Positions 1 to 64,000 of a stretch of DNA of 64,000 nt are shown in pieces. A model generated the notes under the pieces. That model was given only the letters and a program-made list of their open reading frames with translations. It had not been told where the DNA came from and searched no databases. Positions within the stretch are counted from its first letter, which is position 1; each line of letters opens with the position of its first letter. A program made the position numbers and the translations under genes. The stretch is from Flavobacteriales bacterium (GTDB taxonomy: Bacteria; Bacteroidota; Bacteroidia; Flavobacteriales; Flavobacteriaceae): positions 1 to 64,000 of the forward strand of contig WTJC01000038.1 in the NCBI GenBank assembly GCA_011525015.1, in the 5' to 3' direction.

Positions 1-103
1 ACCTATTATTGCATTTTTAAAGTAAAATTTAAAAAATTCACAATTTATTTTGAACTATTTAGTCTAAATTGAATTTAAAATATTGAAGTAGCTAAGTTTA
101 GGC

Positions 104-859
104 TTATTTATTGAAATGCTGATCGATAAAGGTTTTGTCGGTGTAAATCTTTGCGATGATTTCGTTAATTGCATCCGAGAAACTCTCGTTGAGTTTAGTT
201 TCATAGTTTGTGACCTTATCTCCTTTTTCAGAAGAATAATTACCAGAGGCAGAGCCTTCGTAACGTTTTATGAAGTTTTTGTTTTTGTCGAATAAGGCTG
301 CTGTAAATTTAATTTCATGCCTTTCTAAGAAGTATTTTCCATTGATGGATTTAATTATTGGACGTATTAAACTTCCGGCATACAAGGCAGCACTGACTAA
401 AAATAACCTTTCAGCTGTAACATTTTCGTTGTCACAGCAATTTGAATCTTCATCATCACTTTGTGATTGATCTAAATTGAGACCAGAACCTACAAGAAGG
501 GCGGTTGAGGCTACAAAGATTGCACCGTCAACGTTATCTTTTTTTCTATCCCAAAAATCGAATTGCTGAATATCGATTTCTACCATAATATCGGATGATA
601 GGGTGTCTTTAATTAAGAAATGACGAGAAAATTCTGTTTTAAATTCTTTTTTTACAGCTTCGGGTAGATATTTTTCCATTGAAGGTGAATAATTTAAGTC
701 CGTCCTGGAATCAATCACGTTCTTTATACTTATACTCTTATCAAAATTTACTGAACTTTTAGGCGGGATAGATTTATTTGATTCTACCCAACTGTAGGGC
801 ACAACACAAGACATCACAACTAAGTAAGTGATGATTGAAATAAAAACGCGTTTGATCAT
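104..859 (-). CDS. Putative lipoprotein of unknown function
   Basis: ORF track 104..931; the internal ATG at 859 gives MIKRVFISIITYLVVMSC, a signal peptide with lipobox-like VVMSC. No family recognised. Confidence 0.6.
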   Translation of the reverse strand: MIKRVFISIITYLVVMSCVVPYSWVESNKSIPPKSSVNFDKSISIKNVIDSRTDLNYSPSMEKYLPEAVKKEFKTEFSRHFLIKDTLSSDIMVEIDIQQFDFWDRKKDNVDGAIFVASTALLVGSGLNLDQSQSDDEDSNCCDNENVTAERLFLVSAALYAGSLIRPIIKSINGKYFLERHEIKFTAALFDKNKNFIKRYEGSASGNYSSEKGDKVTNYETKLNESFSDAINEIIAKIYTDKTFIDQHFNK

Positions 860-1052
860 AAGCTGTTTATTTGTTTCCAAATTAACCTTAAATACAAATA
901 AGGTACAACCATGAGTTAATTGTTTTATCATTTTCTAGGTATAAACAGCGATTTACTGTTTATTGACCCTTGGATAAGCCAACTTCTCTTATATTTCTTA
1001 AGGCTAAGTTAAAGTAAGGGCTGAAGTTAATTTGTACAAGTATATTTGAGAT

Positions 1053-2639
1053 ATGAACAAGAAGTGGTTTTCGTATACCATAGGTTTGATGTGTTTGGCC
1101 CTTGCGGGAATTGTTGTCGTTCAAGTTTATTGGATGCAAACGGCATTCAGTTCTAAGTCAGAGGAATTTTCTAATGTAATTTCTGATGTTTTAAACTCAA
1201 CGGCTGAAAATGTAGAAGCAAAGGAGCGCAAAAGATATTACGACAAACTCGCTTTTTTAATCGACAGTATTGGAGATCCCCAATCCCAACAAATTCAAAA
1301 TTTCTTTTTTATCGACAGAAGTCTAACCGATGAGGAAATTCTTTTTTACTCCCACGGCATTTTAAAAGAGGGCTATGACATGCCATCTACTTTTCTCGAT
1401 GACAAAGGACAGTTGATTCGAGACACCTCAACCATTTACAATTACACTTCTACCCGCACCAAACGAATTTTTAAGGCGAGTTCTACTTTAGACAACAATG
1501 AGACATATTTAGAGCCTGTTGAGGTTTTAGAGAAAATTGGGGGATTGACTAAAATGGAAAAAGCCCAATATGATGATGTTTTTATGGAAGCGGCCAAAAC
1601 CATACCCATTCACAATAGAATTGAAGTAGAAGACTTGTATCAAGCTATTGAGAGTGAATTAAAAAACCGAGGAATTGATTCAAGATTTGAATTTGGTGTT
1701 GAAAGTATGCAGTTTCCAACATTAGTCAGAAGTGAGCAATTTGATTTTAAGAGTGAAAATTTATACAAGGCTCCAATATTCAAAGACAGTGAGGGGATGA
1801 CTGATTACACCTTAGCCTTGTTTTTTCCTGATCGAAGAGAATTTCTACTCTCTGAAATAGCTAGTCTAGTGACGCTTTCGGTCGTCTTTACTGCAATTAT
1901 CATTATTGTTTTCATCATTTCAATTTATCAACTCATCACTCAAAAGAGAATTTCTGAAATTAAAAGTGATTTCATCAATAATATGACGCATGAGTTCAAA
2001 ACACCTATTGCGACCATCAATTTAGCCGTGGAATCTATCAAAAACCCAATTATCTTTTCAGATAAAGAAAAACTTGACCGCTACTTGCAAATGATTCGAG
2101 ATGAAAATAAAAGAATGCACGCACAAGTAGAAAATGTTCTTCAAATTTCAAAGTTGGAAAAAAGACAATTTGAAGTTGAAAAAGAAGAATTGAGTATTCA
2201 TGAAATCATATCAGAGGCGATAGTTCATGTTGAATTGCTCATAGATCACAGAAAAGGCCTTCTCGAAAAAAAATTGCAAGCAAAAAAAGATAGAATTGAA
2301 GGAAATGCCCATCACTTGACGAATTTAATGGTCAATATTTTAGATAATGCAGTCAAATACTCAGATCAAGAATTGTATATAGGGATACAAACCTATAATG
2401 AAAATAATGCTATAGTTATTAGAATCGAAGACAGGGGCGTTGGAATGACCAAGGCTGTCTCAAAGAAAATTTTTGAGAAGTTTTATCGTGAACACACGGG
2501 TAACATACACAATGTAAAAGGTCATGGACTTGGACTTTCTTATGCTAAGCATATCGTTGATTTACATAATGGCTCAATTTTTGTTGAAAGTGAAAAAGGA
2601 AAGGGTAGCGTATTTTTTGTAAAACTCCCTTTGACTTAA
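1053..2639 (+). CDS. Sensor histidine kinase (membrane bound)
   Basis: Two TM segments; HisKA H-box 'FINNMTHEFKTPIATI', N box 'NLMVNILDNAVKYS', G box 'GHGLGLSYAKHIVDLHNG'. Confidence 0.95.
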   Translation: MNKKWFSYTIGLMCLALAGIVVVQVYWMQTAFSSKSEEFSNVISDVLNSTAENVEAKERKRYYDKLAFLIDSIGDPQSQQIQNFFFIDRSLTDEEILFYSHGILKEGYDMPSTFLDDKGQLIRDTSTIYNYTSTRTKRIFKASSTLDNNETYLEPVEVLEKIGGLTKMEKAQYDDVFMEAAKTIPIHNRIEVEDLYQAIESELKNRGIDSRFEFGVESMQFPTLVRSEQFDFKSENLYKAPIFKDSEGMTDYTLALFFPDRREFLLSEIASLVTLSVVFTAIIIIVFIISIYQLITQKRISEIKSDFINNMTHEFKTPIATINLAVESIKNPIIFSDKEKLDRYLQMIRDENKRMHAQVENVLQISKLEKRQFEVEKEELSIHEIISEAIVHVELLIDHRKGLLEKKLQAKKDRIEGNAHHLTNLMVNILDNAVKYSDQELYIGIQTYNENNAIVIRIEDRGVGMTKAVSKKIFEKFYREHTGNIHNVKGHGLGLSYAKHIVDLHNGSIFVESEKGKGSVFFVKLPLT

Positions 2640-2650
2640 ATCTTATACCT

Positions 2651-3358
2651 ATGGAAGAAAAAAGAAGAATATTATTAGTTGAAGATGATCCCAATTTTGG
2701 AATTGTTTTAAGGGACTACTTAGGAATGAATAATTTCGAGGTTGTGCTGGCTAAAAATGGTATGGAGGGGTTTGAAAAATTCAAAAAACAGGAGTATGAC
2801 GTCTGTATACTAGATGTCATGATGCCTTATAAGGACGGTTTTACACTCGCACGTGAGATCAGGCAGCAAAATCAACATGTTCCCATCATATTTTTAACAG
2901 CTAAGACTATGAAAGAAGATGTCTTAGAAGGCTATAAAGCAGGGGCAGACGATTACTTAAACAAACCTTTTGATTCTGAGGTTTTGCTGGTAAAAATCAA
3001 AACGATACTAGAACGAAAGTCAATTAATAGTCAATCTATTCAATCTAAACAGTTCGAATTTGAGATTGGAAATTTTCAGCTCAACAGTAAATTAAGGTTT
3101 TTGAGTTATGCTGGTGAAGAGCCTATTAAGCTGTCCCCTAAAGAGAATGAGTTGTTAAAATTGCTCGCTCTCCATCTCAACGATTTGATGCCGCGAGAAC
3201 TCGCCCTAACTCAAATATGGCGGGACGATAATTATTTTACTTCCAGAAGTATGGATGTGTATATCGCCAAACTGCGCAAATACCTTAAAAAGGACGAAAA
3301 GGTTGAAATACTTAATATTCATGGTGAGGGATTCCGTCTGGTTGTAAACCCTGATTAG
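2651..3358 (+). CDS. OmpR/PhoB-family response regulator
   Basis: Receiver domain 'LLVEDDPNFG...DVMMPYKDGF...LTAK...KPF' plus winged-helix C-terminus; 11 bp downstream of the histidine kinase. Confidence 0.95.
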   Translation: MEEKRRILLVEDDPNFGIVLRDYLGMNNFEVVLAKNGMEGFEKFKKQEYDVCILDVMMPYKDGFTLAREIRQQNQHVPIIFLTAKTMKEDVLEGYKAGADDYLNKPFDSEVLLVKIKTILERKSINSQSIQSKQFEFEIGNFQLNSKLRFLSYAGEEPIKLSPKENELLKLLALHLNDLMPRELALTQIWRDDNYFTSRSMDVYIAKLRKYLKKDEKVEILNIHGEGFRLVVNPD

Positions 3359-3361
3359 TTT

Positions 3362-4759
3362 TTAGGCTCCGTATAATTCAAATAATATCGCATTACACAT
3401 GGCTTCAACAGGCTCTTCTGTGTTCAATTGTATGGCGCCTTCATCTCGCTCATAAGTATCCAACTGGCTTTGCAGTAAACTCTCCGGCATAAAGTGATCT
3501 CTTCGCTCTTGAAGTCGCTTTTGAATTACTTCGGCATTTGCTTCTAAACAAACCCAATTGATCTTGTTTTTCACATCTTTTTCAAGAATCCTGCGGTATT
3601 CATGTTTTAAGGCCGAGCAGGCGAGAATTAATCCATGAGCCGTTTCGCTCTTTTTGATATGTGAGTTGAGCTCTTGTAGCCATGGTAATCGATCTTGATC
3701 ATTGAGCGGTACACCTGATTTCATTTTTTGTTTGTTGGCTTCAGGGTGAAAGTCGTCCGCATCTGAAAAGGGAATCGCTGTTATATCTGATAATTTTTGA
3801 CCCAAAAAGGTTTTGCCTACGCCACTAACTCCAGTTATAATCACTATTTCGCGCTTATTTTCTATTCGGGATTTAATTTTTTGGAGCTGATGACTTCTTG
3901 AAAGTTCAAAACCAACCCAATGAATATCTTCGTTTTTACGGTACCAGGTTAATTGTCTTTTTGCGTATCGTCGGCTGTTTTTTTTGATTTCTTCAATGGC
4001 ATGTTCACGGCTGATTTGGTTGTCAAAAAATAAAAAAGCCTCTTTGTAACCTACTGTATTTAAAGCGTTTAGTTCTTTGTGTTGAACTAAATTTTGAACT
4101 TCCGTAAAGAGTCCTTCATGGAGCATTAGATCAACACGTTTATTAATTCTATTGTATAATAGAGCTCGTTCGATTTCAATTCCAAAATGAAGAATTCTAT
4201 AGGGCAGTTTATTTGAAGACTTATTCAAAAAACTTGAATATGGACTACCGCTACTGCGACATACTTCAAGGGCTCTTATGAGTCTATGCGGATTGTTGAT
4301 ATCAACTTTATCATAGTATTCAGGGTCTTTCTGTTTTAATTCATCCTGCAGGGATTTAAGCCCCTCTTTTTGCAGTTGAGTGTTGAGATCATGGCGAATA
4401 CTGGTTTCAATTTCAGGAAACTCATCTATTCCGTTGATTAAAGCATCCATAAATAGGGTACTTCCTCCAACAGCGACTACGAATTCATGTTTTGCAAATA
4501 AAGCATCTAAGATTGTTCTCGCTTCTTGAACAAAATCTCCTAGAGTGTAGACTTCACATACTGATTTGTGCTGTATCAGGTGGTGCTTGACCTCTTTTAA
4601 TTCACTATCACTCGGTACTGCTGTACCAATCATCATTTCTTTATAAAATTGGCGACTATCGACCGAAATGATTTCTGTTTGATAGGTTTTAGCAAGATCA
4701 ATCGCTAAACTTGTTTTACCGGATGCAGTAGGGCCAGAGACACAAAGTAGGGTTTTCAT
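3362..4759 (-). CDS. miaA: tRNA dimethylallyltransferase (MiaA) fused to a gluconokinase-like (GntK) domain
   Basis: N-terminus: GPTASGKT, SVDSRQFYKEM, NPHRLIRALEV, GYKEA, RRYAKRQLTWYR (MiaA). C-terminal about 163 aa: TGVSGVGKTFLG, DADDFHPEANKQKMKSGVPLNDQDRLPWL, ACSALKHEYRRIL, HFMPESLLQSQLDTYE (GntK). Confidence 0.9.
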   Translation of the reverse strand: MKTLLCVSGPTASGKTSLAIDLAKTYQTEIISVDSRQFYKEMMIGTAVPSDSELKEVKHHLIQHKSVCEVYTLGDFVQEARTILDALFAKHEFVVAVGGSTLFMDALINGIDEFPEIETSIRHDLNTQLQKEGLKSLQDELKQKDPEYYDKVDINNPHRLIRALEVCRSSGSPYSSFLNKSSNKLPYRILHFGIEIERALLYNRINKRVDLMLHEGLFTEVQNLVQHKELNALNTVGYKEAFLFFDNQISREHAIEEIKKNSRRYAKRQLTWYRKNEDIHWVGFELSRSHQLQKIKSRIENKREIVIITGVSGVGKTFLGQKLSDITAIPFSDADDFHPEANKQKMKSGVPLNDQDRLPWLQELNSHIKKSETAHGLILACSALKHEYRRILEKDVKNKINWVCLEANAEVIQKRLQERRDHFMPESLLQSQLDTYERDEGAIQLNTEEPVEAMCNAILFELYGA

Positions 4760-5610
4760 AGTTCATCACCGCATTTAAAGCAGAATTGAGCATCATCCTC
4801 ATGACCTTCTACACTGCAATTTCTACAGGCTTGGGTATTTTGTTTGGTGTATTTCTGGTTGAGCGATGCTGTAACGATTCCGGTAGGTACAGCAATGATT
4901 CCATATCCTAAAATCATGACCATGGTTGCGATGAACTGTCCTAAAGGGGTTTGAGGTGCGATATCACCGTAACCTACCGTAGTTAGAGTTACTATGGTCC
5001 AATAAATTGATCTGGGTATGCTGCTAAAACCTGAGCTTTCTGGCTCAATGATGTACATCAGTGTACCCAATAGGATAGCCAAAATACATACGGTATATAT
5101 AAAAACTAGAATTTTGATTCTACTCGCTCTTAACGCCTGTCCTAAATGTGATGCAGCACTTGTAAATTGAACGATTTTTAAAATTCTAAAAATCCGTAAT
5201 AGCCTAAGGGTGCGAACGGTGATTAATGCGTGATATCCGGTTGTAAATAAAGAAATATAGAGTGGGAGTGTGGCTAATAAGTCAATAATGCCATAAAAAC
5301 TGAAGATATAGGCTTTTGGTTTTTTAACTGAAACGATTCTTAGTACATATTCAACGCTAAAAAAAATAGTGATGCTCCACTCAATGACTTTAAAGACCTC
5401 TTGATATTGAGCATTGATACTTTCAACACTCTCTAGCATTACAGTCACTAGACTGCTGAGAATTAATACGATTAATACGATGTCAAATATTTTGCCAAGT
5501 GGAGTGTCGGCCTCAAATATTACTTCGTGTATTTTTTCTCTAATCTTCAAGGAGTTGAATTTCGTATTTCTCTGGATTTTCTTTGAATTTTTGCTCGATG
5601 AGCTGACCAT
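4756..5610 (-). CDS. Voltage-gated potassium channel-like ion transporter with C-terminal zinc ribbon
   Basis: S4-like 'RTLRLLRIFRILKI', selectivity filter 'TTVGYGDIAPQT', C-terminal CRNC-x11-CFKC. ATG at 5610; the tracked 5616 start is TTG. Confidence 0.85.
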   Translation of the reverse strand: MVSSSSKNSKKIQRNTKFNSLKIREKIHEVIFEADTPLGKIFDIVLIVLILSSLVTVMLESVESINAQYQEVFKVIEWSITIFFSVEYVLRIVSVKKPKAYIFSFYGIIDLLATLPLYISLFTTGYHALITVRTLRLLRIFRILKIVQFTSAASHLGQALRASRIKILVFIYTVCILAILLGTLMYIIEPESSGFSSIPRSIYWTIVTLTTVGYGDIAPQTPLGQFIATMVMILGYGIIAVPTGIVTASLNQKYTKQNTQACRNCSVEGHEDDAQFCFKCGDEL

Positions 5611-6649
5611 AAACAACTAGATCTTGCTCAATTTTAATCAAATTTTTTTGAAGAATCTCAATTTTACTAATCTGATAATTCAATTTACAGAGCCCAAAGT
5701 ATTTCAATTCTTTGTTTTTAATGAAATACACATATTTTTGAGAAGAGCTGTTCTCTTTTTCGATCAGCAAAAATGCCTTGTGCTTTTCGAGAAGTAGATC
5801 TTCTTGCTTTTCGGAAGTATTTTTTTTCAATTCTTTGTTCTTAAATCGACCCTCTGTTTCGTGAAGAAACTTGATGTTCCGGTATAACTCATTAGAAATC
5901 AACTGTTCAATGATGTTTTTGGTCTTCTTTTGCAGTGAAACATCCTTTTTAGATTGGGATGCAAATTTCTTGCTAAGTGTAGTTTTAATGTTTTTACTCT
6001 GCCCGGTGTAGATCAGATTATCTTCTTTGCCGTACAAATAAAAAATACCTGCTTCTTCACTTAGGTTGTTGATCAAGTCGATTTGTTTTTGGCTTAAATG
6101 AAAGTGCTCATTTTTCTTGATAAGGGATTTTAAAATCTCTTGTTTGCTGTCTTTTTGAAGTAGAATTTTAAACAATTCCAGAGTGGCTTGTGCGTCTCCT
6201 GTGGCCCTGTGTCTATTGCTTACAGCGATACCCAATGCTTTTACCAATTTACCTAGGCTGTGCGAATCTGCTTCTGGAATTAATTTTTGAGACAATTCAA
6301 CGGTACATAAGGTGTCTTTTGTAAAATCATAACCCAATCGATCAAACTCTAACTTCAAAATTCGATAATCAAAACTGGTATTGTGTGCGACAATAACGCA
6401 ATCTTCGGTGATTTCTATGATTCTTTTGGCTACCTCGTAGAATTTTGGAGCATTTTGGAGCATTTTATTTGAGATACCCGTGAGCTTTACTACAAATTCT
6501 TGAATGGCTCTTTCTGGATTGATGAGCGATTGAAAATAATCGACAACCTGATTTCCATCAAATTTATGAATTGCGATTTCAGTTATTCCCTCTTTATTAT
6601 AGGCTCCACCAGTGGATTCTATGTCTAATATGGCAAAATAGCGTTTCAA
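5540..6649 (-). CDS. DnaQ-like 3'-5' exonuclease with GIY-YIG-like domain
   Basis: 'FAILDIESTGG', 'AHNTSFDYRIL', 'HRATGDAQATLELF' exonuclease motifs; 'GIFYLYGKEDNLIYTGQSKNIKT' GIY-YIG-like. Start codon is TTG. Confidence 0.85.
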   Translation of the reverse strand: MKRYFAILDIESTGGAYNKEGITEIAIHKFDGNQVVDYFQSLINPERAIQEFVVKLTGISNKMLQNAPKFYEVAKRIIEITEDCVIVAHNTSFDYRILKLEFDRLGYDFTKDTLCTVELSQKLIPEADSHSLGKLVKALGIAVSNRHRATGDAQATLELFKILLQKDSKQEILKSLIKKNEHFHLSQKQIDLINNLSEEAGIFYLYGKEDNLIYTGQSKNIKTTLSKKFASQSKKDVSLQKKTKNIIEQLISNELYRNIKFLHETEGRFKNKELKKNTSEKQEDLLLEKHKAFLLIEKENSSSQKYVYFIKNKELKYFGLCKLNYQISKIEILQKNLIKIEQDLVVYGQLIEQKFKENPEKYEIQLLED

Positions 6650-7302
6650 TGCTTGTAATTTCTCGCTCCGAAGATACGGCTACCCACTCTAATCATTGTA
6701 CTTCCACAATCTATGGCAAGCGGATAATCTCCACTCATACCCATGGATAGAATCTCTAAATTCTTGAAATCTATTGCTTTTTCTTTAAAGAGTTGTGCCA
6801 AATAAGTGAACTCCGATCTTAATTGGTTTTGGTCATTGGTAAAAGAAGCCATTCCCATTAAGCCTTTGATATTTACAAATTCGAATGTGTCACTTGACGA
6901 AAGTATTTCATCCAATTCGGTAGCAGACAAGCCGAATTTGTGTTCTTCTTGTGCGATATGAATTTGTAAAAGGCAATTTATTTTGAGGTTTAATTTGCTT
7001 CCTTGTTTATTTATTTCTTTGAGTAGCCTTAAACTATCCACAGAGTGAATTAAAGAAATAAAAGGCGCGATATATTTTACCTTGTTGCGCTGCAGGTGAC
7101 CAATCATGTGCCACTCTACATCATCGGGTAATTGAGTGTGCTTCTCGACAAGCTCTTGCACCTTGTTTTCTCCAAAGATGCGCTGACCACCTTCATATGC
7201 TTCTTTTAAAGCATCAACGGGTTTGGTTTTAGATACAGCGACTAAGGAAACCTGTTCAGGAATTTCAGTAATGATTTGTTCTAAATTTTCTCTTATGCCC
7301 AT
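6646..7302 (-). CDS. YggS-family pyridoxal phosphate-binding protein
   Basis: 'LVAVSKTKP', 'FGENKVQE', 'WHMIGHLQRNKVK', 'LSMGMSGDYPLAIDCGSTMIRVGSRIFG'. Confidence 0.95.
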   Translation of the reverse strand: MGIRENLEQIITEIPEQVSLVAVSKTKPVDALKEAYEGGQRIFGENKVQELVEKHTQLPDDVEWHMIGHLQRNKVKYIAPFISLIHSVDSLRLLKEINKQGSKLNLKINCLLQIHIAQEEHKFGLSATELDEILSSSDTFEFVNIKGLMGMASFTNDQNQLRSEFTYLAQLFKEKAIDFKNLEILSMGMSGDYPLAIDCGSTMIRVGSRIFGARNYKH

Positions 7303-7328
7303 TTTTGAAAAAAATTACTTGAGGTTAT

Positions 7329-8321
7329 TTAGTTTCCTGAATAATTCAATTGGCTTTTTATTTTCGAAACAATTTCTAAAGCCACTTTTAAGGCTTTAGT
7401 TCCATCCTCTAAAGTTACCAAGGGTGAACGCTTTGAATGAATCGCCTCGGCTAAATTTTCAAGTTCATCAAGTATTGCATTATTCATTGCTGTTTTTGGC
7501 TTTTCGAAATGCAAAATCTTTGTTTCTCCTTCAGCATTAGTCAAGGTCATTTGATAAGGATCTATGGGCTCATCTGCTCTAGGGCTATCAATTTTCACAA
7601 TTTCACTCTCTTTTTCTAAAAAATCAATACTGATGTACGCATCCTTCTGAAAAACTCTGGTTTTACGCATGTTTTTTAGTGAAATTCTACTTGCTGTTAA
7701 ATTAACCACAGATTTGTTTTCAAACACCAATCGGGCATTTGCAATATCGGGTGATTGCGAAAGTACACAGGCCCCACTGGCATGAACTTCTGCTAAATCT
7801 GAAGAAATCATACTCAAAACAATTTCGATGTCGTGTATCATCAGATCCATCACCACAGAAACATCTGTTCCTCTGGGATTGAATTCAGAGAGTCGATGTG
7901 TTTCAATAAACATGGGGTTGTTGATGATATCTTTTACAGATTTTAACGCTGGGTTGTACCTTTCGACGTGTCCAACAGCTCCAACGACTCCTTTTTGTTT
8001 GGCAAGGGTAATTAATTCTTCCGCTTGCTCTAGGTTTAAGGTTATCGGCTTTTCGATAAATAGGTGTTTATTGAACTCAAGGGCTTTTTTTGCGATTTCA
8101 AAATGAGTGAGTGTTGGGGTGACAATCACCGCCACATCTATGTCGTTTAGAAGTGCTTCTTGGGACGAAAAAAATTTGTAACCCAGTGTGTTTTGAATTT
8201 CAATTGCATGTGAGTTGTTGTTGTCATAGAATCCAACTAACTCATATTTAGAAGATTCCTTTAATAATTTCAAATGAATCTTTCCCAAATGACCTGCTCC
8301 AAAAACACCGGCTTTTAACAT
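7329..8321 (-). CDS. Gfo/Idh/MocA family oxidoreductase
   Basis: 'KAGVFGAGHLGKIHLKLL', 'HLFIEKPITLNLEQAEELI', 'GHVERYNPAL'. Conserved region starts at the internal ATG at 8321. Confidence 0.9.
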   Translation of the reverse strand: MLKAGVFGAGHLGKIHLKLLKESSKYELVGFYDNNNSHAIEIQNTLGYKFFSSQEALLNDIDVAVIVTPTLTHFEIAKKALEFNKHLFIEKPITLNLEQAEELITLAKQKGVVGAVGHVERYNPALKSVKDIINNPMFIETHRLSEFNPRGTDVSVVMDLMIHDIEIVLSMISSDLAEVHASGACVLSQSPDIANARLVFENKSVVNLTASRISLKNMRKTRVFQKDAYISIDFLEKESEIVKIDSPRADEPIDPYQMTLTNAEGETKILHFEKPKTAMNNAILDELENLAEAIHSKRSPLVTLEDGTKALKVALEIVSKIKSQLNYSGN

Positions 8322-8396
8322 AGAATTATTTTTCTGCAAAAATAGCCATATAAGTAGAGTTAACAATGTTTAATTTTGTTCTACACGGATTAACAA

Positions 8397-9056
8397 ATGC
8401 ACAGAAAAGACGAGTTAAAACATCAGGGAATGCGTAATCATTTGGTTTCAGAACTAAAAACCAAAGGAATTACAGATGAGAACGTCTTAAAAGCAATTGC
8501 CAAGGTGCCACGTCATCTTTATTTAGATAGCAGTTTTGAAGCGCATGCTTATCAGGATAAGGCCTTTCCGATTGGAGCGAATCAAACCATTTCTCAACCT
8601 TTCACCGTAGCTACCCAAACGGCTTTGCTTGAGGTGAAATCAGGAGATAAAATTTTGGAGGTTGGTACGGGATGTGGTTATCAAACAGCCGTATTAATTG
8701 CCTTAGGAGCAAAGGTGTATACTGTTGAGCGCCAATTGGAATTGTTTAAAAAAACAAAGTTGTTTTTTCAACAAATGCCTTATCGTCCTAAAAAAATGAT
8801 TTATGGTGACGGTTATATCGGTTATGCTGAGCAGGCTCCATTTGACGGTATAATTGTGACTGCAGGTGCTCCTGAACTGCCAGAAGCTTTGTTAAAGCAA
8901 CTTACTTTGGGAGGCAGATTGGTGATTCCCGTAGGAGATGGAAGTACGCAGCAAATGCATAAGTACGTCAAAACGTCGCCCACAAAATTCAGTAAAAGTC
9001 TGCACGGTGAATTTCGTTTTGTACCACTACTTGAAGACAAAGAAGGCTTGTCTTAA
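8397..9056 (+). CDS. pcm: Protein-L-isoaspartate O-methyltransferase
   Basis: 'VPRHLY', 'AFPIGANQTISQPFTVATQTALLEV', 'ILEVGTGCGYQTAVLI', 'GDGYIGYAEQAPFDGIIVTAGAPELPEALL'. Confidence 0.95.
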   Translation: MHRKDELKHQGMRNHLVSELKTKGITDENVLKAIAKVPRHLYLDSSFEAHAYQDKAFPIGANQTISQPFTVATQTALLEVKSGDKILEVGTGCGYQTAVLIALGAKVYTVERQLELFKKTKLFFQQMPYRPKKMIYGDGYIGYAEQAPFDGIIVTAGAPELPEALLKQLTLGGRLVIPVGDGSTQQMHKYVKTSPTKFSKSLHGEFRFVPLLEDKEGLS

Positions 9057-9514
9057 GCGTTTTTCTTTTTGATTCGATCTAATGCTCGCTTATTGTCTCT
9101 GTCTTTGATGGTCTCTCTTTTGTCGTATAATTTTTTTCCTTTAGCAAGTGCGATTTGCAGTTTAGCTAAACCTTTATCGTTGAGGTATAAGCGAAGCGGA
9201 ATGATGGCTATCCCTTTTTGAGCGACCTCTTTGTGCAGTTTTTTGAGTTCTCTTTTTTGCAGTAGAAGCTTTCGTACTGCTTTGGGTTGATGATTGTAAT
9301 GATTTCCATGTGAATACTCGTCCACCTGCATATTCACAACGAATAGCTCTGAGTTTTCATTGAATTCACAAAAACTATTAGAAATATTGGCCTTGCTAAG
9401 ACGTATAGATTTGATTTCAGTTCCGGCTAGTACTATTCCGGCCTCATAGGTATCGATGATTTCGTATTCAAACCTAGCGCGTTTATTTTTAATATTTACT
9501 TGTTGAATGGCCAT
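9053..9514 (-). CDS. smpB: SsrA-binding protein
   Basis: 'NKRARFEYEIIDTYEAGIVLAGTEIKSIR', 'PLRLYLNDKGLAKLQIALAKGKKLYDKRETIKDRD'. Confidence 0.97.
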   Translation of the reverse strand: MAIQQVNIKNKRARFEYEIIDTYEAGIVLAGTEIKSIRLSKANISNSFCEFNENSELFVVNMQVDEYSHGNHYNHQPKAVRKLLLQKRELKKLHKEVAQKGIAIIPLRLYLNDKGLAKLQIALAKGKKLYDKRETIKDRDNKRALDRIKKKNA

Positions 9515-9544
9515 GAATACTGTTGAGCTATTAGTAAGCGCTAA

Positions 9545-10147
9545 TTATTTTTTTGCAAACTCAATTTGAATCAAGTACTCCAGGTATTGAGCAGAATTCT
9601 TGAAGTATTTTGCGTCTGAGGTAATAAGACTCGAAACGACTCCACCATTTAAAATCGTGTAAAATTGCTTAGCGTACTGCATTGCTGGTAATTTCAATTT
9701 GAATTCACCTTTGATTTGACCTTGTTCAATCACGTGGGCGATATGGCCTTCAATAGAATGATGTACTTCTTTGATGGCTTGAGATAGCGTAAAATTATTG
9801 TGCTGTGCATCTACACCTGCGCTTACGATAGGGCATCCTCCCAATTCTTCTATGATTAAATCGTAGGATTTATAGAAATTGATCAGCGAAAATAATTTAG
9901 ACATGGCAGATTCACCCTCTTGAAGTGCAGTTACAATGTGTTTGAGTAGTATGTTTTTTGAATATTCAAAAGCGTAAAGCGCTAATTCCTCTTTGTTTTC
10001 AAAATTCCCGTAAAGTGCTCCTTTTGTAAGGCCGGTGGCTTCTGTGATAGTGCTTAAGCTTGTTCCGTGATATCCGTTTTTATTAAAAAGAGGAGCTACA
10101 GTTTCTAAAATGAACTGCTTTGTTTTTAAGGATTTACTCATTTGCAT
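9545..10147 (-). CDS. TetR/AcrR family transcriptional regulator
   Basis: TetR HTH 'FNKNGYHGTSLSTITEATGLTKGALYGNFENKEELALYAF'. Confidence 0.93.
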   Translation of the reverse strand: MQMSKSLKTKQFILETVAPLFNKNGYHGTSLSTITEATGLTKGALYGNFENKEELALYAFEYSKNILLKHIVTALQEGESAMSKLFSLINFYKSYDLIIEELGGCPIVSAGVDAQHNNFTLSQAIKEVHHSIEGHIAHVIEQGQIKGEFKLKLPAMQYAKQFYTILNGGVVSSLITSDAKYFKNSAQYLEYLIQIEFAKK

Positions 10148-10150
10148 AGG

Positions 10151-12724
10151 CTAAGTCAAGATTTGAGTTCTAAATACCAATCGGTTATCAAAGTTATCTA
10201 AAATTAGTGCTCCTTTTGATTTTATATCACCAGAAAGAATTTTTTTTGACAATGGACTGAGCACTTCTCTTTGTATAACGCGCTTTAGCGGTCTTGCTCC
10301 GTAGTGTATGTCATAGCCTTGCTGACTGAGATAAGAAACCGCTTCATCCGTAAATTGCATGGCGATTCCCTTTTCTTTTAAGGTATGTGCTAATTCGTTC
10401 AGCTGTAGACTGGTTATTTTCGAGATGTCATCGGGTTTTAAAGGCGTAAACAGCGTTATTTCATCAATTCTATTCAAAAACTCGGGTTTTACGCGTTGTT
10501 TTAATTCCTCAAGCACTTTGTATTGAATTTCTTCGATTTGTTGCATGTCGAATAAGTCTTCCTCAGACAAAGCAGTCCAATGGTTAGCCCCAATATTAGA
10601 GGTCATAATAACAATAGTGTTCTTAAAATCAATCCATCTTCCTTGACTGTCTGTCAAATGTCCTTCATCTAAAACTTGAAGTAAAATATTAAAGGTGTCG
10701 GGGTGGGCTTTCTCAATTTCGTCTAATAGTACAATTGAATAAGGTCTCCGCCTTACAGCCTCAGTTAATTGACCACCTTCGTCATAACCTACGTATCCTG
10801 GAGGTGCACCAATTAGACGACTGACGCTGTGTTTTTCTTGATATTCACTCATGTCAATTCGTGTAATGGCATTTTTGTCGTTAAATAAATAGGAGGCGAG
10901 GGCCTTAGACAATTCTGTTTTACCTACACCGGTAGGACCTATAAAAAGAAAAGATCCAATGGGTTTATCTGTGGCATTTAGACCAGCTTTGTTGCGTCTA
11001 ATTGCTTCTGAAACAACTTCTACTGCATTGTTTTGCCCTATTAAGGTTTTACCTAAGTGCGCTTCTAAATGAAGTAATTTCTCAATCTCACTCGACATTA
11101 ATTTATGAACAGGAATACCTGTCCATTTTGAGACTATTTCAGCGATATCCTCGCTGTTGACTTCTTCTTTGATGATGTTCTGTTCTTGATTGCGCTCAAC
11201 CTCTAGTTGAAGTGTTTTTAATTTCTCTTCCAATTCTTTAGAGGTCCCATATCTTATTTTTGCAACTCTTTCATAATCGCCTTCTCGCTGCGCCTTTTCT
11301 GCTTCAGTTTTAAGCTTTTCAAGTTCTTTTTTAGTGTTTTGAATTTGATCGATGACTTCACGCTCTTTACTCCACTTGGTAAATAGCAGTGTTCTTTTTT
11401 CTTTAATTTCGGTCAACTCTGCATTGAGATCGCTGGTTTTTTGCTCGTCTTTTTCCTTTTTTATCGCCTGAATTTCGATTTCGATTTGAGTTATTTTTCG
11501 ATCTAAATCATCCAGTTCTTCTGGTTTTGAATTGATTTCCATTCGAATTTTAGAAGCGGCTTCATCCATCAAGTCAATGGCTTTATCGGGAAGAAAACGG
11601 TCTGAAATATAGCGAGTTGACAAGTCTACTGCTGCGATGACGGCCTCATCTTTAATTCTGACCTCGTGATGTGTTTCGTATTTTTCTTTAATACCGCGTA
11701 GAATTGAAATTGCAGCTTCTCTATTGGGCTGATCTACCATTACCTTTTGAAATCGACGTTCTAGGGCCTTGTCCTTTTCAAAGTATTTTTGATATTCATC
11801 TAGGGTAGTGGCACCAACAGCTCTCAGTTCACCGCGGGCTAGAGCGGGTTTTAAAATATTAGCTGCGTCCATAGCGCCTTGACCTCCTCCTGCGCCAACA
11901 AGGGTGTGTATTTCGTCTATAAACAGGATAATTTCTCCAGAATGTTCTGTAACTTCTTTAATGACCGCCTTGAGTCGCTCTTCGAATTCTCCTTTGTATT
12001 TAGCGCCTGCAATTAACGCACCCATATCGAGGGCGTAAACCTTTTTTCGTTTCAAATTTTCTGGAACATCACCGTTGACAATACGCTGTGCTAGGCCTTC
12101 AGCTATAGCAGTCTTTCCAACCCCTGGGGCTCCTACCAAAATAGGATTGTTCTTTGTTCGTCTAGATAAGATTTGTAAAACACGTCTGATTTCCTCGTCT
12201 CTACCAATTATAGGGTCTAATTTGCCTGAATCTGCAAGTGCATTAAGGTCATTGGCGAATCGCTTCAGTTGCGTGTGTGTTTTTTCTGTCTTAGGTGTAT
12301 CGTTTTCTTTTTCTTTCATCTTTTTTTCTAGTGTATTTAGATCGACTCCAAGTTTTTCAAAGATTGTTCTCAACCCTTGACTATAGCTTAGTAGCGTAAG
12401 TAAAAAAGAGGGGAGGTCAACCTGATTCTCGTTCTTTTTACGTGCGGAGGCCATCGCTTTTTGTAGGATTTGCACTGCTTCATTGGAGAATTGTATTTCT
12501 GCGGAATTCGATTGAGGTCTTGAGTTAAGGTCATCTCTAACAGCCTTAATCCCTCGTTCAATTATTTCTTTTTTGAGATATAATTCAAGAACTTCGTATT
12601 CTTGTTCATACAAGGCTATAAATAAGTGCTGTGGTTCGGTGAGTTTATGATCATAGGATTGTGTTATGATTTGTGCTTCACCGATGATATTTTGAACTTT
12701 TGGTGTAAAAGATTGTGCATTCAT
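10151..12724 (-). CDS. clpB: ATP-dependent chaperone ClpB
   Basis: Two AAA+ modules ('[18 protein letters not shown]', '[15 protein letters not shown]'), middle coiled coil, 857 aa, ClpB N-domain. Confidence 0.97.
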
Positions 12725-12831
12725 AAAAGTCGTTTACGCCATTAAAATCAAAAAGAATTCCATTTTGAAATCGCACTCAAAAGAGGACTTTTTGTCAGTA
12801 TTTAATTGAAATTTTAAGTCATTTTGACACT

Positions 12832-13188
12832 ATGAGTTGGTTTTTTAAAAAGAAAAAAGAGGAGTCTGAGCCATCAAATGACCTTCATAAGGAGTTTATA
12901 GATCGTTCGTTTAATCGACCGCAGGTTTTGTTTAAGCACTCACATAAATGTGGAACGAGTACTTGGGTGTTGCGAGAATTTAAACAAATGTTAGAAGGTT
13001 CGGATTGTTCATTTGATTTTGAACTCATCAACGTATTTGATAAGCGACCTTTATCTAATGAATTAGCCCGTGTGCTGGATATTCCGCATCAATCACCTCA
13101 GGTACTGATTCTCAAAAATGGACAAGTTATAGATCACGCTTCTCACGGGGATATTTTACAACTCGATTTAAAGCAGTCTCTGTGTTGA
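12832..13188 (+). CDS. YtxJ-like monothiol bacilliredoxin / redox protein
   Basis: About 118 aa, 'LFKHSHKCGTSTWVLREF', thioredoxin-like 'HQSPQVLILKNGQVIDHASHGDI'. Confidence 0.75.
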   Translation: MSWFFKKKKEESEPSNDLHKEFIDRSFNRPQVLFKHSHKCGTSTWVLREFKQMLEGSDCSFDFELINVFDKRPLSNELARVLDIPHQSPQVLILKNGQVIDHASHGDILQLDLKQSLC

Positions 13189-13241
13189 TAAATTGTGAAT
13201 TTAGGGCCTAAACAAAATCAATCTACTACCAAATTAGGATG

Positions 13242-13249
13242 TACTTTTG
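13242..13249 (+). promoter_or_regulatory. Candidate Bacteroidota -7 element TACTTTTG upstream of glyA
   Basis: Matches TAnnTTTG, 17 nt before the glyA ATG. Confidence 0.4.
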
Positions 13250-13265
13250 TCGAAAATAAAACGAC

Positions 13266-14552
13266 ATGAATAGGGATCAAGAGTTATTTTCTTTAATTGA
13301 GAGCGAAAAAAACAGACAATTAAGAGGAGTTGAATTGATTGCATCAGAAAATTTTACCTCTGAGGCGGTCATGGAAGCCACAGGTTCTGTGTTGACCAAT
13401 AAGTATGCTGAGGGATATCCTGGCAAGAGATACTACGGAGGATGTGAAGAGGTTGACAAGGTCGAAAACCTCGCAATCGAGAGAGCAAAACAACTTTTTG
13501 GAGCCGTTTATGCTAATGTGCAGCCTCACTCTGGATCTCAAGCGAATGCGTCTCTTTTTCACGCGGCTTTAAACCCTGGTGACACCATTATGGGTTTTGA
13601 CTTATCTCATGGAGGACATCTCACTCATGGATCTCCCGTTAATTTTTCAGGACGTTTGTACAATCCTGTTTTTTACGGAGTGGATAAAGAGTCTGGCCTT
13701 TTAAACTATAACACTATAGAAGAAATCGCTAAAAAAGAGCGTCCAAAATTGATCATTGCTGGTGCTTCGGCTTATTCAAGAGATATGGATTTTGAAAAGT
13801 TTCGTCAGATTGCTGACGGAGTGGGTGCATTACTCATGGCGGATATATCTCACCCATCTGGTTTGATTGCCAAAGGTATTTTGAACGATCCTATTCCGCA
13901 TTGTCATTTTGTGACCACAACCACGCATAAAACCTTAAGAGGACCTCGAGGAGGCTTGATTCTAATGGGAGAGGACTTTGAAAATCCAATGGGAATCAAA
14001 CTTAAAAATGGAACAGTCCGCAAGATGTCATCCCTAGTCGATTTGGCTGTATTTCCTGGAAATCAAGGTGGACCTTTAGAACATGTTATTGCAGGTAAAG
14101 CTGTAGCTTTTGGCGAAGCTTTAGAAGATCACTTCTTACATTATATGGTTCAGGTCAAAAAGAACGCAGATGCATTGGGACAAGCCCTTATTGAAAAAGG
14201 ATACCATATCATTTCTGGAGGAACTGATAATCACATGATCCTCATTGATTTAAGAAATAAAGATATCACAGGTAAAGATGCCGAAAAAGCGCTTGAGTCC
14301 GCGGACATTACAGCCAATAAGAATATGGTTCCATTTGATGATAAATCACCGTTTGTAACCTCAGGAATTCGTTTGGGTACACCTGCTGTGACTACAAGAG
14401 GTCTTGTAGAAGAAGACATGAAAACTATTGCAGATTTAATCGACCGTGTATTGATGGGGTCAAATGATGAATCTTCTATTGCCAAGGTTCGTGCTGAGGT
14501 AAATGAACTCATGCAGTCAAGACCTTTGTTTCAATACACAGAATTGGTATAG
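13266..14552 (+). CDS. glyA: Serine hydroxymethyltransferase
   Basis: '[39 protein letters not shown]', '[14 protein letters not shown]'. Confidence 0.98.
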
Positions 14553-14563
14553 TTCGAATCTTT

Positions 14564-15622
14564 TTATTCCGAAGGCGGCGAAATACGCACCTCAAAGATT
14601 TTATTCCAGTTTTTACCGGTAATAAAAAAGCTCTTACGCTCCTTATGATAGGCAATCCCGTTTAGGACGGAATTATTTTCATCCCAATTTTCATCTTTGG
14701 TGATTTCTTTTTTTAATTCAGAAAAATTGAGGATTCCCTCAATAACACCTGTGCTTTTCTCAATGACCATCACACTTTCTTTGAGATAAACGTTAGCGAA
14801 AATTTTGTCGTTGACAATTTCGAGTTCATTGGCGTTTTTAAAGAGTGATTTGTTGGTCCCTAACTGTATATAGCTTTGTTCTTTTAAATTCTCAGGGGAT
14901 AACCTCCAAATTTTTTCAGTACCGTCACTTTTGTAAATGAAGTCTTGGTCATGACTTAAGCCCCATCCTTCTTTACTTTGATCATAGTTAAACTCACCCG
15001 TAGGTTCAAGGGTGTTTTTGTCGTAAATGAAACCCTTAGATCCTCGCCATGTGAGATGGATTAGACGATTCTCCCAAAGTGTAATTCCTTCACCAAAAAA
15101 TGGAGGTGAGAGTTCGTATGTCTCAAAGGATTCGCCTGTAAAAGGATTGTATGAATAGATATAAGAATTGCCGACTTGCCCTGTGCTTTCATACAAGGTG
15201 TCTCCAACAAATTCTAATCCTTGAGTGTATCTTTCAGTGTCGTGATCGTAAGAGGCAAGTACTTCATAATTCCAAAGTTGTGCAGGCTTATCGGATAATA
15301 TTCTGATTTTTTTTCGCAATTCATGCACCTCATTAGCGGTATAAATTTTAACGTCTAAGGAGTGGTTGCCAATTTGAGCTTCAGGAATTTGCAATCTATT
15401 TTCGTTGTATTCTAAGCTGTTTTGGTTTAAAAGGACGCGAATACTGTCGATTTTGTATTGTTTGTTCGATTCTACTCTAAATTCAATTGAAGAATTTTGT
15501 TGAATGGAGTTGAAGTTCGCTTTGCTCTTTATTTTAAAAGCAGACTTTTTGTCTTGAGATGCTCCACATCCAACAACTAGGGTCAAAAAAACAAGACCAA
15601 AAGTGTACGCTAATCGTTTCAT
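14564..15622 (-). CDS. Glutaminyl-peptide cyclotransferase (glutamine cyclotransferase family), lipoprotein
   Basis: Lipobox 'LVVGCG'; 'YTQGLEFVGDTLYESTGQVGNSYI', 'FGEGITLWENRLIHLTWR', 'EGWGLSHDQDFIYKSDGTEKI'. Confidence 0.9.
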   Translation of the reverse strand: MKRLAYTFGLVFLTLVVGCGASQDKKSAFKIKSKANFNSIQQNSSIEFRVESNKQYKIDSIRVLLNQNSLEYNENRLQIPEAQIGNHSLDVKIYTANEVHELRKKIRILSDKPAQLWNYEVLASYDHDTERYTQGLEFVGDTLYESTGQVGNSYIYSYNPFTGESFETYELSPPFFGEGITLWENRLIHLTWRGSKGFIYDKNTLEPTGEFNYDQSKEGWGLSHDQDFIYKSDGTEKIWRLSPENLKEQSYIQLGTNKSLFKNANELEIVNDKIFANVYLKESVMVIEKSTGVIEGILNFSELKKEITKDENWDENNSVLNGIAYHKERKSFFITGKNWNKIFEVRISPPSE

Positions 15623-15662
15623 GATTCCTTTGGATTAATTTCTATTACAAAAGTAAACATAC

Positions 15663-15670
15663 TATATTTG
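15663..15670 (+). promoter_or_regulatory. Candidate -7 element TATATTTG for the SRP RNA
   Basis: TAnnTTTG immediately upstream of the predicted SRP RNA. Confidence 0.45.
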
Positions 15671-15770
15671 CCGTGGCAAGTCCTACACGACCAGCTCCTA
15701 CAGAATCCCCCAGGGTGGGAACACAGCAAGGGTATGTGGTTGTAGCGGTGCGATGTAGGTCGCTTGCCTC
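15671..15770 (+). ncRNA. ffs: Signal recognition particle RNA (small bacterial type, 4.5S-like)
   Basis: Apical domain 'CCCCCAGG-GUG-GGAA-CAC-AGCAAGGGUA' (GGAA tetraloop, CAGG/AGCA symmetric loop); closing stems GGCAAG(15675-15680)/CUUGCC(15763-15768) and CCUACA/UGUAGG; no ORF. Confidence 0.88.
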
Positions 15771-15846
15771 TTTTAACGGTTTTAAGGCTTTGTTTCTAAA
15801 TCTTAGAAAAGCTATATTGAACTTCCACTCTTAAAACCGACTGTCA

Positions 15847-16563
15847 ATGAACAAATTAAAAGACCTCATCGAAAATAGAGACACCCGTTCTGGGGCGTTA
15901 TTTGACTATCTCATTCAAATTTTGATTATTCTGTCTTTGTTGAGTTTTGCTGTGGAAACCCTTCCTGATTTAAGTGAGAAAACCATCAGTATTCTCGAGG
16001 GTTTTGAACTGATTTGTATTGTAATCTTTACCGCGGAATACATTTTGCGCTTAATTATTGCAGACAAGGCCCTTTCTTATTTTAAAAGCTTTTACGGAAT
16101 CATTGATTTGTTGGCAATTCTACCGTATTACCTGTTTCCTATGTTCGACTTGCGGTTTATTCGCGCCTTTCGAGTTTTTCGAATTTTTAGAAGCTTAAAG
16201 TTAATTCGTTACAATAGAGCACTCAGGAGATTTAAAATCGCCTACAACCTCATTCACGAAGAATTGATTTTATTTTTCATTTTCACCACCATTATTTTGT
16301 TTTTCGGTGCTGTGGGCATTTATTATTTTGAAAACCCAGTTCAACCTCAACAGTTTCAATCGGTTATTCATTCCTTGTACTGGGCTGTAGTTACCTTAAC
16401 CACTGTAGGTTACGGTGATATATACCCCATAACCGATGGAGGAAAAATATTCACCTCTATTATTTTGGTTTTAGGTATTGGTGTAATTACAATCCCTACA
16501 GGACTTATTGCTTCTGCACTTTCGAAGGCTAGAGAAATTGAATTTGAAGAAAGGGGTAAATAA
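15847..16563 (+). CDS. Voltage-gated potassium channel-like ion transporter
   Basis: S4 'RFIRAFRVFRIFRSLKLIR', filter 'TTVGYGDIYPIT'. Confidence 0.9.
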   Translation: MNKLKDLIENRDTRSGALFDYLIQILIILSLLSFAVETLPDLSEKTISILEGFELICIVIFTAEYILRLIIADKALSYFKSFYGIIDLLAILPYYLFPMFDLRFIRAFRVFRIFRSLKLIRYNRALRRFKIAYNLIHEELILFFIFTTIILFFGAVGIYYFENPVQPQQFQSVIHSLYWAVVTLTTVGYGDIYPITDGGKIFTSIILVLGIGVITIPTGLIASALSKAREIEFEERGK

Positions 16564-16621
16564 CTTTTTAAAAGCTTTCAACAGCCAGCCTTATTTTTGA
16601 TTCAAAGTGTTGCGGTATCCT

Positions 16622-16629
16622 TACATTTG
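16622..16629 (+). promoter_or_regulatory. Candidate -7 element TACATTTG upstream of the SDR gene
   Basis: TAnnTTTG match in intergenic DNA. Confidence 0.35.
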
Positions 16630-16714
16630 CAGCATTATTACGCTTGCAATCAGGACGATTAATTTTATTCGTAGCAGTGTGATTAAAACGAGTTTTGAAC
16701 GGATCAAAAATTAA

Positions 16715-17521
16715 ATGAGTACAAAGGTGGTTTTGGTGACCGGAGCTTCTTCTGGTATTGGTAAGTCAATTGCTCAAACGCTAAAGCAAAAGGGGTTTGT
16801 CGTCTATGGAACCGCCAGAAATCCGCAAAACTATCCTGACACCGCTATTCCGCTTCTGACCTTGGATGTAACCGATCAGCAAACGATTAATTCATGCATC
16901 TCAGACTTAATGGCCAAAGAAGGTAGAATAGATGTACTCATCAACAATGCAGGAAGAGGAATTAACGGTACTGTTGAAGAAATGCCCATCGAAGAGGCCA
17001 AGCATATCTTTGACACCAATTTTTTTGGAGCAGTAGCTGTGGCACAAGCGGTAATTCCACATATGAGGTCTCAAAAGTCGGGTCACATTGTAAACATAAC
17101 TTCTATTGCAGGATTTATGGGCTTACCCTTTAGAGGTTTTTATTCTGCCTCAAAATCAGCGCTCAATATCATCACTGAGTCAATGAGGATGGAATTGAAG
17201 CCATTTGGCATAGAGGTTTGTTCTTTAGCGCCGGGTGATTTTGCAACCGACATTGCAAGTCGAAGGTATAATGCACCAATAGCAAAAGACTCTCCTTATT
17301 TTGAGCGCTATAACAATCAACTCCAGCAAATAGATGATCATGTAGATGGGGCGATGAACCCGGAAATTGTAGGAGAGGTGATATATACTATCGTCAACAA
17401 ATCAGGAGTACGAGTGAATTATGCTGTTGGCTCTTTTCTTCAAAAACTATCAATTTATCTAAAACGACTGCTACCTTCAAAACTCTTTGAAGCGATGCTA
17501 TCAAATCACTATAAACAATAA
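16715..17521 (+). CDS. SDR family oxidoreductase
   Basis: 'VTGASSGIGKSIAQTL', 'NNAG', 'YSASKSALN'. Confidence 0.93.
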   Translation: MSTKVVLVTGASSGIGKSIAQTLKQKGFVVYGTARNPQNYPDTAIPLLTLDVTDQQTINSCISDLMAKEGRIDVLINNAGRGINGTVEEMPIEEAKHIFDTNFFGAVAVAQAVIPHMRSQKSGHIVNITSIAGFMGLPFRGFYSASKSALNIITESMRMELKPFGIEVCSLAPGDFATDIASRRYNAPIAKDSPYFERYNNQLQQIDDHVDGAMNPEIVGEVIYTIVNKSGVRVNYAVGSFLQKLSIYLKRLLPSKLFEAMLSNHYKQ

Positions 17522-17530
17522 GTTCTTATT

Positions 17531-18187
17531 ATGAAATTTTTTATCGATACTGCAAATCTAGAGCAAATCAAAGAGGCACAGGCCTTAGGAATATTAGACG
17601 GGGTAACTACCAACCCTTCTCTGATGGCTAAAGAAGGAATTACCGGCCATGACAATATTTTAAAACATTACAAAGCCATCTGTGATATTGTTGATGGCGA
17701 TGTTTCGGCAGAAGTAGTATCTACCGATTTTGAGGGTATGGTAAAGGAAGGTGAGGCTTTAGCCGATCTGCATCCACAAATAGTGGTCAAAGTACCGATG
17801 ATCAAAGAAGGGCTTAAGGCAATCGCCTATTTTACAGAACAGGGAATACGCACAAACTGTACATTGGTCTTTTCTGTGGGCCAGGCCTTATTGGCAGCCA
17901 AGGCAGGAGCGACTTATGTCTCTCCTTTTATCGGAAGATTGGATGATATTTCTACAGATGGATTGGTGCTTATCGAAGACATTAGAACTGTTTATGACAA
18001 CTACGAGTTCGAAACTCAAATTCTAGCAGCTTCTGTGAGACACACCATGCACATCGTAGAATGTGCAAAGATTGGGGCAGATGTTATGACCGGACCATTA
18101 AATGCAATCGAAGGCTTATTGAAGCACCCACTAACCGATAGTGGCTTGGAAAAGTTTTTAGCGGATTACGCAAAGGGTAATTCTTAA
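17531..18187 (+). CDS. Fructose-6-phosphate aldolase / transaldolase (TalC/Fsa family)
   Basis: '[36 protein letters not shown]', 'VKVPM', '[11 protein letters not shown]', 218 aa. Confidence 0.93.
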
Positions 18188-18218
18188 GAATTCGAACCAA
18201 AACAGTCCTAGAATTCGT

Positions 18219-19868
<1,650 letters not shown>

Positions 19869-19905
19869 TAGCGGTAAAATAATTGTTTAGAAAATAGAGG
19901 ACTTA

Positions 19906-20613
19906 CTAGGTATTAAAGTACTTGGAATTCCAAATAAAAGGATTGAAATTTTTTCCTAATGCGAAGGCGTAGAAAACTGTAATTCCTACAACCCCTTTAA
20001 ACATAAACATATAAAGGATAAACCATTGGGCAAAATCCTCATTTTTCGAAAACAATCCACTTGGAATAAAGCTTGTCAAAATAAACGACAATAAAGCTAG
20101 TGCAATTAACAGGTGTACAGGCCCTCTCATTGGCCATACAAAAGCTTTGCGATAACGACTCAAATCATTACCCCACTTGTGAATAAGGTAGTAATGGCCG
20201 TTTCCGATTGGAGCGAATAAAAGAGGATCATCTTTATCTTCTAACTTAAACAATTTAGAAGGAGCCATCACTTTTAGACCTTGAAGCGTGAGGTCGTGTT
20301 CTTTTTCAAGATTACTCATTTTGAGTATCGCTTCTTCAGGCAATTGAGGCTTAAAATATTTGATGTCTAGAAATCGAAGTCGGTATAATACACAAATTTT
20401 CTCTATGTTTTCTAGGGTATAAACACGCGAAGAATCTAAAAGATCGATATTGAAAGCGTTGGATTGGCCTGATTTGGTTAATCTAGAGCTTAAATCCTCT
20501 TCATGTGTAGAGGTTCTCAAATTTTGATCAGCCATCAGCTTGTCGAATACCTCCTGATGATTTGGTGCTTGAAGTTGCTGTAACTCTTCTTCGATATTGG
20601 TTTTATTCCACAT
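19906..20613 (-). CDS. Hypothetical membrane protein
   Basis: 235 aa, two predicted C-terminal TM segments; no family recognised. Confidence 0.7.
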   Translation of the reverse strand: MWNKTNIEEELQQLQAPNHQEVFDKLMADQNLRTSTHEEDLSSRLTKSGQSNAFNIDLLDSSRVYTLENIEKICVLYRLRFLDIKYFKPQLPEEAILKMSNLEKEHDLTLQGLKVMAPSKLFKLEDKDDPLLFAPIGNGHYYLIHKWGNDLSRYRKAFVWPMRGPVHLLIALALLSFILTSFIPSGLFSKNEDFAQWFILYMFMFKGVVGITVFYAFALGKNFNPFIWNSKYFNT

Positions 20614-20679
20614 ACCTCACTATTTTTTTTAAATGTAGAGAATAAAAAATGGAACCTAAAAAATTGTTTAAGGCAAAAG

Positions 20680-23094
20680 TTACCTTAATTCGACATTAAA
20701 AGATTCAACTAGTGCTTTGGTAATTCTTCCCATTGTACTGTCAATTTGTTTGTCGGTCAAGGTTTTGTGCCTGTCTTCTAGTATAAAGCTCAGCGCATAA
20801 GACTTTTTGCCCGCTGGCAGTTCCTTTCCTTCGTAGACATCAAATAGAGAGACTTCTTTCAATAGTTTTGAAGCTGATTGTCGAGCTACTTCTTGCAGTT
20901 GTTCAAAACGAAGACTTTCATCAACAAGTAAGGCTAAATCTCTTTTGACTTTTGGAAACTTATTGAGTTCATTGAACTTGGGCTTTTCGTTTTGACCAGC
21001 CAGGTCACAAAAATAATCCCACTCAATGATAGTGGTAAATACCTCTTGTGAAGTATCATTTTGAGCTATTATATCTGAAGAAAGACAACCAAATTGAGCT
21101 ATTTTTCGGTTTTTGTGTTTTAACTCTAATCCGTACTGAAAAACTTCATTTTGAATAGATGAGGTTTCTTCAATTTCAATTCCAAATCGCTCAAAAAGGG
21201 CCATTGTAATACCTTTAAGATCGAAGAAGTTGGTATTGTCATCGGATGTTACTGCCCAATGAGCCTTTTGTTTTTTTCCTGTGAGATAGATGCAGAGTTG
21301 ATTTTGCTCCACATATTGTTCGTTATTGAACCCATATGTTTTTCCAAATTCGTAGAGCTTTAGGTGTTGTTGCTGTCTATTAACGTTGTGATTAATGACC
21401 TGCAGCCCTGAGTGAATCAAGTTGTCTCTCATCACATTTAGATCTTGACTAAGTGGATTTAAAATGGAGACCTGCTGCTCGTACAGATTGTGCTTTGCTG
21501 AAATAAGACTGTTGGTCATTACCTCGTAAAAACCAAGAGATGACAAGAATGAGGCCGTTTTATCTTGAAAAGATAAATTACCTTGATTTTTATGATTGAC
21601 TAAAGAGCTATTTAATTTTTGCGCTACGGGAATGTTGTGATACCCATAAACTCTAAGCACCTCTTCAACTACATCAATGTCTCGGGTAACATCCCAACGA
21701 TAAAGAGGAATACTCAATCCATATCCGGCTTCATTTACGCTCAATACCTTTATTTCTAGCGCAGTTAGAATTTGTTGAACATCTTTTTCGGGAATTTGAA
21801 CTCCGGCGATTTTATTGAGTTTTTCGAAACTCATAAAAAACTGAGGTGTTTCAAACTTTTTTGGATATAAATCCTGTAATTCAGAGGATATAACACCTCC
21901 AGCTAGTTCTTCAATAAGAATCGCTGCTTGTTTTAAAGCGTGTTCGGTCAACTCAATGTCAATTCCTCTTTCAAACCTAAAAGAGGCATCAGTACTCAGA
22001 CCGTGACGCTTTGCTGATTTTCTAGTCGTGACAGGATCGAAAAACGCACTTTCTAAAAATATAGTTGTGGTTTCTTGAGTCACTCCCGAATGTTCTCCTC
22101 CGAATATTCCGGCCAGACACATGGGTTTTTCATTGTCGCATATCACCAAGTCTTCTGCGCTTAAACTTCGTTCAACACCATCTAAAGTGATGAATTTTTC
22201 ATTTTCATCTGCATTTCGAACAACGACTTTTTGCCCACTTATTTTATCGTAGTCAAAGGCGTGAAGCGGCTGACCTATGGAATGCAAAACGTAATTGGTG
22301 ATGTCTACGATGTTGTTTATTGGGTTAAGACCTATAGCCTTTAGTCTGTTTTTTAACCAGTTGGGTGAGTCTGAGACTTTACACTCAGAAATTACTATTC
22401 CACAATATCGAGGAGCTGCTTCTGCGTTTAAAACTTCGATTTCTACGCTATGTTCTCTTTTTTCGACGTGAAATTTATTGGTTGAAGGCAAGTTGAAATT
22501 ACTGGCATGTCCTTTAACTTCAAGATAAGCACGTAAATCCCGAGCTACTCCGTAATGACTCATGGCGTCACAGCGGTTTGGAGTAAGCCCAATCTCATAG
22601 ACATCGTCTTTTGTAATTTCAAATACTTCTGAACACGGAGTTCCAGCAGCAAGTGATGAATCTAAAACCATTATTCCGTCGTGATCTTCGCCGAGTCCAA
22701 TTTCATCTTCGGCACAAATCATTCCTTGACTTAACTCCCCTCGTATTTTACTCTTTTTGATTTTAAAGGATTCTCCAGCGTTAGTGTATAATGTAGTGTT
22801 TACCTTGGCCACAACTACTTTTTGACCCTTTGCAACATTGGGTGCGCCGCATACAATTTGTACAGGTTCTTCTTCACCTATATCAACTTGGGTAACTTTG
22901 AGTCGATCGGCATTGGGATGCTGTTCACATGAGAGTACATGGCCTACGACAATGCCTTCAAAACCTCCTTTTACGCTCTCAAATGCCTCTACACCTTCTA
23001 CTTCTAAACCTAAATTGGTCAAAATTTCAGAGGTTTCATCGACATCGAGGTCAAACTCGAGATAATCTTTAATCCACTGGTGAGAAATCTTCAT
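20680..23094 (-). CDS. pheT: Phenylalanyl-tRNA synthetase beta subunit
   Basis: tRNA-binding domain, B3/B4, 'ESAFFDPVTTRKSAKRHGLSTDASFRFERGID', FDX-ACB C-terminus; 804 aa. Confidence 0.97.
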   Translation of the reverse strand: MKISHQWIKDYLEFDLDVDETSEILTNLGLEVEGVEAFESVKGGFEGIVVGHVLSCEQHPNADRLKVTQVDIGEEEPVQIVCGAPNVAKGQKVVVAKVNTTLYTNAGESFKIKKSKIRGELSQGMICAEDEIGLGEDHDGIMVLDSSLAAGTPCSEVFEITKDDVYEIGLTPNRCDAMSHYGVARDLRAYLEVKGHASNFNLPSTNKFHVEKREHSVEIEVLNAEAAPRYCGIVISECKVSDSPNWLKNRLKAIGLNPINNIVDITNYVLHSIGQPLHAFDYDKISGQKVVVRNADENEKFITLDGVERSLSAEDLVICDNEKPMCLAGIFGGEHSGVTQETTTIFLESAFFDPVTTRKSAKRHGLSTDASFRFERGIDIELTEHALKQAAILIEELAGGVISSELQDLYPKKFETPQFFMSFEKLNKIAGVQIPEKDVQQILTALEIKVLSVNEAGYGLSIPLYRWDVTRDIDVVEEVLRVYGYHNIPVAQKLNSSLVNHKNQGNLSFQDKTASFLSSLGFYEVMTNSLISAKHNLYEQQVSILNPLSQDLNVMRDNLIHSGLQVINHNVNRQQQHLKLYEFGKTYGFNNEQYVEQNQLCIYLTGKKQKAHWAVTSDDNTNFFDLKGITMALFERFGIEIEETSSIQNEVFQYGLELKHKNRKIAQFGCLSSDIIAQNDTSQEVFTTIIEWDYFCDLAGQNEKPKFNELNKFPKVKRDLALLVDESLRFEQLQEVARQSASKLLKEVSLFDVYEGKELPAGKKSYALSFILEDRHKTLTDKQIDSTMGRITKALVESFNVELR

Positions 23095-23112
23095 AGACGG
23101 TAATTATTGGGG

Positions 23113-23120
23113 CAAATATA
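23113..23120 (-). promoter_or_regulatory. Candidate -7 element TATATTTG upstream of pheT
   Basis: Reverse strand TATATTTGCCCC, about 19 nt before the pheT ATG. Confidence 0.4.
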
Positions 23121-23171
23121 AATAGAACTGCAGTACTAGCGCAGCCCTATGCTTGAATAAATCATTTACCA

Positions 23172-24224
23172 TTAAATCAATGAGGCGATATGAGACCCAA
23201 CAGCTTCTGTACCGTAAGTACTGTCTGCATCTAAATCCTTTGTAACCACTTTTGCTTCAAGTGATTGCATAACTGCATTTCGAATAGATGAAGCTTCTTC
23301 TTTTAAGTTCAAATGTTCTAGTAACATCGCAGCTGATAAAATGGATGCCACCGGATTGGCAATATCCAGACCTTTAGCTTGGGGATAAGACCCGTGAATA
23401 GGCTCAAACAGCGCTCCTTTATTTCCTACTGAGGCCGAGGCTAGAAGTCCGATAGAGCCTCCAATAACACTCCCTTCGTCTGATAAGATGTCACCGAACA
23501 TGTTTTCGGTTAAAACGACATCAAATTGAGAAGGGTTTAAAACCATTTGCATGGCAGCATTATCTACAAATAGAAAATCAAGCGAAACTTCAGGATAGTT
23601 TGAAGCCACTTCTTTGACAACTCGTCGCCACAGTCTTGAAGATTCCAATACGTTTGCTTTGTCGACTAGGGTTACCTTATTTCGTCTTAACTGTGCGGCT
23701 TTGAAAGCTAAATGTGCGATGCGCTCGATCTCGTATTGATGATACCCGCACAAATCAGAGGCAAAACTTTGATCTTCTGAGAGCTGTTTTTCTCCAAAAT
23801 AGATTCCTCCTGTTAATTCTCTGTAGATTACAAAGTCAGTGCCCTTAATGATTTCGGCTTTTAATGGTGCTTTATCAATAAGGCTAGGGTAACATTCTAC
23901 TGGACGAATATTGGCAAATAATTCAAGTGCTTTTCTCAAGGCTAAAAGTCCTTGCTCAGGTCGAACCTTTGCACTGGGGTCATTGTCGTATTTTGGGTCT
24001 CCAATAGCGCCGAATAAAACAGCATCACTATTCAAGCATACATCTATCGTTTCAGGAGGCAGTGGGTTTCCAGATTCATCTATAGCACAGGCGCCCATTA
24101 AAGCTTCTGTATAGTTGAATTGGTGCTGGTATTTGGCTGCAACTTTGTCGAGTACTTTCTTGGCCTGGCTTGTGACCTCAGGGCCGATACCGTCTCCGGC
24201 TAAAACGGCTATATTGTAATTCAT
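23172..24224 (-). CDS. leuB: 3-isopropylmalate dehydrogenase
   Basis: 'IAVLAGDGIGPEV', 'YRELTGGIYFGEK', 'TENMFGDILSDEGSVIGGSIGLLASAS'. Confidence 0.97.
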   Translation of the reverse strand: MNYNIAVLAGDGIGPEVTSQAKKVLDKVAAKYQHQFNYTEALMGACAIDESGNPLPPETIDVCLNSDAVLFGAIGDPKYDNDPSAKVRPEQGLLALRKALELFANIRPVECYPSLIDKAPLKAEIIKGTDFVIYRELTGGIYFGEKQLSEDQSFASDLCGYHQYEIERIAHLAFKAAQLRRNKVTLVDKANVLESSRLWRRVVKEVASNYPEVSLDFLFVDNAAMQMVLNPSQFDVVLTENMFGDILSDEGSVIGGSIGLLASASVGNKGALFEPIHGSYPQAKGLDIANPVASILSAAMLLEHLNLKEEASSIRNAVMQSLEAKVVTKDLDADSTYGTEAVGSHIASLI

Positions 24225-24811
24225 TAATCTATATTTTTTTCGAATGCGCTGATTTCTGCTTTTTTACTGAGTAAAAAGTCTATATCATCGAATCCATTTA
24301 TCAAACAGTATTTTTTGTAGGGGTCTATTTCAAAAGAACACTCAATATCTAAAACATCTACAGTACATTTTTGTGCTTCGAGATCTACCTCGATGATGGT
24401 ATCTGGATGCGCTTCTAATCGCTCAAGAATAGCATCCAAATCATTTTGGCTAATCTGTATAGGTAAAATGCCATTATTTAGGGCGTTTCCTTTAAAGATG
24501 TCAGCGAAAAAGCTAGAGATAACAACCTTGAAACCATAGTCGGCTATGGCCCAAGCAGCGTGTTCTCTAGAGGATCCACAGCCGAAATTAGCTCCTGCTA
24601 CCAAAATTGATCCCGTGTATTTTGGATTGTTTAATACAAAATCTGGGTTAGTTTCAGTGTCGTTTAAGTACCTCCAATCTCTGAATAAGTTTGCACCAAA
24701 ACCGATTTTATTGGTAGCCTTGAGAAATCGAGCGGGAATGATTTGATCCGTATCAACATCTGAAATAGGCAAGGGTACTGCTTGAGATTGAAGTTTTGTA
24801 AATTTTTCCAT
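24224..24811 (-). CDS. leuD: 3-isopropylmalate dehydratase small subunit
   Basis: '[13 protein letters not shown]', '[34 protein letters not shown]'. Confidence 0.97.
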
Positions 24812-24819
24812 GTCAATCC

Positions 24820-26190
24820 TTAGGTTAGTGATGTGATTTTTCCTTCTACAGCAGTCATTGCTGCAATTAACGGGCTAGCCAGTAAAGTTCTCGCTCCAGG
24901 ACCTTGTCTACCTTCAAAATTTCGATTTGAGGTGGAAACACAGTATTCATTTGCAGGAATTTTATCCTCATTCATTCCGAGACAGGCTGAGCACCCAGAT
25001 TGTCTGATCTCGAATCCAGCCTCTTCGAAAATTTGAGTCAAACCTTCTTTTTGAATTTGTGCTGAGACTTGTTGTGAACCGGGTACAATTAAAGCGTTTA
25101 CATTGGCTGCCTTGCGCTTTCCTTTGATGTAACTCGCTACAGCTCTAAAGTCTTCAATTCTAGAATTTGTACAACTCCCGATAAACACATAGTTAATGGG
25201 TTTACCTAAGAGTTCTTCTCCTTCCTTAAAGCCCATGTATTCGAGTGCTTTAACTTCGGTTTCGTTTTTAGCCGTCGGAATTTGAGCATCTAATGCCATT
25301 CCCATGCCTGGATTCGTTCCATAAGTAATCATCGGTGCGATATTCGCGGCATCAAAGTGATGTTCTTTGTCGAAGGTGGCATCTTTATCAGAAGGTAGGG
25401 TTTTCCAATAGGCTAATTTCTTATCCCATTCCTCACCTTTAGGAGCAAATTCTCGATCTTTTACATAAGAGAATGTCGTTTGGTCAGGTGCGATCATTCC
25501 TCCTCTTGCACCCATTTCAATACTCATATTGCAAACGGTCATTCGACCTTCCATACTCATGTCTTCAAAAACATCCCCGGCGTATTCAACGAAGTATCCA
25601 GTCCCTGCGTTGGTGCCTAATTGGGCAATAATGTAGAGTATTACGTCTTTTGGTCCTACATTAGGATTTAACTTACCATTTACCGTAATTCTCATGGATT
25701 TCGGCTTATTCATAAGTACGCATTGTGATGCGAATACTTGAGCCACTTGAGAGGTTCCAATTCCAAACGCAATAGTCCCAAAAGCGCCGTGAGTAGAGGT
25801 GTGACTGTCTCCACAAACCATAGTCATTCCAGGCTGGGTAATTCCCAATTCAGGTGACATCACGTGAACAATGCCCTGGTAAGGATGACCAAGACCATAG
25901 AGTGTAACACCAAATTTTTCACAATTTTTGGTAAGTGTATCTACCTGTTTTCTAGACAGGGCGTCTTTAATGGTCAAATGCTGGTTAATGGTGGGAACAT
26001 TGTGGTCTGCTGTGGCGACTGTTTTGTCTGTTCGCGCTAAGTCGATTCCTTTATCCTCCAATTCGGCAAAGGCCTGAGGAGAGGTAACTTCGTGTATGAG
26101 GTGTTTATCGATATAAAGAATCTGAGGTCCATCTGGAACGGTGTCAACAACGTGTGCATCCCAGACTTTATCAAAAAGTGTTTTTCCCAT
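24820..26190 (-). CDS. leuC: 3-isopropylmalate dehydratase large subunit
   Basis: '[25 protein letters not shown]', '[16 protein letters not shown]', '[11 protein letters not shown]'. Confidence 0.97.
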
Positions 26191-26196
26191 AAAATT

Positions 26197-27369
26197 TTAG
26201 CTTGCTGAAGAGGGATTAATATTTACTTCTTTCATAATAAGGTGAATATCCTCATTGACAATTTCTTTTTTCTTGTCAGCATGTGACAAGAAAGTTTGGT
26301 AGGCGTTATCGAGTTGTATTTTACTCAATTCGTATCCAATTTCCTTTGCTCTGTAGGCCAAAGCAGCTCTACCAGATCTTGCGGTTAAAATGATGGATGA
26401 AATATTGACACCAACATCGTTTGGATCAATAATTTCATAAGTCTCTCTGTTTTTTATCACACCGTCCTGATGAATACCAGAACTGTGTGCGAAGGCATTG
26501 GAGCCTACAATAGCCTTATTCGGCTGAACAGGCATACCCATTTTATCTGATACCATTTGACTTGTATCGTAAAGCAACTTACTGTCAATGTTTGTGTCCA
26601 AATTGAGGTTGGGATGTTGTCGCATAATCATAACAACTTCTTCTAAAGAGGTGTTTCCAGCGCGCTCTCCAATACCGTTAATTGTGCATTCTATTTGACG
26701 TGCACCGTTTAATACTCCAGCAATTGAGTTGGCTGTAGCAAGACCTAAGTCATTGTGACAATGGCAAGAAATGATGGCTTTGTCGATGTCTTTGACGTTG
26801 TCGATCAGGTATTTTATTTTCTCTCCGTATTGCTCAGGTAGGCAATATCCGGTTGTGTCAGGAATATTCAAAACAGTTGCTCCACTTTTAATTACCTCTT
26901 CACACACCTGAGCTAAGAAGGCGTTGTCTGTTCTTCCTGCGTCTTCAGCATAAAACTCCACATCATCAACAAAGTTTTTAGCGTAAGCAACAGCTTGTTT
27001 CGCTCTTTCTATGATGGTTTTACGGTCTGATTTGAATTTGTGTAAAATGTGTGAGTCAGAAGTTCCAATTCCCGTGTGAATTCTTGGTCTTAAGGCTGGT
27101 TTAAGCGCTTCAGCAGCAACTTCAATATCTTTTTTGACTGCTCGTGTCAAACCGCATACAGCGGCATTTTTTACTAGCTTGGCGATTTCATGAACTGCTT
27201 TGAAGTCGCCAGGCGAAGAAATGGGAAAACCTGCTTCAATAACATCAACGCCTAAAAGGTCCAAACGCTCTGCTATAATTAGCTTCTCGCTCTCGTCTAA
27301 CTTACATCCAGGAACTTGTTCTCCATCCCTTAGTGTAGTGTCAAAAATGTGAACCTTATCTGTTTTCAT
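26197..27369 (-). CDS. leuA: 2-isopropylmalate synthase, short form
   Basis: '[15 protein letters not shown]', '[40 protein letters not shown]', '[17 protein letters not shown]'; 390 aa. Confidence 0.94.
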
Positions 27370-27416
27370 GAAGCAAAGATATATCTAGCATACGAAAGTA
27401 ATCTTACTCTATTCAT
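27366..27416 (-). CDS. Candidate leader u[19 protein letters not shown] upstream of leuA
   Basis: ATG at 27416, 16 sense codons, TGA (27366-27368) overlapping the leuA ATG (27367-27369). Confidence 0.35.
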
Positions 27417-27512
27417 TATTTTTGAAAAGGATGTTGTAATTTACAACGCTAAACGTTAAACATTAAATATAAATTCACTTGTTATCAGTGAGTTAACTCT
27501 AGAATAAATACG

Positions 27513-29057
27513 ATGACAATTAACTCAAAGGACAATTTGTTTGTTTTAATTAAATCGCTCTCCAAGTCAGAAAAAAGACAATTTAAGTTGTACGTGGGAA
27601 GATTGGGTGTAAATACAGATTCAAAATTCCTCAGTTTGTTTAATATTCTAGAGAAACAGAAGGAGTACGATGAGAAACAAGTTTTAGACAGCGGAGTCGT
27701 AAAAAAATCTCAACTCTCTAATCTTAAGGCACACCTTTACAAACAGTTACTGGTAAGCTTACGCTTAAATCCTGCCGTTCAAAATACCAGAATCCAAATT
27801 CGAGAACAATTGGATTTTGCGACCATACTATACCAAAAGGGATTGTACCGTCAAAGTTTGAAAATACTCGATAAAGCAAAATCAATTGCATTAGAACAGG
27901 AAGAAAAAAATATGGCTTTTGAAATCGTGGAATTTGAAAAGCATATCGAAACGCAGTTTATTACACGAAGCATCCCGAGAAGGGCAGAAGAATTGGTTCA
28001 ACAAACAACCCGATTGTCTGAATTGAATCATTTGACCTCTACGCTCTCTAATTTATCCATAAATCTTTACGGAATGATGCTAAAGGTGGGGTATGTTCGC
28101 AGTGACCAAGACTTAAAGCGCGTTCAAGATTATTTTGAAAGGCATTTACCTGCGTTTGATGTGAATGACATGGATTTCAGAGAAAAACTATGGTGGTACA
28201 AAACACATTTATGGTATAGTTTTTTAACTCAGGACTTTTTGTCTTCTTACAAATTCTCTTCTAAATGGGTTTCTTTGTTTACGGCATCGCCAGAGATGAT
28301 TCATACCCATCCGGTGTTTTATATCAAAGGGAATCACTATTTGCTTGAGTCGCTCTTTTTTCTGAAATACCACACCCAGTTTAAACAAGTACTGCACGAG
28401 TTTATTCAAACCACTGCGCGAGAGGATTTCCCGAACAACGACAACCTCAAAGCCTTGATTTTTCTCTATACAGAGCTCAATAAACTCAACTCGTTTTTTA
28501 TAGAAGGTGATTTTTCAAATGGGCTCAGACACGTCAATGATATTTTAAGAGGAATAGAAACCCACAAAGATCTTATCGATGAGCATCACGTGATGCTGCT
28601 GCATTATAAAATTGCCTGTTTGTATTTTGGCAATGGTGATCACCGAAATTGCATAAGACACCTTGAACTCATTATCAAGAGCAAAAAATTAAAAATGCGA
28701 GAAGACCTTATGTGCTTTGCCAGGGTACTTTCTTTAGTGGCGCATTACGAATCGGGTCAGGATTATCACCTTGAAGTTCAACTTAAGCAAACGTATAAAT
28801 TTCTATTGAAAATGAATGACTTGCATTCAGTTCAAAATGAAATGTTGAAATTCTTGAGAAATCTTGGTGGTATTTTTCCAGGAGAGTTACGAGCGGAATT
28901 CCAAAAGCTGTATAACAATCTAAAACAGTATGAACATCACCCTTATGAGAAACGCGCTTTCTTGTACCTGGATGTGCTTTCTTGGCTGGAAGCGCATTTA
29001 CAGAATAAAACAGTAGGAGAGGTGATTAGAGAAAAATACCTACAACTGAGCCGCTAA
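27513..29057 (+). CDS. Hypothetical helical-repeat (TPR-like) protein
   Basis: 514 aa, all-helical character with TPR-like segments ('ILYQKGLYRQSLKILDKAKSIALEQ'). Confidence 0.75.
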   Translation: MTINSKDNLFVLIKSLSKSEKRQFKLYVGRLGVNTDSKFLSLFNILEKQKEYDEKQVLDSGVVKKSQLSNLKAHLYKQLLVSLRLNPAVQNTRIQIREQLDFATILYQKGLYRQSLKILDKAKSIALEQEEKNMAFEIVEFEKHIETQFITRSIPRRAEELVQQTTRLSELNHLTSTLSNLSINLYGMMLKVGYVRSDQDLKRVQDYFERHLPAFDVNDMDFREKLWWYKTHLWYSFLTQDFLSSYKFSSKWVSLFTASPEMIHTHPVFYIKGNHYLLESLFFLKYHTQFKQVLHEFIQTTAREDFPNNDNLKALIFLYTELNKLNSFFIEGDFSNGLRHVNDILRGIETHKDLIDEHHVMLLHYKIACLYFGNGDHRNCIRHLELIIKSKKLKMREDLMCFARVLSLVAHYESGQDYHLEVQLKQTYKFLLKMNDLHSVQNEMLKFLRNLGGIFPGELRAEFQKLYNNLKQYEHHPYEKRAFLYLDVLSWLEAHLQNKTVGEVIREKYLQLSR

Positions 29058-29729
29058 ATCCCGTCGTATGATTTTCCATACATCAGTATGCGGAAGATCT
29101 GCCTCAATTTCAATTTCTTTACCTGAAACCGGATGTGTAAAGGCAAGTGTTTTTGCCAGTAGCGATATGCTTTTATCAGAATTCGAACGCTTTGAACTAT
29201 ACTTTAAATCACCCTTAATAGGATATTGTATATGAGACAGTTGAGATCTAATTTGATGGTGTCTTCCTGTTTCAATCTTTACTTCAAGTAGGCTGTATGT
29301 TTTAAGTCTGTGTAACACCTGGTAATACAGCACAGCTTTCTTAGCTTTATCGCTATTAGAATTGGTGACAAAAGATTTATTTAGTTTGTGATTACGACTC
29401 AAATAATGCTCTAAACGCTGTTCTTCTCTATCAACTATACCTTCTACAACGGCCCAATAGGTCTTTTTTACCTTTTTTTCTGCGAATAATTTGTTCATTC
29501 TACTGAGTGCTTTTGAGGTTTTAGCAAATAGAATGATGCCAGAGGTCGGTCGATCAATGCGATGAATAACGCCTAAAAATACATTTCCCGGTTTTTCATC
29601 TCTTTTTTTGATAAAATCTTTGACAATTTCTACCATAGGCTTATCGCCAGTACTGTCTCCTTGCACTAATATACCGGACGGTTTATTTACGGCAATTAGA
29701 TGATTATCTTCATATAAAATCGCAATCAC
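29040..29729 (-). CDS. RluA-family pseudouridine synthase
   Basis: 'ILYEDNHLIAVNKPSGILVQGD', 'VHRIDRPTSGIILFAKTSKA', 'IETGRHHQIRSQLS'. Confidence 0.95.
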   Translation of the reverse strand: MIAILYEDNHLIAVNKPSGILVQGDSTGDKPMVEIVKDFIKKRDEKPGNVFLGVIHRIDRPTSGIILFAKTSKALSRMNKLFAEKKVKKTYWAVVEGIVDREEQRLEHYLSRNHKLNKSFVTNSNSDKAKKAVLYYQVLHRLKTYSLLEVKIETGRHHQIRSQLSHIQYPIKGDLKYSSKRSNSDKSISLLAKTLAFTHPVSGKEIEIEADLPHTDVWKIIRRDLAAQL

Positions 29730-29732
29730 CTC

Positions 29733-30551
29733 TTAGTATTGTTCTTTTTCTGATGGAAAACTGTTGTCTTTGGTGTCTTTGACGTATTGCTGCACAGCAT
29801 TAGTGATTTCACTTTCAAGATCTAGGTATCTTCTTAAGAATCTGGGACTAAATTCTTTATTCATTCCCAGCATGTCGTTGACGACTAATACTTGTCCGTC
29901 CACTTTGGGTCCAGCGCCAATGCCAATAATTGGAATGTTCGTGTTATTACTGACAATTTCAGCCAATTTAGCAGGTACTTTTTCTAGTACTATTGCAAAA
30001 CATCCAATTTTTTCAAGCAAAGCCACATCTTCAAGCAATTTCTTAGCCTCTTCCTCTTCTCGAGCACGGACCGAATAGGTGCCAAATTTATATATGGATT
30101 GAGGCGTTAGACCTAAATGACCCATAACAGGAATACCTGCTTGAATAATTCTGCTTAAAGATTCCTTTATTTCAGCACCGCCCTCTACTTTGACCGCATG
30201 GGCTCCACTTTCTTTCATAATTCGTATGGCTGATCTCAATGCCTCTTTAGAATCACTTTGATAGGAACCAAAGGGAATATCGACTACAATAAGCGCCCGC
30301 TGAGCTGCTCTTACAACGCCTGATGCGTGATATATCATCTGATCTAAGGTGATAGGCAAGGTGGTTTCGTGACCTGCAAAGACATTACTTGCAGAATCTC
30401 CAACTAAAATCACATCTACTCCCGCGGCATCCACTAATTTAGCAGTAGAATAATCGTATGAGGTAAGCATTGCAATCTTCTGATTATTCAATTTCATTTC
30501 TTGCAATGATTTTACGGTTATCCGTTTATATTGTTTTTTTGCAGTAGACAT
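29733..30551 (-). CDS. panB: 3-methyl-2-oxobutanoate hydroxymethyltransferase
   Basis: '[33 protein letters not shown]', 'KVEGG', '[10 protein letters not shown]', '[15 protein letters not shown]'. Confidence 0.97.
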
Positions 30552-30563
30552 AATAAAAATTTA

Positions 30564-31007
30564 ATGATGCAATTTACGAATAGAACACTAATTGTGCTTA
30601 TGATATTTTCATTTGGTTCACTCTTTGGTCAACAAAAGCCTGCAGATTTCGTTAAAACCTTCTTTGAGGATTTTCATCGACAAGATACTACGCAATTAGC
30701 GGCTCATTTCAACAGCGAGGCTGTGATGAAATCGATAAGTAAAGATGAAAATGGACAAACGCGAATCGCTTCAGTAGAAATAGATCGGTTTGTTCGAAGT
30801 ATTGGTAGTATTCCGTCTGATCGAAAATTTGAGGAGAAAATATTATCCTACGAGGTACAAGAAGACGATTTAATGGCACAAGTGTGGACTCCTTACGAAT
30901 TTTACGTAAATCAAAACTTATCCCATACGGGTGTCAATGTATTTGTTTTGAGTAAAGTAAATGAGGAGTGGAAAATTGTTTTTCTAATTGATACGCGTTA
31001 CCGTTGA
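30564..31007 (+). CDS. Secreted NTF2-like (SnoaL/DUF4440-type) protein
   Basis: Signal peptide from the ATG at 30564; 'DFVKTFFEDFHRQDTTQLAAHFNSEAVM', 'EEWKIVFLIDTRYR'. Confidence 0.65.
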   Translation: MMQFTNRTLIVLMIFSFGSLFGQQKPADFVKTFFEDFHRQDTTQLAAHFNSEAVMKSISKDENGQTRIASVEIDRFVRSIGSIPSDRKFEEKILSYEVQEDDLMAQVWTPYEFYVNQNLSHTGVNVFVLSKVNEEWKIVFLIDTRYR

Positions 31008-31011
31008 TTTT

Positions 31012-32436
31012 TTAACAATCTGTAAAGGCTACGTTTATAGCTAAGCCACCTTTAGAGGTTTCTTTGTATTTGACACTCATGTCTTTAGCCGTTTCCCACA
31101 AGGTGTTGATTACCTGATCTAATGAAACCTTGGAGTCTTCGGGGTTGGAGGCTAATGCCAATTCGGCTGCATTAATTGCTTTGATCGCTCCCATAGAGTT
31201 GCGTTCTATACACGGAATTTGAACTAGGCCTTTGATGGGGTCACAGGTCAATCCGAGGTGGTGTTCCATGGCAATTTCGGCAGCCATCATAACCTGCTCA
31301 GGACTTCCACCCATGACCTCTGTTAATCCAGCTGCAGCCATTGCTGAGGATACTCCAATTTCCGCTTGACATCCGCCCATAGCGGCTGAAATGGTCGCTC
31401 CTTTTTTAAAAATACTGCCAATTTCGCCAGAAACTAACAGGAATTTTCGAATATGGCTGATGTCTGCCTGGTGATTTTCTATGGTGAGGTAATAGAGTAG
31501 TACGGCGGGTATGACTCCAGCACTTCCGTTAGTAGGGGCTGTTACTACGCGGCCTAAGGCAGCATTGACTTCATTTACGGCAAGGGCATAACAACTGACC
31601 CATTGCAGTATTTCACGAAATTTCACCTCTGTTGCACGTATGGCTTCAATCCAATCAGAAACATCCTTGTAAGTACTGTTTTTAATTAATTTGAGATGAA
31701 GATCAAAAGCTCTGCGCTTCACATTTATACCTCCTGGAAGAATCCCTTGACTATGACAACCCTCATAAATTGAAGAAAGCATGGTATTCCAAATAAAATC
31801 TAACTGTTCATTGACTTCTTCTTCACTGCCTATGCAGCATTCATTTTCCAAGACAATTTGTGAAATTGATTTGGACTGCTCAGCGCAATAGGAGGTCAAG
31901 TTTTGTGCTGAATTTATGGGGTATTTGAGTTTGAATTCTTTTTTTGAAGCATCGATAACGCCATTTTCATCTTCGACAAAACCTCCACCCACAGAATAAT
32001 AGGTCTTAACGATATCAGTAGAACCTCGGCCTTTCAAGGCAGCTTCAAATTTTAGGGTATTGGCATGTTCAGGAATACTAACAAAATCAAAGTGTAGATT
32101 TTTTTCGATATCAAAGTCTATTTCAACAGTTGAACTGAGTTGAAGTCGCTTTTGTGTTTTGATACGTTCAAAAGAAGACATTATAGAAGCGGTAGAAATC
32201 TGCTTGAAATCTTTTGACTCAAGCCCCATACAGATTGCAATGTCTGTAGCGTGACCTTTTCCCGTCAATGCCAATGAGCCATACAAGCTTAGATTGAGAC
32301 TTTTTACATCGCTTAATTCTGTGATACTACTGAGGTGCTTTATAAAGTCTTGAGCGGCCTTCCAAGGACCTAAGGTGTGAGAACTCGATGGGCCAACACC
32401 AACTTTAAACATGTCAAAAACGCTTATTGCACTCAT
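31012..32436 (-). CDS. sdaA: L-serine ammonia-lyase
   Basis: '[24 protein letters not shown]', '[14 protein letters not shown]', '[17 protein letters not shown]'. Confidence 0.96.
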
Positions 32437-32496
32437 TAACTATGGTCTGGTTTCTGTCGAAATTACATTATTTTCTGCATTCCAATCTCAAAAAAA

Positions 32497-32536
32497 TGAC
32501 AGCTTGTCAGTTTTATCACAATGGCATACTGATTGA
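32497..32536 (+). promoter_or_regulatory. Candidate dnaK control region: dyad TGACA-GCT-TGTCA followed by TGGCATACTGATTGA
   Basis: Perfect 5-3-5 inverted repeat at 32497-32509 and a sigma54-like TGG-N8-TTGA element at 32522-32536, 36 nt before the dnaK ATG. Confidence 0.5.
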
Positions 32537-32571
32537 CATAGGTACAGCAGAAATTATTGAAATAACATACT

Positions 32572-34488
32572 ATGAGTAAAATAATAGGTATTGACTTAGG
32601 AACTACGAATTCTTGTGTTTCTGTAATGGAAGGTAACGACCCTGTAGTTATCCCCAATGCAGAGGGAAAAAGAACAACTCCATCGATGATTGCTTTCGTC
32701 GAAGGTGGGGAAATTAAGGTTGGTGATTCTGCAAAGCGTCAAGCTGTTACAAACCCTGAAAAAACCATTTATTCGATAAAGCGTTTTATGGGGAATAAAT
32801 TTTCTGAATCTTCGAAAGAAGTAGACAGAGTGCCTTATAAGGTTTTAAAAGGAGATAATGATACACCAAGAGTGGATATAGACGGGAGACTTTACACTCC
32901 ACAAGAACTCTCTGCCATGATTCTTCAAAAAATGAAGAAAACAGCTGAAGACTACCTTGGACAAGATGTAAGTAGAGCGGTAATTACAGTTCCAGCTTAT
33001 TTTAACGATGCCCAACGTCAAGCGACGAAAGAGGCGGGAGAAATTGCTGGTCTTACGGTAGAACGAATTATCAATGAACCCACTGCAGCATCTCTTGCCT
33101 ATGGATTAGATAAAAAAACCACAGATCAAAAAATCGTTGTTTTTGATTTTGGTGGAGGAACTCACGATGTATCGATTTTAGAGTTAGGAGACGGTGTTTT
33201 TGAAGTTTTGGCGACTGATGGAGATACGCATTTAGGAGGTGACGATGTCGATCAAAAAATTATTGATTGGTTAGCAGAAGAATTCAAATCTGATGAGGGA
33301 ATTGATTTAAGAGACGATTCAATGGCACTGCAACGCTTGAGAGAGGCTGCCGAAAAAGCGAAAATTGAATTATCTGCTTCAGCACAGACAGAAATAAACT
33401 TACCATACGTGACTGCCACTGCTTCAGGACCAAAACACTTGGTAAGAACACTTTCTAGAGCAAAATTCGAGCAACTCATAGACGATTTAGTAGAACGTAC
33501 GATTCGTCCATGTGAAACTGCACTTTCAAATGCGGGATTGTCGAAAAGTGATATTGATGAAATTATTCTTGTTGGAGGTTCTACAAGAATCCCTGCAGTT
33601 CAAGCTGCTGTTGAAAAATTCTTTGGTAAAGCGCCTTCAAAAGGAGTGAATCCAGATGAGGTTGTAGCTGTTGGAGCTGCGATACAAGGTGGTGTACTAA
33701 CAGGTGATGTAAAAGATGTATTACTCTTAGACGTAACTCCGCTTTCATTGGGAATTGAAACCATGGGAGGAGTTGCTACCAAATTAATTGAATCTAATAC
33801 GACGATTCCAACCAAGAAATCTCAAGTGTTTTCTACGGCTGCTGACAATCAACCCTCTGTTGAAATTCATGTTATCCAAGGAGAGCGTCCAATGGCTGGA
33901 GACAATAAAACCATAGGTAGATTTCATTTAGACGGCATCCCACCAGCACCGAGAGGAACACCTCAAATTGAAGTGACTTTTGATATTGATGCCAATGGTA
34001 TTATCAAAGTTTCAGCAACAGATAAGGCAACAGGTAAATCTCAAGACATTCGTATTGAGGCCTCTTCAGGACTTACTCAAGAAGAAATTGAGAAAATGAA
34101 AGCTGAAGCTGAAGCCAATGCAGAATCTGATAAAAAGGCGATGGAAAAGGCAGATACGCTCAACAAGGCCGATCAAATGATCTTTGAAACAGACAAACAA
34201 CTCAAAGAATTTGGAGATAAATTATCTGATGATAAGAAGAAGCCGATTGAAGAAGCTTTAGATGCTTTGAAAAAAGCCTACGAGACCAAAGAAGTTGAAG
34301 CGATTCAGCCTGCTCTAGACCAAATCAATGAAGCTTGGAAGAATGCCTCTGAAGAGATGTATAAAGCTCAGGCTGAAAATGCAGGAGGAGCAGGAGGCGA
34401 TGCTGGACCAGGAGCTGGAACTAGCGCTGAAGGATCTAGTGAGGATGCAGATAATGTAGAGGACGTAGATTTCGAAGAAGTTAAATAA
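32572..34488 (+). CDS. dnaK: Molecular chaperone DnaK
   Basis: '[17 protein letters not shown]', '[22 protein letters not shown]', '[13 protein letters not shown]', C-terminal 'EDVDFEEVK'. Confidence 0.99.
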
Positions 34489-34513
34489 GATTTAACACCT
34501 ATTTTTTCGTTGA

Positions 34514-34546
34514 AAAGAAGTCACAATTTTAGTGGCTTCTTTGCTT
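34514..34546 (+). terminator. Rho-independent terminator downstream of dnaK
   Basis: AAAGAAGTCAC-aatttta-GTGGCTTCTTT followed by gctttt; one G:U pair. Confidence 0.75.
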
Positions 34547-34564
34547 TTATAGAAAAAACAATGT

Positions 34565-34572
34565 TATATTTG
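34565..34572 (+). promoter_or_regulatory. Candidate -7 element TATATTTG for tRNA-Ser
   Basis: TAnnTTTG ending 10 nt before the tRNA 5' end. Confidence 0.45.
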
Positions 34573-34582
34573 CTGCCCATTA

Positions 34583-34667
34583 GGAGAGATGGCAGAGTGG
34601 TCGAATGCGGTGGTCTTGAAAACCATTGAGGGTCACACCTCCGGGGGTTCGAATCCCTCTCTCTCCG
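34583..34667 (+). tRNA. tRNA-Ser (anticodon TGA)
   Basis: Acceptor GGAGAGA/TCTCTCC, anticodon loop CTTGAAA, long variable arm, TTCGAATC T-loop, G discriminator. Confidence 0.96.
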
Positions 34668-34672
34668 CATCG

Positions 34673-34700
34673 AAAGCCCCATTTGGGGCTTTTCTTTTTT
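34673..34700 (+). terminator. Rho-independent terminator after tRNA-Ser
   Basis: AAAGCCCC-ATTT-GGGGCTTTtcTTTTTT. Confidence 0.85.
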
Positions 34701-34756
34701 TAGGCTTAAACCTTCCTAAAAATTAATGGTCTAATAAAAGAATTTATGTATTTCTT

Positions 34757-35884
34757 ATGCGTTACTTTTTTGCATTAATCGCACTAGCACTAGTATCTCA
34801 ATCTTGTATTGAGCCAGTGGAACCTGAATTTCAATACATTGAAAATGTTTTATTTGTTGAAGGATTGGCATCTACCGCTGAAGGTACCAGTTTTGTCAGC
34901 ATAAGACAGGCTTTTACTGAATTTGGGATTTATCAAACCTCTTTTGTAGAAGGGGCATCAGTAAGCGTAGAGAACATAGACACAGGGGTTCAAACAGCGT
35001 TTTCAGAAGACCGAGAAAGTTATGTTGCTCCAACAGATTTTGTAGTAAATCCTGGAGAATCCTATAAACTTATTGTAGATCTACCGGATGGAAGAAGAAT
35101 AGAGTCTAATGCTGAAAGTACTGTTGATGCTGTTGAGATCGACGCTGTTCAAATAAATTACGAGTCAGAACTCTACTTTGACGAAGAATTGGAGCGTAAT
35201 ATTCCTGGTCATCAAATGAGAGTTGATTTTTTGGATCCTGTGAATGTGCCAAATTATTACTATTTCACCTATCGGCTTTTAGAGGACTTAAAATTTTGCG
35301 AACGCTGTTATGACGGAATTTTGAGAGACGGCTCGTGTTACAGACCTCCTGGATTTAGAAACTTTCCAGATTACTACGATTATCAGTGTGATACTGAATG
35401 CTGGAAAATTCGGTTTCCAGAATCGATTATTTTATATGACGATCAATTTTCAGACGGATTAACTATTGAAAATTTTTATGTGGATAACCTTCCGCTGTAC
35501 ACCAGAACTGATGCCCTGGTAGAATTGCAGCTTTGGACGTTGTCAGAAGAGGCATACCGTTACTACAAGGTCCTAAAAGATTTAGTGGATAATAATATTG
35601 GATTTAACGCACCTCCTCCTGCGCCTTTAGTGGGTAATATGAGAAATGTTCTAGATGATGAAGATTTTGTTTTTGGTCGTTTTTCTGTGGCAGCAGCCTC
35701 GACTACAGCGGTTTTTATCGAACGTGAAACGCTTACCGATTTACCTATTGATCCTATTTTACCCGTTGTATTCGAGCCTACGCTAAATTCGCCTTATCCG
35801 CCTCCGGCTACTATATTGGCACCTTGTAATGAATCGAGATATCGCACTGCGATAAAACCTGAAAATTGGATTGACAATGAATAA
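34757..35884 (+). CDS. DUF4249-like lipoprotein
   Basis: Lipobox 'ALVSQSC'; Bacteroidota partner of a downstream TonB-dependent receptor; 375 aa. Confidence 0.8.
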   Translation: MRYFFALIALALVSQSCIEPVEPEFQYIENVLFVEGLASTAEGTSFVSIRQAFTEFGIYQTSFVEGASVSVENIDTGVQTAFSEDRESYVAPTDFVVNPGESYKLIVDLPDGRRIESNAESTVDAVEIDAVQINYESELYFDEELERNIPGHQMRVDFLDPVNVPNYYYFTYRLLEDLKFCERCYDGILRDGSCYRPPGFRNFPDYYDYQCDTECWKIRFPESIILYDDQFSDGLTIENFYVDNLPLYTRTDALVELQLWTLSEEAYRYYKVLKDLVDNNIGFNAPPPAPLVGNMRNVLDDEDFVFGRFSVAAASTTAVFIERETLTDLPIDPILPVVFEPTLNSPYPPPATILAPCNESRYRTAIKPENWIDNE

Positions 35885-38246
35885 AGTGGTTTTCTATATA
35901 GCGCTCATGGGTTTAAGCATAGGTGCTTTTGCTCAAAACAAATTTGATTTAAATGTTGAGGTCATTGATGCTAAGACGAACATGTTTTTAGAAAGTGCAG
36001 AGGTGATTATTGAACCTTGTCAATGCGGTGGAGTTACTGATTCAAAAGGGTTTTTTGAAATTGAATTGGTTGAGGATGATTACAATATATCCATTGCCTA
36101 TATAGGTTATCGCACTGAGCAGCGCAATATTAGATTAGATCGAGACCGATTTATTCGAGTTGAGCTCAATGAAGAAACAGAAGAACTTGAGGAGATTGTC
36201 CTAAGTGCAAAATCATTGATGGAATCTATTGAATCTCCACAAATGGGGGCACTTTACATCAATACACTGGTAATGAAAAAACTGCCTGCTGTTGCTGGTG
36301 AATACGACATACTGAAGTCTATGACCATGCTTTCGGGAATCACTAATTCGGGCGAGATCAGTAATGGATTATCAGTACGAGGAGGAACCTTAGATCAAAA
36401 TTTACTTCTTTTCGAATACGCTCCTGTTTTTAATGCAACCCACCTTTTTGGACTGTTCTCGGTATTTACCCCAGAGGCGGTTTCATCTGTTAATCTATAC
36501 CGAGCAAATATTCCATCGAGATACGGTGGTCGTTCAACTTCGGTATTAGATTTGAGAGTTGCGAACCCTTTAGTTGAAAAACCGCAGATAAAAGGTTCTT
36601 TAGGAATAGTCTCTTCACATTTATCGGTACAAACCCCTCTAATTGAGAATAAACTATACCTGGGCGCTCATTCAAGAGTAGGCTTTACAGATTTTTTACT
36701 GCCCTTATTTTCAAAGCGTTTGCAAAATAGTAAGGCAAATTTTTATGACGCCACTATTAAACTACAATACTTAGCTGGGGTCAATGACCAGATATCACTT
36801 ACGGCGTTTAGAACCAATGATTTTTATCAACTCGACTTGATTTCTAAAATTGACAATATCAACTCAGATATCAATCAATACGATTTCTCGACATCAAACT
36901 ATTCGTTGAATTGGACACATTCGTTTTCTGATGATGCCTATTTGAAAACCATAGCCGTCAATAGTTTTTACAGTCCAAAGACGATATTTCCTGATAACGC
37001 TTCTGACAATGAGGTGGTGTATTCTTCAAGTATTGGATATCAGGCGCTTCACAACGAATATTACAAAACGGTCAGTGATCGCTTTAAGTATTATATCGGG
37101 CAACAATCAATATTATATGATCTCAAACCGGGTACATTAGCTCCTGGAAGTAGTTTGAGCGTAAAAGGTGTTGAATTGGCAAATGAAAAAGCATCATTAT
37201 TGTCACCCTATGCCAATGTTGAATTCGCCTTCTCTGATAAACTTAGAAGCTCTGTAGGGTTGCGATTAAATCGATTCGATTTAGATGCTGACGATGCTGA
37301 GTCAAATGCAACCGATGAGCTTGAACTCAATACGACCTATTATGGGGTGGAACCTCGTTTGGGAATAAGTTGGAATCTGACAGACAACAGTTCTATCAAA
37401 ATGAGTTTTGCACGTCTTCATCAATACCTGCAAAATATTTATAATTCAACGACACCTTTGCCCACATCGAGATGGAAGTTAAGTGATGCGTACATCAAGC
37501 CTCAGTCGAGTAACTCCTATGGCCTAGGATATTATCAATCCCTACGTGATGGGGAAGTAGATTTTTCTATCGAGGCCTATTACAGAAACTCAGCGAATAA
37601 TTTAACCTATAAACCAGGAGCAGATTTCTTTTTAGAGCCCCGAATCCAAGATGAAATCATTCAGGCTGACGGAAAAGCCTATGGGGTAGAATTGAACTTT
37701 GCTAAAACCCAAGGAAAGGTGAATGGTTGGGTCAACTACACTTATTCCAGAAGTTTTTTAAAGTCTTTTGCTGAAAAATTAGGTGATAGAGTGAACAACA
37801 ACAAGTGGTACGCTTCTGATTTTGATCGCCCTCATATTCTAAATGCTACTATTAATCTAGAAGGAGACATTTACAATACATGGAGTTTTAATGCGACCTA
37901 TCAGTCAGGCCGTCCTTACACGGTGGCTAATTCAATTGTAGACATTCAAGATTTAACGGTTCCCATTTTTATTGAGCGGAACAACTCTAGATTGAGACCC
38001 TATTACAGATTTGATTTTTCTTGGAAGGTAAAATACGGTAAAAAGGTAAATCGAAGATGGGTAGGAGATTGGACCTTTACCATATACAATATCACAGGTC
38101 GAAAAAACCCATTTAATCTCTATTACGAGCAAAGACAAGCCAATTTAAACACGGAGATTTTTCTGGACAGCCCATTGGGATCCTATGAATTAGCTGTTTT
38201 GAATTCACCAATATTGGCGCTGACCTATAATTTTGTCTTTGATTAA
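35877..38246 (+). CDS. TonB-dependent receptor with N-terminal carboxypeptidase-like regulatory domain
   Basis: CarboxypepD_reg-like N-terminus, plug 'NSGEISNGLSVRGGTLDQNLLLFEYAPVFNATHLFGLFSVF', beta-barrel aromatic C-terminus. ATG at 35877 (tracked start is TTG). Confidence 0.92.
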   Translation: MNKVVFYIALMGLSIGAFAQNKFDLNVEVIDAKTNMFLESAEVIIEPCQCGGVTDSKGFFEIELVEDDYNISIAYIGYRTEQRNIRLDRDRFIRVELNEETEELEEIVLSAKSLMESIESPQMGALYINTLVMKKLPAVAGEYDILKSMTMLSGITNSGEISNGLSVRGGTLDQNLLLFEYAPVFNATHLFGLFSVFTPEAVSSVNLYRANIPSRYGGRSTSVLDLRVANPLVEKPQIKGSLGIVSSHLSVQTPLIENKLYLGAHSRVGFTDFLLPLFSKRLQNSKANFYDATIKLQYLAGVNDQISLTAFRTNDFYQLDLISKIDNINSDINQYDFSTSNYSLNWTHSFSDDAYLKTIAVNSFYSPKTIFPDNASDNEVVYSSSIGYQALHNEYYKTVSDRFKYYIGQQSILYDLKPGTLAPGSSLSVKGVELANEKASLLSPYANVEFAFSDKLRSSVGLRLNRFDLDADDAESNATDELELNTTYYGVEPRLGISWNLTDNSSIKMSFARLHQYLQNIYNSTTPLPTSRWKLSDAYIKPQSSNSYGLGYYQSLRDGEVDFSIEAYYRNSANNLTYKPGADFFLEPRIQDEIIQADGKAYGVELNFAKTQGKVNGWVNYTYSRSFLKSFAEKLGDRVNNNKWYASDFDRPHILNATINLEGDIYNTWSFNATYQSGRPYTVANSIVDIQDLTVPIFIERNNSRLRPYYRFDFSWKVKYGKKVNRRWVGDWTFTIYNITGRKNPFNLYYEQRQANLNTEIFLDSPLGSYELAVLNSPILALTYNFVFD

Positions 38247-38668
38247 AAGGTGAAGCTTTTTCGGAGAAATAATCTTAAAAGTAGATAGAGCAACAAACCA
38301 AAAGGGCCGGAGAAGAAACAAAACAACAGGCAAGGAATTAAAACGAATGGAGGAATATCATTCTTTTTTCCATCCCTTGCGATATACATCCCTGCGACAA
38401 GGTCAAAGCACAGATAGTGAATCCAACCCGTAAGTACTAAATTTTGGTCTGCAAACATTCCTGTGAGTCCTTCTAATGTTTGAAATCCAGCCATGTCAAA
38501 ATTTGAAATTCCTGAGAAAAGTAAAAAAGTGTAAAGTGCTGCAAATCCCGAAATTACAATTCTAAAAACCCATTGCTGTATGTTGTTGTTGTAGGTTCCG
38601 ATCATAAGAAATATCCATGCAAAAAAGGCAATGCTATTGACTAGGGTATATAGAGAAGATGCGTCCAT
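38243..38668 (-). CDS. ABA4-like / DUF4281 family membrane protein
   Basis: 'LEGLTGMFADQNLVLTGWIHYLCFDLVAGMYIARDGKKNDIP...LLFCFFSGPFGLLLYLLLR'. Confidence 0.78.
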   Translation of the reverse strand: MDASSLYTLVNSIAFFAWIFLMIGTYNNNIQQWVFRIVISGFAALYTFLLFSGISNFDMAGFQTLEGLTGMFADQNLVLTGWIHYLCFDLVAGMYIARDGKKNDIPPFVLIPCLLFCFFSGPFGLLLYLLLRLFLRKSFTF

Positions 38669-38716
38669 TGAACTTATTTTGAATTAAATATACTTGTAAT
38701 CTACTATTTTTATGCC

Positions 38717-39472
38717 ATGGCTGAGATTTATCTGTACCCCTTGTTAATATTAGTTGGCTTCACGGTTGGATTTATAAATACCCTCGCTGGAGGAGGCTCC
38801 GTTATTTCTTTGTCATTCCTCATATTTATGGGTTTGCCTTCTTCTGTAGCTAATGGGACCAATCGTATCGCTATTGTTATCTCAAATACTATGGCTGTTG
38901 CGGGTTTTCGCAGTAAAAAAGTAAGTACAACACCTTTTAGCATTTACCTTGGTCTGTCAGCAATACTCGGTGCTTTAATAGGCGCCCAAATTGCCGTTGA
39001 CATGAACAATACCATTTTTAACAGGGTACTTGCCATAGTCATGATTGTTGTTCTTCTGTTGATTGTATTTAAACCCAAGCTGAATGCTGATGAAATGATA
39101 GAAGAACTCTACGGTAAAAAATTGCGTGTTTCTATTCCAGTTTTTTTTGTTCTTGGAATCTATGGAGGGTTCATCAATGCCGGAATCGGATTTTTAATTA
39201 TTCTATTCCTTCACTATTATCACAAAATGAGTTTGGTTCGCGTAAATGCCTCTAAAGTGATGATTGTCTTGATTTATTCGGCGGCCTCTCTACTTGTTTT
39301 TATCTTCAACGACAAGGTCGATTGGATGGTTGGTTTGATTATGGCTACAGGAAATGCTTTGGGCGCATGGGTATCTTCCCGAGTTTCTGTAAAAAAAGGA
39401 GATGGATTCATCAAAACCTTTTTAGTCTTGATGATTCTGATTATGGCAATTCGACTCTGGTTTTTTTCTTAA
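38717..39472 (+). CDS. TSUP family (TauE/SafE) membrane transporter
   Basis: 'GFTVGFINTLAGGGSVISLSFLIFMGLPSSVANGTNRIAI', repeat 'GIYGGFINAGIGFLIILFL'. Confidence 0.93.
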   Translation: MAEIYLYPLLILVGFTVGFINTLAGGGSVISLSFLIFMGLPSSVANGTNRIAIVISNTMAVAGFRSKKVSTTPFSIYLGLSAILGALIGAQIAVDMNNTIFNRVLAIVMIVVLLLIVFKPKLNADEMIEELYGKKLRVSIPVFFVLGIYGGFINAGIGFLIILFLHYYHKMSLVRVNASKVMIVLIYSAASLLVFIFNDKVDWMVGLIMATGNALGAWVSSRVSVKKGDGFIKTFLVLMILIMAIRLWFFS

Positions 39473-39474
39473 GG

Positions 39475-40611
39475 TCAAAAAGAAGTGTATTTTTCAATAC
39501 TAAGGCCGTACCCATTGAGCCCCACTCTGTTGATGCCTTCTGAATTTGTCAATAAATTTAGGTTCTTGATATTGAGTTCGTGTAGCATTTGAGCCCCAAT
39601 TCCAAAATCTTTATGATCCATTTTTACCTTTTTAGAATTGGATGAGTTGCTTTTTTCTGGGTTGTTTTTGAGATTGAGTAATTGCTGTAAAAAGTGGGAT
39701 TCGTTTTTTTCTTGATGAATAAACAAAATAGCTCCTTTATCGGAGAGCTCGAGTTTTTTTAGTGCTTTGATGAGATATTCATCCTCGCGTTCTAAGAGCG
39801 TGTTGAGAATGTTTTGATTTGAACGGTAGGGGTGAACACGTGTCAATACCGTTTCTTCAGAACTCCATTGGCCTTTGGACAATGCGAAGTGAATTTGAGC
39901 GGTATTGGTTTGTTCGTAAATATGCAAGTTAAATGTGCCAAAAGCGGTTTCCACGGGATAACTGTCAATTTTTTTGATCAATCTATCGTGTTGCATTCGA
40001 TGTGCAACTAAATCTTCGATACTGATGAGTTTTAAATCTAACTTATCGGCGATCTCACGCAGTTGAGGAAGTCGAGCCATACTACCGTCATCATTCATAA
40101 TCTCAACGATTACCCCTGCAGGAGATAAGCCGGCTAGACGAGCTAAATCAATGGCGGCCTCAGTATGCCCGGTGCGTCTTAAAACACCACCGTCTTTTGC
40201 AATCAAAGGAAAAATATGGCCAGGTTTGGTCAAGTCTTGAGGATTTGTTTTCGAATCAACCAATGCCTTTATGGTTTTGGCGCGATCTTCTGCAGAAATA
40301 CCTGTGGTTACTCCATTTCCAAGTAAATCTACTGATACAGTAAAAGCTGTTTTATAGGGGTCGGAATTATTGCTTACCATCATTGGCAATTCCAATTCCT
40401 TACATCGACTCGCTGTCAAAGGAACACAAATAAGCCCTCTACCTTCCTTAGCCAAAAAGTTGACAATTTCTGGAGTGACTTTTTCTGCTGCGACTACAAA
40501 ATCTCCTTCATTTTCTCGGTTCTCATCATCCACCACAATAACAGGCTTTCCACACTTGATGTCTTCAATAGCTGATGAAATTTGGTCTAATTCTATTCGT
40601 TTAGTCTTCAA
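39475..40611 (-). CDS. ribB: 3,4-dihydroxy-2-butanone-4-phosphate synthase with degenerate GTP cyclohydrolase II-like C-terminus
   Basis: 'VIVVDDENRENEGDFVVAAEKVTPEIVNFLAKEGRGLICVPL', 'RRTGHTEAAIDLARLAG'; C-terminal half lacks the GCHII cysteines. TTG start. Confidence 0.93.
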   Translation of the reverse strand: MKTKRIELDQISSAIEDIKCGKPVIVVDDENRENEGDFVVAAEKVTPEIVNFLAKEGRGLICVPLTASRCKELELPMMVSNNSDPYKTAFTVSVDLLGNGVTTGISAEDRAKTIKALVDSKTNPQDLTKPGHIFPLIAKDGGVLRRTGHTEAAIDLARLAGLSPAGVIVEIMNDDGSMARLPQLREIADKLDLKLISIEDLVAHRMQHDRLIKKIDSYPVETAFGTFNLHIYEQTNTAQIHFALSKGQWSSEETVLTRVHPYRSNQNILNTLLEREDEYLIKALKKLELSDKGAILFIHQEKNESHFLQQLLNLKNNPEKSNSSNSKKVKMDHKDFGIGAQMLHELNIKNLNLLTNSEGINRVGLNGYGLSIEKYTSF

Positions 40612-42181
40612 TTTCTTTTTTCAATTTGAATTTAAAAGCATCTTTAAGGTTGATTAAAGATTCTCCAAAGTTAACTAATCCTCTATCGGCGGTAGCTCTT
40701 GAGGTTAAAAATATACTTAAAGGAAAGGTGACAAGTGTTGATAACCAGGCTCCAAGAACTGGACTGATATTACCTTGCTTGGCATAATTTTCAGCAAATA
40801 CACCTAGAAAATGATAGGTGATAAATAGCAGCACACCCAATACCACGGGTAATCCTAATCCTCCTTTACGAACAATTGCACCAAGTGGAGCGGCAATAAA
40901 AAAGAGAATAATACAAGAAAGGGCAAGGGCGAATTTTTTGTGTAATGATATGATATGTCTGTTGTAAAATTCAAATCGACGTTTTATTTCATAGGTTTTT
41001 TGTGCAACACTGTTTTTGATGCCTAATAAGTCGTTTTTTGCCGCTAAGACTACCTGAGTTCTTTGCCATGATGGAATTATTTTTAACACTTCATCTTCGG
41101 GATTGTTTTTGGCAAATAAAACGGAGTCTTGCTGAATCATATTGATTCGTTGAGCAATAAGCTGTCCTTGAGGAGTAGTTCTCGATTTGATTACCGGTGT
41201 GGTTTTCTCAACAATAGCCTTGAGCGAATCAGGTTTTTCTTTGATGGTCTGTATCAATTCTTCCTTTAAAACGACTGGAAAAGCTCCTAAACGATTGATG
41301 ATATTATTTGAAAAGGCATCGACCTGTTCTAAGTTGAAGGTTTTCAAAGAGTCTATATCCTTTATCAAACGACTGATGTTTTTCATTTTATCAGTGGTAA
41401 TGTTGTTTTCACGCTCTAAATCCATATCATTTAGGGTAGAGAGGTCAATGTTTTTTATGTACGTTTTGAAGTTAGCAGAGGCAAAGGGTTGTTTTTGTTT
41501 TTCTTTACCTTTTTTAGGGATAATTTCTTCGTAATAATCTCCGTTGTATAAAACGAGTTGCAAGATGTCGGATCCCTTTGTACTGATAAATTCACCTTGT
41601 TCTGCACGGATTACGGTCGTATTGATGTCAGACTCTGACTTTTGATGTATTATCACATCTCTTAAGTAGCGATCATTTTCACCGTATTTCTCTTCGACCT
41701 TGATGTTCATGGCTGAACCTTCTATATCTGTGAAGACCCCTTCATTAATGGCTGCAGAGGGCTTTACTCTAGCAATATTTTTTCTGAGATTGTATATTTT
41801 TTGTTCTGCAGCTGGAATGACGTTATTGGCTAAGAAAAAAGTCATTACACCTACTAAAGAAACAAAGTAGATATTACTCCTCATTGCTTTTTGCAGTGAT
41901 ATCCCTGAGGCTTTCATTGCAGCAAATTCATTGTGTTCGGCTAAATTTCCATAGGTTACAATGCCTGATAATAGAATAGTGAAGGGCAAAACCTTGTCCA
42001 TCATTGTTGGGGCATAGTAGAATAAAAACTTTCCAATGATTTGAAAATCTAAGTCTTTACCTGCTAATTCATCAATGAATAACCATATAGACTGAAAAAT
42101 AAAAATCAGCATTAAGATTAAGAACGAACTGCTGAAATTAAATAGAAATCTACGGAGTATGTAGCTGTCAACTATTTTCAC
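40601..42181 (-). CDS. LptF/LptG-family permease
   Basis: 'SYILRRFLFNFSSSFLILMLIFIFQSIWLFIDELAGK', 'ILLSGIVTYGNLAEHNEFAAMKASGISLQKAM'. Confidence 0.93.
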   Translation of the reverse strand: MKIVDSYILRRFLFNFSSSFLILMLIFIFQSIWLFIDELAGKDLDFQIIGKFLFYYAPTMMDKVLPFTILLSGIVTYGNLAEHNEFAAMKASGISLQKAMRSNIYFVSLVGVMTFFLANNVIPAAEQKIYNLRKNIARVKPSAAINEGVFTDIEGSAMNIKVEEKYGENDRYLRDVIIHQKSESDINTTVIRAEQGEFISTKGSDILQLVLYNGDYYEEIIPKKGKEKQKQPFASANFKTYIKNIDLSTLNDMDLERENNITTDKMKNISRLIKDIDSLKTFNLEQVDAFSNNIINRLGAFPVVLKEELIQTIKEKPDSLKAIVEKTTPVIKSRTTPQGQLIAQRINMIQQDSVLFAKNNPEDEVLKIIPSWQRTQVVLAAKNDLLGIKNSVAQKTYEIKRRFEFYNRHIISLHKKFALALSCIILFFIAAPLGAIVRKGGLGLPVVLGVLLFITYHFLGVFAENYAKQGNISPVLGAWLSTLVTFPLSIFLTSRATADRGLVNFGESLINLKDAFKFKLKKEIED

Positions 42182-42822
42182 GAATTATCTATAATGTAGA
42201 AGCCCTGAGCCTCGTACTGATCGCCGTTAAAATTAAAGGTGTTTGAAGGAAGGGTCATGTCATTCTCAAAAGAGTTAACCCGTATTGTTATGGAGCTTCC
42301 TTCGGTTGTTTTTTGTACGATTTCAAAAATCTGATTTGACCCGAGGTCAATTCCTAAAAGAACCTCAGTGGCTTCTGAGATTTGGTCTGGAATGAGCTTT
42401 ATGTATTGTACTTTCTTCTTTCCAATGGTTTTAAGACTGTCCCATATGTAGCTGTATCCGTTTTTGTAGAAGGTCAACATTTTGGACGGAGTAATTTCTG
42501 TGTTTTCTTCTACAAAAGGCTCTATGATTACTTCTTCGTTTTCGGGAATGATGGTGTACACCTTTTGACCGTCATTGATTTGTGTGGTTTCAAACAGGTT
42601 TAATTTATACTTGTTGCCCTCAATGACAACCGTTCCATTTGTTTGTTGATGAACATCTGCTTCAGAATTATCCAATTTATAGGTGAATTCTACTTTGGAA
42701 TTACTGTGCTTTGCCATTTGATCCGAAACTTTGTCGAGTAATACTTGTGACTTAGACTGTGCGACAACAGCACTGCTGAACAATCCGACAATCAATAAGT
42801 TCAGAATTACTTTAGCTTTCAT
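42178..42822 (-). CDS. LolA-like outer-membrane lipoprotein carrier
   Basis: Signal peptide; LolA-like beta pattern 'NGTVVIEGNKYKLNLFETTQINDGQKVYTIIPENEEVIIEP'. Confidence 0.82.
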   Translation of the reverse strand: MKAKVILNLLIVGLFSSAVVAQSKSQVLLDKVSDQMAKHSNSKVEFTYKLDNSEADVHQQTNGTVVIEGNKYKLNLFETTQINDGQKVYTIIPENEEVIIEPFVEENTEITPSKMLTFYKNGYSYIWDSLKTIGKKKVQYIKLIPDQISEATEVLLGIDLGSNQIFEIVQKTTEGSSITIRVNSFENDMTLPSNTFNFNGDQYEAQGFYIIDNS

Positions 42823-45294
42823 TTACCCTTGTTTTTCTTTGTTAAAAAAATCTTCCAAGGCAATTAAGTCTGGAATCAGAACTTGCCTTGCTTTACTTCC
42901 TTCGAAAGGACCCACAATTCCTGCAGCTTCTAATTGATCAATAATTCTACCTGCTCGATTGTATCCAATCTTTAGTTTTCTTTGAATCAATGAGGCTGAG
43001 CCTTGCTGTGCTGTGACAACCACTTCGGCGGCTTGTCTGAACAATTTGTCTCTTTCTTCTATATTATCATCCAGAACTGTGCCATTGTTTTCATCTATAT
43101 ATTCTGGGAGCATATGCGCATCTGGATAAGCTCTCTGATTTCCGATATAACTGGTGATTTCGTCTACTTCTGGAGTGTCGACAAAGGCACATTGAATTCT
43201 TATTGTTTCATTTCCTTGTGTAAAGAGCATATCACCTCTACCAATGAGTTGGTCTGCTCCTGGAGCGTCTAATATGGTTCGAGAGTCAATTTTCGAGGTA
43301 ACTCTAAAGGCTATTCTCGCGGGAAAGTTTGCCTTGATAAGACCTGTTATGACGTTCACCGAAGGTCTTTGGGTTGCAATGATCAGGTGAATTCCAATGG
43401 CTCTGGCTAATTGAGCCAATCGAGCAATGGGTGTTTCTACCTCTTTACCTGCTGTCATGATTAAGTCTGCAAATTCGTCTATGACCAGTACGATATAGGG
43501 TAAGTAGCGATGCCCTTCTTTTGGATTTAATTTTCGGCCAACAAACTTCTCGTTGTATTCTTTGATGTTTCTGACCATGGCATCTTTCAGTAACTCATAG
43601 CGCTCGTCCATCTCAATACAGAGTGAGTTCAACGTGTGAATTACCTTGGTGGTATCTGTTATAATCGCCTCTTCACTATCTGGGAGTTTAGCCAAATAGT
43701 GCCGTTCGATTTTGTTGTAAAGGGTCAATTCCACTTTTTTAGGATCGACTAATACAAATTTGATTTCTGCTGGATGCTTTTTGTACAACAAAGAGGTGAT
43801 TACAGCATTTAACCCTACCGATTTACCTTGACCTGTGGCTCCGGCCATCAACATATGCGGCATTTTAGCCAAATCGACCACCATAGTTTCGTTGCTGATG
43901 GTTTTACCGAATGCTATGGGTAGCTCTGCCTTTGTCGTCTGAAACTTCTTTGATGCAATGACAGATTTCATTGATACAATTGAAGGATTTTCATTAGGAA
44001 CCTCTATACCAATAGTTCCTTTACCAGGTATGGGTGCAATAATTCGAATCCCAAGAGCAGAAAGCGATAAGGCGATGTCGTCTTCAAGATTTTTGATTTT
44101 CGAAATTCGTACACCTGCCTCAGGAACGATTTCATACAAGGTCACTGTTGGGCCAATGGTGGCAGAAATACTAGAGATGCCAATCTTATAATTTTGAAGG
44201 GTTTCAACGATTTTATTTTTATTCTCATTGAGCTTCTCTTTGTCAATGGTAACCTGTGTTTGATTTGCAGAATAATCTTTGAGCAAATCCAAGTGAGGCA
44301 TTTGAAAGTTTTTAAGCTCAAGAGTGGGGTCAAATGCTCCGTGCTCTTGCACGAGCTCTTTGGCCTTGAGGTCTATGCTTTCTTCAATTGTCGGTGGTCT
44401 AAAATCTAATTGTAAATCATTAGTAGAATCCGCTTTTTGTGTTTTTTCTACAGATTGTTCTTCGGATTTATTTTGTTCTTGCTGTAAGGAAGCGAATAGG
44501 GGATGAACTTCTTTACCTTCCTCAGAGGCTTTTAAATCGAATGTGACTTGAGGAATTTCTTCAGGTTCCTCAGCCTCTTCAGTTTCTTGTGTGGTAATGA
44601 CCTGTTCATCAGCAATAGTTGCTGTTTCGCTTTGAAGCGAATCATTGGTAGATTTAGAGGGAATCAATTTTTTTACAAAAGCGAAGAGTTGCTCAAGGGA
44701 TCCACCTATTTTTTCAAAAAAAGCAGAACTGCCGGCGAGTTTGTCTACCGCTTTTTGAGGATTAAAATCAAACAATAATACAGCCATAACGAAAGCGCCT
44801 AGAATCAAGGTGAAGAACACGCCGATTTTTCCGATGTATTCTTCTAAAAATGAATTCCATTCACTGCCTACGGTACCGGAAAGGATAGGATTCTGGCTAA
44901 ATGCAAATCCAAAGAAGAGAGAGAGCCAGATACAGAAAATACTGCCCCAAAACCACTTTTGAAATAAGCGTTCTCTTGATCGATCTAAAATGTAGGCTCC
45001 TCCAGTGATGAACAAGAGGTAGTTGATGATGAATGAAGCGGCTCCAAATCCTTTATAAATAAAAAAGTGACTGATTTGAGCTCCACTTTTTTTCATCCAA
45101 TTTTCAGAATCGATGGCTCTGTTGTTGAAATAGTCTATGGCGCTCTGATCGATTTTCCAGGTTTGAAAGTAGGAAACAAAAGAAATAAATAGACTAATAC
45201 TGATGACAATCAGAAAAGCTCCAAAAAGTCTGTGCCTTTTGGCTTTTTGTTCTGTTTTTTTCTTTTTTGATACTTTTTTAGATCCTGAGGCCAT
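42823..45294 (-). CDS. ftsK: DNA translocase FtsK
   Basis: 4 TM N-terminus, Walker A 'GATGQGKSVGLNAVITSLLYKKHP', 'VIDEFADLIMTAGKEVE', gamma domain 'ASLIQRKLKIGYNRAGRIIDQLEAAGIVGP'. Confidence 0.98.
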   Translation of the reverse strand: MASGSKKVSKKKKTEQKAKRHRLFGAFLIVISISLFISFVSYFQTWKIDQSAIDYFNNRAIDSENWMKKSGAQISHFFIYKGFGAASFIINYLLFITGGAYILDRSRERLFQKWFWGSIFCIWLSLFFGFAFSQNPILSGTVGSEWNSFLEEYIGKIGVFFTLILGAFVMAVLLFDFNPQKAVDKLAGSSAFFEKIGGSLEQLFAFVKKLIPSKSTNDSLQSETATIADEQVITTQETEEAEEPEEIPQVTFDLKASEEGKEVHPLFASLQQEQNKSEEQSVEKTQKADSTNDLQLDFRPPTIEESIDLKAKELVQEHGAFDPTLELKNFQMPHLDLLKDYSANQTQVTIDKEKLNENKNKIVETLQNYKIGISSISATIGPTVTLYEIVPEAGVRISKIKNLEDDIALSLSALGIRIIAPIPGKGTIGIEVPNENPSIVSMKSVIASKKFQTTKAELPIAFGKTISNETMVVDLAKMPHMLMAGATGQGKSVGLNAVITSLLYKKHPAEIKFVLVDPKKVELTLYNKIERHYLAKLPDSEEAIITDTTKVIHTLNSLCIEMDERYELLKDAMVRNIKEYNEKFVGRKLNPKEGHRYLPYIVLVIDEFADLIMTAGKEVETPIARLAQLARAIGIHLIIATQRPSVNVITGLIKANFPARIAFRVTSKIDSRTILDAPGADQLIGRGDMLFTQGNETIRIQCAFVDTPEVDEITSYIGNQRAYPDAHMLPEYIDENNGTVLDDNIEERDKLFRQAAEVVVTAQQGSASLIQRKLKIGYNRAGRIIDQLEAAGIVGPFEGSKARQVLIPDLIALEDFFNKEKQG

Positions 45295-45299
45295 ACCAA

Positions 45300-45665
45300 T
45301 TAAACGGTTTGAATTACAAATTTAGGGAGGTATATGAAACCTGCTATCAAAATTGCATAAAAGGATGCTAATAATACAACTCCAGCAGCAATATCTTTAG
45401 CGATTTTGATCTTAAAGTTGTATTCTGTGGTTATTGCATCCGAAAGCGCTTCAATACTTGTGTTGATACCCTCACTAATAAAAACCACAAAAATTGCCGA
45501 AAACTGAAGCGCCCATTGTGTAGGATTGAGTTGAGCGAAATACCCTATAACACTTATGGCAATGGCAATTATTAAATGAATTTTAAAATGCGCCTCTTTT
45601 CTGAGTAAGGCTATTCCTTTTAGTGCGTGTTTAAAGGCTTGTTTTCTTTCTTGTAAATAAGACAT
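45300..45665 (-). CDS. Diacylglycerol/undecaprenol kinase (DgkA family)
   Basis: 'RKQAFKHALKGIALL', 'VVFISEGINTSIEALSDAI', 'IAKDIAAGVVLLAS'. Confidence 0.95.
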   Translation of the reverse strand: MSYLQERKQAFKHALKGIALLRKEAHFKIHLIIAIAISVIGYFAQLNPTQWALQFSAIFVVFISEGINTSIEALSDAITTEYNFKIKIAKDIAAGVVLLASFYAILIAGFIYLPKFVIQTV

Positions 45666-45666
45666 C

Positions 45667-47103
45667 CTAAGCTTTCAATGTTTTTATCTTGATTTTTAAA
45701 GCTGCAAATAGTAGGGTGACAAATGGACTTACGTAATTAAAAACAGCAAAGGCCATATAGTCTATTACAGGAACACCTAAAACACTGCTGTGATAGGCTC
45801 CGCATGTATTCCATGGTACAATTGCACTTGTGACAGTTCCAGAATCCTCCAGGGTTCTACTCAGATTTTCAGGTGCCAAATTCTTGTCTTTATAAGCAGA
45901 GGCAAACATTTTACCAGGAACGACTATGGCAAGGTATTGATCAGAAGCCGTCAGGTTAAGTGCTAAACAACTAGTAACCGTGCTGGCAAACAGTCCGAAG
46001 GTAGTTTGCGCAACATTGAGAAGGCTCGTTGTGATTACTTTTAGAGCTCCAATTTTATCCATGACCCCACCAAACACCATGGCGCAAAGGATAAGCCAAA
46101 TGGTTCCTAGCATTCCTTTCATTCCTCCTGAATTAAACAAGTCGTTTAATATCGCATTTGAAGTTGAAATTGAAGTATCTATAGTTATGGCATTGATAAC
46201 TCCTTGATAAGCCGCCTGAAAACTCATTTTATCAGTTTGAGCCACTTGCATGATGACCTCGGGTTGAAACAGTATTGCAAAAACTCCTCCTAAAAGAGTT
46301 CCAACGAGTAGTGCAAGAAGCGGCGGTGCTTTTTTTACGATAAAAACAACCACAACAATAGGAACTAAAAAAAGTAATGGACTCACGTTAAAGGTTTTTT
46401 TGATATCCAGCAAAATGGTGCTGATATCTGCTTCACCTGTCGCATCAATTCCAAATCCTAGGATAAAAAAGAAAATAAGAGCGATGCTTATTGAAGGTAT
46501 CGTCGTATAAGTCATGTATTTGATGTGGTCGAATAATTCTCCTCCTGCGACTGCTGGCGCTAAATTGGTTGTATCACTTAGCGGAGACATCTTATCTCCA
46601 AAGTAGGCTCCTGAAATAATGGCCCCTGCGGTCATGGCAAGTGGCACACCGAGCGTTCCACCAATACCTACCAGGGCAATACCTACAGTAGCTGAAGTGG
46701 TCCAGCTGCTTCCGGTAGCTACCGAAATAAGTGCTGCGATAATGACGCATGCCACTAAGAAAAAAGTAGGATTCAAAATTTGAATGCCGTAGTAGATCAT
46801 AGCGGGTATGATTCCGCTAATTAGCCAGGTGCCGGAGAGCGCCCCAACCATCAAGAGTATTAAAAATGCTGTCGTAGTACTTTTTACGTTGTCAGCGACT
46901 CCTTCTAGCATATCCTTATAACTATTACCGTAATAGCCACCTAATAAAGCCGCAACAGCTGCAGAGATTAAGAGTATAAACTGATTTGAACCATCTAATG
47001 CACTGTCCTTGTATACAAAAACATTGTACGATAGCAATCCGACCAGGATAACAATGGGAAAGAGGGCCGCTTTGAGGTTTATTTCTTTGCGATTAGTATT
47101 CAT
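45667..47103 (-). CDS. Na+/H+ antiporter NhaC family
   Basis: Multi-TM, 'GSSWTTSATVGIALVGIGGTLGVPLAMTAGAIISGAYFGDKMSPLSDTTNLAPAV'. Confidence 0.94.
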   Translation of the reverse strand: MNTNRKEINLKAALFPIVILVGLLSYNVFVYKDSALDGSNQFILLISAAVAALLGGYYGNSYKDMLEGVADNVKSTTTAFLILLMVGALSGTWLISGIIPAMIYYGIQILNPTFFLVACVIIAALISVATGSSWTTSATVGIALVGIGGTLGVPLAMTAGAIISGAYFGDKMSPLSDTTNLAPAVAGGELFDHIKYMTYTTIPSISIALIFFFILGFGIDATGEADISTILLDIKKTFNVSPLLFLVPIVVVVFIVKKAPPLLALLVGTLLGGVFAILFQPEVIMQVAQTDKMSFQAAYQGVINAITIDTSISTSNAILNDLFNSGGMKGMLGTIWLILCAMVFGGVMDKIGALKVITTSLLNVAQTTFGLFASTVTSCLALNLTASDQYLAIVVPGKMFASAYKDKNLAPENLSRTLEDSGTVTSAIVPWNTCGAYHSSVLGVPVIDYMAFAVFNYVSPFVTLLFAALKIKIKTLKA

Positions 47104-47123
47104 AGGGTTAGGTGTAAATTCGC

Positions 47124-48302
47124 TTATAAAATGTTTTTAAGACTTTTTAAAATCTCTTCTGTAGTGTGTTCTATGGTTATATCGAGACCAATAGAAAAAC
47201 GAATGAGCCCATCAGTCATTCCCATTTCTTCTTGTTCTTCCGCAGGAATTTCAGACGAGGTGCTGTTTGCAGGAGCTGAAAATAAGGTTTTGTGGTAGCC
47301 CAAACTCACTGCCAAAAGACCAAGTTCTTTAGCCTGCATGTCTTCCATCAATTTATAGGCATTCTCTTTGTTGTGTACATCGAGAGTGAGCATCCCTGAA
47401 TATCCGATTAATGGATCTATCATTTCAGTCATTAAGCTGTGATCAGGGTGAGACGCTAAGCCTGGATAAATAGCTCTGTAACCGGCCTCTTCTAATTTTT
47501 CAGCCAGGTATAAAGCATTAGCACTGTGCTTTTGCATTCTGACGCCAAGTGTATTGATGTTTTTGTAAATAGATGCTGCCCTAAAGCTATCCAAAGTGCT
47601 CCCAAACAACATCGCACAACCGGTATTGACATCTCTGAGTGATGCACAAAACTCTTCTGAGGCGCATACTACCCCGGCTAAACAATCACTGCTACCGTTG
47701 ATGTACTTTGTCAAAGAATGAATGACGATAGAAGCTCCAAATTCAGCAGGTCTTATACTCAAAGGACTAAAGGTATTATCAACAATGAGTTGTAAACCGT
47801 GTTTTTTTGCAATTTCTCCAAGCTTTTTCAGGTCTGCCACCTCTAAAAGGGGATTAGAAACAGTCTCACAATAAATAATTTTGGTTTGAACCGTGATACT
47901 TTGTTCTACTGCTTCAACATCAGTGATATCAACGAAGCTAGTATTCACGCCAAAATTGGGAAGCACATTTTTCATAAGGGCATAGGTGCCTCCGTAGATT
48001 GTTCTTGATGCAATTATATGGGATCCTTTTTCGCAGAGTTGCATAATGCTTGCACTAATCGCCCCCATACCACTGGCAAAAACCTGAGAGGCTTCTGTGA
48101 GCTCTAATTTCGCCATGGCTTTTTCTAAATAGATATTAGAAGGACTAGAATGTCTAGAATACAGGTAACATCCGTCAGCATTGCCTTCAAACATATCCTG
48201 CATTTTTTGTGAGGTTAAAAAGGTATAGGTTGAAGAATCTGATATTGAAGGGTTTACACCTCCAAATTCTCCGAAGTACCAAGGTGTACTGTAAGGTTTC
48301 AT
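47124..48302 (-). CDS. Cys/Met metabolism PLP-dependent enzyme (methionine gamma-lyase-like)
   Basis: 'YSRHSSPSNIYLEKAMAKLE', 'VFASGMGAISASIM', 'VDNTFSPL', 'IHSLTKYINGSSDCLAG'. Confidence 0.88.
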   Translation of the reverse strand: MKPYSTPWYFGEFGGVNPSISDSSTYTFLTSQKMQDMFEGNADGCYLYSRHSSPSNIYLEKAMAKLELTEASQVFASGMGAISASIMQLCEKGSHIIASRTIYGGTYALMKNVLPNFGVNTSFVDITDVEAVEQSITVQTKIIYCETVSNPLLEVADLKKLGEIAKKHGLQLIVDNTFSPLSIRPAEFGASIVIHSLTKYINGSSDCLAGVVCASEEFCASLRDVNTGCAMLFGSTLDSFRAASIYKNINTLGVRMQKHSANALYLAEKLEEAGYRAIYPGLASHPDHSLMTEMIDPLIGYSGMLTLDVHNKENAYKLMEDMQAKELGLLAVSLGYHKTLFSAPANSTSSEIPAEEQEEMGMTDGLIRFSIGLDITIEHTTEEILKSLKNIL

Positions 48303-48476
48303 TTTCTTATGTTTTTATAAAAGTAACCAGATTTTTAGATATGAAGGAGCTGAATAATAGATTGTAATTCAAAGGAGAGAATAGCTCAGGTTTGAAAAAT
48401 CTAAATAATTGAATATTTAAGTGAGATTTATGGGTATAAGGATAGGTTAAATAAGCATTGTTTTTTATTTCTGTTG

Positions 48477-48484
48477 TACTTTTG
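48477..48484 (+). promoter_or_regulatory. Candidate -7 element TACTTTTG upstream of lpd
   Basis: TAnnTTTG 25 nt before the ATG at 48509. Confidence 0.4.
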
Positions 48485-48508
48485 AGTGCTGATAAATTGA
48501 ACATACAC

Positions 48509-49915
48509 ATGAAAAAATTCGATGTCGCTGTAATAGGTTCAGGACCTGGAGGATACGTAGCTGCAATTCGCTGCGCTCAACTTGGAATGCGCACAGCATT
48601 AATTGAAAAAGAAAGTACCTTAGGAGGCACCTGTTTAAATGTAGGTTGTATCCCCTCAAAATCACTTTTGGATTCTTCTCATCATTACGAAGATGCTTTG
48701 AAACATTTTGAAACACATGGCATCAAAATAAAGGGAGAGGTTGAGCTTGATTTTCCTCAGATGATCAATCGAAAACAACAAGTTGTAGATCAGACTACAA
48801 AAGGAATTGAGTTTTTGATGGATAAAAATAAAATCGAAGTAATTCGAGGTCTTGGACGTTTTAAAACAGCCTCAACGCTTGAAATTGTTCAAGGTGATGA
48901 GGTTGTTGAAGAAGTTGAAGCGGCAAAATACATTATCGCTACGGGCTCTAAACCCGGAAATTTACCCTTTATTACTTTGGATCACGAACGTATCATTACG
49001 TCTACAGAAGCCCTTTCGCTCAGTGAAATCCCTAAAAAATTAGTAGTAATAGGCGGAGGAGTTATTGGATTAGAACTCGGTCAAGTGTACAAAAGACTAG
49101 GGTCTGAAGTAGAGGTCATAGAATATGCAGATCGCATTATCTCTGGAATGGATGCGGCTCTTTCTAAAGAGCTTATGAAATCCCTAAAAAAGCAAAAAAT
49201 TAAATTTCACCTCTCTCATCAAGTAAAAGAGGTGAAACGTGTCGGAGATAAGGTTTTGGTCTCTGCTGACGATAAAAAAGGTGTCACACATGAGTTTGAG
49301 TCTGATTACACCTTAGTATCTGTAGGGAGAGTGGCTAATACCGAAGGGTTACAATTAGAAAATGCCGGACTCTCAACCGACGAAAGAGGGCGAATTCTGG
49401 TGAATGATTACTTACAAACTGAGCAAGCTCATATTTATGCCATAGGTGATGTTATTAAAGGCGCCATGTTGGCTCACAAAGCTGAAGAAGAAGGTGTTTT
49501 TGTAGCTGAAGTTATGGCGGGTCAAAAACCACACATCAATTATAATTTAATTCCTTCTGTAGTTTATACTTGGCCAGAGGTCGCCTCAGTTGGACTCACT
49601 GAAGAACAATTAAAACTACAAGAACGGGATTATAAAAGTGGTCAATTTCCAATGCGTGCACTGGGAAGAGCCCGTGCGAGCATGGATATAGATGGATTTG
49701 TAAAAATATTGGCTGATACCAAAACAGATGAGGTATTAGGTGTACATATGATAGGTGCACGCTGTGCAGATCTAATTGCAGAAGGTGTTACCGCCATGGA
49801 ATTTAGAGCCTCTGCTGAGGATATCGCCAGAATGTCTCATGCGCATCCTACCTACGCTGAAGCTGTTAAAGAAGCTGCTTTAGCCGCTTCAGAAAACCGT
49901 GCTTTACACATGTGA
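48509..49915 (+). CDS. lpd: Dihydrolipoyl dehydrogenase
   Basis: 'AVIGSGPGGYVAAIRCAQLGMRTALIEKESTLGGTCLNVGCIPSKSLL', 'HAHPTYAEAVKEAALAA'. Start set at ATG 48509. Confidence 0.97.
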   Translation: MKKFDVAVIGSGPGGYVAAIRCAQLGMRTALIEKESTLGGTCLNVGCIPSKSLLDSSHHYEDALKHFETHGIKIKGEVELDFPQMINRKQQVVDQTTKGIEFLMDKNKIEVIRGLGRFKTASTLEIVQGDEVVEEVEAAKYIIATGSKPGNLPFITLDHERIITSTEALSLSEIPKKLVVIGGGVIGLELGQVYKRLGSEVEVIEYADRIISGMDAALSKELMKSLKKQKIKFHLSHQVKEVKRVGDKVLVSADDKKGVTHEFESDYTLVSVGRVANTEGLQLENAGLSTDERGRILVNDYLQTEQAHIYAIGDVIKGAMLAHKAEEEGVFVAEVMAGQKPHINYNLIPSVVYTWPEVASVGLTEEQLKLQERDYKSGQFPMRALGRARASMDIDGFVKILADTKTDEVLGVHMIGARCADLIAEGVTAMEFRASAEDIARMSHAHPTYAEAVKEAALAASENRALHM

Positions 49916-50993
49916 TCCATGTTTTTAGCCTTGGTTTAAAATGATGATAAACCACAGCAGACAGTGTACATATCAACATAAAGAGCAGAGCGTATGTTGT
50001 TGCTTCTGCCCAGTTGAGTGACTTCTTGTAGAATCGATACAATCCGTAGCCGGTAAAACTTCCGTAAAGAATGATATAGTGAATGATGTAGGTGGTAAGG
50101 GTACTCTGTCCTATTTTCACAATGCTTTTGTATTTGGTCAATCCTCTTAAGCTGGCAAAGACCGCAAAAACGATAAGGACGTCCCCCAGTCTAATAAACA
50201 AATAGTTATTATTCACTACTTCTTGTAGAAAAGCGAAGGTCGAATGAAGCGTGATCAATTCGGTAAAAAATCCACTAGAGTAGTGAATCAGCAGTAATCC
50301 CGATAGTAAACTACTTAAAATAAAGAAGGGATAGAAATAAGGCTTGTTTTGAAAGCGCAGGTACACTTGAGACAACAAAGCACCAAAACTGCTGTATCCC
50401 AGCCATGGAATAATGGTAAAAACAGATCCATTGGCCTTGTTGAGGTAATTTGCAAAAAGTTTTGGCAAGTACTCGTATTCAACCGTTTTATAATAAGGCT
50501 CGCCTAGAAAAAGCAAAAGAACAATACTGAACTGAATTATTGCATAAGCCCATTTTAGCCCCAAATCACTGAGCCAAAGGTGAATTTTGTACAATAACAC
50601 TATAGATAACAATGCCAGACCAATGCAGTGCAGTACATCCACCTGATAAAAGGCGTTATACAATTGCCCTTTAAATAAGCCACCAAAGTTTAACCGCAAT
50701 AAGTATCCATAAAGAATGAGTTCAAGACCTCTTTTAAGGCTTTTTTTAATTCTTGGATTGTGATGATTTTGTGCCTTGTTGCTCAAAAGTAAATAAGAGA
50801 CAATAAAACCAGAAACCGTAAAGAATACCGGAGCCGTAATACCCCTGAAATACAGCCACCACGAAAAAAGTTCATTTTCTTTATCACGAAAAGCAGGATC
50901 TAATAAACCATCGATAAAATGTCCCTGAAGCATCATTAAAATCGCCCAGGCCCTTATGGCGTCAATGTAGTATAATCGCTGAACTGATTTCAA
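49866..50993 (-). CDS. DUF1624 / acyltransferase-like membrane protein
   Basis: 'IDAIRAWAILMMLQGHFIDGLL', 'WWLYFRGITAPVFFTVSGFIVSYLLL', about 10 TM. Confidence 0.82.
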   Translation of the reverse strand: MKSVQRLYYIDAIRAWAILMMLQGHFIDGLLDPAFRDKENELFSWWLYFRGITAPVFFTVSGFIVSYLLLSNKAQNHHNPRIKKSLKRGLELILYGYLLRLNFGGLFKGQLYNAFYQVDVLHCIGLALLSIVLLYKIHLWLSDLGLKWAYAIIQFSIVLLLFLGEPYYKTVEYEYLPKLFANYLNKANGSVFTIIPWLGYSSFGALLSQVYLRFQNKPYFYPFFILSSLLSGLLLIHYSSGFFTELITLHSTFAFLQEVVNNNYLFIRLGDVLIVFAVFASLRGLTKYKSIVKIGQSTLTTYIIHYIILYGSFTGYGLYRFYKKSLNWAEATTYALLFMLICTLSAVVYHHFKPRLKTWITCVKHGFLKRLKQLL

Positions 50994-51053
50994 TACGGAT
51001 AAATTTGAGTCAAAAATAAATAAAAGCGCTTGGTTAGCTAACTTTGTAGTGAA

Positions 51054-52352
51054 ATGACATTGAATCTAGACCATCTTCGAGAAATCCTTAATCCACATAG
51101 AGAAAAACACCTGTTGTTGGCCTGTAGCGGAGGTCTTGACAGTACTGTTTTGGCTCATGTTTTTGGAATACTTGAACTGAATTTTAGTTTGATTCATGTC
51201 AATTATAAATTAAGAGGTCTTGACAGTGATTTAGATCAGGAGCATGTAGAACAACTTGCAAATCAGTTAGGCGTAGAATGTCATGTCTTAGTTGAGGACA
51301 TAAGTAACACCAACCAAAACATACAACTGACGGCTAGAAAGCTGCGATACACTTTTTTTAAAAAGATTCAAGAATCTACTCCGAACAGTATTTTATGTAC
51401 TGCACATCATTTAGACGATCAAATAGAAACCTTTTTTATCAACCTGCTCAGAGGAACTGGAGTTAAAGGATTGAGCGGTATTTCAGAGTCAGATGAACTT
51501 ATAAGACCATTACTTAATTACGATAAGAAACAAATTCATCAGTACGCCCTGGCGAATGAACTGAAATGGAGAGAAGACACCTCTAATCAAAAAGCAACCT
51601 ACCTACGCAATAAAATAAGATTAGAATTACTGCCTGTCCTTTCCCAAATAGAAGAGGACTATCGATCGAATTTTAGTCAAAATTTCGAGCATTTAAAACG
51701 TGACAGTAGTATTGTTGAAATGCACAGAACTCAAATTCTAAGTGGAGTGATGACAGAAAAAAATGAGATCAAAAGATATGATATACAAAAGATTGAAGCG
51801 CTCACTCCTTTTGAAACACTTTTAGATTTAATTTTTAGGCCAGAAGGTTTTTCTCATCTTCCAGACTTGAAACAGCTGTTAAAGGCTGAAGGTGGTAAAT
51901 TCATAGAGAATGATCAAAAAGACCAACGCTTACTCAAGTCGGGTCATTCATTATATCAGCTCTCTAATCAGACTAAGCCCGATTTATTTGATATGAACTC
52001 CCTTTTTTCGATAACTGAAGTAACGGAGGAGGAGGTAAGCTATACAGACAATAGCTGTATTTATGTAGACCAAGAAATGCTCAAAGGAGACTTTAATCTT
52101 CAGCCTTTGTCGGCTTTACACTATTTTTATCCTTTGGGAATGACTAAAAAGAAAAAAGTCTCCAAATTTTTAAAGGATATCGGTATTCAAGGCCCCTTAA
52201 AATTGTATGTCCCATTACTGTTTGATGGTGATGAATTGCTTTGGGTAGTCCCTTTTCGAATGGACCACAGAAGTAGAATTACCTCGAAAACAAAAAATAT
52301 TTTAAAAATAGAATGTTTAGAAAAAGACTTCTGGGAGCTCTTCTCTTCCTAA
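51054..52352 (+). CDS. tilS: tRNA(Ile)-lysidine synthase
   Basis: 'LLACSGGLDSTVLAHVF', 'TAHHLDDQIETFFINLLRGTGVKGLSGI', 'REDTSNQKATYLRNKIR'. Confidence 0.97.
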   Translation: MTLNLDHLREILNPHREKHLLLACSGGLDSTVLAHVFGILELNFSLIHVNYKLRGLDSDLDQEHVEQLANQLGVECHVLVEDISNTNQNIQLTARKLRYTFFKKIQESTPNSILCTAHHLDDQIETFFINLLRGTGVKGLSGISESDELIRPLLNYDKKQIHQYALANELKWREDTSNQKATYLRNKIRLELLPVLSQIEEDYRSNFSQNFEHLKRDSSIVEMHRTQILSGVMTEKNEIKRYDIQKIEALTPFETLLDLIFRPEGFSHLPDLKQLLKAEGGKFIENDQKDQRLLKSGHSLYQLSNQTKPDLFDMNSLFSITEVTEEEVSYTDNSCIYVDQEMLKGDFNLQPLSALHYFYPLGMTKKKKVSKFLKDIGIQGPLKLYVPLLFDGDELLWVVPFRMDHRSRITSKTKNILKIECLEKDFWELFSS

Positions 52353-54295
52353 ATAGTATTAGCCTTTTAGGACAATTTACTGCACCTCCATTGCAATGGA
52401 GTAAGGAGTTGATTCAAGAATCTGACTCTGTTTACCGCCTTGAGATTACAGCTCTTATTGAAGACGGATGGCATTTGTACTCTCAATTTACACCTGAAGG
52501 AGGAAGTCTTCCAACAGAACTAGAATTTATAGATGCCGGTGTCGCTTTTGAGCTGCTTGGTAAAACCGAAGAAAGTGAAACCGAAACGGCTTATTCCGAT
52601 GTTTTTGAGGTTGACGAACGCTTTTTCAAAAAAAGAGCAGTTTTCACTCAAAAAATTAAACCACTTCAGGAGGTATACTCCGTTGAGGTAATGGTCTATT
52701 ATCAGGTGTGTAAAGAGGTTTGTATTCCAGGGGAAGAGCGCATTGAATTTGTAATTAATCCAAATCTTAAAAAACAAAGCACTGCTAATTTTTCTGAAGA
52801 AAATAACCAAAATGAACGTTTAATTATTCCAATAAAAAATAGTAGGATCAATGACCCTCAAAGTAAGCAGACGGGGTCACAACCCATGGATTTATCACTT
52901 GTGCTGCTTGGATTTTTAGGAGGACTTATTGCACTGCTCACGCCTTGTGTTTTTCCTATGATTCCATTGACAGTCTCTTTCTTTTCCTCGGAAAAAAATA
53001 AGGGAAAAACAAAAAAACTCGCTCTTTTTTACAGTACGAGCATTGTTTTGATTTTTATTTTATTGAGTCTGCCTTTTCATCTTTATGACAGTATTGATCC
53101 TCAATTTTTTAATCGCATCGCGACTAATGTCTATCTAAACCTTTCATTCTTTGTGGTGCTGCTGCTATTTGCACTTTCACTTTTTGGTTTATTCGAATTA
53201 AACCTTCCTTCGAGTTGGAGTACTCGTTTAGATGGATACAGCAGTAAATTTTCTGGATTTGCAGGCAGCTTTTTTATGGCTTTAACCTTAGTCATTGTAT
53301 CGTTTTCGTGCACTGGTCCTGTATTAGGAGGACTTCTGGGTTCAACAGCGCTAGTTGGTGGTCAGGTTGCCATGAATTTGACTTTAGGGATGTTCGGTTT
53401 TGGATTGGCACTCGCGATTCCATTTGGTCTGTTTGCCTGGTTTCCCAATGGATTGAAAGCGCTTCCTAAGTCTGGTGCTTGGATGAATACAGCTAAAGGA
53501 GTATTGGGATTTGTAGAACTTGCTTTGGCGTTCAAATTCTTATCTAACGCAGATTTGGTTAGTGGTTGGGGTGTTTTATACTATGAAATCTTTCTTATCA
53601 TTTGGATCATCATCAGTATAGCATTACTGATTTACTTGATGCTTAAAATCAATTTTAAAACGCTTAAAAATCTTCAAAAAGGAGTTTGGATTTTGATGTA
53701 CTCAGGTCTGCTTTTATTTACCATTAATTTGTCAAATGGATTACTCAATAAGGGCAATGTCGCTTTAGTTGGAGCATTCATCCCCCCTGATTTTTACAGT
53801 ATTTCTTCGAATAACGAAGAGCAATGTCCTTTGGGGTTGGATTGTTATAAAGATTTCGATAAAGGAATGACAGAGGCTAAACGACTAAACAAACCTGTTC
53901 TTCTCGATTTTACAGGATGGTCTTGTGTTAATTGCAGGAAGATGGAAAATGATGTTTGGCGTCAAAAAAAGGTATACGATTTACTGCAGAATGAAGTGGT
54001 TTTGATATCACTTTACGTAGACGATAGGGCTGAACTCTCCGAAGAAGAACAATTTGTAGTTTCTTACAGAGAAAACCATCAAAAAGAAATAAGAACTATC
54101 GGGGATAAGTGGAGCGCCTTTCAAGTGCTTAACTTTGGCTATTTGTCTCAGCCATTTTACGTACTTATATCTCCGGAATACCAAATCTTAAATTCACCTA
54201 TTCAATACACAGATTCAGAAAGTTACTTTAGGTGGCTTGATGACGCAATTCAAAACTTTAAAGCAAAATATGAATTTGAGAAAAGTATTTTTTAG
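52313..54295 (+). CDS. Thiol:disulfide interchange protein DsbD-like
   Basis: N-terminal DsbD-like domain, TM cysteines 'TPCVFPMIPLTV' and 'SFSCTGPVLGGLLG', C-terminal thioredoxin 'DFTGWSCVNCRKME'. Confidence 0.95.
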   Translation: MFRKRLLGALLFLNSISLLGQFTAPPLQWSKELIQESDSVYRLEITALIEDGWHLYSQFTPEGGSLPTELEFIDAGVAFELLGKTEESETETAYSDVFEVDERFFKKRAVFTQKIKPLQEVYSVEVMVYYQVCKEVCIPGEERIEFVINPNLKKQSTANFSEENNQNERLIIPIKNSRINDPQSKQTGSQPMDLSLVLLGFLGGLIALLTPCVFPMIPLTVSFFSSEKNKGKTKKLALFYSTSIVLIFILLSLPFHLYDSIDPQFFNRIATNVYLNLSFFVVLLLFALSLFGLFELNLPSSWSTRLDGYSSKFSGFAGSFFMALTLVIVSFSCTGPVLGGLLGSTALVGGQVAMNLTLGMFGFGLALAIPFGLFAWFPNGLKALPKSGAWMNTAKGVLGFVELALAFKFLSNADLVSGWGVLYYEIFLIIWIIISIALLIYLMLKINFKTLKNLQKGVWILMYSGLLLFTINLSNGLLNKGNVALVGAFIPPDFYSISSNNEEQCPLGLDCYKDFDKGMTEAKRLNKPVLLDFTGWSCVNCRKMENDVWRQKKVYDLLQNEVVLISLYVDDRAELSEEEQFVVSYRENHQKEIRTIGDKWSAFQVLNFGYLSQPFYVLISPEYQILNSPIQYTDSESYFRWLDDAIQNFKAKYEFEKSIF

Positions 54296-56648
54296 TGTAA
54301 TAGGATTACTGCTGCTTATAGCAATTCTATTGAAGATTTGGGTAAATACCAACACACCACTTTACCAAGGACAATTAGAATTGATTGGATTAGACCAAGA
54401 GACGGAGGTTTATTTTGATGATTATGGAATTCCGCACATCTATGCAGAAAACGATGCCGACATGTTCAAAACACTTGGATACATTCATGCGCAAGAACGC
54501 CTCTGGCAAATGGAGCTTTTGAGAAGAGTAGCAAGCGGTCGTTTGTCTGAAATTTTTGGAGCTGAATTTATTGAAAACGATAAATTTTTTCTCAACCTTG
54601 GTATTGCAGAAAATAGCATTGAAACAGTTCGTAAACTCGAAAGCGATACTGATTTTGTGTATTTCTCTAATGCTTATTTAGAGGGGGTTAATCACTTTAT
54701 AAATACGGGATATACACCTATTGAATACAAAATCCTCGGCATTGAAAAAGAAGAATACGACCTTGTAGATGTCTATAATATTTTGGGATACATGAGTTTT
54801 AGTTTTGCCATGGCACAAAAAACAGATCCTGTACTCTCAAAAATTAAAGCCGAATACGGGGATGCCTATTTAAAAGACCTTGCCATTGACATGCCTTATC
54901 AAAACACCTTGATTCCTTCTTTTAAATCAGCAAATTATGAGCAAGTCCTAAGTTGGAATACCGTTCTAGAGCGTTTAAATGAAAAGCAGATACCCTCATT
55001 TGTAGGCAGTAATAGTTGGGTTTTATCTCCTGATAAATCTGAATCTGGTGGAGTTTTGTTCGCCAATGATCCTCATATCGCTTTTGCACAACCAGCAGTT
55101 TGGTATGAAGCACATCTCAACAGTCCTCAAATCGAGAAATATGGATTCTTTTTAGCAGGCGTGCCTTTTCCTCTAATTGGACAAAACAGAACGATTGCTC
55201 ATGGACTTACCATGTTTGAAAATGACGATATCGATTTTTACCAAGAAGATGAAATCAACGAGGAGTACTACAGAAATCATAAAGGAGATACCCTTGCCTA
55301 CTCGAAAAAATCATATACGATTAGGGTAAAAGATGGTGAAGATGTAGCTTTTAATCATAAAAGTAGTTTTAGAGGCCCTGTTTTAGAAGCAAGATCGCTT
55401 ATTCATGGTATTGAAAACAATGCAACTAGTATTTCTTGGGAATATTTAAAAGGTGAAAATCGTCTTTTAGAGGGTTTATTCGATTATTCTTTTGCTACTT
55501 CTTTTTCTGAGTTTGAAGCTTCTTTAGATAAAATTCACGCTCCCGGTTTAAACGTGATGTACGGTGATGTTGAAGGTAATATTGCCTGGTGGACCGTTGG
55601 TCGTCTCTATCAACTTAATTCAAGGGTTTCTACCAAGTTTATTCTCAACGGTCAGGATTCCTTACATCAGATTAAAAGCTATCATGCATTTGAAAAAAAT
55701 CCATCCGCAATAAACCCACCTTGGAATTATGTCTACAGTGCAAATAATCAAGTAGATTCTACAGGTTTAGGATATTATTATCCTGGCTATTATTTACCTG
55801 AGGATCGAGCTAAACGGATAGTGTCTATACTCGAAGACAATCAGAAAATGAACCTTGAAACTATGCAGGAAATGATTTTAGATCACAAATCGACTTCTGC
55901 ACCTGATGTCATTTCAGCACTTTCTTCGGTTTTGGAGGATCAAAAATTGTCACCCACCCAGAAAAAAAAGTTAGAAGCTCTAAAAGGCTGGACTGGAACA
56001 CATAGTGCGACTGATGAAAGTCCTAGTTTATATCACAAATGGTTAAGTCACCTTTTAGTGCTTGTATTTGAGGATGAAATAGGTGAAGAACCCTATAAAG
56101 TCTTTAAAAACACCCATATATTTAAAAGGTCTATTCCTGGTGTTCTAAGTAATCCGAATTCTGTTTGGTGGGATAACATACACACCACTGAACCCGAAAC
56201 AGCCTCTGAATTGGTAACAAACTCATTTTTGAGTGCTTTCAATGATTTAACTGATTATTACCAGGGCACTGAAAATTGGCAGTGGAGCAAACTTCACATT
56301 CTTGAGCATAAACACGCATTTTCGGCTAATAGTCTTCTTCGTAAGTGGTTCAATGTGGGGCCATTTGAAGTCGCTGGATCCAAAGAGGTCATCAACAATT
56401 TACAATTCGATTATACTACCACCTCTTATTTTGATGTCAATATAGGTCCTTCAACACGAAGGATACTGGATATGTCGAAAATAGAAGAAGGCTTAAGCGT
56501 CTCTCCAACAGGACAATCGGGTAATATATTTAGTCAGCACTACAGTGATCAAGCGCAGATGTATAATCAGGGTAAGTTCCGCAAAATGCTTATGGATCAG
56601 GAGGCTATTAAAGAATCATCCTATCGCAAGCTAGTGTTAAAACCCTGA
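54270..56648 (+). CDS. Penicillin acylase family protein (Ntn hydrolase)
   Basis: 'DDYGIPHIYAENDADMFKTLGYIHAQERLWQMELLRR', autocleavage site 'VGSNSWVLS', 'NDPHIAFAQPAVWYEAHL'. ATG at 54270. Confidence 0.95.
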   Translation: MNLRKVFFSVIGLLLLIAILLKIWVNTNTPLYQGQLELIGLDQETEVYFDDYGIPHIYAENDADMFKTLGYIHAQERLWQMELLRRVASGRLSEIFGAEFIENDKFFLNLGIAENSIETVRKLESDTDFVYFSNAYLEGVNHFINTGYTPIEYKILGIEKEEYDLVDVYNILGYMSFSFAMAQKTDPVLSKIKAEYGDAYLKDLAIDMPYQNTLIPSFKSANYEQVLSWNTVLERLNEKQIPSFVGSNSWVLSPDKSESGGVLFANDPHIAFAQPAVWYEAHLNSPQIEKYGFFLAGVPFPLIGQNRTIAHGLTMFENDDIDFYQEDEINEEYYRNHKGDTLAYSKKSYTIRVKDGEDVAFNHKSSFRGPVLEARSLIHGIENNATSISWEYLKGENRLLEGLFDYSFATSFSEFEASLDKIHAPGLNVMYGDVEGNIAWWTVGRLYQLNSRVSTKFILNGQDSLHQIKSYHAFEKNPSAINPPWNYVYSANNQVDSTGLGYYYPGYYLPEDRAKRIVSILEDNQKMNLETMQEMILDHKSTSAPDVISALSSVLEDQKLSPTQKKKLEALKGWTGTHSATDESPSLYHKWLSHLLVLVFEDEIGEEPYKVFKNTHIFKRSIPGVLSNPNSVWWDNIHTTEPETASELVTNSFLSAFNDLTDYYQGTENWQWSKLHILEHKHAFSANSLLRKWFNVGPFEVAGSKEVINNLQFDYTTTSYFDVNIGPSTRRILDMSKIEEGLSVSPTGQSGNIFSQHYSDQAQMYNQGKFRKMLMDQEAIKESSYRKLVLKP

Positions 56649-56688
56649 TTTATTTTTTCAGTATAACCCTTGTTATTTGTGATCAAAA

Positions 56689-58140
56689 ATGGTCACTATT
56701 AACTCCTGTCTAAACGTAGGTTTTGAGGTTTTTAGGGTAGAAGTGCAAATTGGTACAAGTCGTGGATACGGGGTCAAAATTATTGGTCTAACTGACAGAG
56801 TAGTAAGAGAGAGTAAGCACCGTATACTCACGGCTTTACACTTGAATGCTTATAAGGTTTCAGGTCAACGTATTATTATCAATTTAAGTCCTTCAGATTT
56901 ACCTAAAACAGGTATGGGCTTTGATTTACCCATTGCTATTGGAATTTTATTAGCACAAAAGCAAATTGAAAGCAAATTGCAGCTCAAACGTGTTATATTC
57001 TTCGCCGAGTTGAATTTAAACGGAGTGTTGAAAGCTAATCAAGGCACTGTAAATTGTGTTCAAGAGATGATTGCGCAGGATTTTGACTTTATTATTCTCG
57101 CCTATGAAGCTCGAGAGCGTTTAAATCATTTGAATCAAGAAAAATTAGTCTTTTGCAAAAACATAGGTGAGGTGATTGAATTTGTAGGGACTAAAAAGAA
57201 AATACATCAAGGTTTTGCGCTTCCAAAGCCTATGAAATACACAAAAAATGACTTTGATTTTAGTCAAATATTAAATCAAGAAGAGGCTGTTTATGCTGCT
57301 CAGGTTGCTGTTTTAGGTCATCATCATTTGATTTTAAAAGGTAAACCAGGGCTGGGAAAAAGTATGATTGCAGAACGTATATCAACGCTAATTTCTCGTG
57401 TTGATCATATAGATAAGAATGAAATATTGGGTATTTATGATTTGTTGAATGAACCCAACTCTAAAAGTTTATCCCATCCACTAATACCATTTCGAAAACC
57501 AGATCACAGTATTACACCTGTCGGATTTAAAGGAAGAACTCAAGGAAAATTGATGCCGGGCGAGGCTTCTCTGGCACATGGAGGTGTAATGTTTATGGAC
57601 GAGCTCAATTTTTTTCAAAGGGATATTTTACGGATCCTACAAGCGGTGTTAGACCAACGAAGGGTACAGCTAAAAAAAGGAAGTCAAAATTTTACCATAC
57701 CCGCTGACTTTTTATGCGTTACTGGCTTTAATGTATCAGAATCGAAGTATTATCCAAAAATGATTCCACCTTCCTTAATTGATAGATTTGATGTTTGTGT
57801 GTTTTTAGATGCCGTAGATCATAACAATCGAGGGAATACTATTGTGCAGAATTCCAAAAAACTAAGAACAGAAATTAATGAGGCTCGTACTTTTCAATTG
57901 GCCAGAAATTCAAAAATAGGAGCGGGATTAAATTCAAGGCTTGATGCTCAACAGACCTACGAATTGTGTAAAAAATCAAAAACGGCAAATCTATTGTTTA
58001 AAGAGGCGCTTGAAGCCAATAATTGGAGTTTTCGAAGACAACTAAAGGTGCTTCAATTGGCTCGAAGCATTGCTGATTTGGGTTTTGCTGAAAAAATTGA
58101 TGAATACCATTTGTCTAAGGCACTTACATGGGCACCCTAA
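56689..58140 (+). CDS. Divergent YifB/ComM-like Mg-chelatase family AAA+ ATPase
   Basis: 'IGLTDRVVRESKHRILTALHLNAYKVSGQRIIINLSPSDLPKTGMGFDLPIAIGIL', 'LILKGKPGLGKSMIAERI', 'GEASLAHGGVMFMDELNFFQRDILRILQAVLDQRRV'. Confidence 0.85.
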   Translation: MVTINSCLNVGFEVFRVEVQIGTSRGYGVKIIGLTDRVVRESKHRILTALHLNAYKVSGQRIIINLSPSDLPKTGMGFDLPIAIGILLAQKQIESKLQLKRVIFFAELNLNGVLKANQGTVNCVQEMIAQDFDFIILAYEARERLNHLNQEKLVFCKNIGEVIEFVGTKKKIHQGFALPKPMKYTKNDFDFSQILNQEEAVYAAQVAVLGHHHLILKGKPGLGKSMIAERISTLISRVDHIDKNEILGIYDLLNEPNSKSLSHPLIPFRKPDHSITPVGFKGRTQGKLMPGEASLAHGGVMFMDELNFFQRDILRILQAVLDQRRVQLKKGSQNFTIPADFLCVTGFNVSESKYYPKMIPPSLIDRFDVCVFLDAVDHNNRGNTIVQNSKKLRTEINEARTFQLARNSKIGAGLNSRLDAQQTYELCKKSKTANLLFKEALEANNWSFRRQLKVLQLARSIADLGFAEKIDEYHLSKALTWAP

Positions 58141-58561
58141 CATTGGATTCTTTTAAATTAATGATCATTTGTATCATCCATTCAAAGGTTTCTTCAAAAT
58201 TTTCTTCTAAATCATCGTGAAGTATTTCAATGATTTTGGTGGATTGTTGTAGTGTTTCTTTGTAAATCATGCGACATGATTTATCGGTGTTTTCTTTTTC
58301 GACAATATTGAAATAAAGTCCTAATCGCGAGAGGGCAATATCAACAATCTCTTTTCCATTCCAATGTCCTAACTCTGGTTTGATATTGTGCTTTAGCAGC
58401 ATAAAATAAACCCTTATCGATTGAGACGACAATCCTTTGACCAACTGGAATTTGCGAAATAAGTTTTTGTGTTTGCTACAGAGGTAAACTTGATTTAGAT
58501 CTTCAAAATTTATAGTACTCTGATTAAATTTCGGATTGCAGGCCGAACAAAATGAATTCAT
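58124..58561 (-). CDS. Hypothetical protein with N-terminal Cys-rich segment
   Basis: 145 aa, 'CSACNPKF...YLCSKH'; no family recognised; 17 bp convergent overlap with the upstream gene. Confidence 0.6.
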   Translation of the reverse strand: MNSFCSACNPKFNQSTINFEDLNQVYLCSKHKNLFRKFQLVKGLSSQSIRVYFMLLKHNIKPELGHWNGKEIVDIALSRLGLYFNIVEKENTDKSCRMIYKETLQQSTKIIEILHDDLEENFEETFEWMIQMIINLKESNVRVPM

Positions 58562-58633
58562 TCTTGTAGATTTACATTAGTTATAACAGAAGAAATCTCC
58601 TTTTGTTATTTCATTGACCAATAATTCGACCAA

Positions 58634-59809
58634 ATGCAATTGAAATCTCGGGGAATAGGACTTTTTGTGACTGCGGCCTTCATAGGCCCGGGTACTTTGA
58701 CCATTTGCACCTTAGCCGGATTTTACTTTAAGCTTAACTTATTGTGGGCCCTGATATTAAGTGTGACAGCCACTTATTTCTTTCAAGAGATGGCTATACG
58801 AATCAGTTTGGTGTTAAAGCAAGGATTAGCCAAATCGATGGTTCAAATGGGTCAATCAAAATATTGGAAATGGATTTTGTCTGTTATAATAAGCTGTGCC
58901 ATTATTATTGGTAATTCGGCTTATGAAGCTGGCAATATAAATGGCGCCTTATTAGGACTTAAAGGAATATTTGGTTCTGATCTTAATGAACTTTTGGCTT
59001 TACTTGTTTTAGTTATTGGAATTGTGATTGTGCTTTGGATTCAACGACTAAAATGGATTAAGATTCTTTTAATGGCCTTGGTATTTTTGATGAGTCTTTC
59101 TTTTATTGTTGCCGTAATGAGTCTCAAACCTTCTTTCACTGAACTTGTATCTGGAACTTTTGCATTTGAAGTGCCACAGGGTTCTTGGTCTACGATATTA
59201 GCATTAATTGGAACAACTGTGGTGCCTTATAATTTGTTTTTACACAGCTCTCTAGTTGAAATGGAGCAGTTAAGCGCTCAGGATCTTAAAAAAATCAGAT
59301 TAGATACACTATTGAGTATAGGTCTCGGCGGGATTATTTCGATTTGTATTTTGATTACCTCTCGATATATTACGGGTGTTACAGAAGTGACTAATGCCAC
59401 CGATATGTCTTTTGCGTTACAGCATGTTTTTGGCTCATATGCACTCATTATTGTCAGTGTAGGCTTGTTTGCTGCAGGATTGAGTTCAGCAATAACGGCA
59501 CCTTTGGCCGCTGCACTGATTACTAAAGATTTATATACAGGTCAAAAAACTAAACTATGGTATACCTTGACTTGGTTGTTAGTGGTATTATCTGGTTTGA
59601 TTTTTTCACTTGCAGGTAAAACACCTATAGAGATTATAAGGCTGGCCCAAATTTCAAATGGATTACTGCTGCCTATTGTCATTGTCATGTTGCTGGTCGT
59701 TCTCAACTCCAAAAAAATTGATAAAGAGCACAGAAATTCTTGGCTCCAAAATATTTTTGGATTTCTATTTGCAGCACTAACACTTTTATTAGCCTCCCGT
59801 ATCTTTTAG
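58634..59809 (+). CDS. Nramp-superfamily transporter, YcsG-like, associated with 5-oxoprolinase genes
   Basis: 'FIGPGTLTICTLAGF' (TM1), 'GTTVVPYNLFLHSSLVE' (TM6), 'GLFAAGLSSAITAPLAAALI'; directly upstream of pxpABC. Confidence 0.85.
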   Translation: MQLKSRGIGLFVTAAFIGPGTLTICTLAGFYFKLNLLWALILSVTATYFFQEMAIRISLVLKQGLAKSMVQMGQSKYWKWILSVIISCAIIIGNSAYEAGNINGALLGLKGIFGSDLNELLALLVLVIGIVIVLWIQRLKWIKILLMALVFLMSLSFIVAVMSLKPSFTELVSGTFAFEVPQGSWSTILALIGTTVVPYNLFLHSSLVEMEQLSAQDLKKIRLDTLLSIGLGGIISICILITSRYITGVTEVTNATDMSFALQHVFGSYALIIVSVGLFAAGLSSAITAPLAAALITKDLYTGQKTKLWYTLTWLLVVLSGLIFSLAGKTPIEIIRLAQISNGLLLPIVIVMLLVVLNSKKIDKEHRNSWLQNIFGFLFAALTLLLASRIF

Positions 59810-59810
59810 C

Positions 59811-60539
59811 ATGAATTCACTAAAAAACAAAGTACACATCAATTTAGATGTAGGAGAACGGGTAGTTGATGAATCTCTAATGTATTCTTTGGTAAGTGCT
59901 GTGAATATTGCATGTGGTGGTCATGCAGGAGATAATTTTACCATGAGCACGGCTATTAAGCGTGCCCAAGAGTACAACAACCAAATTGGATTGCACCCAT
60001 CTTACGAAGACCGTGAAAATTTCGGTAGGCATTCTTTGAAACTTCCTCTTGATCAGCTGATGAATCAATGGGAGCGTCAATACGATGGTTTTATAAATAT
60101 TCTAATTCAAGAGAATGCCACTCTAAACCATTGTAAACCTCATGGGGCGCTCTACAATGACTTATTACACGACACCTCGCTATCTGAGGCCTTTGTCAAA
60201 AGCTTATCGTTTTTTAAGAAGCCTATAAAAATTTACACCATGCAAGGCTCTGCCTTGCATAAAGAAGCGGAAAGCGCTGGTTATGAAGTTGAATTTGAGG
60301 CCTTTTTAGACCGGTCTTATGCCTCTTCGCTAAAATTAACACCTAGATCACAGGATGGAGCAGTAATAGAAGAACCGAAGGAGGTTTTAGAGCAGCTTTA
60401 TCATCTTAAAAATAAAAATGGACTGCACAGCTTAAATGGCGAATGGATTCCGATTGAGGCTAACACCTATTGTTTACACTCAGACCATCCCAATACATTA
60501 TCCATATTAAACTATTTACATCGTAACTTCGACTCATGA
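59811..60539 (+). CDS. pxpA: 5-oxoprolinase subunit PxpA (LamB/YcsF family)
   Basis: 'INLDVGE', 'SAVNIACGGHAGDNFTMSTAIKRAQEYNNQIGLHPSYEDRENFGR', 'HCKPHGALYNDL'. Confidence 0.95.
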   Translation: MNSLKNKVHINLDVGERVVDESLMYSLVSAVNIACGGHAGDNFTMSTAIKRAQEYNNQIGLHPSYEDRENFGRHSLKLPLDQLMNQWERQYDGFINILIQENATLNHCKPHGALYNDLLHDTSLSEAFVKSLSFFKKPIKIYTMQGSALHKEAESAGYEVEFEAFLDRSYASSLKLTPRSQDGAVIEEPKEVLEQLYHLKNKNGLHSLNGEWIPIEANTYCLHSDHPNTLSILNYLHRNFDS

Positions 60540-61273
60540 ATTTTAAGGAATCATATGAAATCATAACTGTGCCTGAACAGGGAATTGAAATTATTTGGGA
60601 TCATTTTCATCAGAACCCTGATTTTTTTGAACGTATTGCCTATGTGTATCAAGCCCTAAAATCTGAGATGAAGACTTATGAGGCGGTAGAAGTTTCAATG
60701 ATTTACAATAAAATATCAGTGCTCTGTTCTTTAGAACTTGTTCAACAAGTGAAAGCGCATCTCAAAAAGAGTATCGATCAGAGTTCAGGGCATAAAATTG
60801 AATCTGTACATTGGAAAATCCCAGTATTTTATGAGTCTGAAATAGCCAAGGATTATGCGCATCTCGAAGAGAAACTACAGCTAACAAGAACAGAAATAAA
60901 AGAATTACACCAGTCAAGAACATACACCATTTACGGAATAGGTTTTTTGCCAGGCTTCTTATACATGGGAGAATTAAATGAAAAATTGAATATATCCAGA
61001 AAACTCAATCCCGATCTTCATATCGAATCGGGATCCGTTGGAATTACAGGGGCGCAAACCGGTGTGTATACGGTTAATTCACCTGGAGGTTGGCATATTA
61101 TCGGACATTGTCCAATTCCTTTTTTCAATCCTTCATCTGAGAACCCTGCCTGGGCAAAACCCGGAGATGTGGTCAGTTTTTTCGAAATTGATAAAAACAC
61201 ATATGAACTCATCAAGATACAAGTGGAGACAACTGTGTTTGACATTAAAGAATATTTGAATGATTCGATTTAA
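60536..61273 (+). CDS. pxpB: 5-oxoprolinase subunit PxpB (KipI family)
   Basis: 'YTIYGIGFLPGFLYMGELNEKLNISRKLNPDLHIESGSVGITGAQTGVYTVNSPGGWHIIGHCP'. Confidence 0.95.
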   Translation: MNFKESYEIITVPEQGIEIIWDHFHQNPDFFERIAYVYQALKSEMKTYEAVEVSMIYNKISVLCSLELVQQVKAHLKKSIDQSSGHKIESVHWKIPVFYESEIAKDYAHLEEKLQLTRTEIKELHQSRTYTIYGIGFLPGFLYMGELNEKLNISRKLNPDLHIESGSVGITGAQTGVYTVNSPGGWHIIGHCPIPFFNPSSENPAWAKPGDVVSFFEIDKNTYELIKIQVETTVFDIKEYLNDSI

Positions 61274-62117
61274 AGAGACAGGATTTTATACGAGCATTCA
61301 AGACCGAGGGCGCTTTGGATTTAGACATTTAGGTGTTCCAGTTGCCGGCGCTTTAGACCAGGTTTCATATCAGAATTCCAATTTAATTTTGGGTAACAAA
61401 AGCAATACTGCTGCCTTTGAAATAACCATGTTAGGCCCAACTATAGAAGTGCTTAAAAGGTGCTGTTTTTGTGTTACAGGAGCTGATATTGAAATTGACC
61501 TTAATGGTGAGTCAGTTCCTATGAATACTGCGGTCACCGCAGAAAAAGACAGTCTGCTGAAAATTGGTCGGGTCAAAAATGGCCTAAGAGCCTATCTGAA
61601 TTTTAAAGGGGGCTTTTCTTCTGAGATAAAGCTGAATAGCGCATCTCAATTTTCTGGAATTACCAAAGAAAATCGAGTTAGTCCCTTGAGTACATATGAA
61701 CTCAATGAAGATTTTTCAAATTTGATTTCTGAGTACAAATCTAATACCCTTGTGAGTACAGTAGAACAAAGTGAACTTAAGCAATTGGAGGTCTACAAAG
61801 GGGTCGATTTTAGGTTGTTTCCAAAAGAGTTCATTGAAACCTTGACTAAGACCGAATTTATGATTGGTTCTAGTGTTGATCGAATGGCCTGTCAATTGGA
61901 TACAAAAAGTGAATTGGCTCACACTATTGATAGACTTTCCTCTCCGACTTATGTTGGAGCAGTGCAGTGCACTCCATCCGGAAAACTTTTAATCCTTATG
62001 CGTGATAGCCAGACAACGGGTGGTTATCCTCGATTATTACAATGCACTAAACATTCGGTTAATCGACTAGCTCAAATTAGACCGAATCAACGTTTAAAAT
62101 TTGTATTGAACGATTAA
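61260..62117 (+). CDS. pxpC: 5-oxoprolinase subunit PxpC (KipA family)
   Basis: 'GFYTSIQDRGRFGFRHLGVPVAGALDQVSYQNSNLILGN', 'FEITMLGPTI', 'RAYLNFKGGF', 'RDSQTTGGYPRLLQ'. Confidence 0.95.
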   Translation: MIRFKETGFYTSIQDRGRFGFRHLGVPVAGALDQVSYQNSNLILGNKSNTAAFEITMLGPTIEVLKRCCFCVTGADIEIDLNGESVPMNTAVTAEKDSLLKIGRVKNGLRAYLNFKGGFSSEIKLNSASQFSGITKENRVSPLSTYELNEDFSNLISEYKSNTLVSTVEQSELKQLEVYKGVDFRLFPKEFIETLTKTEFMIGSSVDRMACQLDTKSELAHTIDRLSSPTYVGAVQCTPSGKLLILMRDSQTTGGYPRLLQCTKHSVNRLAQIRPNQRLKFVLND

Positions 62118-62283
62118 TCTTTTGTTCAGCTTATTTTTGGATGTTGTAAAAAACACCTCTTAAGTATCTAAAAAACAATGATTTAATATCAAATACTAGG
62201 CAATGGCTTTGCTTTATTAGAGAAAGCCTTTCAGGAGTTTGTATTGAATGAAATAATTTAGTTCTTACAAGTGGTATGTTTTT

Positions 62284-63963
62284 ATGGAATTGAACAAATA
62301 CAGCAAAAATGTTACGCAAGATCCTACGCAGCCAGCCGCACAGGCTATGCTATACGCTTTGGGTCTCAGTGAGCGTGATTTAAAGAAACCCTTCATCGGA
62401 ATTGGAAGTACTGGTTACCAGGGTAATCCTTGTAATATGCATTTGAATGATCTTGCCGCTCTCGCAAAAGAAAGCATTGATCAGCAAGAGCTCGTTGGAT
62501 TGATTTTCAATTCAATAGGTGTTAGTGATGGTATTTCAATGGGAACCCTTGGAATGAGATATTCCTTGCCTTCACGAGATATCATAGCAGATTCTATGGA
62601 GACTGTGGTGCAGGCCATGAATTATGACGGTTTGATCACTGTAGTGGGATGTGATAAAAATATGCCAGGGGCACTTATGGGTATGCTGCGTTTGAACCGA
62701 CCTTCCATTTTGGTTTATGGTGGAACGATTGCTCCCGGATGTGTTGGCGATAAAAAACTCGACGTTGTCTCGGCTTTTGAAGCTTGGGGTGAAAAGGTTG
62801 CTGGATCGATTAATGAAGACCAGTACAAAGAAGTTATTAAAAATGCTTGCCCGGGCCCTGGTGCTTGTGGTGGGATGTACACAGCCAATACCATGTCTTC
62901 AGCTATTGAGGCAATGGGAATGAGCTTGCCGTATAGCTCGTCTAATCCTGCAGTTGACCAATCCAAGCAAAAGGAATGTGATGCAATTGGCCAGGCGATT
63001 AGAAATCTTATTGAAAAAGACTTAAAACCTCTAGATATTGTGACCAAAAGCTCACTTATCAATGCGCTCAAACTAATTACTGTTTTAGGGGGTTCTACCA
63101 ATGCAGTGTTACATATGCTCGCTATTGCTCGCGCAGCACAAATCGAATTGACTATTGACGATATTCAGAAAATTTCAGATACAACACCCTTTTTGGCAGA
63201 TTTAAAACCCAGCGGTAAATACGTAATGGAAGACCTGCACAAAGTAGGAGGTGTTCCTGCAGTGATGAAATACATGCTAGACCACGATATGATTGATGGA
63301 AGCTGTCTTACAGTTACCGGTAAAACCATTGCCGAAAACCTAAAAGACGTTAAAGGTCTTAAGGAAGATCAAGACGTTATACATGCGATTGACAACCCCA
63401 TTAAAGAGACAGGGCATATTAGAATACTCTATGGTAATCTTGCGAAAGAAGGTGCTGTGGCAAAAATCACCGGAAAAGAAGGACTGAGATTTCAAGGAAA
63501 GGCCATTGTTTTTGACAGTGAAATGGAAGCCAATAAAGGTATTAAAGATGGTCTTGTACAATCTGGAAATGTAGTGGTTATTCGTTATGTAGGACCTAAA
63601 GGAGGACCGGGTATGCCAGAAATGCTCAAACCAACATCTGCAATTATGGGAGCAGGTTTAGGTAAAGAAGTGGCTTTGATCACAGACGGTCGATTTTCTG
63701 GAGGAACTCATGGATTTGTGGTAGGGCACATCACGCCCGAAGCACAAGAGGGTGGTGTTTTGGCTTTAGTTCAAAACAATGACGAAATAAGTATTGATGC
63801 AGAAACAAATACCATTGAACTGCTGGTTGCAGAAGAAGAAATAGCTCAAAGGAGAGCAGCTTGGGTCAAACCAGAACTCAAGGTCCAACACGGAAGTTTA
63901 TACAAATACGCAAATATTGTATCGTCTGCATCTAAAGGATGTGTGACAGATGAATTCAATTAA
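62284..63963 (+). CDS. ilvD: Dihydroxy-acid dehydratase
   Basis: '[11 protein letters not shown]', '[56 protein letters not shown]', '[12 protein letters not shown]', '[20 protein letters not shown]'. Confidence 0.97.
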
Positions 63964-64000
63964 TGATTAAATAAAAAAAACATGCCTTTAATTGAAAAGA

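Follow-up and report, generated by a model that had tools for sequence, protein, structure and literature searches.

Results

The fused gene and its domain organization

The window, that is the whole stretch of 64,000 nucleotides that was analyzed, carries on its minus strand (3362..4759) an open reading frame (ORF) of 465 amino acids running from ATG to TAA without any internal stop. We could thus confirm on the sequence the uninterrupted frame claimed in the first-pass annotation, together with all the motifs quoted there. The N-terminal part (residues 1-302, 3854..4759) is a MiaA domain, i.e. a tRNA A37 dimethylallyltransferase, with its P-loop GPTASGKT at residues 9-16 (4712..4735). The C-terminal part (residues 303-465, 3365..3853) is a gluconokinase domain of the GntK/IdnK type with its P-loop GVSGVGKT at residues 310-317 (3809..3832). 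Upstream, an ion-channel gene on the same strand (4756..5616) shares its last 4 nt with the start of miaA, a gene order also found in relatives. On the other side, a convergent response-regulator gene (2651..3358, plus strand) ends 3 nt from the fused ORF.

AlphaFold was run on 46 sequences from the window and the loci. The model of the fusion (mean pLDDT 92, pTM 0.77) displays two well-formed domains and no disordered segment. The domain boundary lies around residues 301-304, between a helix (residues 288-300) and a strand (residues 305-310). A linker is practically absent in this model, in which the helix runs to residue 300 and GntK begins with a strand at residue 305.

Both domain models exceed their curated cut-offs, which bears out the earlier reading of a complete MiaA and a complete GntK in one frame. 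The MiaA equivalog TIGR00174 matches residues 6-283 (profile positions 3-284 of 288) with 269.6 bits for a cut-off of 148.65, and Pfam IPPT matches residues 37-275 (3e-77). The nearest solved relatives of this half are MiaA structures, and Foldseek aligned the domain with 2zm5 and 3foz at TMt values of 0.87-0.89 (2zm5: TMt 0.89, rmsd 2.3). In the seven fused proteins described below, all residues of the MiaA P-loop are invariant except S13 (S, I or L). The fold of MiaA is of the P-loop type, yet the enzyme moves a dimethylallyl group and not a phosphate, and the description of both halves as P-loop phosphotransferases has therefore to be corrected. A tRNA with A36-A37-A38 is a typical MiaA substrate; the window itself contains such a tRNA-Ser(UGA) (34583..34668, plus strand), and MiaB is encoded in the same genome.

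For the second half, TIGR01313 (gluconokinase GntK/IdnK) matches residues 307-453 (profile positions 2-153 of 164) with 143.5 bits for a cut-off of 113.75. The nearest solved relatives retrieved by phmmer are the gluconokinases 4eun, 3t61 and 1knq, and Foldseek aligned the domain with gluconate kinases at TMt values of 0.78-0.85 (0.85 for 4eun and 0.83 for 1knq). The P-loop residues G310, V311, S312, G313, G315 and K316 are invariant in the seven fused proteins. In the clade of the window, this half sits on a long branch and is 39-46% identical to the stand-alone GntK sequences.

Conservation of the fused gene

An ORF of identical length was found in two metagenome-assembled genomes (MAGs) of the same genus, MED604 (87% identity) and MED603 (83%). 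Among these three genomes, dN/dS ranges from 0.09 to 0.15 in the MiaA half and from 0.10 to 0.14 in the GntK half (Nei-Gojobori, with dS partly near saturation). Both halves are thus maintained by purifying selection. No second copy of miaA or gntK was found in the genome of the window, which is 92% complete. When MED603 (L032:6001-7398) is compared with the window (3362-4759), dS is higher in the GntK half (1.0-1.2) than in the MiaA half (0.5-0.7), possibly as a result of recombination in the 3' part.

Gene order and repeated origin of the fusion

We surveyed 399 genomes of Flavobacteriaceae. Four more of them carry a fused gene: G197 (476 residues), G372 (477), G118 (463) and G183 (466). No fusion beyond the known ones was found in 395 phylum-level genomes (E <= 1e-105) and no further one in the order-level sample of 396 genomes (E <= 1e-110), thresholds below which divergent fusions could fall.

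The window and its relatives have a block of genes in common, in the order Gfo/Idh, yggS, exonuclease, ion channel, miaA, gntK and gntP where present, convergent response regulator and histidine kinase; in the relatives, gntK, with or without gntP, is located between miaA and the response-regulator gene. The pairing of the two enzymes, first considered as isolated, therefore has a clear context: in many Flavobacteriaceae, gntK comes immediately after miaA, often followed by the gene of a gluconate:H+ symporter and sometimes as a gntK-gnd fusion. As a rule, relatives have the two as separate genes, either side by side or unlinked, and gntK adjoins miaA at 3 of 22 loci from other genera of the family that were taken regardless of gntK. 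The adjacent pairs differ in their junctions. In five genomes (G339, G134, G264, G089 and G128), miaA and gntK are in frame and split by a stop, the junction of G339 reading AAT TAG ATG. The other pairs abut or share 4 or 8 nt, and more than that when the longest ORF is read.

A tree was built from seven proteins of the block in 38 genomes, with MiaA included and the GntK columns left out. Weighing fusion and fission alike, this tree requires four changes to the fused state: in the window clade, in G197 together with G118, in G372 and in G183. Constraining all fused genomes to one clade was rejected with the seven-protein tree (p-AU 6.6e-6) and with GntK alone (p-AU 0.045), which rules out a single ancestral fusion. 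The fusion thus arose about four times from neighboring head-to-tail genes, and the idea of a newly arisen two-domain enzyme proves to be right, several times over. The gntK of the window clade may go back to one miaA-linked insertion in common with the others or to one of its own: a single origin obtained a p-AU of 0.48, with the GntK of this clade on its long branch.

The MiaA of the window clade is only 44-48% identical to that of same-genus genomes. A horizontal replacement of miaA is unsupported, most of the syntenic block diverging similarly. Indeed, between the window (1053-9056) and loci L123, L124 and L125, which are labeled as the same genus, protein identity is about 40-60% for most block genes and 78-79% for the response regulator. 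The genus as labeled seems to be very broad.

Gluconate metabolism in the genome of the window and in relatives

The first-pass annotation saw no other gluconate gene in the window. However, the genome of the window encodes on other contigs a GntP-family symporter (contig 8, TIGR00791, 532 bits for a cut-off of 292.75) and the 6-phosphogluconate dehydrogenase Gnd (contig 32, TIGR00873, 440 bits for a cut-off of 426.7), so that gluconate import and 6-phosphogluconate use are both represented. In relatives, the symporter gene is adjacent: it directly follows gntK in G089, G402, G416, G262, G128 and G412, and it also comes after the fused genes of G197 and G118. The fused gene of the window clade has no gntP next to it, and the closest symporter of this clade shares only 34% identity with that of the relatives' cassette. 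A true 6-phosphogluconate dehydratase (Edd) was found in none of the 33 genomes searched, that of the window included; all matches to TIGR01196 are far below its cut-off, with scores such as the related IlvD would give. On this ground, an Entner-Doudoroff use of 6-phosphogluconate was rejected. With a symporter, Gnd and no true Edd, the likely route, following established pathway knowledge, is from gluconate via 6-phosphogluconate to the pentose phosphate pathway.

Fusions of gntK with gnd, 627-629 residues long, lie directly behind miaA in G128 (L115:7453-9336) and G412 (L116:7118-9007). Frames of 628-673 residues in G352 and G541 are candidates for the same fusion by their length. In two unfused genomes of the window's genus (G001 and G007), a gntK-gnd-gntP operon is found away from miaA (L120:3245-6452 and L121:4289-7526). 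In the fused genome G183, gnd matches as two adjacent pieces (G183:C1:592462-593324), which suggests a frameshift or a sequencing error.

Discussion

Altogether, the most probable explanation is that miaA and gntK, two ordinary enzyme genes in a tightly packed operon, were joined by the loss of a stop codon into one gene for a bifunctional protein whose domains work independently. What is seen in some marine Flavobacteriaceae would thus be the fusion of operon neighbors and not a new pathway. In a compact ancestral operon, gntK would already have followed miaA immediately, belonging to a cassette for gluconate uptake (gntK, gntP and, in some genomes, gnd), and loss of the miaA stop would have left both to be read as one ORF. 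Repeated stop loss appears as the simplest route since relatives exist in which the two genes are in frame and separated by a stop. In the cell, a single polypeptide would then prenylate A37 of UNN-reading tRNAs with its N-terminal domain, using DMAPP, and convert gluconate and ATP into 6-phosphogluconate with its C-terminal one; 6-phosphogluconate dehydrogenase would feed this product into the pentose phosphate pathway. The "moonlighting" that had been evoked is unnecessary, the second domain being a recognizable enzyme and an adjacent operon gene in relatives.

One could also imagine that the gene yields two products, the fusion and a separate GntK started internally. Start-like codons do occur at the junction, where stand-alone GntK starts: the ATG of the old start is kept in G197, G372 and G118, while it is absent in the window, where GTG (Val306, 3842..3844, minus strand) is the only start-like codon from residue 265 to the GntK P-loop. 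We find this reading unlikely on the whole. The window clade, where the internal ATG has been lost, is a less probable source of such an additional GntK.

Another hypothesis would be that the C-terminal domain has changed its substrate to another sugar acid, or to RNA or a nucleoside, as the divergence of this half in the window clade might indicate. This is improbable: the domain scores above the GntK family cut-off with its motif residues kept, its closest folds are gluconate kinases and the relatives' gntK copies sit with gluconate symporters.

One would also wonder whether selection has coupled i6A37 modification of tRNA to gluconate and pentose phosphate flux in Flavobacteriaceae, through regulation, shared localization or stoichiometry. 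The sole hint of such a coupling is the recurrence of the fusion, about four times; in addition, the window clade has lost the internal ATG and keeps both halves under purifying selection. However, tRNA prenylation and gluconate phosphorylation have no substrate or product in common, separate genes prevail in relatives, and, provided that tightly packed in-frame pairs are common, repeated fusion comes as no surprise. Moreover, gntK also fuses to gnd in this family and may simply be fusion-prone; operon order alone can therefore produce such joins. We consider this coupling to be improbable.

Finally, an assembly or sequencing artefact (a missed stop or frameshift) is practically excluded although MED604 and MED603 are MAGs, since the survey of relatives found the fusion in independent genomes, at equal length in three of them with 83-87% identity and in four others, including the 9-contig assembly of G372.

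The bifunctional protein, probably formed by stop loss, is a clear case of two unrelated pathways meeting in one protein, with every intermediate stage existing in living relatives: genes far apart, next to each other, overlapping, or in frame and parted by a single stop, and fused genes with the old GntK start either kept or lost. It also calls for caution: that two genes are fused (the 'Rosetta stone' rule) is by itself a poor ground for inferring a functional link. Gene finders, for their part, should not call the MiaA or the GntK domain of such a fusion spurious. In the open-access literature searched, we found no paper that describes a gluconokinase fused to MiaA or to a dimethylallyltransferase; a study on Helicobacter pylori deals with sequence divergence of miaA and not with a fusion (PMC3120642). 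MiaA and GntK are known families, and it is their combination that appears to be new.

A parallel can be drawn with the known enzymes and gene clusters. The protein of the window shares the full-length domain, the motifs and the fold of known MiaA proteins (TIGR00174; 2zm5/3foz from Escherichia coli, 3exa from B. halodurans), but has in addition a C-terminal kinase domain of 163 residues. With known GntK/IdnK proteins (TIGR01313; 1knq from E. coli, 3t61 from S. meliloti), it shares the full-length domain, the P-loop, the fold and the motifs DADDFHPEAN, ACSALK and HFMP..LLQSQ; GntK is free-standing in these systems, whereas it is joined here behind MiaA. The miaA-gntK(-gntP) cluster of Flavobacteriaceae (Allomuricauda abyssi L033, G416, G402, G089 and others) has the same genes in the same order as the window and, likewise, lies between the ion-channel gene and the response regulator, but its ORFs are separate, either overlapping or divided by a stop, where the window has only one. 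Lastly, the gntK-gnd fusions of G128 and G412 resemble that of the window in that gntK is joined to an operon neighbor. There, gntK is joined to the gene for the enzyme that follows in its own pathway, whereas in the window the partner is MiaA.
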